A stretch of 54,569 nucleotides of DNA from positions 1 to 54,569 of the forward strand of contig JALSLH010000040.1 of the NCBI GenBank assembly GCA_026988435.1, given 5' to 3'. The notes under the pieces are model-generated. The model was not told where the DNA came from. It saw only the letters and a program-made list of their open reading frames with translations, and ran no database searches. Position numbers and translations under genes: made by a program. Shown one piece after another: positions 1 to 54,569 of this stretch (positions within the stretch are counted from its first letter, which is position 1; each line of letters begins with the position of its first letter). The stretch is from Methylophaga sp. (GTDB lineage Bacteria; Pseudomonadota; Gammaproteobacteria; Nitrosococcales; Methylophagaceae).

Positions 1-111
1 CATGGCTTTATGCTGAATATCATTGCTGGGCTTATCGCTTACTCACTTAAAGACAATAAACCATCGTTGAGAATTACGAGCGAAGAATTTAGTATGATGA
101 CTGTTTCTTAA
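1..111 (+). CDS. C-terminal end of a possible transposase (partial)
   Basis: The first reading frame is open from the window edge to a TAA at 109-111 and encodes 36 residues. The run HGFMLNIIAGLIAYSLKDNK followed by PSL resembles, from memory, the C-terminus of IS982-type transposases (an asparagine-containing segment, GLIAY, then KPS). The rest of the gene lies outside the window, so neither family nor integrity can be checked. A mobile element here would fit the broken gene and MITE immediately downstream. It could also be the tail of an unrelated protein. Confidence 0.4.
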   Translation, partial: HGFMLNIIAGLIAYSLKDNKPSLRITSEEFSMMTVS

Positions 112-121
112 ACAGATCTGA

Positions 122-237
122 GGTTACTTACGGCAAAAAGATCGTCACTATGATAAAAATATGCCGATTGTTACCTACAATATGATCTTAACGTCAGGTG
201 AATATAACGATCCTGAAATTGTTAGTATATACCCGTG
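122..237 (+). pseudogene. 5' fragment of a small gene interrupted by a MITE
   Basis: An open frame after the TGA at 119-121 reads GYLRQKDRHYDKNMPIVTYN and continues MILTSGEYNDPEIV before entering the MITE, where it ends at a TGA (235-237). The composition looks like genuine protein, and the frame lacks its own start. The downstream piece at 547-795 carries the other half of what looks like the same gene. Upstream sequence is also lost, probably to the mobile element whose end is at 111. Precise removal of the MITE plus one TA or TATA copy does not restore a continuous frame, so decay continued after insertion. I do not recognise the function. Confidence 0.5.
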
Positions 238-545
238 ACCATTCAATCTGTAGATTTCAGAGTTTAGCACAAACGTCAGAGCAAGGCGCAATGTGAAGGC
301 ACAAAAAATATGCTCCTGCATTTTTTGCATACAGTCCATCCATGGACATAAATGACGAGTCCTTGTCAAACATTGTAACGCGGCGCTGGCGTTTGTGCTA
401 ATCTCCCATAGGGCAAGAGAATAAGCCACACTCTTCGTCGTTATAAAGTCTTAAATTAGAATGACTAATTCTGCGACTTTATGCCTAGAATAGTATGGCT
501 TCTTCTCCTGCTGAATTCTGCAGATTGAATGGTCACGGGTATATA
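226..545. mobile_element. MITE-1, 320 bp, with perfect 24-bp terminal inverted repeats
   Basis: The ends at 226-249 and 522-545 are exact reverse complements over 24 bp; the outer 20 begin TATATACCCGTGACCATTCA. The interior holds two nested inverted repeats. The first is TTAGCACAAACG at 264-275 and its complement near 390-401, with a GTCCA/TGGAC hairpin inside it. The second is the hairpin at 443-482. No transposase is encoded; the 84-residue minus-strand frame in it is a by-product. The TA-rich outer edge is compatible with a TA or TATA target duplication. The element splits a small gene (122-237 and 547-795). Copies of the same end occur at 4992, 5993 and 40855. Confidence 0.85.
437..487. 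repeat. Core hairpin of MITE-1
   Basis: CGTTATAAAGTC (439-450) pairs with GACTTTATGCC (475-485) through ATAAAGTC/GACTTTAT. An inner stem AATTAG/CTAATT (454-459, 465-470) closes the loop AATGA. The same layout, with different stem bases, recurs at 30498-30545 and 40915-40963. Confidence 0.75.
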
Positions 546-546
546 G

Positions 547-795
547 AATAAAGGTGGCGGTAATTATTATTGGCGTGCTAAAAAACAGCCGCAAGGTAGT
601 ATTATGTTTTATCACCTCATTCCTTCATCAGCAGAAATACAAAATAAATTAGATGACTTAGAGGTGGGCAGGGCTGTCACATTACGAGGTAAAATTTCTG
701 AAAACAATAAAATTGTTAGCAGTGATGACTATTATGTACAGTTAAATCATAGCAATCATAAATACATTCTGGTGGGGGATGTTGTCCAAAAATAA
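547..795 (+). pseudogene. 3' fragment of the MITE-interrupted gene
   Basis: The frame runs from the in-frame stop at 544-546, just inside the MITE edge, to TAA at 793-795. It begins NKGGGNYYWRAKKQPQGSIM and continues with a region containing VGRAVTLRGKI and ending GDVVQK. The coding-like sequence upstream of the first ATG (604) shows that the intact protein started further upstream, so the 63-residue frame from 604 is not the original gene. An aromatic W-R-A motif followed by HLIPSSAEI and V-T-L-R-G-K resembles small envelope-associated conserved hypothetical proteins I have seen but cannot name. It may still be translated from 604, but no good ribosome site precedes it. Confidence 0.55.
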
Positions 796-844
796 CTAAG
801 CTGAAATGTAGTAAGTTTAAGAAGCGTGGTATCATATAAGCCAT

Positions 845-2215
845 ATGATATCACTGAAAAAAATCTTTTCTGTCGTAAAGAAAAAGAGCAAAAATAAAGC
901 AAAAGATAATACTAAGCAGAGCGATCCGATTGTAATACCTCGATCACAACATAGTATTTCCCGCAAACAGATTGATCCTCATGCTTTAAAAATTCTTTAT
1001 CGCTTGAAAGATGCAGGTTTCGACGCCTATCTTGTTGGCGGTTGTGTGCGTGATTTATTGTTAGGCCATGAGCCAAAAGACTTTGATGTGACAACTAATG
1101 CTTCTCCTGAAGAAGTTCATAAATTGTTTAAAAAGAGTCGATTAATTGGCCGACGGTTTAAATTGGTTCATGTCGGTTTTGGTCGCAATGTAATTGAAGT
1201 AGCTACGTTCAGAGCGCCACCAGAGGAAGATCAGCATGTGGATGGCCGTATCATGCGTGATAATGTGTTTGGCACTTTAGAACAAGATGCATGGCGCCGA
1301 GATTTCACTATTAACGCCTTGTATTACGATATTCGCGATTTTTCAATAATTGATTATACCGGCGGCATTGCAGATTTAGAAGCAGGTCTAATTCGCTTAA
1401 TTGGTGATGTGGAGACACGTTACCGTGAAGACCCTGTGCGTATGTTGCGAGCATTACGTTTTGTTGGCAAATTAGGTTTGCGCCTTGATGACGAAACAGA
1501 GCGCTTTATTCCGCAACTTGCTCACATGCTAGCTGATATGCCCGCGGCACGTTTATTTGATGAATCATTAAAATTATATTTAACCGGCAATGCCGCAGTC
1601 ACGCACGAATTATTGTGTCACTACGGCATTTTTGAGGTGTTGTTTCCTCAAACTGGCGCATTACTTCATACTGAACAAGATAGTTTTCCACGTACTTTGA
1701 TAACTAAGGCTTTAGAAAATACAGATATTCGTATTGATGAAGGCAAGCCTGTCACGCCGGCATTTTTATTTGCGGCGTTAATGTGGGAGCCAGTCAAACA
1801 GCGCTGGCAAGAACATAAAGATCGTAAAATACCACCCATTCCAGCGTTGCAACGAGCGGCAACGGAAGTGATTTCAGAACAAGTTCGTCGTGTTGCCGTG
1901 CCGAAGCGCTTTACATTAATGACGCGTGATATTTGGACATTGCAAATTCGTTTAGAACAACGATTTGGTAAAAAAGCCTATAGAACACTAACGCATCCAA
2001 AATTTAGAGCGGGTTATGACTTTTTATTACTACGTGTGCAAGCAGGTGAACCGTTATCTGAGTTAGCAGACTGGTGGACGATGTTTCAAGAGGCGGAAGA
2101 ACCGCAGCAACAGAAAATGGTTAGTAGTTTGTCAGCAACTCAGGCGGGCGCTCCACGTAAACGCCGCCGACGTAGACGCAAGAAGCCGGCAGCTAAGAGT
2201 GTGGCTAGTGAATAA
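845..2215 (+). CDS. pcnB: Poly(A) polymerase I
   Basis: This 456-residue protein adds 3' poly(A) tails to RNA, marking it for degradation. The nucleotidyltransferase signature LVGGCVRDLLLG lies at residues 63-74 and the metal-binding D-F-D at 79-81 (KDFDVTT). Further family motifs are RRDFTINALYYD and EDPVRMLRALRFVGKLGL. A basic tail (KRRRRRRKK) near the C-terminus is typical of PcnB and absent from CCA-adding enzymes. Its length is close to the 450-470 residues usual for the family. It is followed directly by folK and panB/panC, the order seen in many gammaproteobacteria. The first 35 residues are Lys-rich and poorly conserved, so the exact start is uncertain. Confidence 0.95.
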   Translation: MISLKKIFSVVKKKSKNKAKDNTKQSDPIVIPRSQHSISRKQIDPHALKILYRLKDAGFDAYLVGGCVRDLLLGHEPKDFDVTTNASPEEVHKLFKKSRLIGRRFKLVHVGFGRNVIEVATFRAPPEEDQHVDGRIMRDNVFGTLEQDAWRRDFTINALYYDIRDFSIIDYTGGIADLEAGLIRLIGDVETRYREDPVRMLRALRFVGKLGLRLDDETERFIPQLAHMLADMPAARLFDESLKLYLTGNAAVTHELLCHYGIFEVLFPQTGALLHTEQDSFPRTLITKALENTDIRIDEGKPVTPAFLFAALMWEPVKQRWQEHKDRKIPPIPALQRAATEVISEQVRRVAVPKRFTLMTRDIWTLQIRLEQRFGKKAYRTLTHPKFRAGYDFLLLRVQAGEPLSELADWWTMFQEAEEPQQQKMVSSLSATQAGAPRKRRRRRRKKPAAKSVASE

Positions 2216-2699
2216 TATCTTTATTGGTTTAGGCAGTAATCTGTCTGATCCAATTCAACAGATATTAATGGCTGTGGATACTTTAAAAAAGATACCCGAA
2301 ACACGAGTTATTAAACGTTCATCACTTTATGCTAGTCCGCCAATGGGGCCGCAAGATCAACCCGATTATGTCAATGCCGTCGTTGAACTAAATAGTGAGT
2401 TATCGGCGCATAAACTATTAGATGAACTGCAAACTATTGAGCAGAAGCAGGGGCGAGTGCGATTAAGGCATTGGGGTGAACGCACGCTTGATTTAGATAT
2501 ACTGGTATATGGTGAGCAGAAGATAGATGATGAGCGATTAACGGTTCCACATTCTGGTATAAAAGAGCGCGCGTTTGTACTTTATCCTTTAGCAGAAATA
2601 GCGCCTGACCTAATTATTCCGCAATTTGGAAATATAGCTAATTTAGTTCAAAATTGTTCACGCTCAGGCTTAAATAAAATAAATTTAGACTTAATATGA
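2208..2699 (+). CDS. folK: 6-hydroxymethyl-7,8-dihydropterin pyrophosphokinase
   Basis: HPPK transfers pyrophosphate from ATP to 6-hydroxymethyl-dihydropterin in folate synthesis. The N-terminal FIGLGSNLSDP, the YASPPMGPQDQPDYVNAVVE segment and the signature RHWGERTLDLDILVYG, with its catalytic and metal-binding Asp residues, are all present. It is about 160 residues, normal for the family. I place the start at the GTG at 2208, overlapping the pcnB stop by 8 nt, because family members begin a few residues before the I-G-L-G-S-N motif; a GTG at 2199 is the alternative. Translational coupling to pcnB is likely. Its stop overlaps the next start in ATGA. Confidence 0.93.
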   Translation: MNNIFIGLGSNLSDPIQQILMAVDTLKKIPETRVIKRSSLYASPPMGPQDQPDYVNAVVELNSELSAHKLLDELQTIEQKQGRVRLRHWGERTLDLDILVYGEQKIDDERLTVPHSGIKERAFVLYPLAEIAPDLIIPQFGNIANLVQNCSRSGLNKINLDLI

Positions 2700-3352
2700 A
2701 TACATTAGAAACGCCACATCGTTATATTGCTGTTGAAGGCCCTATTGGTGTAGGTAAAACACATTTGGTGAAACGATTGGCCGAAAGCTTTTCGGGCACG
2801 ACTGTGCTCGAACAACCAGAGAATAATCCTTTTTTAGAAAAGTTTTATATTCATCCAAAACAATCAGCTTTGCCTACGCAGTTAAGCTTTCTGATGCAGC
2901 GGGTACGATTAAGTAAGGAGCTACAGCAAGACGATCTCTTTACTAGCTTAAAAGTAACAGACTTTATGGTGGAAAAAGATCGCATTTTTGCACAAATCAC
3001 CTTAGATGATGATGAACTTGCTTTATATAATATGGTCTATGACAATCTGACAATGCAGCATCGTATTCCTGATTTAGTGATTTATTTACAAGCACCGATG
3101 ACCGTGTTGAAAGCACGAGTGAATCAACGCGGTATTGGCTATGAACAACATATTGAAGATGGTTACCTACAAAGATTGGCCGATAGTTATGCAGATTTTT
3201 TCCATTATTATGACGCTTCGCCTTTATTAATTGTAAATGCTGAGCAAATAGATTTAGTTAATAGTGAGCAAGATTATCAAAACTTATTAGAACAAATTAG
3301 TACCTCTAATAGCGGACGGCATTATTATAATCCGATGCCTGTTAAGAAGTAG
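2696..3352 (+). CDS. Deoxynucleoside kinase
   Basis: A 218-residue P-loop kinase of the deoxynucleoside kinase/deoxyguanosine kinase family, which phosphorylates salvaged deoxynucleosides to monophosphates. The P-loop GPIGVGKT is at residues 15-22. The segment PTQLSFLMQRVRL and a later DRIFAQ match the family's substrate-pocket and D-R motifs, and IPDLVIYLQAP precedes the lid region with its R-x-N-Q-R. Substrate preference (dA, dG, dC or T) cannot be decided by eye. It overlaps folK by 4 nt and sits between folK and panB, where E. coli has no gene; it is probably co-transcribed with the pantothenate genes without sharing their pathway. Confidence 0.85.
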   Translation: MNTLETPHRYIAVEGPIGVGKTHLVKRLAESFSGTTVLEQPENNPFLEKFYIHPKQSALPTQLSFLMQRVRLSKELQQDDLFTSLKVTDFMVEKDRIFAQITLDDDELALYNMVYDNLTMQHRIPDLVIYLQAPMTVLKARVNQRGIGYEQHIEDGYLQRLADSYADFFHYYDASPLLIVNAEQIDLVNSEQDYQNLLEQISTSNSGRHYYNPMPVKK

Positions 3353-3365
3353 AAGGTGTAAGTGT

Positions 3366-4166
3366 ATGACTCGATTGAATTTAACAGATTTGCGAACAAT
3401 GAAAGCTCAGCATAATAAAATTGTTATGCTGACATCGTATGATGCTAGCTTTAGTAAAATAATGGATGCAGTCGGTGTCGATATAATATTGGTGGGAGAT
3501 TCGCTCGGTACTGTGGTGCAGGGACATGAAAGTACTGTGCCTGTGACTGTTGACGATATGATCTATCATTGCCGACATGTGTTACGAGGTAGCCAGCGTG
3601 CATTTGTTATTATTGATATGCCTTTTATGAGTTATGCGACGCCACAACAAGCAGCCCAAAATGCGGCACGAATGATGACTAGTGGTGGTGCACAAATGGT
3701 CAAGTTAGAAGGTGGTGGAGCAGTTATAGAAGAAACGGTCCGTGAGCTTACAGAGCGGGGCATTCCTGTTTGTGGCCATTTGGGCTTACTACCACAATCA
3801 GAACATCGTTTGAGTGGCTATCAATCTCAAAAATGGAGTGAACAGTCCGTTCAAAAATTACTTAAAGATGCTAAAGGTTTGCAACAAGCAGGGGCTGAAA
3901 TGGTGGTGCTTGCATGTGTGCCGGCTACGGTAGGTGCTCAAATAACAGCGGAATTAACAATTCCTGTTATAGGCTTTGGTGCAGGTCGATCTTGTGATGG
4001 GCAAGTACTGATCTTATACGATATGTTAGGTATTTCAGCAGGTAAAACACAGCCTTTTAATCATGACTTTTTAGCAGATACAGGTAATATCCTAGATGCG
4101 GTTGATAAATATGTACGTGATGTGAAAAGTGGTGACTTTCCTCAGCCACAACATGAGTACGAATGA
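3366..4166 (+). CDS. panB: 3-methyl-2-oxobutanoate hydroxymethyltransferase
   Basis: PanB transfers a hydroxymethyl group from methylene-tetrahydrofolate to ketoisovalerate to give ketopantoate, the first committed step of pantothenate synthesis. At 266 residues it is the family's normal length. The motif ILVGDSLGTVVQGHEST includes the metal-binding Asp at about residue 45, followed by FVIIDMPFMSY and VKLEGG with the substrate-binding Lys and Glu. PVIGFGAGRSCDGQVLI near the C-terminus is also diagnostic. It lies 13 nt after the kinase and overlaps panC by 4 nt (ATGA). Confidence 0.96.
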   Translation: MTRLNLTDLRTMKAQHNKIVMLTSYDASFSKIMDAVGVDIILVGDSLGTVVQGHESTVPVTVDDMIYHCRHVLRGSQRAFVIIDMPFMSYATPQQAAQNAARMMTSGGAQMVKLEGGGAVIEETVRELTERGIPVCGHLGLLPQSEHRLSGYQSQKWSEQSVQKLLKDAKGLQQAGAEMVVLACVPATVGAQITAELTIPVIGFGAGRSCDGQVLILYDMLGISAGKTQPFNHDFLADTGNILDAVDKYVRDVKSGDFPQPQHEYE

Positions 4167-5017
4167 AAAAAATCACTACGGTTTCTGCACTTAGGCTGCT
4201 AGTGGCTGATTGGAAGCAAGCCGGAAAGCGAATTGCTTTTGTTCCAACTATGGGTAATTTGCATCAGGGACACTTATCGTTAGTGAGTAAAGCTACTGAA
4301 CTGGCAGACAAGGTGATTGTTAGCATATTTGTGAACCCTTTACAGTTTGATGATAAAGCTGACCTATCAGCTTATCCACGTACAGTTGAGGTAGATATTG
4401 AACAATTAACATCAGTTGAATGTGATGCAGTATTTTTACCTACGGCAGAAATAATGTATCCCGAAGGCATGGATAGACAAACAGTAATCACTGTGCCCGG
4501 CATGGATGACAAATTATGCGGTCAAGCCCGTCCGGGGCATTTTGATGGTGTGGCTACAGTGGTTGTCAAATTATTCAATATGGTGCAGCCAGATGTGGCT
4601 GTATTCGGTGAAAAAGATTACCAGCAGTTATTATTAATTAAGAAAATGGTGGCAGACTTAAACCTACCACTTAAAATCATAGGTTTGCCGACATATCGTG
4701 AAGAAAGTGGCTTAGCCATGAGTTCTCGCAATCAATATTTAACGAGTAAGCAGCGTAAGCAAGCGGCCTCAATTTATCGAATATTGAATGATATTAAGAC
4801 AGAACTTCTAAATGGTGGGGCGGACTTTGTTAAATTAGAGCAACAAGCAAAGGATGAGTTAACGCAATTAGGTTTTGAGCCAGACTATGTTGAAATTAGG
4901 CGTGCAAGGAACTTAGAGCCAGCAAAACAGTCAGATAAAGAGCTTAGAATTCTCTTGGCAGCACGATTAGGAAAAGCACGGCTAATTGATAATATACCCG
5001 TGACCATTCAATCTTGA
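4163..5017 (+). CDS. panC: Pantothenate synthetase
   Basis: PanC condenses pantoate with beta-alanine using ATP. The adenylylation motif VPTMGNLHQGHLSLV carries His34 and His37 as in E. coli. FGEKDYQQL and the KMSKS-like GLAMSSRNQYL are also present. The length, 284 residues, is normal. The last codons are unusual: from 4992 to 5014 the coding strand is a copy of the MITE end found at 226 and 5991, so the C-terminal IPVTIQS is read from repeat DNA and the TGA lies one base beyond it. The family-typical RLIDN precedes this, so only the dispensable tail seems replaced. Confidence 0.96.
   Translation: MKKITTVSALRLLVADWKQAGKRIAFVPTMGNLHQGHLSLVSKATELADKVIVSIFVNPLQFDDKADLSAYPRTVEVDIEQLTSVECDAVFLPTAEIMYPEGMDRQTVITVPGMDDKLCGQARPGHFDGVATVVVKLFNMVQPDVAVFGEKDYQQLLLIKKMVADLNLPLKIIGLPTYREESGLAMSSRNQYLTSKQRKQAASIYRILNDIKTELLNGGADFVKLEQQAKDELTQLGFEPDYVEIRRARNLEPAKQSDKELRILLAARLGKARLIDNIPVTIQS
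4992..5014. repeat. Solitary MITE end inside the panC 3' end
   Basis: ATATACCCGTGACCATTCAA plus TCT matches bases 227-249 of MITE-1 exactly over 23 bp. It is followed by TGATTGA, which with the preceding TCAATC makes a short imperfect palindrome. This may be a worn remnant of the head-to-head palindrome seen whole at 5993-6038. The repeat encodes the last residues of PanC. Confidence 0.85.
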
Positions 5018-5075
5018 TTGAGTTAGCCTAAAAATGCGATAATACCCCCCAAATTAACTAGGAAATAGCCGGAAT

Positions 5076-5456
5076 ATGCAACTGACATTGCTTAAAACAA
5101 AATTACACCGCGCCTGCGTTACACATTCAGAACTTGAATACGAAGGCTCTTGTGCGATTGACAGTAATTTATTGGATGCCGCTGGTATTCATGAATATGA
5201 ACAAATCCATATATATAATGTCACCAATGGTGAACGCTTTACAACGTATGCGATTCGTGCTGAAGCTGGCTCTAATATTATTTCTGTTAATGGTGCCGCT
5301 GCACATAAAGCCTCACCAGACGATCGCATTATCATCTGTGCCTATACAACACTAGATGAAAAAGAAGTCGCAGTATTCAAACCAACCTTAGTTTATTTGA
5401 ATGAGAATAATGACATAGTTAATACATGTCATGCTATTCCTGTTCAAGCTGCATAA
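5076..5456 (+). CDS. panD: Aspartate 1-decarboxylase precursor
   Basis: PanD makes beta-alanine from aspartate and needs self-cleavage to generate its pyruvoyl cofactor. The cleavage site Gly24-Ser25 lies in YEGSCAID, exactly as in E. coli, and the N-terminal K-x-K-L-H-R-A stretch includes the conserved Lys9. [20 protein letters not shown] is the family's C-terminal motif. The protein is 126 residues, the normal size. It completes the panB-panC-panD set, 58 nt after panC, with MITE-end sequence lying between it and panC. Confidence 0.96.
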
Positions 5457-5468
5457 TAAAACATAACC

Positions 5469-5984
5469 ATGAGTTTAATTGAAAAAACGTTTGAAAGCTT
5501 GTTATGGAATAGCCGCTTTGTTGTTGTAGTAGCTGTTTTAAGCAGTTTAATAACTGCTTTTGCTATGTTTTATATGGCAACAGTTGATGCTTATTACTTA
5601 GTCTCACATTTGGGTGAGTATTTATCTTCAGATCTTACGGGTGAAGCCAGAAAAATATTTAGAGTGACTACTATTACTCATGTGGTGGAGGTGATTGATG
5701 GCTATTTACTGGCGACAGTATTATTTATGTTTGCTCTGGGTTTATATGAATTGTTTGTCAGTAAAATAGAGCAAGCAGATAATTCTGAAACGCCTTCGGT
5801 GCTCGCTATACACAGTCTTGATGATCTAAAGTCTCGTTTAGGTCGGGTTATTATCATGATTTTGATTGTTAACTTTTTTGAACAAGCCATTAATATGAAA
5901 ATTAATGCGCCACTAGAACTACTGGCATTAGCGGCCGGTATTGCATTAATTGGTCTTACGCTTTATCTTACTGAGAAACATTGA
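5469..5984 (+). CDS. YqhA family (UPF0114) membrane protein
   Basis: A 171-residue protein with about four hydrophobic segments: near residues 17-37, 60-85, 118-138 and 148-166. The opening ESLLWNSRFVVVVAVLSSL, the middle YLLATVLFMFALGLYELFVS and the later LKSRLGRVIIMILIVNFFEQ are the hallmarks of the UPF0114/YqhA family of inner-membrane proteins. No biochemical function is established for the family to my knowledge. It follows panD by 12 nt and is probably co-transcribed. A MITE palindrome begins 9 nt beyond its stop. Confidence 0.85.
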   Translation: MSLIEKTFESLLWNSRFVVVVAVLSSLITAFAMFYMATVDAYYLVSHLGEYLSSDLTGEARKIFRVTTITHVVEVIDGYLLATVLFMFALGLYELFVSKIEQADNSETPSVLAIHSLDDLKSRLGRVIIMILIVNFFEQAINMKINAPLELLALAAGIALIGLTLYLTEKH

Positions 5985-5992
5985 TTTAGATA

Positions 5993-6038
5993 TATACCCG
6001 TGACCATTCAATCTGTAGATTGAATGGTCACGGGTATA
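5993..6038. repeat. Head-to-head MITE-end palindrome
   Basis: Two MITE ends meet with a 2-nt spacer: TATACCCGTGACCATTCAAT plus CT (5993-6014), GT, then the exact complement (6017-6038). This gives a 46-bp near-perfect palindrome with 22-bp arms. It looks like MITE-1 with its interior deleted. There is no T-tract, so it is not a standard terminator. It lies just upstream of the channel gene at 6095. Confidence 0.9.
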
Positions 6039-6094
6039 GAACAACACTATTGCTGATCATGGGTAAAATTATCTATGATTTTACGGGGAATATT

Positions 6095-7165
6095 TTGAAA
6101 CAATATTTGCTTTATGTTTATCTGCTCGTTGTCTCTTTCCACTCACCACAGGTTTTTTCACAAGGTGAAATCATTGTTGGTACCATTGATAGACCACCAT
6201 TCTCATTTCATAATGAACGAGGCAATTTAACTGGCTTTAGCGTTGAATTATGGCAGGAAATTGCAAATAGAATTGATGCTTCTTTCGTATGGAAGCCGCA
6301 GGACAGCTTTTCTACATTAATTAGTGATACTGTCTCAAATAAAACAGATCTAGCGATTGCCAATATTTCAATTACTGCAAGTCGAGAGCAACAAGCAGAT
6401 TTTTCACATTCAATTTTTGAATCCGGAATGGCAATAGCCGTTAAAAAAGGGGCGAGTGCATCCTATTTCACGCTGATATGGGAATCAGGAATTGTTTTGT
6501 TTTTGGGTGGAGCATTTCTGCTTTTACTGTTCATCGCACATGTGGTTTGGTTCTTTGAGCGAAATATAGATAACCCTCGGCATGATTATTTTCGTGATGA
6601 CTATATTGGCGGTGTGTGGGATGCTTTTTGGTGGGCATTTATCATTATGACGATGGGCGGTTTTGAAAATGAAGTGCCACAAAAATTTATAAATAGAATG
6701 TTGGCTATATTTTGGATCATTGTAAGTTTATTCTTTATATCAACGCTGACGGCAAAAATCACCACTGCATTGACTGTTGCTGAGTTAAGGACAGGAATAG
6801 TAAATTACAAAGATTTATTAGGTAAAAAGGTGGGAGTGACGGAAGGCTCCTCACATCAGAAATTTTTACAAGATGTAGGAATAAGGACTATTGCATACCC
6901 GTCACTTGAAACATTATATGCTGATTTGAGAGACGAAAAAATTAATGCGATTGTTGCTGACTTACCTATTCTTTCTTACTATGCCACACATGATGGGGCA
7001 GGTTGGATGTTAGTTGCTGGAGATACGTTCAACCATGAGAATTATGGCATTATATTCCCAGAAAACTCACCTTATTTAGAAAGAGTGGACACCGCTTTAT
7101 TACAGATTAGAGAGGAAGGAATTTACCGTGAATTACATGAAAAGTATTTTGGTAAAGAATTCTAA
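6095..7165 (+). CDS. Glutamate-receptor-like ligand-gated ion channel
   Basis: The protein has a periplasmic solute-binding domain split by a channel core, the layout of ionotropic glutamate receptors (iGluR). Numbering from TTG at 6095 (GGGG about 6 nt upstream): signal peptide to about 22; lobe S1 with the ligand arginine R97 in ITASREQQADFS; TM1 at about 131-154; pore helix and loop at about 174-193 (FWWAFIIMTMGGFENEVP); TM2 at about 202-220 ending STLTAKITTALTV; lobe S2 with likely ligand Asp289 (IVADLPI). The pore lacks the TVGYGD filter of GluR0; T-M-G-G-F is closer to the S-L-G-A-F loop of animal receptors. The reading frame extends back to 6020, but those codons come from the MITE palindrome. 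An ATG at 6059 is an alternative start. It converges on the porin gene. Confidence 0.85.
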   Translation: MKQYLLYVYLLVVSFHSPQVFSQGEIIVGTIDRPPFSFHNERGNLTGFSVELWQEIANRIDASFVWKPQDSFSTLISDTVSNKTDLAIANISITASREQQADFSHSIFESGMAIAVKKGASASYFTLIWESGIVLFLGGAFLLLLFIAHVVWFFERNIDNPRHDYFRDDYIGGVWDAFWWAFIIMTMGGFENEVPQKFINRMLAIFWIIVSLFFISTLTAKITTALTVAELRTGIVNYKDLLGKKVGVTEGSSHQKFLQDVGIRTIAYPSLETLYADLRDEKINAIVADLPILSYYATHDGAGWMLVAGDTFNHENYGIIFPENSPYLERVDTALLQIREEGIYRELHEKYFGKEF

Positions 7166-7169
7166 TTTC

Positions 7170-8345
7170 TTAAAACGAATGGTAATAATAAAGCCTCAAA
7201 TCATCACGATCATACCGGCCAGTAGCATCTTCATGCACTTGGTCTTTAGTCGAGTAACGTAGACGCACGCTGGAAACATCAGTGAGATTGTATTTTGCAT
7301 CAAGGTTAAACTCACCATATTCATCAACCCGTGAACCGTCTTTACCATCGACATCGACATACCCCAATTTAATACTTGATTTTGCATTGGGATGGAAAAT
7401 AACTTGCGCGCCATAGGCATCACTAGGTTCATAAGGGCCATAACCTTGTTGCCAATCAGTATACATGGGGCCTGATTCAACAGCTTGGAAATTACCATCT
7501 CTAATGGAGTTATAGGATAATGCCAGATCAATACTCCCAAATGATGTGCCTGTTTTTAAGCCCAACATTTTAGAGGTATCACCAACTTGGTAAGCTGTAC
7601 CGCCATATTGCGCTTTTATATAGGATTTTTCACCGAAGGAAAGAGGCATTGCGGCATCAAAATAACGAAAGTTTTTGCGTGAGCCTGAATCGTCTAAGGT
7701 ATCAATAAATTGACCTCGCAACGAGACATTAGCTAATTTTGTAGTGATATAAATATAAGCTAGGCCATCATTTCCCCATTTCGCATTCGGTACTTCAAAA
7801 TCACTTAGCTTAGAGGTGAAGCCAGAATAGCGTTCTACATAACCCAATTCGATCACAGTGTCGGATAGACTTTTATTGCGATAAACCGCAGCGCCATAGG
7901 TCGAGGGTAACAAACGAATATTATGATCCCCCATTAACGGAGTTGATAGCCGCTGCCGCCCAAGTTTTACTTGATGTGTACCATTATCAAAGTCGATATA
8001 AGCTTCACCGATAAAGGCAATATCATCGCCATCCGATTGTAGGTAAGATGTACCCGTGCCTTTATCTCGGTCAATAATACCGAATAAACTATGGCTGCCA
8101 AAATAGGCTAGACCGATTTTAAAATTATTAAAACTAGCCGATTCATACTTGGCGATACCACCTGCGGTAAAGGCTTGCGCATCATCTTTACCGGGGTCAT
8201 CAAAGCCACGATTAAAATAGCCGATGGATAAATCAAGTGAAGCGATGCCTTGCTGTAGCGCTTCTGACAAGTTATTGTTGGTGCTATCTGCTGCGCTGGA
8301 GTTCAACGAAGCGAGCATTAGTACGAATAAAAGAGTGTATTTCAT
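7170..8345 (-). CDS. OprD-family outer-membrane porin
   Basis: A 391-residue beta-barrel protein with a signal peptide (MKYTLLFVLMLASLNSSAA). The barrel shows many alternating strands, VKLGRQRLSTPLMGDHNIRL (the family's conserved G-R-Q segment) and a C-terminal aromatic end, YYYHSF. These are hallmarks of OprD/OpdK-type porins for basic amino acids or carboxylates. It lies 18 nt downstream of the symporter on the same strand, so the pair probably forms an outer- plus inner-membrane uptake route. Its substrate cannot be read directly; a dicarboxylate or amino acid is inferred from the neighbour. Confidence 0.8.
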   Translation of the reverse strand: MKYTLLFVLMLASLNSSAADSTNNNLSEALQQGIASLDLSIGYFNRGFDDPGKDDAQAFTAGGIAKYESASFNNFKIGLAYFGSHSLFGIIDRDKGTGTSYLQSDGDDIAFIGEAYIDFDNGTHQVKLGRQRLSTPLMGDHNIRLLPSTYGAAVYRNKSLSDTVIELGYVERYSGFTSKLSDFEVPNAKWGNDGLAYIYITTKLANVSLRGQFIDTLDDSGSRKNFRYFDAAMPLSFGEKSYIKAQYGGTAYQVGDTSKMLGLKTGTSFGSIDLALSYNSIRDGNFQAVESGPMYTDWQQGYGPYEPSDAYGAQVIFHPNAKSSIKLGYVDVDGKDGSRVDEYGEFNLDAKYNLTDVSSVRLRYSTKDQVHEDATGRYDRDDLRLYYYHSF

Positions 8346-8363
8346 TAATGCTATCTTGGAAAT

Positions 8364-9716
8364 TTAAGCTTGATTATGGGTTTGCTGAACAGTATCAGCC
8401 AACTCTTTTTCAACCGTTTCATCAATATGAAATCCATCTGTACTGACTGTACCAGCATCAGGGTCATTGTAAGTAGCTAAATCCATTTTTCCTTCGCTTT
8501 TAGCGACAATACTAGACACTACGGCATCGCCGGATACATTTACCGCGGTTCTAATCATATCCATCAAACGATCAACACCTAAAATAAGGCCAATACCTTC
8601 AATGGGTAATCCTACTTGGGTAAAGACCATGGAAAGCATAATTAAACCGACTCCAGGTACACCCGCTGTGCCAATCGAAGCTAGGACAGACATAAGGATA
8701 ACGGTTAAATAACCTGTTATGCCTAAATCGACACCATAAACATTGGCAATAAATACGGTGGCGACACCTTGCATGATTGCCGTGCCATCCATATTAATAG
8801 TGGCACCAAAAGGCACGGAGAAAGATGCGACCGAGTTATTGACACCCATGCGCTCTGTCACGGTTCTCATTGTGACGGGGATAGTCGCATTGGAGCTCGC
8901 CGTACTAAATGCAAATATTTGTGCATTTCTAATTTTTTTGAGGAATACCGCTGGGCTTAAGCCAGAGAAAACTTTAAGTACAATCATTAGGGTAACGAAT
9001 AAATGGATCATTAAGCTACCGACCAGTACTAAGACATAGCCTGTTAAAGACACTAATAGATCCAAGCCTAGTTCTGCAATAGATTTGGCAATTAAAGCAA
9101 ATACAGCATAAGGTGCGACCGACATAACAATGGTCACCATCTTCATCATTATTTCATTGGCTACTTCAGCACCTTCAACAAAGCCTTTAGCTTTTCTGCC
9201 TACTAATAGCATGCTAATGCCAAGTAAAATGGAGAAGAAAATAAGGGGCAACATGTCGCCATTAGCCATTGCATGGAATGGATTCTGTGGAATAATATCA
9301 ATGAGTACTTGCGTGAGCGGAGGTGAATCTTTGCCTGCAAAGACGACATCTGAAGTTTGCTCCATGCCTTTACCAATGCCGAATGACGCAGCAATTAAAA
9401 TAGCGGTTGCAATCGCTATTGCCGTAGTCATCATATATAAAGCAAATGATTTACCGCCAACACGGCCCAACATTTTTATGTCGCCAATGCCACATACGCC
9501 ACATATAAGTGAGAAGAATACCAAGGGAACAACCAGCATTTTCAGGGCGTTGATGAACATTTTGCCGACAACGTGGAAAAGTCCATTGACGATATTATCG
9601 TTGATAAAGGAACCGGGTGCATTCAGCCCGCCAAGGTTAATTATTAAACCAACGATAATGCCGAGAGCCATTCCTACAAGCACTTTGACTGTGAGACTCA
9701 TTTTAGTATTTTCCAT
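8364..9716 (-). CDS. Sodium/proton:dicarboxylate (glutamate) symporter
   Basis: A 450-residue DAACS-family transporter with about eight membrane segments and two re-entrant loops. Diagnostic parts are the serine-rich loop FAFSTASSNATIPVTM, the NMDGTAIMQGV segment and the C-terminal DRLMDMIRTAVNVSGDAVVS, where the family's substrate-binding Asp, Arg and Asn reside. Glutamate, aspartate or C4-dicarboxylates are the usual substrates. R-T-A-V-N-V is closer to glutamate/aspartate and neutral amino acid carriers than to DctA, but I cannot be firm. It is the first gene of the symporter-porin pair. A glutamate-receptor-like channel gene converges on the far side of the porin. Confidence 0.88.
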   Translation of the reverse strand: MENTKMSLTVKVLVGMALGIIVGLIINLGGLNAPGSFINDNIVNGLFHVVGKMFINALKMLVVPLVFFSLICGVCGIGDIKMLGRVGGKSFALYMMTTAIAIATAILIAASFGIGKGMEQTSDVVFAGKDSPPLTQVLIDIIPQNPFHAMANGDMLPLIFFSILLGISMLLVGRKAKGFVEGAEVANEIMMKMVTIVMSVAPYAVFALIAKSIAELGLDLLVSLTGYVLVLVGSLMIHLFVTLMIVLKVFSGLSPAVFLKKIRNAQIFAFSTASSNATIPVTMRTVTERMGVNNSVASFSVPFGATINMDGTAIMQGVATVFIANVYGVDLGITGYLTVILMSVLASIGTAGVPGVGLIMLSMVFTQVGLPIEGIGLILGVDRLMDMIRTAVNVSGDAVVSSIVAKSEGKMDLATYNDPDAGTVSTDGFHIDETVEKELADTVQQTHNQA

Positions 9717-9757
9717 TATATTTCCAAATAATTGGTTGGGGTGGTGTGTCGAAATTG

Positions 9758-9793
9758 TAACCTAGTTGTTACAAATATGTAATAGCTAGGTAA
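9758..9793. promoter_or_regulatory. Imperfect inverted repeat upstream of the symporter
   Basis: TAACCTAGTTGTTAC (758-772 of this kilobase) faces GTAATAGCTAGGTAA (779-793), separated by AAATAT; 12 of 15 positions pair. It sits 42 nt before the symporter start and downstream of nothing on the plus strand. It could be an operator or a weak hairpin at the end of a transcript. No T-tract follows on either strand. Confidence 0.4.
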
Positions 9794-9810
9794 TTGTTTA
9801 TAGCCGTGAG

Positions 9811-10089
9811 CTAACTAACATAATTTGTGGGTTCTTTAAAATTAGTGATGTTCTGTATTTGAGGAGGTATTTGCACGTGAAACCCTTGTTCTTGCAAGTT
9901 TTTCATTACTGTTTCTACATTTTCACGGGCTAGTTTTCGCTCCAAGCTAAGTTCTACCTCCATTACAAAAACAGGTTCTTTCCCCATTGAATCGTAAAGA
10001 GCTTGTGGTACGTTTGAAAAATCATCTTTTTTGGCAATATAGAGATAAAGTTCGTCTTTGCGACGGCTTTTGTAGATATACGCAATCAT
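9811..10089 (-). CDS. YcgL domain-containing protein
   Basis: This 92-residue protein matches the YcgL family: an N-terminal IYKSRRKDELYLYIAKKDDF followed by VPQAL, and a central A-R-E-N-V-E segment before LQEQGFHVQIPPQ. E. coli YcgL has the same K-K-D-D-F-S-x-V-P and G-x-x-x-Q-x-P-P pattern. The family is small, soluble and of no established function that I know of. It stands alone between the symporter and the DUF885 gene on the same strand. The ATG at 10089 gives the expected N-terminus. Confidence 0.88.
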   Translation of the reverse strand: MIAYIYKSRRKDELYLYIAKKDDFSNVPQALYDSMGKEPVFVMEVELSLERKLARENVETVMKNLQEQGFHVQIPPQIQNITNFKEPTNYVS

Positions 10090-10127
10090 GCTAAATAGAA
10101 TCCTGAGAAATAAGAGGTGATGGTAAT

Positions 10128-11786
10128 TTATTCATGGTGTTCACCAAATACATGATGGCAACACTTCTGCCACAGTTCATCACCGAATTGGCGTTGAATT
10201 ACCAAAGGTAACGCAATTGAACCAGAAGCTAATAATCGATCGTGAAACTGTTTTAATTCAGTTTTATCTGCCGGGTTAACAATATCACGCAATGCATTTA
10301 TCAGTGCCCAGCCGACGGCATAGCTCATAGGAACAGTGGGTGATTGACTATACCAGTTCAATTCCCCCAGAGCTTGTTCTTTGCTAAAACCTAGGGCATT
10401 GACCATTTTTTGAGCCGCATCTTCTAGGCTGAGGCCTTGGGTATGGATTTCAACGTCAATAATGATGCGTAGTGCCCGCCATAAGCGATCACGCAACATG
10501 ATGATGTGTTGCCCAGGATAGCGGTTGAAACCTTGCTCAAGCATCATCTGTTCGCAATATAAGGCCCAGCCTTCATAAAGTGTTGCACTGGGGTTTAAGC
10601 GATGAAGTAGGCTGTTGCCTTCAGCAGATTGATTTGCGGTGACGAACTGTAGATGATGGCCAGGCCATGCTTCATGTGCACTGGTTTGGCTTATCGCGGC
10701 ATGATTATGTTCTTTTAACTCATCATCATTAGAAGTTGGAGTGACGTAGTAGTAGGCCGTTTGGCTTAAATCAGCAATACTTGGATCCAGGTACGCAGCA
10801 AAAGGAATTTGATGTTGTAAAAATTTAGGTGTGCTAACAACATGCAGTGTTTGTTGTTTTGGTAAAGTAACCAAGTCATGTTCTTTTAAAAACAATTCTG
10901 CAGCCTGCATTTCTTGTTGATAGTGCTGCAATAATGATTCAGAAGTAGGGTGTTGCTGTTGAATTTCATTTAATGATAAATTGCTTTCAGCCAGCGCGGC
11001 ATTCAATTGTTGTTGGGTATTTTCGAATAATTGTTGGCCAAACGCTAACAAGCGGTGTGCATTAATGGGTAAGAAATGTTGTTGGTGCAGTAAGCGTTCA
11101 AAATGTTCACGGCCGCTGGCAAAGTCACCTTCACACTTAGGTGCAAGGCGATGCAGTGTTTGGGCAAAGCGTTCTAATGCTTTAGCGGCGTCAGCTGTCG
11201 CTTGCTCGATACGGTCATTTTGCTGAAAGGCGTCATCTACCATAGGGTTTTGGTGCAAGTGATGGCAATAATCGATGCCAGCCTCGGTCTCAGCAAGCGC
11301 CATATCTAACCATGCTTTTGGGATCACTTCAGGCACGGCGGTTAAATAATTTTTTGCTTCACGAAGGTGATTTGGAATGGCCGATAAGCGTGCTTTCAGT
11401 GCCTTTTTAAAGTGGTTTACAGGCCTAATGGTAAGTTGATGAAGCGCATTAATAGGTAAAAACCGAGTAGGATCGCGATGGCGCCAATCATGCTCCATAA
11501 GTGAATGATGCTCGATTTCTGTACGACCTTGTAAAATTTGATATCGAATTTTACGCGCCGGATCGAGCTGTGTTGGATTAATCTCATCTAATGCCGCAAG
11601 ACATTTTTCATTAAGCACAATTTGAATACCAATTGTTTCGTCTTCAAAAGGCTTTAACTTATCGGCATAATCATCAATACCTGCTTCCAATGCTGCTTCA
11701 GGATCAAATCGACACCAAGTGCTTAAGTAACTGTGTTCAATTCGATCAAAGGATTGCTGCGCAGTGTTTAGCGAACTACTCGACAT
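10128..11786 (-). CDS. DUF885 family protein (putative metallopeptidase)
   Basis: A soluble protein of about 552 residues. The family signature SAHEAWPGHHLQF, an H-E-x-x-x-H-H zinc-site type motif, and a downstream glutamate in the LYEGWALYCEQMML segment define DUF885 proteins, many of which look like zinc-dependent peptidases. No signal peptide or lipobox is seen, so this copy is probably cytoplasmic. The frame is open back to 11825, but I choose the ATG at 11786 (MSSSSLNTAQQSF) because family similarity begins there and it overlaps the OsmC-like gene by only 11 nt, suggesting coupling. Substrates are unknown. Confidence 0.82.
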   Translation of the reverse strand: MSSSSLNTAQQSFDRIEHSYLSTWCRFDPEAALEAGIDDYADKLKPFEDETIGIQIVLNEKCLAALDEINPTQLDPARKIRYQILQGRTEIEHHSLMEHDWRHRDPTRFLPINALHQLTIRPVNHFKKALKARLSAIPNHLREAKNYLTAVPEVIPKAWLDMALAETEAGIDYCHHLHQNPMVDDAFQQNDRIEQATADAAKALERFAQTLHRLAPKCEGDFASGREHFERLLHQQHFLPINAHRLLAFGQQLFENTQQQLNAALAESNLSLNEIQQQHPTSESLLQHYQQEMQAAELFLKEHDLVTLPKQQTLHVVSTPKFLQHQIPFAAYLDPSIADLSQTAYYYVTPTSNDDELKEHNHAAISQTSAHEAWPGHHLQFVTANQSAEGNSLLHRLNPSATLYEGWALYCEQMMLEQGFNRYPGQHIIMLRDRLWRALRIIIDVEIHTQGLSLEDAAQKMVNALGFSKEQALGELNWYSQSPTVPMSYAVGWALINALRDIVNPADKTELKQFHDRLLASGSIALPLVIQRQFGDELWQKCCHHVFGEHHE

Positions 11787-12195
11787 TAATGATCTCGTAA
11801 TCGTGAGTAATTTCAGCTGTTTCACCTAGCATAAGTGAAGCTGAACAATATTTTTCAGTTGAAAGCTCAATTGCGCGTTTTACTTGAGATTCCTTTATAT
11901 TCTTGCCCGTTATAATGTAGTGAACACGAATCCTTGTGAATACTTTAGGGATTTCATCACTTCGGTCACTGTCTATTTCAACAACGCAATCGTGAATATC
12001 TTGGCGGGCTTTAGTTAGCATTTGTATCATATCAAATGAAGTGCAACCGCCCATTCCGAGTAGGAGTAGCTCCATTGGTCTAATACCAATGTCGTGCCCA
12101 CCTAGTTCTTTAGGTCCATCCATAACGACGGTATGACCGGTACCTGACTCGCCTAAAAACAGTAAATCTTCGACCCACTTCACTCTTGCTTTCAT
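11776..12195 (-). CDS. OsmC family protein, YhfA-like
   Basis: About 139 residues. ARVKWVEDLLFLGESGTGH is nearly the N-terminus of E. coli YhfA, followed by GMGGCTSFDMIQML with the first conserved Cys and LSTEKYCSASLML with the second. These two cysteines are the redox pair of OsmC/Ohr-type peroxide reductases; YhfA's own substrate is not established. The ATG at 12195 is preferred over that at 12204 because AGGA then sits about 10 nt upstream. It diverges from the CRP gene, the same neighbourhood found in Pseudomonas and, for crp, in E. coli. It is probably the first gene of a pair with DUF885. Confidence 0.9.
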   Translation of the reverse strand: MKARVKWVEDLLFLGESGTGHTVVMDGPKELGGHDIGIRPMELLLLGMGGCTSFDMIQMLTKARQDIHDCVVEIDSDRSDEIPKVFTRIRVHYIITGKNIKESQVKRAIELSTEKYCSASLMLGETAEITHDYEIINVE

Positions 12196-12291
12196 ACGTA
12201 ACATATCCTAATTTAAAAAAATGTGAACAAATTTGTCAATTTATGTATTATAACTGAAACAAACTGACTATTAAGATATAAAGGATTCACG

Positions 12292-12963
12292 ATGGATTAC
12301 TTGAAACACAAAGCAATCGAAGAAGATTTAGCTGATTTTTTTCACCATTGCCACAGCAAGCAGTATCCAGCAAAATCAATCATTGTTCGTCCCGGTGATG
12401 TGGCGGACACCCTTTATTACATCCGCGAAGGTTCTGTCTCTATTAGCATGGAAAATGAAGAAGGTGATGAGCTTATTATTGCCTATATGAATCAAGGTGA
12501 CTTTTTAGGCGAAATAGGTCTGTTTTCAGATATAGCCGATCGAGCAGTAACGATTAAAGCAAGATCAGCATGTAAGACTGAAGAAATTACCTATCAGCAA
12601 ATAAAATCCTTAGCAAACACTGATCTTGCAAAGTGTTACCCAAAATTATTAGAGCTTTTGGCTGAGCATATGGCTAAACGGTTACTATCAGTGACACGTA
12701 AAGCAAGCGATCTTGCTTTTCTCGATGTTACAGGTCGTGTTGAATCTGCGATGCGTGAATTGGCTACGCAACCCGAAGCAATGTCGCATCCTGAAGGTAT
12801 ACAAATCAAAGCAACACGCCAAGAAATTAGTCGCATGGTGGGTTGTTCTCGAGAAATGTCTGGGCGTGTTCTACGTGTTTTACAAGATCGCGGCCTAGTT
12901 TGGGCTCGCGGTAAAACGATGATTATTTATGATGAAGAACATCGTAAACCAAGTGTTGTTTAA
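12292..12963 (+). CDS. crp: CRP/Vfr-type transcription regulator
   Basis: A 223-residue regulator with a cyclic-nucleotide-binding domain (about 22-125), a long dimer helix and a winged helix-turn-helix. LAFLDVTGRV and the recognition helix CSREMSGRVL (185-194) keep the Arg, Glu and Arg that read TGTGA in E. coli CRP. In the cAMP pocket GEIGLF (73-78) and R84 are kept, but the serine beside the arginine is Ala85, and the residue after the conserved Thr135 is Arg136 rather than Ser128 of E. coli. DNA specificity is therefore probably conserved while ligand response may differ. A single TGTGA half-site lies upstream at 12222-12226. The gene sits between yhfA and trpC as vfr does in Pseudomonas. 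Confidence 0.9.
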   Translation: MDYLKHKAIEEDLADFFHHCHSKQYPAKSIIVRPGDVADTLYYIREGSVSISMENEEGDELIIAYMNQGDFLGEIGLFSDIADRAVTIKARSACKTEEITYQQIKSLANTDLAKCYPKLLELLAEHMAKRLLSVTRKASDLAFLDVTGRVESAMRELATQPEAMSHPEGIQIKATRQEISRMVGCSREMSGRVLRVLQDRGLVWARGKTMIIYDEEHRKPSVV

Positions 12964-12986
12964 CTAATAATTCAATACCCAAAGGC

Positions 12987-13784
12987 TTAAGAAAAAATCT
13001 GACTTAATTGTTCACCAGGGCTTTTTGCTCGCATAAAGGCCTCACCAATTAGAAAACCATTTACATTATGTTCGCGCATTAGTACAACATGATCGGCTGT
13101 ATGAATACCGCTTTCTGTAATCACGGTATGATTTTCAGGTATACGAGCAAGTAGGTCGAGGGTTGTATCAAGACTGGTTTCAAATGTACTTAGATTACGG
13201 TTATTGATACCTATAAGTGGTAAGTTAAGCAATAAGGCTCGTTCAAGTTCTTCGCCATCATGCACTTCAACCAGTACATCCATATCGAGTTGCATGGCAA
13301 CATCTGTTAACTCACTAAGTTGGTCATCACTTAATGCGGAAACAATCAAGAGAATGCAATCTGCTGCAATAGCGCGTGCTTCAAACACTTGATAGGGATC
13401 AATGATGAAGTCTTTACGAATAACGGGTATTGAGCATGCAGCACGTGCTTGTTTTAAATATTCTTCATCGCCTTGGAAGAAATCTTTATCGGTCAATACA
13501 GATAAACATGCTGCGCCATGTTGTGCATAATCTTTTGCAATATCCGCAGGGATAAAGTTTTCGCGTAGAAGACCTTTGCTAGGCGATGCTTTTTTGATTT
13601 CAGCAATCACCGCCGGCAGTCCTAAATTTATTTTAGTTTCAATCGCTGTAACAAAACCGCGAGGCGCATCTGCCTCCTCAGCTAATTTCGTCATTTGGTG
13701 AATGGATATTCTTGCACTGCGCTCTGCTATTTCTTCAGATTTACGTTTGAGTATTTTTTTTAAGATATCAGGAGTTTCAGACAT
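12987..13784 (-). CDS. trpC: Indole-3-glycerol phosphate synthase
   Basis: This 265-residue (beta/alpha)8 enzyme closes the indole ring in tryptophan synthesis. Its motifs are [73 protein letters not shown] and [11 protein letters not shown]; the catalytic Glu and Lys residues lie in E-I-K-K and R-K-D-F. There is no fused TrpF domain. It is the last gene of the rpe-gph-trpE-trpG-trpD-trpC run and ends 23 nt from the converging crp gene, with no clear terminator between them. Confidence 0.97.
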
Positions 13785-13797
13785 GTTTATTTCTTTA

Positions 13798-14826
13798 TTA
13801 AATAGTTTGTTTTGAATTGCTAGCAGTCACTAAGGCATCTAACTTTTTCTGAGCATTGCCATTATCGAGATGCGTTTGAGCGATCTTAATTCCATCTGCT
13901 AAGGTATTAGCAAGATCAGCAACGTATATCGCTGCACCTGCATTTAAAACGACAATATCTCGCGCTGCACCAGATTCACCTGCAAATACGGCATTGATAA
14001 TTTGTAAGCTTTCTTGCGCATTATTGACGCTAAATTGGGCAATATCACTTCGGGCTAGATTGAAGTCTTCGGGCTGGACGGTGTACGTTGTAACTTCGCC
14101 ATCTTTTAGTTCTGCTACCGTAGTTGTTGAACCAATGCTAATTTCATCTAAACCATCTTCGGCATGAACGACAAGCACATGCTTGCTACCTAATTCTTTT
14201 AATACTTGAGCCATAGGTTCAACCCATTTTTTATCAAATACGCCTAGCACTTGTCGCTCAGCTCTTGCAGGATTGGTTAACGGGCCTAATAAGTTGAAGA
14301 TAGTGCGTACAGCCATTTCACGTCGCGGCCCGATAGCATGCTTCATCGCGCCATGATGTTTTTGGGCAAACATAAAGCCAATGCCGATAGTTTCAATACA
14401 GTGTTGTACTTGTACCGGCGTGATATCTAAATTGACACCGGCCGCCTCTAATACGTCTGCACTACCAGAATTACTGCTAATGGAACGGTTACCGTGTTTA
14501 GCGACGGTGGCGCCGGCAGCAGCGACGACAAATGCACTAGCAGTGGAGACATTAAATGTTTTGGCAGCACCGCTACCACCGGTGCCACAGGTATCAACTA
14601 TATGATCGCCTGAGATGTTTACAGGGCTTGCAAGGCTACGCATAACGCTTGCGGCAGCGGCAATTTCTGTGACGGTTTCGCCTTTCATTTGTAAGCCAAC
14701 CAAAAAGCCACCAATTTGGGCAGGTGTGGCTTCGCCAGTCATGATCTGCTGCATCACTGACGTCATATCTTCTGTAGATAAATCCTGCTTCGCAATAACA
14801 GCTTTAATAGCACTGGGTAGATTCAT
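13798..14826 (-). CDS. trpD: Anthranilate phosphoribosyltransferase
   Basis: This 342-residue enzyme joins anthranilate to PRPP. The PRPP-binding [18 protein letters not shown], the following [19 protein letters not shown] (anthranilate site) and [19 protein letters not shown] are all present and intact. It is a separate polypeptide from TrpG, unlike the fused E. coli version. It starts 9 nt after trpG and is followed by trpC after 13 nt, so the genes are surely co-transcribed. Confidence 0.97.
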
Positions 14827-14835
14827 GGTAAACCT

Positions 14836-15414
14836 CTAGCGATCAAGAAAGTTTTTTAATAAGGCATGGCCTTGTTCGGTCAGTATGGATTCTGGATGAA
14901 ACTGCACACCTTCTATAGCTAAGGTTTTATGACTAATGCCCATTATTTCATCTACACTACCGTCATCATTTTGGGTCCAAGCGGTCATCTCAAAACAAGC
15001 AGGTAGGCTTGATTTTTCGATAATAAGTGAATGATAACGAGTTGCTTCAACTGGGTTATTTAATCCTTTGAATACACTAGAATTATTATGATAAATAGGT
15101 GAGGTTTTTCCATGCATTATTTTACTGGCATGTACTATCTTGCCACCAAAAGCCTGACCGATAGATTGATGACCTAGGCAGACACCTAAAATAGGTTTCT
15201 TGCCTGCAAAATGTTTAATAACATCAAGTGAAATACCTGCTTCATTAGGTGTGCAGGGACCGGGAGAAATAACGATTTTTTCAGGGTTCAGTGCTTCTAT
15301 TTCATCAATAGTGATTTTATCATTGCGGTGCACATGCACATCCGCCCCTAACTCACCAAAATATTGCACTAAGTTATAGGTAAATGAATCGTAGTTGTCG
15401 AGCATTAGAAGCAT
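14836..15414 (-). CDS. trpG: Anthranilate synthase component II (glutamine amidotransferase)
   Basis: TrpG supplies ammonia from glutamine to TrpE. In 192 residues it carries [14 protein letters not shown] at the start, the oxyanion [11 protein letters not shown], the nucleophile cysteine in [15 protein letters not shown] and the His-x-Glu of GVQFHPES. In many gammaproteobacteria this subunit is shared with PabB; no pabB lies in this window. It sits 15 nt behind trpE in the same operon. Confidence 0.96.
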
Positions 15415-15429
15415 TGTTTTATACCCAAA

Positions 15430-16929
15430 TTATTTGTGTTGTGTCTGATTCAGGGTGTCTAATCCTGATTCAGCCATTGCAACAGCACGAAAAACGGCGC
15501 GCGCTTTATTCATTGTTTCTTGCCATTCCATTTCAGGTACTGAATCATAAACTATGCCCGCACCGGCTTGAATATGCAATGTATTATCTTTAATCACAGC
15601 GGTTCGAATAGCAATGGCTGTGTCCATATTGCCAGACCATGATAAATAGCCCACCGCACCGGCATAAACACCGCGTTTAATAGGCTCTAGTTCATCAATG
15701 ATTTCCATGGCGCGCACTTTTGCTGCACCACTAACTGTACCGGCAGGGAAGGTAGCGCGTAAGGCATCAATACAGGTCATATTAGGCACAACTTTGCCCG
15801 TTACATTAGATACGATGTGCATTACATGTGAATAACGTTCCACAATCATTTTGGCAGTGAGTTTAACTGTGCCAATTTGGCTAACACGACCGGCATCATT
15901 TCGACCGAGATCAATTAACATTAGATGCTCAGCTAATTCTTTAGGATCAGCTAATAAATCTTCTTCTAATGCCTTATCTTCTTGTTCTGTTTGGCCACGT
16001 GGACGAGTGCCGGCAATCGGGCGAACCGTAACTTCATCATCTTCCATGCGTACTAAAATTTCAGGAGAAGAGCCAACAATATGAAAATCTTCTAAATTAA
16101 GATAATACATATACGGTGAAGGATTCAGTGTACGTAAAGCACGATACAAATCCATCGCTTGGGCAGAAAAGGGAATGGATAGGCGTTGCGACAAGACAAC
16201 TTGCATAATATCGCCATCGATAATGTATTGACGTGCTTTTTCTACTGCCTCAATAAAGCCATCGTGGGTAAAACCTGAAACAAAATCATCTTCACACACT
16301 GTTTTACCTGTGTTTGATGAATTATAATTAGGTGTTGATGTTCGTAAGTGGATGCTTAATGTATCTAAACTTTTCTGAGCCAGGTTGTAAGCATTATCAA
16401 CACTAGGATCGGCATGTACGATAAGAAATAAACGATTGCTAAGGTTATCAAATACAATTACATCGTTTGATACCATCAATAAAATATCAGGGCAGGCTAG
16501 AGGATCAGGGTTAGGGCAGTCACCTAAGCGTGGCTCAACATAACGCACGGTATCGTAGCCAAAATAACCTACTAAACCACCATTAAAACGGGGTAAGCTA
16601 TCTAAATCAGGCACCTTGTATTGCTCTTTAAACGATTCTATCCATGATAAGGGATCATCCGAGGTGGTTTTCTCAATTACTTCGCCACAATGTTTAACTT
16701 CAATATCTTGACCGGTAATACGAACAACTGTTTCACTTGGCAGGCCAATAATAGAATACCGACCCCATTTATCACCGCCTTGAACAGATTCAAGCAGATA
16801 AGAGTAAGGTGCATCAGCCAGCTTCAGATAGGTACTCAAAGGCGTGTCTAAGTCGGCTAATATTTCACGCGCGACAGGTATACGGTTATAGCCTTGCTCG
16901 GCTAATTGGTCGAATTCAACTTGGTTCAT
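15430..16929 (-). CDS. trpE: Anthranilate synthase component I
   Basis: This 499-residue enzyme converts chorismate and ammonia to anthranilate. The N-terminal [18 protein letters not shown] contains the Leu-Leu-Glu-Ser pocket that binds inhibitory tryptophan, so feedback control is expected. The chorismate-binding half has [43 protein letters not shown] and GAVGYL. Its start overlaps the gph stop by 1 nt (TGATG). No leader peptide with clustered Trp codons is apparent upstream, where the gph gene lies directly. Confidence 0.97.
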
Positions 16930-17609
16930 CAGATTTTTATAGAAGTCTTAAGTTCCGCAAACGAATCAATGATGATATCAGGGTTCGCCGTTGCAATATC
17001 AACACCATGGTTATAACCATAGCTCATACAAATGATAGAAAAACCAGCGGCACGAGACGCTTTGACATCACTAATCGAATCACCAATCATCATCGCATTT
17101 TCTGGTTTAATACCAAAGAATTTAGCACCATGTAGTAAAGGAGCTGGATCAGGTTTTTTCAACGGCAAAGTATCACCACTGATCACAATTTCAAAGAAAT
17201 CAAACAGACCTAAGTCTTTTAGAATCTTTAAAGTAAATTGCTCGTCTTTATTGGTCACACATCCAATGCGAATACCTTGATCTTTTAACCACTGCAAACC
17301 TTCAATTACTGAAGGATACAGTTGACTACGTTTGCTAGCATTATCAGCATATAAAGCCATAAAAATAGGCGCGGCTTTGGCATATAAAGCATCACTTGGC
17401 GAACCCTCAAGTTGATCAACAAGTGCACGTTCAATAAGACGGGGAACGCCATTGCCAACCCAGTTACGCACCTTTTCTTCACCACGAACGGGAATATCAA
17501 GTGCTTTCATGGTTTCATCAACACACCAAGCAAGATCAGGCACGCTATCAACTAGCGTGCCATCTAGATCTATCAGTACCATTTCTGGTTTTTTTAAAAC
17601 AGTTGTCAT
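16929..17609 (-). CDS. gph: Phosphoglycolate phosphatase
   Basis: A 226-residue HAD-superfamily hydrolase that removes the phosphate from 2-phosphoglycolate, a product of DNA repair and of oxygenase side reactions. Motif I is [11 protein letters not shown] with the nucleophile Asp, motif II GCVTNKD, motif III around [10 protein letters not shown] and motif [18 protein letters not shown]. The rpe-gph-trpE arrangement is conserved in many gammaproteobacteria, which supports the Gph assignment within this broad family. It begins 4 nt after rpe ends. Confidence 0.92.
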
Positions 17610-17613
17610 TTGA

Positions 17614-18306
17614 CTAGACGTTCGCTTTTGCTAGCTCAGAGCGGAACTCAGCAAGCACGGTGTCATAAATATTGGCATCACTAGCATTTTTTGCACCGAA
17701 TAACGCAGAACCTGCAACAAATGTACGCGCGCCAGCTTCAGCAATTTCACGGATATTGCTAGGTTTTACACCACCATCAATTTCAAGATCGATATCAAAA
17801 CCGCTGGCATCAATCAATTTGCGAGCTTCTTGTAATTTATCTAAAGTGTGAGGGATGAAAGACTGACCACCAAAACCAGGGTTAACAGACATTAATAAAA
17901 TGCGGTCAACTTTATCTAACACATGCTCAGCTAAAGAAAGAGGTGTAGCAGGGTTAAATACCAAACCCGCTTTACAGCCTTCATTTTTAATTAACTGTAA
18001 GCTGCGATCAATATGTTCAGACGCTTCAGGATGAAAAGTGATAAATGTGGCACCCGCAGCAGCAAAATCAGGAATAATACGGTCAACAGGCTTCACCATC
18101 AAATGCACATCAATTTCATGCGTCACACCATGTTTACGCAAGGCATCGCAGACCAATGGACCAATGGTTAAATTAGGCACATAGTGGTTATCCATCACAT
18201 CAAAGTGAACAACATCAGCACCTGATGCTAATGCATTATCAACTTCTTCGCCTAAACGGGCAAAGTCTGCAGAGAGAATAGATGGAGCAATTTGAAATTT
18301 AGCCAT
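17614..18306 (-). CDS. rpe: Ribulose-phosphate 3-epimerase
   Basis: This 230-residue TIM-barrel enzyme interconverts ribulose-5-phosphate and xylulose-5-phosphate in the pentose phosphate pathway. The motifs [32 protein letters not shown] (with catalytic Asp), [18 protein letters not shown] and [11 protein letters not shown] are all intact. An AAGGG element 9 nt upstream of the ATG is a good ribosome site. As first gene of the run through trpC it probably follows the operon promoter in the 130-nt gap that separates it from the DUF3530 gene; a TAATAT box lies about 40 nt before the ATG on the minus strand. Confidence 0.97.
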
Positions 18307-18463
18307 TGTTAAAACCCTTAAAATTATTGGTGAATAAGACTTTCTATATTACCGCATTTAACCATCTTTTTCAGCTTTTGAGATGAAAGTATTTTGATGT
18401 GGGGACTAATCTTGATAATATAAGTGCTTATTATTTTTGGAATATATCACCCTTGTGAAAAGC

Positions 18464-19360
18464 ATGAAAACCTTTATTTTTGTTTTGCTAGCGCTGTTTA
18501 TTTTTCCGGTAAACATTTATGCTGCAGATGAAGGCTCAGCAGCCGAAGATGAAATGGTGAAGACACAAAGTGAAACGTCAGATGAAAGTAGTGGCATAGT
18601 GAGCCAAAGGAGCCCTATCAAAGGTTATCAACCTTTAACCATAGCAGGACAAGAGATTGCCGCGACTTATTTGGAGGAGACTTTGGGTGAGCGGCATGGT
18701 GCAATTATATTGTTACATGACCAAGCTGAAGAATTGGAAGATCAAGGTGTTATAACACCTCTCAGACATCAGATGCCTCAATATGGTTGGTCAACATTGA
18801 CCATTGCTTTAGATTATCCTTTTGAGCCTGATATTTTATTATCAGCTACGGCTGAAAATGTATCTGAAGCGGCACCAACTGAAACTGCTTCAGAAGAGAC
18901 GGCAAAGGCTGAAGGCAAACAAAAGAAAACACCTTTACCAGCAATTTCTAATGCTCAGCGATTAGATGCTGCTATTGCTTTTTTAAAAGAAAAAGAGATT
19001 GATCGCATCATTTATGTGGGGCATGGTGTTGGAGGCAATTTGGCAGTAACCTTATTAGATACAGAAACAACCCCTATACAAGCATTAATTTTGGTGGGAA
19101 CACCGGCATTAAAAACGGATAAGGTGTTTAAAACCTTTAAACACCCTGTTTTAGATTTATATGGCACAAATGATTTGGCGGGTGCTGCCGAAGCAGTACA
19201 GCAAAGGAAAACAATAATGAAGCGGACAGGGAATAGTCAGTATGTTGCACGTAAAATTGCGGGAGCAGATCATCTGTTCACTGGCTTACAAACCACATTG
19301 GTTAACAGCTTGCGCGGCTGGCTAAAAGTGACATTTCTTGATAAGAAAAAGAGCAATTAA
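18464..19360 (+). CDS. DUF3530 family protein (alpha/beta-hydrolase fold)
   Basis: About 298 residues with a signal peptide (MKTFIFVLLALFIFPVNIYA), so it is exported. The mature part resembles DUF3530 proteins, which have an alpha/beta-hydrolase fold: AIILLHDQAE, a strand-turn IIYVGHGVGGNLAV and a late GADHLF. The elbow reads G-H-G-V-G, so the usual nucleophile serine is absent, as in the family as I remember it; ordinary esterase activity is doubtful. A Glu/Ala/Thr-rich stretch at about 137-160 looks disordered. Starts at TTG 18437 and GTG 18455 are possible, but the ATG at 18464 gives the cleanest signal peptide. It overlaps the next gene by 1 nt. Confidence 0.72.
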   Translation: MKTFIFVLLALFIFPVNIYAADEGSAAEDEMVKTQSETSDESSGIVSQRSPIKGYQPLTIAGQEIAATYLEETLGERHGAIILLHDQAEELEDQGVITPLRHQMPQYGWSTLTIALDYPFEPDILLSATAENVSEAAPTETASEETAKAEGKQKKTPLPAISNAQRLDAAIAFLKEKEIDRIIYVGHGVGGNLAVTLLDTETTPIQALILVGTPALKTDKVFKTFKHPVLDLYGTNDLAGAAEAVQQRKTIMKRTGNSQYVARKIAGADHLFTGLQTTLVNSLRGWLKVTFLDKKKSN

Positions 19361-20169
19361 TGCGTCTTTATTATGGTGGCGTAGTGGTACATCAGGCTCA
19401 ATCTGACGAGGGTATGATTGAGGTTGTTGATTTGGGTGATACCCGTTCGATGCATTTTGGTTCTTTACCCCGACAAAGCAGTATGTCTTTGAAGACACCT
19501 CATTCGTTGGAGTTGACTTATACCCAAGCGATGATGGCATGTTTGATTGTTAATCCTAACCCCCAAAAAATACTGGTTGTTGGTTTGGGGGGCGGCTCAT
19601 TAGTCAAGTTTTTGCTTTATCATTTTCCTGAATGTCATATTGATGTAATTGAGTATCGACAAGATGTGATTGATGCCGCTCAAAGCTATTTTAATGTGCC
19701 TAAAAATGATCCTCGTTTAACGATTCATCATGGCGATGGCTACTTGTTTGCTCAGCAACGTTATTTTCAGGATGAAGCGCAGTATGACTTATTGCTGGTC
19801 GATGCTTATGATCACGTTGGGATGGCGGCAAGTGTCGGTGTGCAGGCATTTTTTGATGCCTGCGCGGGCATATTATCAGCATCAGGTGTGATGAGTATTA
19901 ATCTCTGGGGAAGTGATCGTCATTTGTTTAATCAGTCGATGACGCGGATCAATCAAAGTTTTGATGGACGAACAATGGTTTTGCCCGTAGAGAATAAGGG
20001 TAATGTGATTGCGCTCGCCATGAAACAAATAGTGACACAGGCTCATTTGAAAAAGATTAGATCTAGAGTCGAGCAGCAAGAATCTCAATTAAATATAGAT
20101 TTACTTCGATCATTACAAGAATTAATGCGGCAGAACCGATCATTTATTAGCCGATTATTTTCAGTGTAA
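19360..20169 (+). CDS. Spermidine-synthase-like methyltransferase-fold protein
   Basis: A 269-residue protein with a Rossmann-type core: ILVVGLGGGSLVKFLLYHFP (the cofactor-binding glycine loop), IDVIEYRQDVI with an acidic residue, HHGDGYLFAQQ and YDLLLVDAYD. This is the spermidine/spermine synthase fold, but the protein lacks the clear substrate motifs of SpeE, and its N-terminal part is short. It is therefore better called a spermidine-synthase domain protein than an aminopropyltransferase. It is translationally coupled to the DUF3530 gene (overlap TAATG). Function is otherwise unknown. Confidence 0.75.
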   Translation: MRLYYGGVVVHQAQSDEGMIEVVDLGDTRSMHFGSLPRQSSMSLKTPHSLELTYTQAMMACLIVNPNPQKILVVGLGGGSLVKFLLYHFPECHIDVIEYRQDVIDAAQSYFNVPKNDPRLTIHHGDGYLFAQQRYFQDEAQYDLLLVDAYDHVGMAASVGVQAFFDACAGILSASGVMSINLWGSDRHLFNQSMTRINQSFDGRTMVLPVENKGNVIALAMKQIVTQAHLKKIRSRVEQQESQLNIDLLRSLQELMRQNRSFISRLFSV

Positions 20170-20222
20170 AGTGAAAAGTCAGTGTAAAATAGTCGGTTAT
20201 TCTACAAATTAATGGAGTATCC

Positions 20223-21308
20223 ATGTTAAGCGTGTCTGAAATTAAGCAAATCATTCAAAATTATGAAGATATTGCTGCCCAAATGACCTTGGGTGAAAGC
20301 AAAGCAATAATTAGTGTCAATTTAGAGGGTGATAAGTTAATTGTTGCTGTGACTTTAGGCTATCCCGCAAAAGGCTTTGCTGAAACATTGCAAACAGAGC
20401 TTACTACTTTATTACAAAAAGAAACCGCATTAACCGATGTGAGTGTTACTGTTGATTGGAAAATTATCAAGCATAAAGTTCAGCCGGGTATTCAAGGCAT
20501 TAAAAATGTTAAAAATATCATTGCCGTTGCATCTGGAAAAGGTGGCGTGGGCAAATCAACTACATCTGTTAATTTAGCGTTAGCCTTGTCTGCTTCTGGG
20601 GCGAATGTAGGTATTCTTGATGCCGATATTTATGGCCCGAGCCAACCGCAAATGTTGGGCACAAATGAACGACCTGAATCTCCTGATGGCAAGACGATTG
20701 AACCCATTCTCAGCCATGGCTTACAAAGCATGTCGATTGGTTTTTTGATTGATGCTGAACAGCCAATGATTTGGCGAGGCCCCATGTTAACTCAAGCATT
20801 AGATCAAATGCTGAATGATACAAATTGGTCGGATATAGATTATCTCGTTATTGATCTACCACCAGGCACAGGTGATATTCAATTAAGCCTGTCGCAGAAA
20901 GTACCTGTGAGTGGTGCAGTGATTGTGACAACACCGCAAGACATTTCATTACTTGATGCTAGAAAAGCATTAAAAATGTTTGAAAAAGTAAATGTGCCGG
21001 TATTTGGCATTATTGAAAACATGAGTACGCATATCTGTAGCCAGTGTGGCCATGAAGAACACATCTTTGGTGCAGGTGGTGGCGATAAAATGGCAAAAGA
21101 ATATGATCTTGATTTGTTAGGTAGTTTGCCGCTAGATATCAAGATACGCGAAGATGCTGATCAGGGTAAGCCAACAGTTATTGCTGATCCTGAAAGCACC
21201 ATCAGTTTTGCTTACCGCACTATTGCACAAGGTGTGGCGGCAAGATTGGCACAGCAAGCAAAAGCATTTTCTACGGCGTTTCCAGATATCGTTGTGAAAA
21301 ATGACTAA
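20223..21308 (+). CDS. apbC: Mrp/ApbC family iron-sulfur carrier ATPase
   Basis: A 361-residue P-loop NTPase thought to carry and insert Fe-S clusters. Residues 1-85 form a MIP18/DUF59-like domain. The deviant Walker A GKGGVGKST is at 105-113, followed by LDADIYGPSQPQML and DYLVIDLPPGTGDIQLSL. The cluster-binding pair CSQC is at Cys272 and Cys275. The length is normal for gammaproteobacterial Mrp. An ATG after GGAG (about 20212-20216) marks the start. It precedes dcd, a neighbour seen in other gammaproteobacteria, with a small repeat element between them. Confidence 0.93.
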   Translation: MLSVSEIKQIIQNYEDIAAQMTLGESKAIISVNLEGDKLIVAVTLGYPAKGFAETLQTELTTLLQKETALTDVSVTVDWKIIKHKVQPGIQGIKNVKNIIAVASGKGGVGKSTTSVNLALALSASGANVGILDADIYGPSQPQMLGTNERPESPDGKTIEPILSHGLQSMSIGFLIDAEQPMIWRGPMLTQALDQMLNDTNWSDIDYLVIDLPPGTGDIQLSLSQKVPVSGAVIVTTPQDISLLDARKALKMFEKVNVPVFGIIENMSTHICSQCGHEEHIFGAGGGDKMAKEYDLDLLGSLPLDIKIREDADQGKPTVIADPESTISFAYRTIAQGVAARLAQQAKAFSTAFPDIVVKND

Positions 21309-21347
21309 TTAGCTATTTGCTGACGATCATAATCACGTTATTATTAA

Positions 21348-21505
21348 GGAGACTTGAAATAAGTCATGGTTGTTTTATGCTGGCTGAAATCGCCCCAAAC
21401 TTATTCGAAAATTACCGGAATAGAACAACTATTACCGCAATTTCTGAAGAAGTTTAGAACCATTTCATCTGAGCCTAAATTCAACCAGACTTAATCAGAG
21501 ATCCC
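21348..21505. mobile_element. Putative 158-bp MITE with TTAA flanks
   Basis: The ends GGAGACTTGAAATAAGTC (21348-21365) and the complement of GACTTAATCAGAGATCCC (21488-21505) share their outermost GG and inner TAAGTC, with partial agreement between. Each side is flanked by TTAA, as expected of a 4-bp target duplication. The inside has no gene; the 42-codon frame from 21366 has no good ribosome site and is probably incidental. Such ends fit a non-autonomous derivative of an insertion sequence, but I cannot name the family. Confidence 0.45.
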
Positions 21506-21536
21506 TTAAGTTTAACTAAGAAAAGCGATTTAGAAA

Positions 21537-22103
21537 ATGAGTATAAAATCAGATAAATGGATCCGTCGTATGGCGGAAGAGCACGATATGATTTCACCTT
21601 TTGAACCGGGTCAAGTGCGTGAAGGTGATAATGGTCGTATGATCTCATACGGCACATCGAGTTATGGCTACGATGTGCGCTGTTCAAGTGAATTTAAAGT
21701 ATTTACCAATATTAACTCTGCGATTGTAGATCCTAAAAACTTTGATGAAGGTAGTTTTGTTGATGTTAATTCTGATGTTTGTATTATCCCTCCAAATTCA
21801 TTTGCTTTAGCACGAACAGTTGAAAAATTTAAAATACCTCGTAATGTATTAACGATTTGCCTCGGTAAATCAACCTACGCACGCTGCGGTATTATCGTTA
21901 ATGTCACACCATTAGAGCCAGAATGGGAAGGTTATGTGACCTTAGAATTTTCTAATACAACAACATTGCCTGCGAAGATTTATGCCAACGAAGGTATCGC
22001 TCAAATGCTGTTTTTTGAATCAGACGAAGTCTGTGAAACATCGTATGCTGATCGTGGCGGCAAGTATCAAGGTCAAGAGGGCGTAACCTTACCCAAGTCA
22101 TAG
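21537..22103 (+). CDS. dcd: dCTP deaminase
   Basis: This 188-residue enzyme deaminates dCTP to dUTP, feeding dTMP synthesis. It contains [13 protein letters not shown], the catalytic-site [21 protein letters not shown] and a C-terminal [15 protein letters not shown] that closes over the nucleotide. The [12 protein letters not shown] segment holds the catalytic Glu. The length and motifs match E. coli-type Dcd rather than the bifunctional archaeal form. The ribosome site is weak (AAGAAAAG); upstream sequence is occupied by the repeat element at 21348-21505, which may carry or disturb its promoter. Confidence 0.96.
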
Positions 22104-22222
22104 ACTTTATTACTGATACTTAATATTTAAGATTGAAGACTTTGAAGCAGAACAAGCTTTTATTGTCGAAGATAGAGTAAATTTAGTGTGGGACAAACTT
22201 GGAAAATAAGCACGGAAAATTT

Positions 22223-23320
22223 ATGTTGACACAATTTTATCGTATTCTTCAATTAAGCTTACTGGCACTTTTATTAAGTGCATGCAGTAACGAACGTGAG
22301 TCGGATAAACAATGGCCTCACAGTGATTTAAGCAGCTATGCAGCCGCTTTTTCACCAAATGGAAAATACGTATTGGTCGGGGATACTGATGCACCGGCAC
22401 GACTTTGGGACATTGAAAACAATAGTGTTGTTTATACATGGCAAAATAACGAAGAAATAGGCACAACAACGGTTGTTGGTTTTTCTGCCGATAGTAAGGT
22501 GGCTGCAACTGTTGAGCAAGGTGGAAAAGTATCGGATGTAAAAGCCTCGTTTAGGAACGAGGTCGAAATCGTAGAGCAAGATGTGATTGTATTGTGGGAG
22601 GTAGCGACAGGTAAGCCAATGTTGCGCTTGAGCTTCCCAGTTAGAATCAAGGCTATTGCTTTGTCGCAGCATGGTGATTATTTACTGTTAGCTTTGTATG
22701 ATCGCACCGTGGTTTATTTTGATGTAATCGAAAACCGAGTTTTACAGATCTTAGAACACGATGGTGAAGCCGTTAACTCTCCTATCAATCAATTGATTAA
22801 TGCGGTTGCTATTTCACCTAGTGGTAAATATGCCTTAACAGGTGGCGATGATCAAACCGCACGATTATGGCGTTTAGAAACGGGTGAACAGTTACGTAGC
22901 TGGAAGCACGAAAATAAGGTCAATATAGTGGCATTCTATCCTAAAGGTGGTTATGTTTTGACCGGTGCAGGCAATGGCCAAACTCACTTTTGGAATATGA
23001 AAACAGGTGAAGAGAAATATATTTTACGTGATTCTTTATGGCCTAAAGACATGGCGTTGCCCAATTTTCCGGCATTTAAAAGTACAACCTCAGCATTTGA
23101 TTTTTCACCTGATAATAAATATCTAGTAACAGGCCACCCCTCACAAAAAATATGTCTATGGAAGGTAGCAACAGGTGACAAAATTGATTGCTGGCAAGTC
23201 GCAAGAAAAAAAGCATTGCGACCAGGTGTGGTTTTGCAAGCGGTAGCCTTTTCTCAAGATGGGAAATCTGTCTATAGTGAATCAGGCAATGGTATTGGGC
23301 AGAAGTGGAAAATAAAATAG
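22223..23320 (+). CDS. WD40-repeat lipoprotein
   Basis: A 365-residue protein beginning with a lipoprotein signal (LSLLALLLSACS; the lipobox Cys follows L-S-A). The mature part has several WD40-like blades, seen as repeated A-x-S/F-S-P-x-G-K-Y and a terminal W-like ending: AARLWDIENN, VIVLWEVATG, TARLWRLETG, THFWNMKTG and ICLWKVATG. It should fold as a beta-propeller anchored to the outer or inner membrane and act as a binding scaffold. ATG 22223 is chosen over TTG 22199 because GGAA lies 6 nt upstream and the signal peptide starts there. Partners are not evident from the neighbours. Confidence 0.85.
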   Translation: MLTQFYRILQLSLLALLLSACSNERESDKQWPHSDLSSYAAAFSPNGKYVLVGDTDAPARLWDIENNSVVYTWQNNEEIGTTTVVGFSADSKVAATVEQGGKVSDVKASFRNEVEIVEQDVIVLWEVATGKPMLRLSFPVRIKAIALSQHGDYLLLALYDRTVVYFDVIENRVLQILEHDGEAVNSPINQLINAVAISPSGKYALTGGDDQTARLWRLETGEQLRSWKHENKVNIVAFYPKGGYVLTGAGNGQTHFWNMKTGEEKYILRDSLWPKDMALPNFPAFKSTTSAFDFSPDNKYLVTGHPSQKICLWKVATGDKIDCWQVARKKALRPGVVLQAVAFSQDGKSVYSESGNGIGQKWKIK

Positions 23321-23329
23321 AGATGCCCT

Positions 23330-23650
23330 ATGCTTAAATTAGTTTTCTTTGTGCCTGAAAGTCATAAAGAATCTGTAAAAGAGGCTGTTTTTGAGCAGGG
23401 CGCTGGCCGCTACGAAGGATATGACTGCTGCTCATGGGAAACACTGGGAACGGGTCAATTTAAACCGTTATCAGGCAGCCAGCCTTTTATCGGGCAACAA
23501 GATAAGCTTAAAACTGTGGCTGAATATCGAGTAGAAATGATTTGTTCAGAAGAACATATTCGAGCGGTACTGCTAGCATTAATGAATAGTCACCCCTATG
23601 AAACTCCTGCCTATGAAGTACAGTCAATTAAAACACTAAACGACTTTTAA
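23330..23650 (+). CDS. YqfO/NIF3-associated CutA-like domain protein
   Basis: A 106-residue protein whose start, LKLVFFVPESHKESVKEAVF, and GAGRYEGYDCCSWETLGTGQ followed by F match the small domain often inserted in NIF3/YqfO proteins, here free-standing. The C-terminal SHPYETPAYEV is also diagnostic, resembling CutA-like trimeric proteins. No enzymatic role is established. It is 10 nt after the WD40 lipoprotein gene and 18 nt before pepN, so may be co-transcribed with both. Confidence 0.85.
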   Translation: MLKLVFFVPESHKESVKEAVFEQGAGRYEGYDCCSWETLGTGQFKPLSGSQPFIGQQDKLKTVAEYRVEMICSEEHIRAVLLALMNSHPYETPAYEVQSIKTLNDF

Positions 23651-23667
23651 CCTATCAGAGCTATTAC

Positions 23668-26310
23668 ATGACTACACCTAAAGAAACTTTTTTAGCTGAC
23701 TACCAAGTACCTAACTATCTAATTGATACAGTGCATTTGCATTTCGAATTAGATGCATCAAAAACGCATGTGAGAAGTGTGTTGAGTATGCGTAAAAATC
23801 CGCAAGGTAATGGTGGCGACTGTGTGCTTGATGGTGAGCAACTTGAATTGTTATCAATTAAAGTTGACGGGCGACAGCTACAGGGCAATGAGTATCAGCG
23901 AACTGAAAAGAGTTTACGTTTATCTTCACTGCCTGATAGCTTTGAATTAGAAATTGAAACGCTTATTCAACCCGATCAAAATACGGCATTAGAAGGCTTA
24001 TATCATTCTGGAACATTACTTTGCACACAATGTGAAGCGGAAGGGTTTAGACGTATTACTTATTATCTAGATCGACCTGATGTGATGGCTATATTTACGG
24101 TTTCTCTTGTCGCGGATAAACAGCTGTGGCCAATTATGTTGGCAAATGGAAACCTCGAAGAGCAAGGCCAATTTGAAGATGGGCGACATTGGACACGTTG
24201 GCATGATCCACACCCGAAACCAAGTTATCTCTTTGCTTTAGTGGCGGGTGACTTATATCGCCAGCAAGATAGTTTTACTACACAATCTGGTCGAGATGTA
24301 AGCCTGCAAATATATGTTGATCATGAAAATAGCCACAAATGTGATCATGCGTTGAACTCTTTGAAGCAAGCGATGAAATGGGATGAAGAAACCTATGGCC
24401 GTGAATATGATTTAGATGTGTTTATGATCGTTGCTGTTAATGATTTTAATATGGGGGCAATGGAGAATAAAGGCTTAAATATATTTAATGCTTCATGTGT
24501 ACTGGCAAGCCCTGAAACTGCAACAGATGCAGATTATTATCGAATTCAAAGTATTGTTGGTCATGAATACTTTCATAATTGGTCAGGCAATCGCGTCACA
24601 TGTCGTGATTGGTTTCAGCTTAGCTTGAAAGAGGGCTTTACGGTATTACGAGATCAACAATTTAGTGCTGCACTTAATTCTGAGGCAGTGCAACGAATTG
24701 ATGATGTAAACCAACTACGCACCATGCAGTTTGCTGAAGATGCCGGCCCAATGGCGCATCCTGTGCGGCCAGCCTCGTTTATCGAGATCAGTAACTTTTA
24801 TACGGTGACAATCTACGAAAAGGGCGCTGAAGTTGTAGGCATGATTAAGACGATTGTCGGTGATGAGGGCTTTAGAAAAGGAACCGATCTCTATTTCGAC
24901 CGTCACGATGGTCAAGCTGTTACCACCGATGATTTTGTGCAAGCTATTGAAGATGCTAACGCTGTAGATTTAAATCAATTCAAACGATGGTATTCACAAG
25001 CTGGTACACCGCAAATTGTTATTGATGGGCAGTATAATGACTTTAATAATACATATAGTTTGACGGTCTCTCAATCATGCCCTGCGACACCGGATCAAGA
25101 AGATAAAGAAGCGTTTCACATTCCTTTAGCTGTGGGGTTATTAGACCAGAAAGGAGAAGCACTTTCATTACGACTTGAAGATGATGAAGCCGATTTTGAT
25201 GGTGATACACGTGTCTTATCTATTACCGAATCAACACAGACCTTTATATTTAATAATGTGCAATTTAAGCCGGTTCTTTCGGTATTACGTGGCTTTTCAG
25301 CCCCAGTCATTGTTAAAGCCAAGTATTCAAATGAAGAATTAGCCTTTTTAATGGCTCATGATAGTGATAGCTTTAATCGCTGGGATGCAGGGCAAACGTT
25401 GTTGATTAATGTGCTGTTAAAGCTAGCTGAAGACATTCAACAACAAAACTCGCTTAGTATTCCTAACGACTTGATCCAGCAGTTTAAATTTATTCTGATG
25501 GATAAAAAACTAGATCCTGCATTGATTGCTAAAATGCTATCGTTACCGACAGAAAATTATTTGGCCGCACAAATGGAAAATGCCGATGTTGATGCAATAC
25601 ATAATGCTAGACAGTTTTTGAAGAAGAAATTAGCTAATGACTTGAAAGATGAATTTATAGCGATATATCAACAGCATAACTCACTAGATAAGTATCAATT
25701 TAATGCGCATGATATGGCGCGCAGAACGCTTAAAAATAGTTGCTTAAGCTACTTGATGGCAACGGATGATCCCATGCAGACACAACGTTGCCTCAAACAA
25801 ATGAAGCAGTCAGATAATATGACCGATGCGATTGCTGGACTAGTTTTAGTAGCAAACCAAGCCGGGCCAGAAGGAGAACATGCACTTCGTGCATTTTATG
25901 AACAATGGCAACATGATCGTTTAGTCGTAGATAAATGGTTAACGGTGCAAGCTCAATCTAGCTTACCAGATACATTGTTACGGATTAAAGGCTTGATGAA
26001 GCATCCTGCCTTTAGTATTAAAAACCCTAATAATGTGCGTGCACTTATAGGACAATTCTGCCGAAATAATCCGATTAATTTTCATGCAAAAGATGGTTCT
26101 GGCTACCGTTTTTTAGCAGAACAAATCTTAGTACTCAATAAACTGAACCCGCAAGTTGCTTCACGCATGCTAGGCGCTTTTAATTCTTGGCGGCAATATG
26201 ATGAAGTGCGGCAAGGATTAATGAAGAAAGCATTATCAGAAATTGCGAACTATGATGACTTATCTCCTGATGTGTATGAAGTTGTGAACAAGTATTTAGC
26301 CGATGTTTAA
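23668..26310 (+). CDS. pepN: Aminopeptidase N
   Basis: An 880-residue zinc aminopeptidase of the M1 family that removes N-terminal residues from peptides in the cytoplasm. The exopeptidase motif GAMENKGLNIFN lies at about 263-274. The zinc site HEYFHNW has His299, Glu300 and His303, and the third ligand Glu322 falls in SLKEGF. Length and spacing nearly equal E. coli PepN (870 residues). Its stop overlaps the start of the HIT-domain gene by 8 nt, indicating an operon. Confidence 0.96.
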   Translation: MTTPKETFLADYQVPNYLIDTVHLHFELDASKTHVRSVLSMRKNPQGNGGDCVLDGEQLELLSIKVDGRQLQGNEYQRTEKSLRLSSLPDSFELEIETLIQPDQNTALEGLYHSGTLLCTQCEAEGFRRITYYLDRPDVMAIFTVSLVADKQLWPIMLANGNLEEQGQFEDGRHWTRWHDPHPKPSYLFALVAGDLYRQQDSFTTQSGRDVSLQIYVDHENSHKCDHALNSLKQAMKWDEETYGREYDLDVFMIVAVNDFNMGAMENKGLNIFNASCVLASPETATDADYYRIQSIVGHEYFHNWSGNRVTCRDWFQLSLKEGFTVLRDQQFSAALNSEAVQRIDDVNQLRTMQFAEDAGPMAHPVRPASFIEISNFYTVTIYEKGAEVVGMIKTIVGDEGFRKGTDLYFDRHDGQAVTTDDFVQAIEDANAVDLNQFKRWYSQAGTPQIVIDGQYNDFNNTYSLTVSQSCPATPDQEDKEAFHIPLAVGLLDQKGEALSLRLEDDEADFDGDTRVLSITESTQTFIFNNVQFKPVLSVLRGFSAPVIVKAKYSNEELAFLMAHDSDSFNRWDAGQTLLINVLLKLAEDIQQQNSLSIPNDLIQQFKFILMDKKLDPALIAKMLSLPTENYLAAQMENADVDAIHNARQFLKKKLANDLKDEFIAIYQQHNSLDKYQFNAHDMARRTLKNSCLSYLMATDDPMQTQRCLKQMKQSDNMTDAIAGLVLVANQAGPEGEHALRAFYEQWQHDRLVVDKWLTVQAQSSLPDTLLRIKGLMKHPAFSIKNPNNVRALIGQFCRNNPINFHAKDGSGYRFLAEQILVLNKLNPQVASRMLGAFNSWRQYDEVRQGLMKKALSEIANYDDLSPDVYEVVNKYLADV

Positions 26311-26737
26311 GCTGGACCCGCGATTAGAGCAAGACACAATCCAACTCGGCGATTTTTCTCTGAGCAAAGTATTGTTGATGAATGATGCACGTTATCCATG
26401 GGTGATCTTAGTGCCAAGAGTCGTAGGTTTGACAGAAGTTTTTCAGCTAAATAATAAACAACAAGTTCAATTAATGAATGAATCAAACTTTGTTGCAGAA
26501 AAATTAAAGGCCTTGGCTCAAGCTGACAAAATGAATGTTGCCGCATTAGGAAATATTGTATCGCAGTTACATATACACCATGTTGCACGGTTCACTGGCG
26601 ATGAATCGTGGCCGGCGCCTGTTTGGGGTAAGGGGCAAGTCATTCAGTATGATAAAGCTGAGCGAGATGCTGTGTGTCAGCAACTTACACAATTATTTTC
26701 TGATTTATTACAAGATAATGATGGAATTATACTTTAG
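26303..26737 (+). CDS. HIT domain protein
   Basis: A 144-residue histidine-triad protein, a family of nucleotide hydrolases and transferases. The triad motif is QLHIHHVAR (H-x-H-H), preceded by NVAALGNIVSQ. The N-terminal half, with ARYPWVILVPRV, is typical of a gammaproteobacterial group of about 140-residue HIT proteins. The nucleotide substrate is unknown. It overlaps pepN by 8 nt and the DUF2835 gene by 20 nt. Confidence 0.9.
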   Translation: MFKLDPRLEQDTIQLGDFSLSKVLLMNDARYPWVILVPRVVGLTEVFQLNNKQQVQLMNESNFVAEKLKALAQADKMNVAALGNIVSQLHIHHVARFTGDESWPAPVWGKGQVIQYDKAERDAVCQQLTQLFSDLLQDNDGIIL

Positions 26738-26936
26738 TCTAAATGTAAGCCGAGAGCAGGCCTTACGTTATTATCAAGGTAATGCAAGAACGGTAATTGT
26801 AACTGCGGTGACAGGTCAAAAGCTGCAATTCCCTGCTGAGCATATTAGGTCTTTTATAGATCAAAATGGTATTCAAGGGCAGTTCAGAATCCAATTTGAT
26901 AAAGATAATAAATTGATCGAACTAAATCGTATCTAG
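26718..26936 (+). CDS. DUF2835 family protein
   Basis: A small protein of about 72 residues. ELYFSLNVSREQALRYYQGN, VTAVTGQKLQFPAEHIRSF and GIQGQFRIQFDKDNKLIEL match a gammaproteobacterial DUF2835 family with no known function. Tandem ATG codons at 26718 and 26721 lie within the end of the HIT gene. The longer frame from 26556 is not used because it is a shadow of that gene. Its last 15 nt overlap the end of the convergent GGDEF/EAL gene. Confidence 0.85.
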   Translation: MMELYFSLNVSREQALRYYQGNARTVIVTAVTGQKLQFPAEHIRSFIDQNGIQGQFRIQFDKDNKLIELNRI

Positions 26937-29810
26937 CCGTAACTTAGGTTTTGCTAAAGGATTACCGTCTAAAAAATAAGGTTTAGGCTTACCAATATAA
27001 TACCCTTGAGCAAAATCAACGCCCATCGTTTTTAGTAAAGCAAGCGTTTCGGCATCCTGAACAAATTCAGCAACTGTTTTTTTACCCATACCTTTTGCAA
27101 GATCAACTAGTGCTTTGACAAAGACCCGGTCATTATCATTATTGATTAAATTGACAATGAATGAACCATCAATTTTAATAAAGTCTACAGGTAGCTCTCG
27201 CAATGAATGGAATGAAGAAGCGTCTTTACCAAAATCATCTAAAGAGAAGCGGTAACCTAAGGAATTTAATAATTCTATAAAGTCTCTTGCCTGAATAACA
27301 TCTGACGATGTTGTTGTTTCAGATAATTCAAACATTAAGCCATCTGCGGTTGTATTATTGTCTTTTAATAAGCGTTTTAGCAGTGGCACAAGAATAGAGT
27401 CGTTAATGGCCGCAGCGGATAAATTTACTGAAAGTGAAACATCTGCATTCACCTGTTTTAATTCAGCTTGTAGTTTAATGCTGTTTTTTATAACAAAATG
27501 ATCAATATCATGAATAAGACCTGTCTGTTCGGCGATAGGAATAAATGATGATGGCGGATGGATCGTATTGCTATCATCAAGCATTCGAATTAATACTTCA
27601 TAATGATCAATAGCTTCTGATTGAATGTTCATCACAGGTTGATAATGAAGGATGAAGCGATTATTTTCTAAAGCATTTTCTATTTGTTGCTTCCAAAATA
27701 CGCGAGATTCTAATTGACCGCGAGTCGTATCATCAACACTAAACTGGTGCCATGTGTTTTTCCCTTTTGCTTTTGCTTGATACATCGCTATATCAGCATT
27801 ACTTATTAACTCTTCAATCGTTTGGTCCTCCAGAGGAAACTGGACGATACCGATGCTTGTTGTTACTTTATATTTTAAGCTGTTAAAACTAATGTTAATT
27901 TGTGCCAACTGCTCGATGATTTTTTGAGCAAAGTTAATGGCACCATCTTCGTCTGTTTGCGGCAAGATAATGGCAAACTCATCACCGCCTAGACGTGCAA
28001 CACTATCTGTTGTACGAGAGAGTGTTAATAACGTTTCAGCTACTTGTTTTAGTACTTGATCTCCTGCTTTATGACCATATCGATCATTGATATCTTTAAA
28101 TTGGTCAAGGTCAAGAAATAGTAATGCACCTTGATGATCAAAACGTTTTGCATTATTAAGTAACTGTTCAAAAGTAGAATTGAATTTTCGACGATTATAA
28201 AGCTCGGTTAATACATCATGCTCAGCTAACCAGATAATATGTTCATCACTGCGTTTTTTCTCAGTAATATCAAGTCCGACAGCTAAGATGACAGAATCAT
28301 CTGTCGGGTGATTGAGACTGGAAAAGAGCCAAGAAATGATGTGAATAGAGCCTGTGCTATGATTGATAAGCTCAGATTCTTGCTGGCTGATTGTTTGGTC
28401 AGTAGTTTGTAAGCGAGTAAGAATATTTTTAGTTTCTGACCATTGCTCCGTGGGGAAAAAACGTTCAAAAGATGAATTAACTATTTCAGTTGATGCATAG
28501 CCAGTTATTTCCTCTGAAAAATGATTAAAAGAGGTTATTAGACATTGTTTGTCCATTGTTATAATAACCATTTGTGCCGTATTTATTAAGCTTTGGACAA
28601 AATCACGTTCTTGTTGCAACTCTTCACTGCGTTTACTTAATGTAATTGTGTGGTCTTTTATTGAATCGTACAAACTTTCTTGTTGAGACGTTAGTTCGAA
28701 CGTTGACTTCTCTAATTGAGTTAGCTCATCACTAAAAGCCAAAAAACTGTTTTTCTGAGGGATTAGCAGCTTAGCTTCGGCATACTTTTGTTGGGCAATA
28801 AGTGGTAATGCTTCGGATATTGAAACTAGTCGAGACAAAGGTCTTGATATAAAAAAGAATAAGCCAAGCCCCATTATCAGCATACTGGTGAGTGAAAACA
28901 GGAAATTACGATAGCTTGTATCAATAATTTCTTGATAATTTGAAGAAATATTCTCGATGATAACGAATAAAAGGTTTTTATCTTGTTTTGAATTGATAAG
29001 CTGAAATTCAATTGGAGATATATCTTCTTTTAAAAGTGAAAAGGGCGAATTACTTGCCCTTATTATTTGATCTGTCTTAACATCATAAGCAGTGTAATTT
29101 TTTGCTAGCTTATCTAAATGAAACTTATTTTCGTCAGGTGAAGTGGTTGCTTCAACGTTCATATTCCATTCCGGAATGAAACGATTAGCTTGCAGGCTTA
29201 GCTTGTTTTGTCGTTTACTAAGAATAGCAACGTCAGCTCCCGTCTTTAGATTAAATTTTAATAATGTATCATCCATACCTGATGCAACAACTAACATTGA
29301 GCTGACACGTTTTTTAATGAGTATGGGAATCAGGTTAAACTGAGTGCATTTCTGTTCACAATGAATATAACTACGTACGGCGCCATCCTCAATTATAGAG
29401 GGGATAAGTTGCTTAATGCTCTTGGGAAGTTCATCTCCCCATCCAGCTAGCTGATTACCAAAAGCATCTAAATATTGGGCATGAGAGAGTTGCCAGTCGA
29501 CCTCAAGAGAGGTTCGGTTACTATTTAATAGGTGTGTTGTTGTTACTAGATATTTTCTAACAGACAAATTGTTATCAGGAAGAAGCATGAGCTCTGCCAA
29601 TTGCTGTAATTGGTTACTAGAGCTTGATATTTCATTGTTTAGATCTTGCTTAAATTGATGCTGAATTTGATCACGAGAGAAATTTAGATCTTGGAGTGAA
29701 TTCCAATAAGTCAAAAAGAGAAAGCCCGCATTAAACAGGAGCAATAGCGCACCAAAAAAGAACGCAGCTTTCCACTTCACACTTAAGAAAAATTGATTAA
29801 ACAGACCCAT
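26922..29810 (-). CDS. Membrane GGDEF-PAS-EAL protein (cyclic di-GMP turnover)
   Basis: A 962-residue protein. A first membrane helix at about 12-34 and a second at about 305-325 enclose a periplasmic sensor region. A coiled coil and a PAS domain (near 410-520, SLINTAQMVIITMDKQ onward) follow. The cyclase motif GGDEF is at 608-612, with the inhibitory-site pattern RTTD five residues before it. The phosphodiesterase domain has EVL at 738-740 in place of EAL, while N-L-S-A, DDFG and a KIDGSF segment are kept. Both domains may be active, so the direction of cyclic di-GMP turnover is uncertain. The gene ends convergent with DUF2835 and has no operon partner. Confidence 0.9.
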   Translation of the reverse strand: MGLFNQFFLSVKWKAAFFFGALLLLFNAGFLFLTYWNSLQDLNFSRDQIQHQFKQDLNNEISSSSNQLQQLAELMLLPDNNLSVRKYLVTTTHLLNSNRTSLEVDWQLSHAQYLDAFGNQLAGWGDELPKSIKQLIPSIIEDGAVRSYIHCEQKCTQFNLIPILIKKRVSSMLVVASGMDDTLLKFNLKTGADVAILSKRQNKLSLQANRFIPEWNMNVEATTSPDENKFHLDKLAKNYTAYDVKTDQIIRASNSPFSLLKEDISPIEFQLINSKQDKNLLFVIIENISSNYQEIIDTSYRNFLFSLTSMLIMGLGLFFFISRPLSRLVSISEALPLIAQQKYAEAKLLIPQKNSFLAFSDELTQLEKSTFELTSQQESLYDSIKDHTITLSKRSEELQQERDFVQSLINTAQMVIITMDKQCLITSFNHFSEEITGYASTEIVNSSFERFFPTEQWSETKNILTRLQTTDQTISQQESELINHSTGSIHIISWLFSSLNHPTDDSVILAVGLDITEKKRSDEHIIWLAEHDVLTELYNRRKFNSTFEQLLNNAKRFDHQGALLFLDLDQFKDINDRYGHKAGDQVLKQVAETLLTLSRTTDSVARLGGDEFAIILPQTDEDGAINFAQKIIEQLAQINISFNSLKYKVTTSIGIVQFPLEDQTIEELISNADIAMYQAKAKGKNTWHQFSVDDTTRGQLESRVFWKQQIENALENNRFILHYQPVMNIQSEAIDHYEVLIRMLDDSNTIHPPSSFIPIAEQTGLIHDIDHFVIKNSIKLQAELKQVNADVSLSVNLSAAAINDSILVPLLKRLLKDNNTTADGLMFELSETTTSSDVIQARDFIELLNSLGYRFSLDDFGKDASSFHSLRELPVDFIKIDGSFIVNLINNDNDRVFVKALVDLAKGMGKKTVAEFVQDAETLALLKTMGVDFAQGYYIGKPKPYFLDGNPLAKPKLRLDTI

Positions 29811-29950
29811 GTATTATGTAAGGAATACCAAATTAAAAACGGTTTATTAGATATAACAATACGGATACTTATAGCCTTAATCTACACATTAGTCTATTGT
29901 ACTATCGTACGTACGATAGCAAAACTTGATAGTGAGGGCGCTAAAGGAAT

Positions 29951-30388
29951 TCACCTATATTCTTTATCACAATGGAGATAGGTGGTAGAAAATTTATCCC
30001 TCCAACTTCTATTATTGCCTTTTAAATATGGCCACCAAAAACCCAATCCAAGAGGGAGCCATGATAAAACTGCGGCGGCAAAACGAAGTGTCGCTTGTCG
30101 CCAACTAACGTTTTTTTGTTGTTCACTCAATAAAACTACTTTCCAAGCACGCATTCCGACAGTTTGGCCACCATGGGTCCAAAACCAAGCATAGAATAAC
30201 CAACTTACGCCAAATAAATAGGCTATAAAAAATAGATTACCTTGGCTGATAGCCTCACTATCATTAATAATAACGGCTATGAGCGATGCAAGAAATAATA
30301 TTGATAATAAAACGATAGAGTCGTAGAACATAACTCCGAGCATTCTAAATAAACTCGGCCGATGTACTGTGTTTGAAGGTTGGGTCAT
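29951..30388 (-). CDS. RDD family membrane protein
   Basis: A 145-residue inner-membrane protein with three to four hydrophobic helices. The R-M-x-G-V-M-F-Y-D-S start replaces the usual R-x-x-A-x-x-x-D; WFWTHGGQTVGMRAWKVVLL is the family's G-Q-T-x-G motif. RDD proteins are poorly understood; some are proposed to be sodium/proton antiporters. It is transcribed away from purL, and the intergenic space is mostly a MITE (30430-30601). Confidence 0.82.
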   Translation of the reverse strand: MTQPSNTVHRPSLFRMLGVMFYDSIVLLSILFLASLIAVIINDSEAISQGNLFFIAYLFGVSWLFYAWFWTHGGQTVGMRAWKVVLLSEQQKNVSWRQATLRFAAAVLSWLPLGLGFWWPYLKGNNRSWRDKFSTTYLHCDKEYR

Positions 30389-30429
30389 AAAAATATAAAT
30401 ATAGTTGGGTATAAAGTATCATTATTACA

Positions 30430-30601
30430 TTAAGGAGACACTTAGTAACTAGCTAGAAGATCCACCCGAAGTGGCTTAGCCAAGTTTTCAGCCTCTGCGT
30501 TATAATTTTACGCAATAGCACACTATTACTGTAAAATTATGCCTTGATGCTAAAAACTTGGCGTTGCCAGAATTCAAGTTAGTTATTAAGCATCTCCTTA
30601 A
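30430..30601. mobile_element. MITE-3, 172 bp, between the RDD gene and purL
   Basis: The ends are imperfect inverted repeats: TTAAGGAGACACTTAGTAAC (30430 onward) and the complement of the segment ending at 30601, with 24 of 29 positions equal. A second inverted pair, GCCAAGTTTT (30479-30488) and AAAACTTGGC (30553-30562), surrounds the central hairpin. That hairpin, 30498-30545, has CGTTATAATTTTAC and GTAAAATTATGCC. Its termini differ from MITE-1 and MITE-2, but its core hairpin has the same plan. The whole divergent promoter region lies in or beside it. Confidence 0.75.
30498..30545. repeat. Core hairpin of MITE-3
   Basis: The outer stem is ATAATTTTAC (30502-30511) with GTAAAATTAT (30531-30540), and the inner stem AATAG (30514-30518) with CTATT (30523-30527), loop CACA. 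The flanks CGTT and GCCTTG equal those of MITE-2, while the stem bases differ on both sides in a compensating way. Confidence 0.75.
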
Positions 30602-30623
30602 GATATATGAATAGGGTTTTAGC

Positions 30624-33600
30624 ATGTTGCAATTGATAGGTCGATCGGCATTTTCGGTATTTCGACTAGAGAAACTATTAACATCAATACAAAGTGATGT
30701 TAAAAATGTACTTTCGGTGCGTAGTGAGTATCGCTATTTCATTGAAATTGAAGATGAAAGTTCACTTGAGGCTGAAAAAAAAGAGGTATTAGAAACTTTA
30801 TTAGAAGGAACCTCGAAAAGCAGTAACGCGGCAGCTGATGAAAGTTTCTTTTTGGTTACTCCGCGTCCCGGAACCATTTCACCATGGTCAAGTAAAGCAA
30901 CAGATATTGCGCATAACAGTGGCTTGGCTAATATTCTTCGTGTAGAGAGAGGCATTGCCTTTTTTGTGCAATCGACGGCGCCACTAACAAAAAATGAGCG
31001 CCAATTAGTTGCAAAAGACCTTCACGATCGAATGACAGAGACCATTTTTGACTCTGTAGATGAAGTCGAACGATTATTTGTCCACAATCCATCACGGCCT
31101 CTAGCCGCTGTAGATATTTTGAATGGTGGGCGTGAAGCATTAGTTTCTGCGAATAAGACAATGGGCTTGGCTTTGGCTGAAGATGAGATTGATTATTTAG
31201 TTGATAATTTCACTTTGTTAGAGCGTAATCCTAATGATATTGAATTGATGATGTTTGCCCAAGCGAATTCAGAGCATTGTCGTCATAAAATATTCAGTGC
31301 CGATTGGATCATTGATGGTAAAAAACAACCACATACCTTATTTAATATGATCCGTAACACTCATGCCTTGCATCCTGAAGGTGTGATAACGGCATACAGT
31401 GATAATTCATCTGTTATTGAAGGTGCAAACACACACCGTTTCCACGTTGATATGGCTAGCAACCAATATAGCTACCAAGGTGAAGTGCAACATATTTTAA
31501 TGAAGGTCGAGACGCATAACCATCCTACGGCTATTTCACCATTTCCTGGTGCAGCTACAGGTGCTGGAGGAGAAATTCGTGATGAAGGTGCGACAGGGCG
31601 AGGCTCTAAACCTAAAGCAGGCTTAACCGGTTTTTCTGTTTCAAATTTAAATATTGAAGGTTTTGAGCAAGCATGGGAAACGGCCTATGGAAAGCCAACA
31701 CGAATGGCATCTGCACAAGATATTATGCTTGAAGGGCCTATTGGTGGAGCAGCGTTTAACAATGAATTTGGCCGACCTAATTTATGCGGTTATTTCCGTA
31801 CTTATGAAGCTCTAGTGCCCAGTGCAAATGGCTTTGAAGTACGTGGTTATCATAAACCTATTATGGTTGCCGGTGGTATGGGCACTATTCGGCCGCAACA
31901 TGTTAAAAAGAACATTTTTGAACCTGGCGTTCAATTAATCGTGCTTGGTGGCCCTGCGATGCTAATTGGCTTGGGTGGCAGTGCTGCTTCTTCAGTGGAT
32001 TCAGGTGCAAGTACCGAAGGTCTAGATTTTGCCTCAGTGCAACGTGGCAATCCTGAAATGGAGCGCCGGTGCCAAGAGGTAATTGATCGCTGTGTCGCAC
32101 TGGATGATAACAACCCAATTATTGCGATTCATGATGTCGGTGCAGGTGGACTTTCAAATGCATTTCCTGAATTAGTTGATGATAGTGGCCGTGGCGGTCG
32201 CTTTGAATTGCGTTTAGTTCCAAATGACGAGTCTAGTATGTCACCGATGGAAATTTGGTGTAATGAATCACAAGAGCGGTATGTATTAGGTGTGTCACTG
32301 GAACAAGTAGCTGAATTTCAAGCCATCTGTGAGCGCGAACGTTGCCCGTGGGCGATTGTAGGTGAAGTGACCGAAGAACAACATTTATTAGTAGGTGATG
32401 CTGATAATGACAATAACCCGGTAGATATGCCGATGTCATTATTATTAGGTAAACCACCTAAAATGCTGCGTGATGTTCAACATAAAACCTTTAAAAAACC
32501 AGAGTTGGATTTAACGGGTGTGACTGTTAGTGATGGACTAGAACGTGTATTGATGTTACCTGCAGTGGCCAGTAAAAACTTTTTAATCACAATTGGCGAT
32601 CGTAGTGTGACCGGCTTAGTAGCTCGAGATCAAATGGTCGGACCTTGGCAAGTTCCTGTTGCCGATTGTGCTGTCACATTAGCGGATCATCATGGTTTTA
32701 AAGGTGAAGCAATGTCAATGGGGGAGCGTGCGCCTCTAGCATTAATTGATGCGCCTGCATCAGGACGAATGGCTGTGGGTGAAGCTATCACTAATATTGC
32801 AGCAGCAACTATTGCCAATATGGGTGATATTAAGTTATCAGCTAATTGGATGGCCGCTTGTGGACATGCTGGTGAAGATGCGGTTCTTTATGAAACGGTA
32901 GAAGCCGTGGGCATGGCGTTATGTCCACAATTAGGCATAGCGATACCTGTTGGCAAAGATTCATTATCTATGAAAACCTTATGGCGTGATGGAGAAGAAA
33001 ATAAATCAGTTACATCACCTTTATCATTAATTGTAACCGCTTTTGCACCGGTAACAGATGCATCAAAAACCGCAACGCCAGAACTACGAACTGATCAAGG
33101 CGATACTGATTTAATCTATATTGATTTAGGTAAAGGGCATAACCGTCTTGCAGCCTCTGCGATTGCACAAGTTTATAGTCAAGTAGGTCACCATGGTCCA
33201 GATCTTGATGACCCTAAACTGCTGAAAAAATTCTTTTATGCTATTCAGCAATTACAACAAGATAACTTGTTGCTGGCTTATCACGATCGTAGTGATGGTG
33301 GCTTAATAACGACTTTATGTGAAATGGCCTTTGCGGGCCATTGTGGTCTTGATATCAATATCGCCGGTTTAGGCGGTCCATTAGCACTAATGTTTAACGA
33401 AGAATTAGGTGCGGTAATTCAAGTACGCCACTGTGATGTTGAAGACGTGCTAGCGGTACTTCGTGAGCAAGATTTATCACATCATAGCCATGTTATTGGC
33501 TGCGTTACAGATGGACAGAAAATATCTATCACAGTTAATGGTAAACAAGAAATTAATAAGCCTCGTGCAGAGTTACAACGTGTTTGGGCTGAAACGAGCT

Positions 33601-34508
33601 ATCAAATGCAAAGGCTTCGTGATAACCCTGATTGTGCACAACAAGAATTTGATAGCCTTTTAGATGAAAATGATCCTGGTTTGAATGCAAAATTGACCTT
33701 CGATCCAACCGAACATATTGCCGCTGCACTTATTGTAAGTAGCGAGCGTCCTAAGATGGCAATATTGAGAGAACAGGGCATTAATGGGCAAATAGAAATG
33801 GCTGCAGCTTTTGACCATGCTGGTTTTTCAGCGATTGACGTGCATATGAGTGATATTATTGAAGGTCGTGTAGATTTAGCTGACTTTAAAGGTTTGGTGG
33901 CGTGTGGTGGTTTTTCTTATGGTGATGTATTGGGCGCGGGTCGAGGTTGGGCAAGCACAATTCTGCATAACGAAACGGCAAGAAAACAATTTAGTGATTT
34001 CTTTAAACGTGATGACAGCTTTGCACTAGGTGTGTGTAATGGGTGCCAAATGTTATCACAACTTAAAGAGTTGATACCGGGTAGCGATCATTGGCCACGT
34101 TTTGAGCGAAATACATCTGAGCAATTTGAAGCACGATTTTCATTAGTTGAAATAGTTGAGTCACCGTCGATATTATTGCAAGGCATGGCAGGTTCTATTA
34201 TGCCGGTTGCTGTCGCGCACGGTGAAGGCAGGGCTGATTTTAGTGATACTGGTTCAATGAATGATTCATTAGTTGCTATGCGTTATGTTGACAATTATGG
34301 TCAAACAACAGAGCATTATCCACAAAACCCAAATGGATCGCCTGAGGGTATTACCGCGCTTACTACGACTGATGGCCGAGTCACTATTATGATGCCTCAT
34401 CCAGAACGTGTGACAAGAACAGTTCAGCATTCATGGCATCCTGATAACTGGAGTAAAGATGGTCCCTGGTTACGGTTATTCCAGAATGCTCGTAAGTGGG
34501 TAGTTTAG
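30624..34508 (+). CDS. purL: Phosphoribosylformylglycinamidine synthase
   Basis: This 1294-residue single-chain enzyme of purine synthesis converts FGAR, glutamine and ATP to FGAM. The long form (E. coli 1295 residues) is confirmed by its length. Key parts are [61 protein letters not shown] and a C-terminal amidotransferase with GVCNGCQML and PHPER. The start ATG at 30624 has AGGG about 8 nt upstream and gives the expected [19 protein letters not shown]. Its promoter must lie in or next to MITE-3. Confidence 0.97.
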
Positions 34509-34601
34509 ATTTTTGTGGACAAGTAGACATATTTCTCAAACTACATTATATTAACCTGTATTGCGTGATTTTGAATGTATTCTGATTTTTAAGGAGCAAA
34601 G

Positions 34602-35831
34602 ATGAGATTAAGCGTTATTATTGTATTAGTGCTTTCATTAATTTGGGGTATTTGTAGCTGGAAATGGTATACCTGTAATATAAAAGGCTTCTGTGGCACG
34701 GAAATGGTTGAGACAGAAGTGGAAACGAAGACTTCGGTTATTCTTAATGCACCTACTTCAGAGTCTGAAATTATGCCTGCCGCTGTCACTGATATCGATT
34801 CAGACGGTGATGGTCTTACCGATAAAGAAGAAAAACGCTTAGGTACCAATCCTAAAAAGCCCGATTCTGATGGCGATGGCTTTTCTGATCGAAGAGAAGT
34901 GGGAAGTGTTTTATCACCAAATGATACTGATAGCGACGGTATTATTGATGCCTTGGATGATGACGATGACAATGATGGCCTTTTAACCAAGGTTGAAGGG
35001 TTATTGGCGACAAGTGCTTATACGGCAGATAGTGATAATGATGGTCTTTCTGATGGTGTTGAAGTTGGTGGTGACCCACGTGATGCATTAGATTCAGATA
35101 ATGATGGTCTTATTAATGCTATTGACTATGATGACGATGACGATGGTATTCCAACTGTATCTGAACAAGCTGATCCAAACGGAGATGGCAAGCCGACTGA
35201 TGCGGTTGATACAGATAAAGATGGCATTGTAGATTATCTTGATGCAGATACGAATACGGACCGTGATAATGATGGCCTGAGCGATGAGCTTGAAGCAATG
35301 TTAGGTACTGATCCTGATAGCCCAGACACGGATGGTGATGGTATCCTTGATGGAGAAGAAGTAGGGGCTGATTATAATAAACCTACAGATCTTAATAACA
35401 ACGGTGTAATTGATGCACTTGAAGCTTATGTTTACGAGCCAGCAGAAGCGGTTGCTTATGTCGCACCGAAACAAGTAGAAATTGTAATTGAACAAGATCA
35501 ACGCGCTCGTGTTCACTTTCCATTTAATGATTCACAATCGCCGATCCTTTCAACTGAAACAGAACAGTACTTTACTAATTTAGTTGTGCAGCTGAAAGCA
35601 GGAAGTACCGTGAGATTAACCGGGCACACAGATGATGTGGGAGATGAAGAAACTAATTTGCGCTTATCATTGGCACGGGCGAAAATGATCCAAGGATTAT
35701 TAATTGAGCGCGGAGCTCCTGTAGATAGTGTCTCTATTGATGGCAAAGGTGAATCACAACCATTACAAAGTAATGATACTGAGCTTGGTCGCGGCACTAA
35801 TCGCCGTGTTGAGTTAGTTACTACTAAATAA
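34602..35831 (+). CDS. OmpA-family protein with calcium-binding TSP3 repeats
   Basis: A 409-residue envelope protein. An uncleaved or signal-like hydrophobic N-terminus (residues 3-20) is followed by a long acidic region, about 65-275, with some eight D-x-D-x-D-G repeats of the thrombospondin type 3 class, such as DSDGDGLTDKEE, DSDNDGLSDGVE and DTDGDGILDGEE. These bind calcium in other proteins. The C-terminus, about 300-405, is an OmpA-type peptidoglycan-binding domain: VHFPFNDSQSP, TGHTDDVGDEETNLRLSLAR and NRRVELV. It likely links the outer face of the cell to the wall. A helix-hairpin-helix protein follows 28 nt later. Confidence 0.88.
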   Translation: MRLSVIIVLVLSLIWGICSWKWYTCNIKGFCGTEMVETEVETKTSVILNAPTSESEIMPAAVTDIDSDGDGLTDKEEKRLGTNPKKPDSDGDGFSDRREVGSVLSPNDTDSDGIIDALDDDDDNDGLLTKVEGLLATSAYTADSDNDGLSDGVEVGGDPRDALDSDNDGLINAIDYDDDDDGIPTVSEQADPNGDGKPTDAVDTDKDGIVDYLDADTNTDRDNDGLSDELEAMLGTDPDSPDTDGDGILDGEEVGADYNKPTDLNNNGVIDALEAYVYEPAEAVAYVAPKQVEIVIEQDQRARVHFPFNDSQSPILSTETEQYFTNLVVQLKAGSTVRLTGHTDDVGDEETNLRLSLARAKMIQGLLIERGAPVDSVSIDGKGESQPLQSNDTELGRGTNRRVELVTTK

Positions 35832-35859
35832 TTTAAGTTTAACAAAAAAGGATTACGAT

Positions 35860-36300
35860 ATGTTTAACAACGTTACTACTGGATATGATATGTCTGATGC
35901 GACATGGGAAATTATTATCATGTTGTTGATTGCATTTATTTTAGGCTTTATTTTACGCCACTTATTTGGTTGTAAATCAGAATCAAAGTCAGATGATAGT
36001 TATGTACCACAAGCCGCAGCAACAGTTGTACCGCCAGTATCTAACGAACCCGAAAGTTTACAACGTGTTGAAGGTATTGGTCCTAAAATTGAAGGCTTAT
36101 TACATGCCGGTGGAATATTGACGATGAGGCAATTAGCAACAGCTGAGCTTGATGTAATACAAAAAATACTAGATGCAGCAGGACCTAGATATAGAATGCA
36201 CAACCCAAAATCATGGTCTCCACAAGCAGAGTTAATTGTTGATGAAAACTGGGATGAGCTTGAGAAATATCAAGATTTTTTAGTAGCAGGCAGAGAATAA
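35860..36300 (+). CDS. Membrane protein with a helix-hairpin-helix domain
   Basis: A 146-residue protein. A membrane helix at about 17-38 (EIIIMLLIAFILGFILRHL) is followed by a flexible linker and then a helix-hairpin-helix module: LQRVEGIGPKIEGLLHAGGI, MRQLATAE and a tail ending SWSPQAELI. This matches small bacterial proteins whose C-terminal half resembles a flap-endonuclease or DUF4332-like DNA-binding fold. Having a membrane anchor with a DNA-binding-type fold is odd, and whether it touches DNA is unknown. AGGA precedes the ATG by 8 nt. It shares an operon with the OmpA/TSP3 gene and ends at the terminator 36324-36350. Confidence 0.75.
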   Translation: MFNNVTTGYDMSDATWEIIIMLLIAFILGFILRHLFGCKSESKSDDSYVPQAAATVVPPVSNEPESLQRVEGIGPKIEGLLHAGGILTMRQLATAELDVIQKILDAAGPRYRMHNPKSWSPQAELIVDENWDELEKYQDFLVAGRE

Positions 36301-36323
36301 GTTTCTAGCCAATGATTTCTGAT

Positions 36324-36350
36324 AAAAAGGGTCAATTAATGGCCCTTTTT
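36324..36350. terminator. Rho-independent terminator, probably bidirectional
   Basis: AAAAAGGGTC (36324-36333) pairs with GGCCCTTTTT (36341-36350) around the loop AATTAAT; the A-run and T-run allow it to work on both strands. It lies between the ends of the plus-strand HHH gene and the minus-strand Smr gene, so it can serve both. Confidence 0.85.
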
Positions 36351-36356
36351 TATGCC

Positions 36357-36908
36357 TTATGCTTTTGCTCTACGTAATAAAACATATACCGCTCCTGTTC
36401 CACCATCTTCAATTGGCGCAGAGCAAAAAGCTAAAACATTATCATCTTGTTGTAACCAACTATTAAGTTTGGTTTTTAGAACCGGTTTTTGGTTTTTAGA
36501 ACTCCAGCCTTTTCCGTGTACTATACGCACACAGCGTAGCATATCAACTTGGCAGTCTTGAAGAAATTGTGCCAGCGCCTGATGGGAAATGGAAACCGTC
36601 ATGCCATGCAGATCAAGTTCAGCTTCTATTGGTATATGGCCATTACGCAGCCGTGAAAACAAGCGATGTTGAATTCCACTCCGGCGGAAAGACAAGGTTT
36701 CTTCACTACCGATAGTATGTGGTTCATATTGATCGGAAAAACTACTGTTTAATGCTTGATCTATACGCTGTTGGCGAAATTTGGCTATAGGTTTTGGTAA
36801 TGCCGTAACGGGATGTATTTTGTCATGTTCAATCTTTTCTATAATCCCCATCTCTTCTCGAAAAAGGGTAATATCAGATTGGTCATTACGAGAATCTTTT
36901 TTCTTCAT
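36357..36908 (-). CDS. Smr domain protein
   Basis: About 183 residues. The C-terminal Smr domain begins ELDLHGMTVSISHQALAQFL, with the D-L-H-G motif, then CVRIVHGKGW and a final DGGTGAVYVLLRR. Smr proteins are endonucleases acting on DNA or, in SmrB, on mRNA at collided ribosomes; the H-G-K-G and length fit the E. coli SmrA/SmrB class, but which one cannot be told. The N-terminal half is variable. ATG at 36908 is used rather than the TTG at 36917. It is the last gene of the apt-to-smr minus-strand run. Confidence 0.85.
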   Translation of the reverse strand: MKKKDSRNDQSDITLFREEMGIIEKIEHDKIHPVTALPKPIAKFRQQRIDQALNSSFSDQYEPHTIGSEETLSFRRSGIQHRLFSRLRNGHIPIEAELDLHGMTVSISHQALAQFLQDCQVDMLRCVRIVHGKGWSSKNQKPVLKTKLNSWLQQDDNVLAFCSAPIEDGGTGAVYVLLRRAKA

Positions 36909-36948
36909 AAAACACAACTAGCAAATATAGGGTCTAGGATAAGTTAAA

Positions 36949-37602
36949 CTATTTCTTTTTAATCCGATCAAACTCACCCCAGCTTGGTTTTGGTGGCGGC
37001 GTTCGGTTAGGTTCACGCATTGATGAGTCGTCATAGAAATCTTGCTGATAGTCTACACTACTTGCATTGCGTATGGGTGCGATTATATTAGACTCCTGAA
37101 TACTCTGCTGATCTTGCTTTATCATTTCTTGCTGATTTATTTTAGCTTCTAAGTCTTTAATTTGTTGTTGCATACGCATGTTTTGTTCTTGCAATTTGTC
37201 TGTTTTTTCTTTTAATTCCGTAGATTGTTGCTGGGATACAGGTTCTACTATTGTGGAGCCTGACTCATTTGTACTATCATCGGGAGCATCAATTAGATTG
37301 AGTTCAAGTTCGTCTTCGATGCTATCCATATCGTCAGACTCTGACATGAGATCACTCTCTACTTTTTCAGAAATATTCTCTTCGCTTATTGTTTCTGATT
37401 CAGCAACCGGGTCTTCAGCTTCGTTTGCAGGTGCTAAAAAGAAATAAGCTCCACCGGCTATTAGAAGTAAAATAATGACTCCAGCAATAATTAAAAATAA
37501 TTTTGATTTAAAAAAGCTTTTTTTTGCCTCTTCAACCTCAGTTTCACCGGTACTCTCAACTATTCCTTCCTCAGGGCTTACTTGCACATCTTCGTCAGCC
37601 AT
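36949..37602 (-). CDS. Uncharacterised single-pass membrane protein with coiled coil
   Basis: I do not recognise this 217-residue protein. It has an acidic N-terminus of about 35 residues, a Lys-rich stop-transfer sequence, one membrane helix (LFLIIAGVIILLLIAGGAYF, about 35-55), a long acidic linker rich in Glu, Ser and Asp, then a coiled coil (KLQEQNMRMQQQIKDLEAKI) and a basic Pro-containing tail. The topology is a cytoplasmic N-terminus with a periplasmic coiled coil, or the reverse. It lies 31 nt after the antiporter gene and 40 nt before smr, and is probably co-transcribed, which suggests an accessory or envelope role. No catalytic motifs are visible. Confidence 0.65.
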   Translation of the reverse strand: MADEDVQVSPEEGIVESTGETEVEEAKKSFFKSKLFLIIAGVIILLLIAGGAYFFLAPANEAEDPVAESETISEENISEKVESDLMSESDDMDSIEDELELNLIDAPDDSTNESGSTIVEPVSQQQSTELKEKTDKLQEQNMRMQQQIKDLEAKINQQEMIKQDQQSIQESNIIAPIRNASSVDYQQDFYDDSSMREPNRTPPPKPSWGEFDRIKKK

Positions 37603-37633
37603 AAGATACCTCTAAATTATAATTGGTTATTAT

Positions 37634-39436
37634 TTACTCATCATCATCCTGAATAAGTGAGATAAGAATCCAACCGGCTTCAGGAATAAGCTCAGCATCA
37701 TTAGTAAAAAAATGAAGCTGACTTTTTGTATCAAAAGCAAATAAAGGGATGGCAAGCTTTCCATACTGATCTTGATAATCTCGGTAGCTAAAACTATCAC
37801 TTATATTTGTTTTTTTAGGTGATGCGCCCTTGCTAATCAAACTGGCCAGTTTTGCATAGGTGACATCATCTCCAAATAGGACTTTCGCTTTATGATTTAT
37901 ATTAGTTCGCGAACTTTGCTCCTTATCATCTTTATCGGTCGACAAAGCGAAAACATGATTAGCACCAAATTCTGAACGATAGCGGAGACCTGCAAGGGCA
38001 TTTAATTCTTTTTGTGGTGTTAATGTTAATACTTGCCCTAAACCAATCAAATCAAGATGTCTGTCAGCATGCTCAGAGACAGCATTACCATAATAAGTAT
38101 CAAAGCCTTCCATTCTGGCAGCAGTAACATTTGTCCAACTAGTATCTGCTAAACGTGTGCGGTAGCCATTATCATTTAATGCTGTAGCAATGGCACGCGC
38201 CACCAAGTTAGCACCAATAATTAAAAAACCTCTATCATCGGGTTCTGCCACACCTAAGCGGTTTGCCAAAAACTTAGCTGTTGCACCTTGTAAAAAAACA
38301 GTACCTATAATGATGGTAAAGGCAAGCGGGACTAATAAATCAGCTTGTGGAATACCTAGATCTTGTAAGCGAAGAGCAAATAAAGCACTCACCGCAGCGG
38401 CAACAATACCGCGAGGGCCAATCCAGCTAACCAGTGTTTTTTCTTGCCATGTTAAGTCAGAGCCTAGCGTACATAAAAAAACTTTAATAGGGCGGGCGAT
38501 AAATTGAATAATTAGGAACAATGCAATCCCTGCGATTCCAATCGCTTCAAACTGTGCAAAATCTAATCGTGCAGCTAATAAAATAAAGAGGCCTGAAATA
38601 AGTAAAATACTGAGGCTTTCTTTAAAATCAAGAATATCTTCAACGGAAACATCTTTCATATTAGCTAACCAGATACCCATGATGGTCACCGTCAATAAGC
38701 CCGATTCTTCAGAAATATGATTAGATAAGGCAAATACGGCAAAGACTAGCGTGAGTGTGGCGACATTGTGTAAATATTCTGGTAATAAATGTTTGCGTAA
38801 AATTAAGCCTAAGAGATAACCTGCTATTGCACCAATCAGAGCTCCTACAGCTAATGTTTTTCCAAAGATAAAAAAGGTGTGCCCTAATGATATGGCTCCT
38901 TCACCTTGGCCTGATAGAATAAATTCAAATACTAATACAGCGAGAATAGCGCCAATGGGGTCAATGGCAATGCCTTCCCAGCGTAGAATATTAGATATTT
39001 TAGTGTTTGGCCTGACTGTCCGTAGCATAGGTACAATTACAGTTGGCCCAGTTACAACCATAAGTGCACCAAATAACAGTGATAACTCCCAAGTAAAATG
39101 GAGTAGATAATGAGTGGAAACAGCGATAATGGCCCAAATTATTAATACGCCAAAGGTCAGTAAATTACGGACAACTTTTTGTAAATCGCGGATCTGATCA
39201 AAGCGTAGTGTTAAACTGCCCTCAAATAAAATAATGGCTACGCAGAGTGAGACAACGGGGAATAATAAATCGCCAAATAAGGCATCTGGATCTAGCCAGC
39301 CTGTTAGAGGACCAAGTATAATGCCAGCAAGTAGCAGGAATACGATAGCAGGTAATTTAACCCACCATGCAAACCATTGGCAGAGAGTGGCAACCACTCC
39401 AATAATAGAAAGTGCAATGACAGCATGTTGCTCCAT
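37634..39436 (-). CDS. Cation:proton antiporter of the CPA1/NhaP type with TrkA-N domain
   Basis: A 600-residue protein. About twelve membrane segments occupy residues 5-385, with the family's TGPTVIVPML and EGIAIDPIGA (an I-D-P acidic site in place of N-D), and the WIGPRGIVAAAV segment. A soluble Rossmann-like region after about 400 (RGFLIIGANLVARAIATAL) resembles the TrkA-N nucleotide-binding domain that regulates such antiporters. Its ion, sodium or potassium, cannot be told. Homologues serve in pH and salt balance. It is 37 nt downstream of motY in the same direction. Confidence 0.85.
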   Translation of the reverse strand: MEQHAVIALSIIGVVATLCQWFAWWVKLPAIVFLLLAGIILGPLTGWLDPDALFGDLLFPVVSLCVAIILFEGSLTLRFDQIRDLQKVVRNLLTFGVLIIWAIIAVSTHYLLHFTWELSLLFGALMVVTGPTVIVPMLRTVRPNTKISNILRWEGIAIDPIGAILAVLVFEFILSGQGEGAISLGHTFFIFGKTLAVGALIGAIAGYLLGLILRKHLLPEYLHNVATLTLVFAVFALSNHISEESGLLTVTIMGIWLANMKDVSVEDILDFKESLSILLISGLFILLAARLDFAQFEAIGIAGIALFLIIQFIARPIKVFLCTLGSDLTWQEKTLVSWIGPRGIVAAAVSALFALRLQDLGIPQADLLVPLAFTIIIGTVFLQGATAKFLANRLGVAEPDDRGFLIIGANLVARAIATALNDNGYRTRLADTSWTNVTAARMEGFDTYYGNAVSEHADRHLDLIGLGQVLTLTPQKELNALAGLRYRSEFGANHVFALSTDKDDKEQSSRTNINHKAKVLFGDDVTYAKLASLISKGASPKKTNISDSFSYRDYQDQYGKLAIPLFAFDTKSQLHFFTNDAELIPEAGWILISLIQDDDE

Positions 39437-39473
39437 GAATTTAACCTTTGATGCTAAAAGTGAAAGATTGATT

Positions 39474-40319
39474 CTAACGTATCAGTTCAATTTCTGCACG
39501 ACGATTATGTGTTCTGCCCGAGCTAGTTTTATTAGTAGAAGCGGCTATAAACTCACGATGAAATGAGGTTACAATCATAGCTTCATCAATATTATGTTCG
39601 TTTATAAGAAAATCTTTGACAACCAGAGATCGCGCTTCTGACAAAGGTATATTAAGCCGTTTTCGACCATAATTATCAGTGTGCCCAGACACAGTAATAC
39701 GCTTGATGCTGTCGTCAATTTTAACGTAGTCTGCCAATTTGCTAAGAGCTTGTTTTGCCTCGTCACTTAGCTCTGACGACTCGGAATTAAAATACACAGT
39801 GAGTTTACGCATCTGCTCAAAAGTATATGGGGTAAGTTGCTCAACACATTGTGTAAAATTGACATTGGAATCTCTAAAATGCACTGTTGAAAGTAGCACG
39901 CTAATTTCTTCAATCGAATTTTGACTAAGATAACGAATAGTAGGAAACATGCCTTCTTTAATATAGGTAAAGGCTTGTTTTGCAAGTTTTCCCGTTATGG
40001 TAAATGTTTGTTGATTCTTTTCAACAGGAATAGCAACGAGCATTAGGCGATCTTCACTATTTTGCCATGGCGCTTGAGCAATTTCGAAGTAAATATCAGT
40101 CTGTTTGGAAGGATACAAGGCGGTGGTAAATGTAAGCTTAAATTCGTCACCAGGTGTTTGTATAAATTCAGCACTGCCAAAACGAGCAATATCCTGGTGC
40201 ATACTACACTTCAAAGGTGATTGTGTAACTAACCATTGGGTGTCAGTTATGGGGGCTTGAAATTGTTCAGCCTGAGCGGCCACTGTTAGCAAGTATAGTA
40301 GTGTGATTAAAAATTTCAT
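39474..40319 (-). CDS. motY: MotY-like OmpA-family flagellar T-ring protein
   Basis: A 281-residue periplasmic protein with a signal peptide (MKFLITLLYLLTVAAQAEQF). The N-terminal domain has the MotY pattern TQWLVTQSPLKCSMHQDIARF and later TIRYLSQNSIEEISVLLS; the C-terminal OmpA-type domain (about 165-280) has TVSGHTDNYGRKRLNIPLSEAR and ends HNRRAEIELIR. In Vibrio and Pseudomonas MotY helps form the T ring that stabilises the stator. No other flagellar gene is in the window, which is normal for motY. It abuts apt: the apt TAA and the motY ATG are adjacent. Confidence 0.82.
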   Translation of the reverse strand: MKFLITLLYLLTVAAQAEQFQAPITDTQWLVTQSPLKCSMHQDIARFGSAEFIQTPGDEFKLTFTTALYPSKQTDIYFEIAQAPWQNSEDRLMLVAIPVEKNQQTFTITGKLAKQAFTYIKEGMFPTIRYLSQNSIEEISVLLSTVHFRDSNVNFTQCVEQLTPYTFEQMRKLTVYFNSESSELSDEAKQALSKLADYVKIDDSIKRITVSGHTDNYGRKRLNIPLSEARSLVVKDFLINEHNIDEAMIVTSFHREFIAASTNKTSSGRTHNRRAEIELIR

Positions 40320-40835
40320 TTAATATTGTATAAGTGAGTGGATCGGATAATTATTAATTTTTTCTCGACCTTTTAGATCGGTTAATTCAATAACAAAAGC
40401 ACATGCAATAATCTTGCCATGTAACTGTTCAATTAATTCACAACTGGCTTTTGCCGTTCCACCGGTTGCAAGCACATCATCGATAACTAGAATACGATCG
40501 CCACGTTCGATAGCATCAATATGTGCCTCAAGGCTGGCTGTTCCGTATTCCAGGTCATAATTTACACGCTGCACATCATAGGGCAGTTTGCCAGGTTTTC
40601 TAAGTGGAATAAAACCAACGCCTAACTCCCATGCAACAAGGCTTCCAAAAATAAAGCCGCGTGCTTCCATGCCTGCAACGGCAGTAATGTCGCTATCTTT
40701 AAAAGGCTCAACAAGCTCGGCGATAGCTAGGCGTAAACTGGAAGGGTCTTTTACCAACGGCGTAATGTCTTTAAACAAAATTCCTTGCTGTGGAAAGTCA
40801 GAAATATCACGAATTTTGGCTTTTAATTTATTCAT
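40320..40835 (-). CDS. apt: Adenine phosphoribosyltransferase
   Basis: A 171-residue enzyme that makes AMP from adenine and PRPP. AGMEARGFIFGSLVAWELG and the PRPP motif RILVIDDVLATGGTAKA are intact, as is the RKPGKLPYDV loop. The ATG at 40835 is used rather than the in-frame start at 40844, because family members begin close to K-L-K-x-x-I-R. It starts 20 nt from MITE-2, so its promoter must lie within or beyond the repeat. It is the first gene of the run to smr. Confidence 0.95.
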   Translation of the reverse strand: MNKLKAKIRDISDFPQQGILFKDITPLVKDPSSLRLAIAELVEPFKDSDITAVAGMEARGFIFGSLVAWELGVGFIPLRKPGKLPYDVQRVNYDLEYGTASLEAHIDAIERGDRILVIDDVLATGGTAKASCELIEQLHGKIIACAFVIELTDLKGREKINNYPIHSLIQY

Positions 40836-40854
40836 ATATAGCATTATGTTTTAT

Positions 40855-41020
40855 TATATACCCGTAATCATTCAATCTGCAGCTTTATAGCACTCATACT
40901 GAATGCGCTAGCTACGTTATAATAGTGAGTAATAGAATGACTATTACATCACTATTATGCCTTGCCAGCCCATTCATTATACGCACAAAAAAACCGCAGA
41001 TTGAATGATTACAGGTATAT
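40855..41020. mobile_element. MITE-2, 166 bp, upstream of apt
   Basis: The ends TATATACCCGTAATCATTCA plus ATCT (40855-40878) and the complementary AGATTGAATGATTACAGGTA plus TAT (40998-41020) match with one mismatch in the overlap and are variants of the MITE-1 end, with AATC in place of GACC. The interior holds the core hairpin at 40915-40963. No coding frame is present. It occupies the divergent intergenic region of apt and the lipoprotein gene at 41084. Confidence 0.85.
40915..40963. repeat. Core hairpin of MITE-2
   Basis: The outer stem ATAATAGTGA (40919-40928) pairs with TCACTATTAT (40949-40958); the inner stem GTAATAG (40929-40935) with CTATTAC (40941-40947); loop AATGA is shared with MITE-1. 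The flanks CGTT and GCCTTG are shared with MITE-3. Confidence 0.8.
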
Positions 41021-41083
41021 CGGTTGAAATGGATGCGACTGTAGCATGCAATACTAAATAATTATTGAAATTTGGAGTAGAGA

Positions 41084-41722
41084 GTGTCAATTAAAGCAAT
41101 AAGTGGCCGTGCTGGGATAATCATTTTATTAGTATTACTGAGCGGATGTTTAGGCTTAGGGAGCAAAAAAGACAATGATAATACGCCTCATTATTATGTG
41201 GTTGATGTTGATCGAGGTGCTGTTGCTTCACAGTTTGTTGCGGATAGGGTGTTATATTTAAAACCCGTTAAGATTACCTCGCATTTTCGAGGTAAAACCA
41301 TCGTATTTCGTATTGGCGATAATGAATATCAAGAGCAAAAATCTCACCAGTTTTTTTCTGAACCACAAGAAATGATGACGGAGCAATTAAAGCGCTGGTT
41401 ACAAAAAACGGGGCTTTTTAGCCAGGTAGTTGTTGATGAAGATATTCCTGCTGATATGGTTTTGGAAACTGCTGTAACAGCTTTATACGGTGATGCCCGA
41501 GAACAGTTTTCTCCGCAATCTGTGCTGGAAATGCAGTTCTTTTTATTAGATGCAGATCAAAATAAAATGCAAGCTTTGTTTCAAACAGGGCTAAATGTTG
41601 AAGTTGATATAGCTGAAACTACACCGCCAAATGTTGTAAAAGGTTGGAAGCAGGGGCTTGAAGAGTTACTGGCGACCGTAGAAGATGATTTAAGCGATTA
41701 TTTCTCAAAACGTAAGCCCTAG
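41084..41722 (+). CDS. ABC-transport auxiliary lipoprotein, PqiC-like
   Basis: A 212-residue lipoprotein starting at GTG with GGAG 6 nt upstream. The lipobox is LLVLLSGC (Cys at about residue 22). Residues after 37 have the HYYVVDVDRGAV start and the Y-L-K-P-V-K-I-T strand typical of PqiC/ABC-auxiliary lipoproteins, which work with MCE-type lipid transporters. No MCE gene is present nearby, so the partner must lie elsewhere. It stands alone between the MITE and gyrA. Confidence 0.72.
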   Translation: MSIKAISGRAGIIILLVLLSGCLGLGSKKDNDNTPHYYVVDVDRGAVASQFVADRVLYLKPVKITSHFRGKTIVFRIGDNEYQEQKSHQFFSEPQEMMTEQLKRWLQKTGLFSQVVVDEDIPADMVLETAVTALYGDAREQFSPQSVLEMQFFLLDADQNKMQALFQTGLNVEVDIAETTPPNVVKGWKQGLEELLATVEDDLSDYFSKRKP

Positions 41723-41806
41723 TACCACTCAGATCTAATCGTGCAGGAAATCAGCCGTAATGATAGAATCATGCCTTTCATAGTGATGATTTGGATAACA
41801 TTATAA

Positions 41807-44395
41807 ATGACTGCAATTGCCTTAGAACTAGAGCCGATTACTATCGAAGAGGAGATGAAGCAATCTTACCTTGATTATGCAATGAGCGTGATTGTAGGGC
41901 GTGCTTTACCTGATGTTCGAGATGGTTTGAAACCTGTTCATCGTCGCGTCTTGTTTGCAATGCGTGAACTCAATAATAACTGGAATGGCTCCTATAAAAA
42001 ATCGGCACGTATTGTCGGTGACGTTATCGGTAAATATCATCCACATGGTGATACGGCTGTTTATGACACCATGGTTCGCATGGCGCAACCATTTTCTATG
42101 CGTTATATGTTGGTTGATGGGCAAGGTAACTTTGGCTCGGTAGATGGTGATTCACCCGCTGCGATGCGTTATACCGAAGTACGTATGGCAAAAATTACCC
42201 ATGAAATGCTGGCTGATTTAGATAAAGAAACGGTCGATTTCATTGCTAACTATGATGAATCAGAACATGAACCTTCTGTTTTGCCAACAAAGATCCCCGC
42301 CTTATTAGTCAATGGTTCATCAGGTATTGCGGTAGGTATGGCGACCAATATTCCGCCACATAATCTAACCGAAATTCTGAATGCCATTATTGCTACGATA
42401 GATAATCCACAAATCGATCTTGCAGAAATAATGAGCTATGTGCCGGGCCCTGATTTCCCGACTGCAGCGATGATTAATGGCGCTCAAGGTATGGCGGAAG
42501 CATATCGGACGGGTCGAGGTCGAGTTCATCTTCGTGCTCGCGCAATTATTGAAACAAATGAAAGCACGGGTCAGCAAAGTATTGTCGTTATCGAATTACC
42601 GTACCAAGTCAATAAGGCACGCTTGATTGAGAAAATTGCTGAATTAGTTAAAGATAAAAAAATCGAAGGTATTTCTGCACTACGTGATGAATCTGATAAA
42701 GACGGCATGCGTATGGTCGTGGTGCTCAAACGTGGTGAAGTGCCAGAAGTCATATTAAACAATCTCTATAAACAAACCCAAATGCAAACCGTCTTTGGCG
42801 TTAATATGGTGGCGATTGTTGATGGTCAGCCTAAATTATTAGGCCTGCAAGAGATTTTAGCTGCCTTTATTGGGCATCGCCGAGAAGTCGTAACACGCCG
42901 TTCATTATATGAATTACGTAAAGCACGTGATCGTGCCCATATCTTAGAAGGTTTGGCGACTGCTTTAGCCAATATTGATGAAGTGATTGAACTCATTAAA
43001 TCTTCTCCTAGCCCTTCGGAAGCCAAAGAAGCGTTATTAGCACGTGGTTGGGCATCAGAAATGATCCTTGAAATGTTAGGTGCGGCGGGTGCTGAAGCAT
43101 CTCGCCCCGAAGGCTTGGCCGATGAGCTAGGTTTGATTGACGGTGTTTATCATTTATCACCTACTCAAGCACAAGCTATTTTAGAAATGCGCTTGCATCG
43201 ATTGACTGGCCTTGAACAAGATAAGATATTAGATGAATACCGCGAAGTTTTAGAAGAAATTGCGGCCTTGTTAGCTATTTTGAGTGATCCAGATAATTTG
43301 ATGGCAGTTATTCGCGAAGAATTGCTGAAAGTTAAAGAAGAATTTGGTGATGAACGCCGTACTGAAATATTGGATGCGCATTTAGATCTTACGCTAGAAG
43401 ATTTGATTACTGAAGAAGAGATGGTCGTGACACTTTCTCATGCAGGTTATGCAAAAACTCAGCAGCTAGATACCTATCGTGCACAGCGTCGTGGTGGAAA
43501 AGGTAAGTCTGCAACGTCAATGAAAGATGAAGATTTCATTGAGCACTTATTTATTGCTAATACCCATGACACATTATTATGTTTCTCAAGTGCCGGTAAA
43601 GTGTATTGGAAAAAAGTATATGAATTGCCTCAGGGTGGTCGAGCTGCTCGCGGCAAGCCGATTGTAAACTTATTACCACTAGAAGAAGGGGAACAAATTA
43701 ACGCAATTCTACCTGTGCGCGAGTTTGATGAGGATAAATATATCTTTATGGCAACTGCATCGGGAACAGTTAAGAAAACACCTCTTGAAGCATACTCACG
43801 CCCAAGAGCAAATGGCATCATCGCATTAGATCTCAAAGAAGATGATCAATTAGTAGGTGTAGAGTTGACTGATGGTCAATCGGATATTATGTTGTTTAAC
43901 TCTGTCGGTAAAGTCATTCGTTTCTCTGAAACAGATGTACGCTCTATGGGACGTGTATCACGTGGCGTACGTGGAATGCGCATGCCGGAAGATACTGAAA
44001 TTATCTCATTAATTATAGCGAACCCAGAAGATGGCGCTATTTTAACCGCGACTGAATTTGGTTATGGTAAACGAACTGATCTAGAACAATATCGCGTTCA
44101 AGGTCGAGGTGGTAGCGGTATTATTTCGATTCAAACTTCTGAACGTAATGGTAATGTGGTAGGTGCGGTGCAAGTGCAAGCTGAACATCAAATCATGCTA
44201 ATCACCGATGGTGGTACATTGGTTCGTACACCGGTGAAAGATGTCTCAATTGTCGGTCGTAATACACAAGGTGTGAAACTGATTAATTTAACTAAGAAAG
44301 AAAAGTTAGTTGGTTTAGAGCGTGTGTTAGAAGAAGAGGACGATGAAGATGCAGATTTTGATGGCGAAGAAGGCGAAACTATTACTGAAGAATAA
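41807..44395 (+). CDS. gyrA: DNA gyrase subunit A
   Basis: An 862-residue type II topoisomerase subunit. The QRDR reads [20 protein letters not shown]; position 83 is Thr and 87 is Asp in E. coli numbering. The catalytic tyrosine lies in AMRYTEVRM. The C-terminal beta-pinwheel has the GyrA-box motif QRRGGKGK (QxxGGKGx), and an acidic tail ends the protein. The length is typical. It is followed by pheA 2 nt later, as in many gammaproteobacteria (where serC often intervenes). Confidence 0.98.
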
Positions 44396-44397
44396 CT

Positions 44398-45498
44398 ATG
44401 GCGAATACCGATATGCATGAACAACAAGCCTTGCAGGGCATTAGACAAAAAATTGATGAAACTGATCTGCAAATTCAAGACTTGTTAAATAAGCGGGTGG
44501 CGATGGCGCAAGAAGTCGCTAAAATAAAAATAGCTAATGGTGAGCAAACTGATTTTTATCGTCCCGATCGCGAAGCCATGGTGTTGCGCCAAGTTATAGA
44601 ACGTAATGAAGGGCCATTAGATGAAAAAGAAATGGCGCGGATATTCCGTGAAATTATGTCGGCTTGTTTGGCAGCCGAAAAACCACTTCAAGTTGCTTAT
44701 TTAGGCCCCGAAGGTTCGTTTACTCAAGCCGCTGCACTAAAACAATTTGGCGGAGCGATTGAATTACAATCAATGGCGACTATTGCTGATGTGTTTCATG
44801 CTGTTGAAGCCGGAAATGCTAATTATGGTGTCGTGCCTGTTGAAAATTCAACAGAAGGCATGGTGTCACATACATTAGATCGTTTTTTAGATTCATCCCT
44901 TAAAATTAATGGTGAAGTGTCACTTAGAATTCATCACTGTCTTTTAAGCAAAGAAACAGCTTTAACGACTATCTCCAGAGTTTATGCCCATCCTCAAGCT
45001 TTAGCGCAGTGTCGTCATTGGCTGAGCGAAAACTTACCTAGCTGTGAACTTATCCCCGTCAATAGTAATTCTGAAGCAGCAAAAAGGGTTGTGAGTGACA
45101 ATCAATCGGCGGCAATTGCAGCGGATCGTGCTGCCGAAATTTATGATTTATCAATATTGGCAAGTAATATTGAAGATGAGGCTGATAACACAACCCGCTT
45201 TATTGTAATCGGTATGCAAGATGTAGGAGTTTCTGGGGCGGATAAAACAGCATTATTAGTTTCTACTAAAAATAAACCGGGTGCATTACAAACTATACTG
45301 CAACCCTTGGCAGAGCAAGGTATTAGTATGACACGGATCGAATCCCGGCCATCGCGACAAGGTGTGTGGGAATACGTATTTTTCATTGATATTGAGGGCC
45401 ATAGCCAAGATAAATCTGTGGCAGACGCATTAGCCATCTTGGAGCAAGAATCAGCAATGTGTCGGGTTTTAGGCTCTTATCCAAAGGCGGTGCTTTAA
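44398..45498 (+). CDS. pheA: Chorismate mutase / prephenate dehydratase
   Basis: A 366-residue bifunctional P-protein of phenylalanine synthesis. Residues about 10-95 form the AroQ chorismate mutase ([34 protein letters not shown]), about 100-275 the dehydratase ([48 protein letters not shown]), and the C-terminus an ACT domain ([37 protein letters not shown]) that binds phenylalanine for feedback control. The last base of the stop overlaps the ispH start (TAATG). Confidence 0.97.
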
Positions 45499-46451
45499 TG
45501 CAGCTTATTCTGGCCAATCCACGAGGTTTTTGTGCGGGCGTTGATCGCGCGATTGAAATTGTCGAGCGGGCATTAGAGCTATTCGGCGCCCCAATTTATG
45601 TGCGGCATGAAGTGGTACACAATCGCTTTGTAGTGGATGGCTTGCGTGACAAAGGCGCTGTTTTTATAGAGGAATTATCGGATGTCCCTGATAATAGCAC
45701 TCTAATCTTTAGTGCACATGGTGTCTCGAAAAAAGTACAAGCAGAAGGAAAATTACGCGGCTTAAAAGTATTTGATGCTACCTGCCCATTGGTAACAAAA
45801 GTACACCTAGAAGTAGCCAGATATGAAAAACAAGGGCGTGAATGTGTATTAATTGGTCACGCGGGGCACCCTGAAGTAGAAGGTACAATGGGGCAGTATA
45901 CTTCTGAAAAGGGTGGAATGTATTTGGTCGAGACGCCAGATGATGTGGCCAAGCTACAGGTTAAAAATCCTGACGATTTAGCATTTGTAACCCAAACCAC
46001 TTTATCAATGGATGATGCCTCAGTTGTAATTGATTCGCTCCGAGAATACTTCCCTGCTATTGAAGGACCACGCAAAAATGATATTTGCTATGCAACACAG
46101 AACCGCCAAGATGCAGTTAAAAACTTGGCAATAGAATGCGATATCATGTTTGTTGTAGGTTCAAAAAATAGCTCTAATTCCAATCGCTTACGAGAACTAT
46201 CTGATAAATTAGGTACGCCAGCATATTTGATTGATGATGCCAGTGGTATTAATTCAGAATGGTTAAGTAATAAAGAAGTAATTGGGGTGACTGCTGGCGC
46301 ATCAGCCCCCGAAATATTAGTTCAACAAGTAGTAGAACGTTTAAAAGAGCTTGGTGTCACTCAAGCTGATGAAGATCAAGGTCAACGTGAAACGGTAGAA
46401 TTTTCTCTACCAAAAGAGTTAAAAATAGATATTTCTAGGCTTTCTCAATAA
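45498..46451 (+). CDS. ispH: 4-hydroxy-3-methylbut-2-enyl diphosphate reductase
   Basis: The last enzyme of the MEP isoprenoid pathway, a 4Fe-4S protein of 317 residues. The first conserved Cys is in [14 protein letters not shown], the second in [12 protein letters not shown], the third in [24 protein letters not shown] and SAHGVSK give the histidines that bind the diphosphate. The start is at the ATG 45498, which overlaps the pheA stop; the longer frame from 45459 lies inside pheA. A permease gene follows 9 nt later. Confidence 0.96.
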
Positions 46452-46460
46452 CTTCCGGTC

Positions 46461-47879
46461 GTGAACACTTCATTTTTACCTGTATTGCTTTGGACAGATG
46501 TACTTGTCTATCTACTTATAACTGTTGTGATTGCGAGTATATTCTATATTCGCAAACAAGCCCATTTAGTTACACCCTGGAAATTAGTATTACAACGTAA
46601 ACGTGGCGTAATTTCAATTATGATTTTACTCTGTTATGTCGCTGTTGGATTGCTTGATTCTGTACATTTTAGGGAGGCGTTACCTAAGACTTCAGTCGAC
46701 GAAATGCAGCATTATTCAACGGAAGTAATTACTTTATTAGACCTTGCTGCAACGCCTCTGCGACAACATGTTGAAAAGACCTATTCTGCACCGTTTGCTA
46801 CGCATTTATTTGTCCGTGAAATACGGTCAAGCATTGATGGGCAGGCTGAGTACAATTATCCGATATTAAAATTTGCTGGTTCTCATTTAATACATCCAGA
46901 TGAAAAGTGGTTAGATATCAAAAATACGGTAGTAAAAAGTACTCTAAAAGGGTTAATTATCTGGCTGATAGCATGTTTAGCATTCTCTTTTTTTATTGCA
47001 AAACGGCAACGCATAAGCTTAAAAAAAGCGATTTCTAGAATTCTAATGGGTCATTATCCCTACCCGATTAAAACAGCATTCTTTATGCTTTTATTATTAA
47101 TTTTATTTGCAATTAATATTACGGACTTGAGTATTAATTATCATGTAATGGGAACGGATAAAGTGGGCCAGGATGTACTTTATCAAGCATTAAAAAGTAT
47201 CAGAACAGGCTTGATTATAGGCACGCTTACTACGTTGGTTATGCTGCCATTTGCATTGTTTATGGGTATTGCAGCGGGCTATTTTAAAGGTTGGATCGAT
47301 GATGTTATTCAATATATTTACACAACCTTAAACTCAATTCCGAGTGTGTTATTAATTGCTGCAGCCGTATTAATGTTACAAGTGTATATGAATAACCATG
47401 CGGAGGACTTTGTTACCGTGGCTCAGCGTGCCGATATGCGATTATTATTTCTGTGCCTAATTTTGGGTTTGACCAGCTGGACAGGTCTGTGCCGAATATT
47501 ACGCGGTGAGACCTTAAAACTTCGTGAAGTGGATTATGTTTTAGCAGCACGTTCTTTAGGTGTGGGTAGTTTCAGTATTTTGCACCGTCATATTTTACCC
47601 AATTTAATGCATATAGTGATGATTGCGATAGTGCTAGACTTCAGCGGACTGGTATTAGCTGAAGCTATTTTATCGTATGTAGGAGTGGGGGTGGATCCTT
47701 CAATGAACAGTTGGGGCAATATGATCAATAGTGCTAGATTAGAAATGGCACGTGAGCCTATTGTTTGGTGGTCATTATCGGCAGCTTTCTTTTCTATGTT
47801 TATACTGGTATTAGCGGCTAATTTATTTGCTGATGTTGTACGTGATGCCTTTGATCCGAGAGTGCAAACTGCAAGATGA
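46461..47879 (+). CDS. ABC transporter permease of the peptide/nickel (OppC-type) family
   Basis: A 472-residue inner-membrane protein starting at GTG. The C-terminal 250 residues are a standard permease domain: DKVGQDVLYQALKSIRTGLI, then the EAA loop LREVDYVLAARSLGVGSFSI and ILPNL, ending RDAFDPRVQTA. The N-terminal 200 residues hold two extra membrane helices around a loop of about 100 residues, longer than in DppC (about 300 residues) or YejE. Only this permease is present; no DppB-type partner or binding protein lies in the window. It overlaps the ATPase gene by 4 nt. Confidence 0.88.
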   Translation: MNTSFLPVLLWTDVLVYLLITVVIASIFYIRKQAHLVTPWKLVLQRKRGVISIMILLCYVAVGLLDSVHFREALPKTSVDEMQHYSTEVITLLDLAATPLRQHVEKTYSAPFATHLFVREIRSSIDGQAEYNYPILKFAGSHLIHPDEKWLDIKNTVVKSTLKGLIIWLIACLAFSFFIAKRQRISLKKAISRILMGHYPYPIKTAFFMLLLLILFAINITDLSINYHVMGTDKVGQDVLYQALKSIRTGLIIGTLTTLVMLPFALFMGIAAGYFKGWIDDVIQYIYTTLNSIPSVLLIAAAVLMLQVYMNNHAEDFVTVAQRADMRLLFLCLILGLTSWTGLCRILRGETLKLREVDYVLAARSLGVGSFSILHRHILPNLMHIVMIAIVLDFSGLVLAEAILSYVGVGVDPSMNSWGNMINSARLEMAREPIVWWSLSAAFFSMFILVLAANLFADVVRDAFDPRVQTAR

Positions 47880-49891
47880 AGTCAGCACTCTTACAGGTCA
47901 GAGGATTAAAGACATGGTTGGGTGATAAAGCACTGCCTCTACGTGCTGTAGATGGTGTTGACTTTACGATTAGTCGCGGCGAAACCTTTGCGCTTTTAGG
48001 TGAATCTGGTTGCGGTAAGTCGATGACGGCATTGTCGATACTGCGGCTTAACCCACAGCCTATTAGTCACATTAAAGGTGGACAGGTCATCTTTAATAAT
48101 CAAGATCTATTGTCACTCTCAGAGTTTGAAATGGAAAGCATACGAGGCCGGCGTATTGCTATGATCTTTCAAGAGCCACAAAGCTCATTAAATCCTGTTT
48201 TATCTGTAGCAGAGCAAATAGGAGAATGTTTACAGTGGCGAGATTATTCTAAACAACAACTCAGCAAAAAGATTATTGATTTATTAGAATCGGTGGGGAT
48301 TTCTGATCCACAACAGCGTATGAATGCTTATGCTCATCAATTATCGGGCGGCATGAAGCAGCGGGTTATGATTGCAATGGCATTAGCCGGTGAACCTGAG
48401 CTATTGATTGCTGATGAGCCAACCACAGCCTTAGATGTCACTATTCAGGCACAGATATTAGATTTGTTAAAAGACATTCAAGTTAGAACAGGCATGGCAA
48501 TACTACTGATTAGTCACGACTTAGCGGTTGTTGCTCAAATGGCCGATCATGTGGCCGTTATGTATGCGGGGCAGATTGTTGAAACAGGATCGAGCGAACA
48601 GTTTTTCAAAAACCAACTACATCCTTATACACAAAAACTATTTGAGGCTTTGCCGACACAACAAAAACGACAACAGCGGCTCACAGTCATCAAAGGGCAA
48701 GTGCCTAAGCTAGATCAAGAATTTAAAGGCTGCCGGTTTGCAGCCCGTTGTGAACATGCTGAGCAGCACTGTCATAATCAACCCCCTAAGTGGTATGAAA
48801 ATGACGAACAGGGCGTACGCTGCCATTTATTTAATGGGGAAGGTTTACAAAAAAATATATTGGGTAAAAGAGCAGATCATTTATCTCCATTGTCTGAAGT
48901 AATAGCAACAGAAAAAATAGTGTTAGAACTAAAATCACTATCTGTATATTTTCCAATTCGCAAAGGTTTATTACAAAGAATAGTCGGCAATGTGCGCGCT
49001 GTAGATGATGTGAGTTTAACATTAAATGAGGCCGAGACTGTTGCATTAGTGGGGGAGTCAGGTTGTGGAAAAACAAGTTTTGCAAAAGGGATTTTACAAT
49101 TAATACCTATAACGGATGGACATATTTATTACCTTGGCAGTAAATTGAATGGATTATCGGAGCGACAACTAAAGTCGTATCGTGCAGCGATACAAATGAT
49201 ATTTCAAGATCCCTTTTCATCAATGAACCCGAGAATGACTATTACTCAAATTATTGAAGAGGGCATGTTAGCGAAGCGAGAACAAATTGATTCTTCAGCT
49301 AAATCAAACAAAGTCAGCGAATTATTAGAACGAGTTGGTTTACCATCAGATATAAAACATCGCTATCCTCATGAGTTTTCAGGGGGGCAGCGTCAACGCA
49401 TATGCATTGCAAGGGCTTTAGCAGCTGATCCTAAAGTGATTATTTGTGATGAGCCAACTAGTGCATTAGATGTTTCTGTACAGGCACAAATACTCAATTT
49501 ATTGCGCGATATTCAGCATGAATATGGCTTAACATATTTATTCATTAGTCATAATATTGCTGTAGTAAACTATCTAGCACATCGTGTGGCAGTGATGTAT
49601 TTAGGGCGTATCGTCGAACAAGGTGAACGCGAGCAAGTACTAAACTCACCAAAGCATCCCTATACACAGGCTTTGTTGGCCGCTGTTCCAGAAATAGATA
49701 AAGATAAGCAGCGTGATATCATTCGTTTAGAAGGTGAGTTACCCTCAGCCACTAATCCACCAGAGGGTTGTCATTTTCATCAACGATGCCCACAAGCCAT
49801 GCCAATTTGTCGGCAAAAATACCCAAACCAAACCGAACTATCTAAGAACCATGAGGTACGGTGCTTTTTATATGAGGAAAACAATGAATAA
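47876..49891 (+). CDS. Fused double ABC ATPase of the peptide/nickel family (YejF-like)
   Basis: A 671-residue protein with two nucleotide-binding domains. The first has [29 protein letters not shown] and DEPTTALDV; the second [29 protein letters not shown] and DEPTSALDV. Each ends in the oligopeptide-type tail with cysteines: [15 protein letters not shown] and [15 protein letters not shown]. The arrangement equals OppD-OppF fused as in YejF and GsiA. With a single permease next to it, the transporter may be a homodimer. It is co-transcribed with the permease and overlaps the DUF1244 gene by 8 nt. Confidence 0.93.
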
Positions 49892-50141
49892 ACAAACACA
49901 GTTAGAACTTGAGGCTGCTGCATTTCGTCGCTTAACAAGTCATTTACAAGAGCGTACTGATGTACAAAATATTGATTTAATGGAGCTTGCAGGATTTTGC
50001 CGTAATTGTTTAGCTAAATGGTATATGGCTGCAGCAGAGGATAAAGGCTTAGACATTGATTATGATCAAGCACGAGAGCATGTTTATGGAATGCCTTATA
50101 GTGAATGGAAAGATAAACACCAAATAGGCGCTAAGCGTTAA
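49884..50141 (+). CDS. DUF1244 family protein
   Basis: An 85-residue protein. AAAFRRLTSHLQERTDVQNI, then LMELAGFCRNCLAKWY with a C-R-N-C pair and ending GMPYSEWKDKHQ, matches DUF1244, a small helical family common in proteobacteria with no established function. The ATG at 49884 has GAGG upstream and overlaps the ATPase stop by 8 nt; the longer frame from 49734 lies within the ATPase gene and is not used. It is the last gene before the convergent anti-sigma gene. Confidence 0.9.
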   Translation: MNKQTQLELEAAAFRRLTSHLQERTDVQNIDLMELAGFCRNCLAKWYMAAAEDKGLDIDYDQAREHVYGMPYSEWKDKHQIGAKR

Positions 50142-50147
50142 GAGGCG

Positions 50148-50390
50148 TCAATGATCATGGTTTTTACACAGATCATGTAGTTTCTCAGCTAATGCTTGTG
50201 TATCAGTATTATCATCTTCTTTAGGTTTGGAAACGGTAATCACAGAAATCGTAGAACGAATTTGTTGTAAATAATTACGGCAACAACTGCAAACTAATAG
50301 ATGAAAAAACAAGCCCACACGTTTAGATAGCGGGAGATCGCCATCAATATAGTTGTTCACTTCATCTGCAATGTCTTTACATTGATACAT
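50148..50390 (-). CDS. Zinc-finger anti-sigma factor
   Basis: An 80-residue protein with the zf-HC2 pattern: a first Cys (C4 in MYQCKDIADEVNNYIDGDLP) and the H-x3-C-x2-C motif HLLVCSCC at about 29-37. There is no membrane helix, so it is a soluble ZAS-type factor. The Cys/His zinc site commonly responds to thiol oxidation or metals. It directly follows the ECF sigma gene on the same strand (the sigma TAA and this ATG are adjacent), so it is very probably its anti-sigma factor. Confidence 0.82.
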   Translation of the reverse strand: MYQCKDIADEVNNYIDGDLPLSKRVGLFFHLLVCSCCRNYLQQIRSTISVITVSKPKEDDNTDTQALAEKLHDLCKNHDH

Positions 50391-51059
50391 TTACTTATTG
50401 TCCTGATATTTTTCGATGCTTTGATGCAATGTTGTTCGAGCCCTGTGTAGTAATACCCGTACATTAGACGCGGACACATCTAAGATGTTACAAATTTCTT
50501 TCATTTCGATGCCTTCAAGATCGTATAGTGTTAAGGCGGCTCGTTGTTGGGCAGGTAATTTCTGGAAGCTTTGTTCTATAATCTCTTGCAATTGATCGTT
50601 GGCCAATATTGCTTCAGGTGTCGCTTGTTCCCATGCAAATACATCATCATATCGATGACCGGTATTATCGAATTTGTCAGAGGATACTGATTGCCAGCCT
50701 TCATCTAAAGAGCTATGCCTATTTTCACGGCGAACACGGCTCTTTGCACCATTGCTTACGATATGAAGTAACCATGTTTTTAATGATGAGCGACCTTCAA
50801 ACTTTGGTAATGCTTTAATAGCCGAGATCCAGGCATCTTGCACAACCTCATCAGCAAAAGCTTCACCAACAATGGCTCTAGCTACTGATATCATGAGGTT
50901 TTGGTATTCTGAAACCACTTTTTCAAAAGCAAGTTTTTCCCCGTCAATTAACTGTTTAATTAATCGTTGTTCATCCCGTGATTTTAATTTTGAAAAAAAT
51001 TTCATTCGATTTTGTAACAAATCCATTTTAGGGGGGTCTATGTTAGCAAGCTGAGTCAT
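50391..51059 (-). CDS. ECF-type RNA polymerase sigma factor
   Basis: About 222 residues with region 2 (FEKVVSEYQNLMISVARAIV, then VVQDAWISAIKALPKFEGRS, LKTWLLHIVSNGAKSR) and region 4 (FQKLPAQQRAALTLYDLEGI, EMKEICNILDVSASNVRVLL, HRARTTL). This is the ECF/RpoE family. ATG 51059 is tentatively chosen; a GTG at 51086 and ATGs at 51026 and 51005 are possible, and none has a good ribosome site. It is divergent from the Cys/Met-repeat peptide gene and directly upstream of its anti-sigma gene. Confidence 0.88.
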   Translation of the reverse strand: MTQLANIDPPKMDLLQNRMKFFSKLKSRDEQRLIKQLIDGEKLAFEKVVSEYQNLMISVARAIVGEAFADEVVQDAWISAIKALPKFEGRSSLKTWLLHIVSNGAKSRVRRENRHSSLDEGWQSVSSDKFDNTGHRYDDVFAWEQATPEAILANDQLQEIIEQSFQKLPAQQRAALTLYDLEGIEMKEICNILDVSASNVRVLLHRARTTLHQSIEKYQDNK

Positions 51060-51060
51060 G

Positions 51061-51074
51061 AATGACCGGTTATT
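51061..51074. promoter_or_regulatory. Imperfect dyad in the divergent region of the sigma and HvfA-like genes
   Basis: AATGACCGGTTATT matches its own reverse complement at 12 of 14 positions around ACCGGT. It lies in the 44-nt gap between the sigma and peptide start codons, where a regulator or two overlapping promoters could act. I do not recognise a known operator. Confidence 0.3.
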
Positions 51075-51103
51075 ATTATTTTTCACAATACTATAGGAAG
51101 TTT

Positions 51104-51568
51104 ATGATGTCTATTACTACTAATAAAAAAACAATCGCCCTAGTTACTGGCGCTGCATTAACAGCAGGTCTTGCACTCACTCCGATGATGGCTAGTGCTG
51201 AGACTGCTAATCCATTTTCATCTGCTGAATTGTCTAGTGGTTATATGCAACTTGCCGAAGGAAAATGTGGCGAAAATATGAAAAAAGAGGCTGAAGCTAA
51301 ATGTGGCGCTAAAATGAAAGCAGAACATGAGGCTAAATGTGGCGAAAATATGAAGAAAGATGCCGAAGCTAAATGCGGTGAAAATATGAAGAAAGATGCT
51401 GAAGCTAAATGTGGCGAAAATATGGGTAAAGAGGCTGAAGCTAAATGTGGCGCTAAGATGAAAGAAAAAATGGAAGAAGGTAAATGCGGCGAAGCAAAAT
51501 GTGGTGCTAATAAGAAAAAAGCTGAAGGCAAATGTGGTGAAGCAAAATGCGGTGCTGACAAAAAATAA
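51104..51568 (+). CDS. HvfA-like Cys/Met-repeat secreted peptide (putative RiPP metallophore precursor)
   Basis: A 154-residue protein. A signal peptide of about 32 residues (TIALVTGAALTAGLALTP, then MMASA) is followed by a short spacer and, from residue 52, six 12-residue repeats with one Cys and one Met each: E-[AG]-K-C-G-[EA]-[NK]-M-x-[KA]-E/D-x. The Cys are at 55, 67, 79, 91, 103 and 115, with Met four residues after each. A closing region has four more KCG motifs. In all there are ten KCG motifs, three of EGKCG type and seven of EAKCG type. EGKCG is the site modified in HvfA, an oxazolone/thioamide copper-binding RiPP of Haemophilus (established knowledge). Start 51104 (or 51107) follows AGGA. 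A strong terminator follows. Confidence 0.75.
   Translation: MMSITTNKKTIALVTGAALTAGLALTPMMASAETANPFSSAELSSGYMQLAEGKCGENMKKEAEAKCGAKMKAEHEAKCGENMKKDAEAKCGENMKKDAEAKCGENMGKEAEAKCGAKMKEKMEEGKCGEAKCGANKKKAEGKCGEAKCGADKK
51257..51472 (+). repeat. Six in-frame 36-bp tandem repeats in the peptide gene
   Basis: Each 36-bp unit encodes 12 residues around AAATGTGGC (KCG) and a Met codon at position 8. Units 3 and 4 are almost identical in DNA (GAAAATATGAAGAAAGATGC), pointing to recent duplication. The number of units could vary between strains. Confidence 0.85.
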
Positions 51569-51596
51569 CCGTCTTTATTCGAGCAGAAAATAATGA

Positions 51597-51622
51597 AAGG
51601 GGGCTCTGCGGAGCCCTTTTTT
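51597..51622 (+). terminator. Rho-independent terminator after the HvfA-like gene
   Basis: GGGCTC (51601-51606) pairs with GAGCCC (51611-51616) around TGCG, followed by six T. Weaker A/G-T pairs extend the stem outward. It lies 33 nt after the peptide gene and 77 nt before the DoxX gene, so it should uncouple high peptide expression from the rest of the cluster unless read through. Confidence 0.88.
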
Positions 51623-51698
51623 ATAATGGTAAGTTATATTAATTTCAAGCTATAACAGGGTGTAATTAGTAGAGCTATCCAAATTTAGGAGAAGCACG

Positions 51699-52277
51699 AT
51701 GTTTATATGTAAAATTGCGCATACATTTCAAGGCTTGTTAAATAAGACGCGAGCGGTGGATTTCCTAGCTCCATTAGCATTACGTTTATATTTAGCGCCA
51801 GTATTTTGGATGGCGGCAAATCATAAGTGGAATCCTTTTGATAGTGAGAGTTCGTTGCAGGGCACTATTGATTGGTTTGGCGGTTCGTTAGGCATGCCCT
51901 TTCCTGAGATTATGGCTCATTTAGCATGGAGTGCTGAATATTTTGGTGCTATCTTACTGGTCTTAGGTCTGGCAGTGCGCTGGGTTTCTATTCCGTTAAT
52001 GGCAACAATGATTGTAGCAGCACTAACGGTGCATTTAGATAACGGTTGGTTGGCTATTTCAGATTCAGCAGGATCTCAAGTTGCAGCAGCGCGGAGTATT
52101 TTGAAAGAGCATGGTAACTATGAATGGTTAACGGAGCAGGGTAACTTTGTTGTGCTTAATAATGGTATTGAATTTGCTACTACCTATTTCATTATGCTGT
52201 TGACTTTATTTTTCATTGGTGCAGGTAAATATGTCAGTGCTGATTATTGGATTGCTAGAAAATTCTCAAATTGTTAA
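51699..52277 (+). CDS. DoxX family membrane protein, HvfX-like
   Basis: A 192-residue inner-membrane protein with about four helices. RLYLAPVFWMAANHKWNPFD, GMPFPEIMAHLAWSAEYFGA and LVLGLAVRWVSIPLMATMIV are typical DoxX; the variant with the inserted periplasmic loop (LDNGWLAI to ATTYFIMLL) is found beside HvfA peptides and is named HvfX in databases (recollection). It is thought to help mature or move the copper-binding peptide. AGGAG lies 7 nt before the ATG. msrP follows 15 nt later. Confidence 0.75.
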   Translation: MFICKIAHTFQGLLNKTRAVDFLAPLALRLYLAPVFWMAANHKWNPFDSESSLQGTIDWFGGSLGMPFPEIMAHLAWSAEYFGAILLVLGLAVRWVSIPLMATMIVAALTVHLDNGWLAISDSAGSQVAAARSILKEHGNYEWLTEQGNFVVLNNGIEFATTYFIMLLTLFFIGAGKYVSADYWIARKFSNC

Positions 52278-52292
52278 ATCTGGAGACAATAC

Positions 52293-53255
52293 ATGTTCAT
52301 TCGTAAAAAAAGACTAGGTGAATTGCCGGCAAGTGAAATAACTGATCATCAAGTCTATCTTGATCGCAGAAAGTTTTTAAACGGTACAGCGGCTATTGCT
52401 ACGGCAAGTTTATTACCTTTTTCAATGGTTAGCGCTAAGTCAGGTATGCCCGAAGCGACTTATTTAGATCTAAAGAAAAGTCCTTATTCAACGGATGAAG
52501 AGCCGACAAGTTATGAATCTGCCACGACTTACAATAACTATTATGAGTTTGGAACAGGTAAGTCTGATCCAGCGCTTAGACTAAAAAATATAGACTTTCC
52601 TGATAAATCAACGCCATGGCGTATATCCATAGAAGGGGAGTGTGATAAGCCGGGTGAATATGATTATGATGATTTAATTCGTCCCTTTACACTAGAAGAA
52701 CGTATTTATCGATTTCGTTGTGTAGAAGGTTGGTCAATGGTGATTCCATGGGTAGGCTTCCCATTAGCAGATTTGATTAAGCGGGCACAGCCTAACTCAA
52801 GGGCAAAATATGTTGAGTTCACAACGTTTTATGATCCTGAAATAATGATCAAACGTAATGTATTGGATTGGCCTTATACAGAAGGCTTGCGAATTGATGA
52901 AGCAATGAATCCGCTTACTTTGTTAGCGGTGGGATTATATGGTAGTGAATTGCCAGGTCAGAACGGCGCACCTATCCGATTGGTGGTGCCGTGGAAATAT
53001 GGCTTTAAAAATATCAAATCAATTGTAAAAATTCGTTTTGTTGAAGAGATGCCCAATTCGGCTTGGATGAAAGCAGGTCCAAGAGAATATGGCTTTTATT
53101 CTAATGTAAATCCTGATGTGCCTCACCCTCGTTGGAGCCAAAGCAAAGAACGACGTTTAGGTGAGTTCTTGAAACGTAAAACAGAAATGTTTAATGGATA
53201 CGAAGAACAAGTTGCAAGCTTATATACGGGTATGGATTTAACAAAAAACTTCTAA
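52293..53255 (+). CDS. msrP: Protein-methionine-sulfoxide reductase catalytic subunit
   Basis: MsrP (formerly YedY) is a periplasmic molybdopterin enzyme that reduces methionine sulfoxide in exported proteins. In 320 residues it has a twin-arginine signal ([13 protein letters not shown], Arg25-Arg26), the molybdenum-ligating Cys143 in [15 protein letters not shown], then [20 protein letters not shown] and a C-terminus ending [12 protein letters not shown]. Length and motifs match E. coli MsrP (334 residues). It is 4 nt from msrQ and follows the HvfX-like gene. Control by the nearby sigma factor is possible but not shown. Confidence 0.95.
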
Positions 53256-53259
53256 ACTT

Positions 53260-53856
53260 ATGTCAAAGCTAAAAATCAGTTTATTTGTTGCCAGTTTAAT
53301 TCCGGCAGTCTGGCTTACGTATGCCTTATTAACTAATCAGTTGGGTGCAAACCCAATTGAGGCAATTACACGTGAAACGGGCTTATGGGCCTTACGTTTT
53401 TTGTGGATAACATTATTGATAACACCGCTACGTTGGTTAACGGGCTGGAATAAATTGACAACATTACGGCGTATGCTAGGTTTATATGTGTTTTTTTATG
53501 CCACACTTCATATGTTGCTTTATCTCTGGTTAGATCAGTTCTTCGATATTAACGATATCATCACTGATATTATCAAACGGCCGTTTATTACGATAGGATT
53601 TTTTACTTTTACAGCTTTAATCCCATTAGTAATCACATCTAATAATGCAATGGTTAAGCGCTTAGGTGGCAAGCGTTGGAAAAGGCTCCATCGCCTAACG
53701 TATTTCATAGCTATCGCTAGTTCTATTCATTTTTATATGCTGGTTAAATTAGATAAAACAGAACCACTAGTTTATATAGTTATACTTTCAGTTTTGTTTG
53801 CTGTGCGCATCTACAACAAGTATAAAAAATCAAACTCAATTGCCGTATTTAGCTAG
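53260..53856 (+). CDS. msrQ: Heme-binding quinol-oxidising subunit of MsrPQ
   Basis: MsrQ (YedZ) is the inner-membrane heme b protein that passes electrons to MsrP. It has 198 residues with about six helices: near 5-24, 45-60 (LRFLWITLLITPLRWLTG), 75-92 (LYVFFYATLHMLLYLW, a heme His), 105-125, 140-160 (HRLTYFIAIASSIHFYM, further heme His) and 165-180. Length equals the family. It forms an operon with msrP. Confidence 0.93.
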   Translation: MSKLKISLFVASLIPAVWLTYALLTNQLGANPIEAITRETGLWALRFLWITLLITPLRWLTGWNKLTTLRRMLGLYVFFYATLHMLLYLWLDQFFDINDIITDIIKRPFITIGFFTFTALIPLVITSNNAMVKRLGGKRWKRLHRLTYFIAIASSIHFYMLVKLDKTEPLVYIVILSVLFAVRIYNKYKKSNSIAVFS

Positions 53857-54026
53857 TTGGAAATCAAAAGCCTAATACACCATAATCGCTTTTCTAAGCG
53901 ACTTTAGTAGTAATTTAATAACTAAACCTCCTGCTTTTCATTATTTATTGGAATAAATCCTGCATATAAAATGTGGAATTTATTTTATGGCACTGTGCCT
54001 TCTAATAATTAAATGGAAAGTAATAG
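53857..54026. other. Intergenic region before the PAS gene
   Basis: This 170-nt AT-rich stretch holds a short hairpin TCGCTT/AAGCGA near 53885-53900 without a T-tract, probably a weak end for msrQ. A TGGCAC at about 53989 resembles a sigma-54 -24 element but the -12 part (TTGC) is not found. I see no gene in it. Confidence 0.3.
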
Positions 54027-54545
54027 ATGAAATATCATGTACAACCCACCAACCAAGAGCAGGTCATGAGAGAAAATGACTTTATTGTCTCAAAAACGGA
54101 TACCAAGGGTGTTCTGACTTATGCAAATAGAATTTTTATTGAATTTTCTAAATATTCAGAAGATGAATTAATTGGTAAACAGCATAATATTATTCGTCAT
54201 CCTGATATGCCACGAGGTGTCTTTAAGTTGTTATGGGATACGCTTTCTCAGCAGCAGGAAATATTCGCTTATGTAAAAAACATGTCTAAAGATGGTGGGT
54301 TTTACTGGGTTTTTGCAAACGTTACACCATCATATAATCCTGAAGGTAAGGTGATAGGTTATTATTCTGTTAGAAGAAAGCCAAAGCCAGGGAGTATTGA
54401 TGTTATTTCGGGGCTCTATAAAGAGATGTTAATGGCCGAACAAAAAGCTGGTTCTAAAAATGCTATTGAAGCATCGTTAGAATTAGTAACTAACATTCTT
54501 ACAGATAAAGGAATCTCGTATGAAGAATTTATCCTTAGCATCTAA
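54027..54545 (+). CDS. PAS domain protein (Aer-like sensor)
   Basis: A 172-residue cytoplasmic protein with one PAS domain: ENDFIVSKTDTKGVLTYANR, then FSKYSEDELIGKQHNIIRHP and MPRGVFKLLWDTLSQQQEIF, then YVKNMSKDGGFYWVFANVTP. The G-K-Q-H-N-I-I-R-H-P segment is that of Aer-type FAD-binding redox sensors. Here the PAS domain stands alone, without the chemoreceptor part. Its stop overlaps the start of a probable chemoreceptor by 26 nt, so the two may act as a split Aer. Confidence 0.85.
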   Translation: MKYHVQPTNQEQVMRENDFIVSKTDTKGVLTYANRIFIEFSKYSEDELIGKQHNIIRHPDMPRGVFKLLWDTLSQQQEIFAYVKNMSKDGGFYWVFANVTPSYNPEGKVIGYYSVRRKPKPGSIDVISGLYKEMLMAEQKAGSKNAIEASLELVTNILTDKGISYEEFILSI

Positions 54546-54569
54546 ACTTAAAACAATCATATTTGTAAG
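54520..54569 (+). CDS. Start of a probable chemoreceptor (partial)
   Basis: An ATG at 54520 with AAGGA 7 nt upstream opens a frame reading MKNLSLASKLKTIIFV up to the window edge. It overlaps the PAS gene by 26 nt. The basic, hydrophobic start is that of a first membrane helix, as in methyl-accepting chemotaxis proteins, which commonly follow PAS genes of this type. Only 16 residues are visible, so the function is inferred from context. Confidence 0.5.
   Translation, partial: MKNLSLASKLKTIIFV

Follow-up and report, generated by a model that had tools for sequence, protein, structure and literature searches.

Precursor peptides of the HvfA family are usually encoded beside the enzymes HvfB and HvfC, and the locus of Methylophaga sp. 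described here raises the question of where such a peptide finds its maturation enzymes when neither is encoded nearby. The window analysed, a stretch of 54,569 nt, harbours an ECF sigma/zinc anti-sigma gene pair diverging from a gene for an HvfA-family peptide, which is followed by hvfX, msrP and msrQ. This gene order had been proposed in a sequence-only reading of the window, and the positions were confirmed (Table 1). The same reading took HvfB and HvfC to be missing. Scans of the own genome indeed gave no match to DUF692 or HvfC inside the window, but the absence is true for the window only: a genome-wide profile search found both hvfB (NF003818, 446.6 bits, cut-off 360) and hvfC (NF050145, 308.5 bits, cut-off 142) on contig C25, so that the genome holds a cognate HvfB and HvfC for the precursor. 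We consider it probable (roughly 0.7) that the locus belongs to an Hvf-type regulon for copper/oxidant stress, of which it forms one half and which in Methylophagaceae is split over two chromosomal places.

Table 1 Features of the hvfA-hvfX-msrPQ locus (positions in the window)
Feature	Position	Strand	Basis
DUF1244 gene, neighbour past the anti-sigma gene	49884-50141	+	PF06844
Zinc-binding (ZAS) anti-sigma factor	50148-50390	-	80 aa; NF052368 and zf-HC2, both under cut-off
ECF sigma factor	50391-51086	-	Sigma70_r2 and r4_2; TIGR02937
ECF-type promoter-like site of hvfA, TGTAAC-N17-GTC	51013-51038	+	Motif comparison across family loci
HvfA-family precursor peptide	51104-51568	+	NF050137, 72.6 bits, 5 stretches
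Terminator-like hairpin and T-run between hvfA and hvfX	51599-51622	+	Family intergenic comparison
hvfX (DoxX family)	51699-52277	+	NF050144, 210.1 bits (cut-off 80); PF07681
msrP	52293-53255	+	NF003767, 448.6 bits (cut-off 207)
msrQ	53260-53856	+	NF003831, 184.2 bits (cut-off 130)

The peptide has a start that by eye resembles a signal peptide, an SSGYMQLAEG stretch and 10 KCG repeats. It passes the HvfA repeat-domain model NF050137 (cut-off 19.5) and fails the HvfA equivalog NF050188 (38.4 bits, cut-off 95), and was therefore named HvfA-family rather than HvfA equivalog. A search of the own genome for a second HvfA-type peptide found none, this gene giving the sole HvfA-family matches. The ECF sigma factor scored 97.4 bits with TIGR02937 (cut-off 42.9); its longest open reading frame starts from GTG 51086, with possible alternative starts at ATG 51059 and ATG 51005. 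The anti-sigma protein stays below the curated cut-offs (NF052368 48.2 versus 50; zf-HC2 17.3 versus 22.2), and its C4/H30/C34/C37 pattern is invariant in all 27 sequences compared (L070, with a match not beginning at residue 1, was left out). The gene adjoining the ECF sigma gene encodes an anti-sigma factor with Cys4 and His30-x3-Cys34-x2-Cys37, as in an MseR-type pair. NMB2145 of Neisseria has the same metal-pattern positions, and the Neisseria sigma-E gene likewise lies beside DoxX and hypothetical genes (PMC2893595).

Separation of hvfA and hvfX from hvfBC is the usual state in Methylophagaceae. hvfX scores over cut-off in 29 family genomes, each of which also has hvfC over cut-off, and in none of them were HvfB or HvfC encoded at the hvfX locus. 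hvfC lies on another contig than hvfX in 27 genomes, these being different contigs of fragmented assemblies, and more than 500 kb away in the two genomes with a measurable distance (601 kb in G034, 523 kb in G035). The two places also differ in their neighbouring genes. The idea that the halves are neighbours cut apart by contig ends was rejected, as the ABC transporter gene next to the divergon was found in none of the 25 hvfBC loci. A rhodanese gene and a gene for a 250-aa PepSY-like protein upstream of hvfB were also rejected as Hvf parts, since hvfB has a promoter-like site of its own and one or both of these genes are missing in some relatives.

A promoter-like signature is common to the two halves. 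GTAAC-N17-GT(C/A) was found upstream of hvfA in all 26 family loci with hvfA; spacings of 15-19 were permitted and every match had 17. The looser core GTAAC-N17-GTC, first spotted by eye in the hvfB loci and counted afterwards, is located 54-63 bp upstream of hvfB in 28/28 readable loci. In the hvfB loci (n=25) the core columns are conserved at 1.00, compared with 0.59 for the spacer and 0.48 for the flanking sequence, and no further core match occurred in 322,842 strand-bases, versus 4.4 expected by composition. The signature was absent from hvfA of other lineages (0/32), and the core was not found at two SelR (MsrB) loci. A stricter expression requiring GTCTA found no hvfB site in 21 loci, and when hvfA sites were used to train a position weight matrix, the hvfB site came out on top in only 10 of 21 loci. 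In the own genome TGTAAC-N17-GTC had 14 matches versus 18 for the reversed control; the motif is not specific genome-wide, and the regulon is therefore not definable by motif alone. The sigma factor may control msr and hvf genes, as the signature common to hvfA and hvfB would suggest. Against this reading speaks G019, a reduced relative (99% complete, 3 contigs), in which hvfA-msrPQ and hvfBC are retained, each with its promoter site. In its genome hvfX was not found, nor was a sigma orthologue (best match 30% identity), so that a factor other than this sigma may read the promoters there.

The own genome also harbours a bufA2-bufB-bufC cluster, on contig C50, and HvfA might thus be matured by BufB/BufC instead of HvfB/HvfC. 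This is very improbable: BufB has its BufA2 substrate adjacent, and the enzyme encoded on C25 belongs to the HvfB subfamily, scoring 446.6 bits for HvfB and 280.7 for BufB. Furthermore, the C25 hvfB has the promoter signature, while none was found at the bufABC locus L001; in a longer bufABC stretch (L072) one core occurs at 4254, where it falls within or close to a minus-strand gene that is unrelated. The reading of a split Hvf regulon is supported by the finding that this genome encodes Hvf-subfamily HvfB and HvfC, with no second HvfA-type peptide found in it.

The sequence-only reading had proposed a neighbourhood survey of the hvfX-MsrPQ combination. msrP was found directly after hvfX in 29/29 family hvfX loci, which places the gene grouping beyond chance. 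The sigma/anti-sigma pair, HvfA-X and MsrPQ form a genuine conserved unit, and a metal or oxidant response, as initially suggested, is still its best reading. The DUF1244 gene adjoins the divergon in 26/29 loci (it is missing from L059 and from L040 and L066, whose contigs begin at hvfX) and probably stands outside the system despite this conserved neighbourhood. MsrP and MsrQ are supported by both equivalog scores. Family MsrP proteins carry CVEGWS in 29/29, the cysteine of which we take to be the molybdenum-binding residue, and 27/29 have a twin-arginine signal, RR(K/Q)F, close to the start.

Between hvfA and hvfX a hairpin with a T-run (below -8 kcal/mol) was found in 23/25 family intergenic regions; the other two have the hairpin and no run of four T. 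The consensus scan lists this stem on the minus strand only. Within 200 bp upstream the promoter core was not found for hvfX (0/28), msrP (0/28), msrQ (0/27) or the sigma gene (0/27); the DUF1244 row of L043, an artefact with its start before the locus end, was excluded from the count. The hairpin, together with the lack of the signature upstream of hvfX and msrP, would fit two independent stress modules that share only their neighbourhood, the hvfA transcript ending at the terminator and hvfX-msrPQ being expressed otherwise. The constant position of msrP after hvfX argues against such independence, and loci such as L037, L053 and L058 leave little promoter room between hairpin and hvfX; we regard this arrangement as quite unlikely.

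The role of MsrPQ had been explained by one Met per repeat of the peptide, which MsrPQ might regenerate. However, just 6 of the 10 repeats have Met after the Cys motif (KCGxxM), with 7 Met across the repeat domain, and Met is not a conserved part of the repeat, being absent from the whole repeat domain in 7 of the 27 HvfA encoded at family loci. The Met/KCG ratio is 0.43 in these 27 HvfA versus 0.32 in 41 of other lineages, a difference that is not significant (P = 0.077). The regeneration idea is therefore unsupported. In its full form it describes the peptide as a Met/Cys array that acts alone, sacrificial or copper-binding, without HvfB/HvfC chemistry, and whose methionines MsrPQ regenerates. 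MsrPQ shares a gene run with the peptide, a linkage of hvfA and msrPQ that G019 keeps despite the loss of hvfX and of the local sigma pair; the repeat domain has the 7 methionines, and MsrPQ of E. coli restores Met of the periplasmic copper chaperone CusF (PMC9302797). Against these points stand the variable Met content and the fact that the genome does encode HvfB and HvfC, from genes preceded by the corresponding promoter signature, and a stand-alone array is accordingly judged improbable.

The combination of partners had been presented as possibly undescribed. This is only partly right. The lineage-specific arrangement appears new but of a known kind; regulons in which an ECF sigma factor links Hvf/bufferin with Msr genes have been published for Neisseria, Haemophilus and Caulobacter (PMC2893595; PMC7907618; PMC3511200). 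These precedents support the reading of a split Hvf regulon. In Neisseria sigma-E/MseR controls the operon NMB2140-NMB2145 and MsrAB from the promoter GTMAGBWTT-N12/13-CGTCTAAH; at spacer 12 the core distance is the same as in GTAAC-N17-GTC, while the -35 letters differ. Unlike the Methylophaga system, a single autoregulated operon is described to hold all genes, with msrAB instead of msrPQ (PMC2893595). H. influenzae RpoE2/HrsE is likewise an ECF sigma factor with a small cytoplasmic anti-sigma factor. RpoE2 controls msrAB and a DoxX/UPF0276/DUF2063/small-protein cluster, with induction by HOCl (PMC7907618). The equation of this cluster with hvfABCX is ours. In H. influenzae msrAB adjoins the sigma gene and the four-gene cluster is intact elsewhere, whereas in Methylophaga hvfA-hvfX-msrPQ adjoin the sigma gene, hvfBC are split off and MsrPQ takes the place of MsrAB. 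Caulobacter sigma-F controls targets at separate loci, namely two DUF2282-DUF692-DUF2063 operons, one with DoxX, and CC2748, a YedY (MsrP-type) gene. The precursor is of the DUF2282 type without KCG repeats, the YedY gene is unlinked to the peptide, and the anti-sigma factor is a DUF1109 protein with six membrane segments, unlike the ZAS protein of Methylophaga (PMC3511200).

The KCG-repeat precursors known as captophorins or Buf_EGKCG are converted to copper-binding 5-thiooxazoles by a DUF692 enzyme and its DUF2063 partner, and their clusters mostly hold the enzymes beside the precursor, which Methylophaga does not (PMC12668002; PMC12452194). Modification of two sites lowers the peptide mass by 8 Da (PMC12668002). 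Unlinked precursors have been noted as well, and one sentence mentions small numbers of EGKCG clusters with PF00174 or ferric-reductase genes, so that this element of the combination was also on record; the sentence itself gives no lineage, regulator or shared promoter (PMC12452194).

In the split regulon as we propose it, an oxidant or metal would strike the zinc-thiol anti-sigma factor and release the ECF sigma factor, as suggested by homology. The sigma factor would then read the GTAAC-N17-GTC promoters of hvfA locally and of hvfBC elsewhere; the motif is observed, its pairing with this sigma is presumed. By analogy with published homologues, HvfB and HvfC would convert the KCG cysteines of HvfA to 5-thiooxazoles in trans, and the modified product would be exported and buffer periplasmic Cu(I). 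The terminator-like hairpin past hvfA probably keeps precursor transcript in excess of read-through into hvfX-msrP-msrQ. MsrPQ may represent a parallel arm that acts under the same stress by repairing methionine sulfoxide of envelope proteins, with HvfA not necessarily a special substrate. It was also considered that MsrPQ serves specifically as redox partner to the HvfA product, whose methionines or thiooxazole-copper sites it would keep in the reduced state, and that a membrane-anchored protein with a glutamate-synthase domain is an unrecognised third Hvf arm. The gene for this protein occurs in hvfX loci of other Gammaproteobacteria and has the same promoter signature in part of the present lineage; the protein is perhaps an extra partner of the system. 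As a whole, the proposal of dedicated MsrPQ plus a third arm appears unlikely.

The split, apparently co-regulated layout of the Hvf regulon in Methylophagaceae indicates that a RiPP precursor can be encoded apart from its maturase. Cluster-based mining would label such precursors orphans, because precursor and maturase are not neighbours. Methylophagaceae add one more lineage in which copper-type KCG peptides are tied to periplasmic methionine repair, here through physical linkage, and the promoter signature aids the hunt for the remaining members of the regulon.

Profile searches with Pfam and NCBIfam confirmed the gene identities in the window. The combination proposed in the sequence-only reading, a sigma/anti-sigma pair with an HvfA-like peptide, HvfX and MsrPQ, is a real, conserved unit and represents an Hvf system with an unusual split layout. 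HvfB and HvfC, absent from the window, are encoded elsewhere in the same genome (2.57 Mb, 95 contigs, 95.1 % complete, 5.94 % contamination; the window is contig C40). A profile search of this genome revealed two DUF692 genes. One encodes BufB, within a bufA2-bufB-bufC cluster on contig C50. The other, on contig C25, encodes HvfB (446.6 bits, cut-off 360) and is overlapped by an HvfC gene (308.5 bits, cut-off 142). No HvfA peptide was found beside hvfBC on C25, and all HvfA-family matches found in the genome lie within the window.

This split of hvfBC from the hvfX locus is a family trait. Among 59 genomes searched, including this one, hvfX scored over cut-off in 37, hvfC in 43, and HvfA-family repeats were found in 33. 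All 29 Methylophagaceae genomes with hvfX over cut-off also carry hvfC over cut-off. In 27 of them the two genes are on different contigs; in G034 and G035 they share a contig but lie 601 or 523 kb apart. The two loci differ in context: most hvfX loci have an ABC transporter gene and DUF1244 beyond the anti-sigma gene, whereas the hvfBC group is mostly faced by a permease gene and another conserved gene. Five more family genomes (G002, G010, G019, G023, G026) have hvfC without hvfX over cut-off; G017 and G029 lack both. The sigma gene of G002 and of G010 sits at a contig end, so assembly may account for the loss of the remaining locus. In these seven genomes the msrP search gave one match, in G019, and none in the other six (G002, G010, G017, G023, G026, G029). 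Upstream of hvfB, most family genomes examined have a rhodanese gene and a gene for a PepSY-like protein of 250 aa.

At the family hvfX loci, hvfX is followed by msrP in 29/29; msrQ is present in 28, the contig of the exception ending first. The sigma and anti-sigma genes occur in 27 (the other two contigs start at hvfX), and hvfA with at least three KCG motifs in 26. Two tandem hvfA genes precede hvfX in genome G008. In G013, hvfX, sigma and anti-sigma are spread over several frames, which looks like decay, while msrP and msrQ give one match each. Anti-sigma residues Cys4, His30, Cys34 and Cys37 are invariant in all 27 sequences compared, which come from a Pseudomonadales locus and 26 of the 27 family loci (L070 of G013 was left out), and correspond to the Cys/His positions reported for Neisseria NMB2145 (PMC2893595).

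The best named relatives of the window hvfX locus are from Methylophaga and Methylophagaceae MAGs. Among named hvfX loci (the best 80 of at least 549 candidates, a selection that favours close relatives), 14 have msrP and msrQ inside the flanking sequence retrieved. Each of these 14 either bears the title Methylophaga/Methylophagaceae or matches a contig of a family genome, so not all are independent of the 29 family loci. One further weak msrP match (30 %) was found in L174, and 34 of these 80 are hvfA-B-C-X clusters without msrP.

Locations of features discussed
Feature	Location	Strand	Profile
ECF sigma, small zinc anti-sigma	window	-	Pfam, NCBIfam
HvfA-family peptide, HvfX, MsrP, MsrQ	window	+	Pfam, NCBIfam
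bufA2-bufB-bufC	C50, L001:1153-3125		
Rhodanese, PepSY-like protein	L002:2377-3522, L213-L232		
Glu_synthase-domain gene	C60; L241:1583-3025, L289:3553-4995		PF01645
hvfA before msrP-msrQ, G019	L282:2666-2962		
Tandem hvfA, G008	L049:4956-5732		
hvfX, sigma, anti-sigma in several frames, G013	L070:6345-8314		
Pseudomonadales hvfX locus	L209:4927-8185		
Betaproteobacterial hvfX locus	L202:267-5108		

It had been speculated that a peptide with one Met per repeat is regenerated by MsrPQ. In the window HvfA, KCGxxM occurs in 6/10 repeats, not in every one. Met per KCG averages 0.43 in 27 family HvfA, 7 of which lack Met in the repeat domain, and 0.32 in 41 HvfA of other lineages, 21 of which lack it (P = 0.077). 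By these counts, an array of Met residues is not conserved in a way that would account for the MsrPQ linkage. In G019 (99 % complete) a short hvfA with a promoter site directly precedes msrP-msrQ, without hvfX or a local sigma pair; hvfA-msrPQ is thus the longest-lasting part there. MsrPQ is likely the repair arm of the window Hvf system.

A promoter-like signature may connect the two halves. GTAAC-N17-GT(C/A) precedes hvfA in 26/26 loci; spacings of 15-19 were permitted and every match was 17. The hvfB core, GTAAC-N17-GTC, was first spotted by eye, afterwards counted in 21 loci, and present in all those inspected later (L283-L286 and three more). Its distance to the start codon is 54-63 bp in 28/28 readable loci (25 in the main set, three later), out of the 34 family genomes whose hvfC passes the cut-off; G020 is cut by a contig end, and sequence of G004, G011, G014, G024 and G026 was not retrieved. 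In the 25-locus set these sites are the sole core matches in 322,842 strand-bases, against 4.4 expected by composition, and the core is fully conserved (spacer mean 0.59, flanks 0.48). hvfB has this site despite the preceding rhodanese and PepSY-like genes. No core was found within 200 bp upstream of hvfX (0/28), msrP (0/28), msrQ (0/27) or sigma (0/27). The Neisseria sigma-E consensus at a 12-base spacer (PMC2893595) has the same core distance. Three results count against the signature: TGTAAC-N17-GTC is not commoner in the window's genome than its reversed control (14 vs 18 matches), an hvfA-trained PWM placed the hvfB site first in only 10/21 loci, and hvfA of other lineages has the core in 0/32. 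Furthermore, no sigma orthologue was found in G019 (best match 30 %), an argument against sigma and promoter forming a simple pair.

Between hvfA and hvfX there is a terminator-like hairpin in 23/25 loci; in the remaining two the hairpin is present but lacks a stretch of four T. Since several loci leave scant space for a new promoter between hairpin and hvfX, partial read-through from hvfA is the preferred reading of this layout.

In the window's genome, one core match is located 82 bp upstream of a gene whose product has a Glu_synthase domain (296.3 bits) and, by eye, an N-terminal hydrophobic stretch. Among the 18 family loci where this gene has a full-length start, that of the window's genome included, 7 have the core upstream of it (two loci with truncated matches were dropped); in 5/23 loci examined the core is elsewhere instead. 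In other Gammaproteobacteria, 22 of the 80 named hvfX loci include a relative in the sequence retrieved (≥60 % identity in 19), and in G046 (L062) a glutamate-synthase-like gene is located between hvfB and hvfX. The Pseudomonadales locus has, in a row, sigma, MseR-like anti-sigma, hvfX and a CDGSH-like/glutamate-synthase-like ORF (CDGSH by eye); the betaproteobacterial locus has sigma/anti-sigma and, by eye, a Rieske-like/glutamate-synthase-like ORF nearby. 'Glutamate synthase' was not found as a term in the MNIO papers checked or among the matches listed in the literature search. This protein is possibly an extra partner of the Hvf system, new as far as the searches went.

The idea that this set of partners is undescribed stands in part. 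ECF sigma regulons combining Hvf/bufferin-type clusters with Msr genes are a known kind, reported for Neisseria, Haemophilus and Caulobacter (PMC2893595, PMC7907618, PMC3511200). According to PMC12452194, some EGKCG clusters occur together with PF00174 and ferric-reductase genes, and enzymes encoded elsewhere may modify unlinked precursors. As far as the searches went, the lineage-wide split of the Hvf halves in Methylophagaceae is new, as is the promoter-like signature that the hvfA and hvfB halves have in common.
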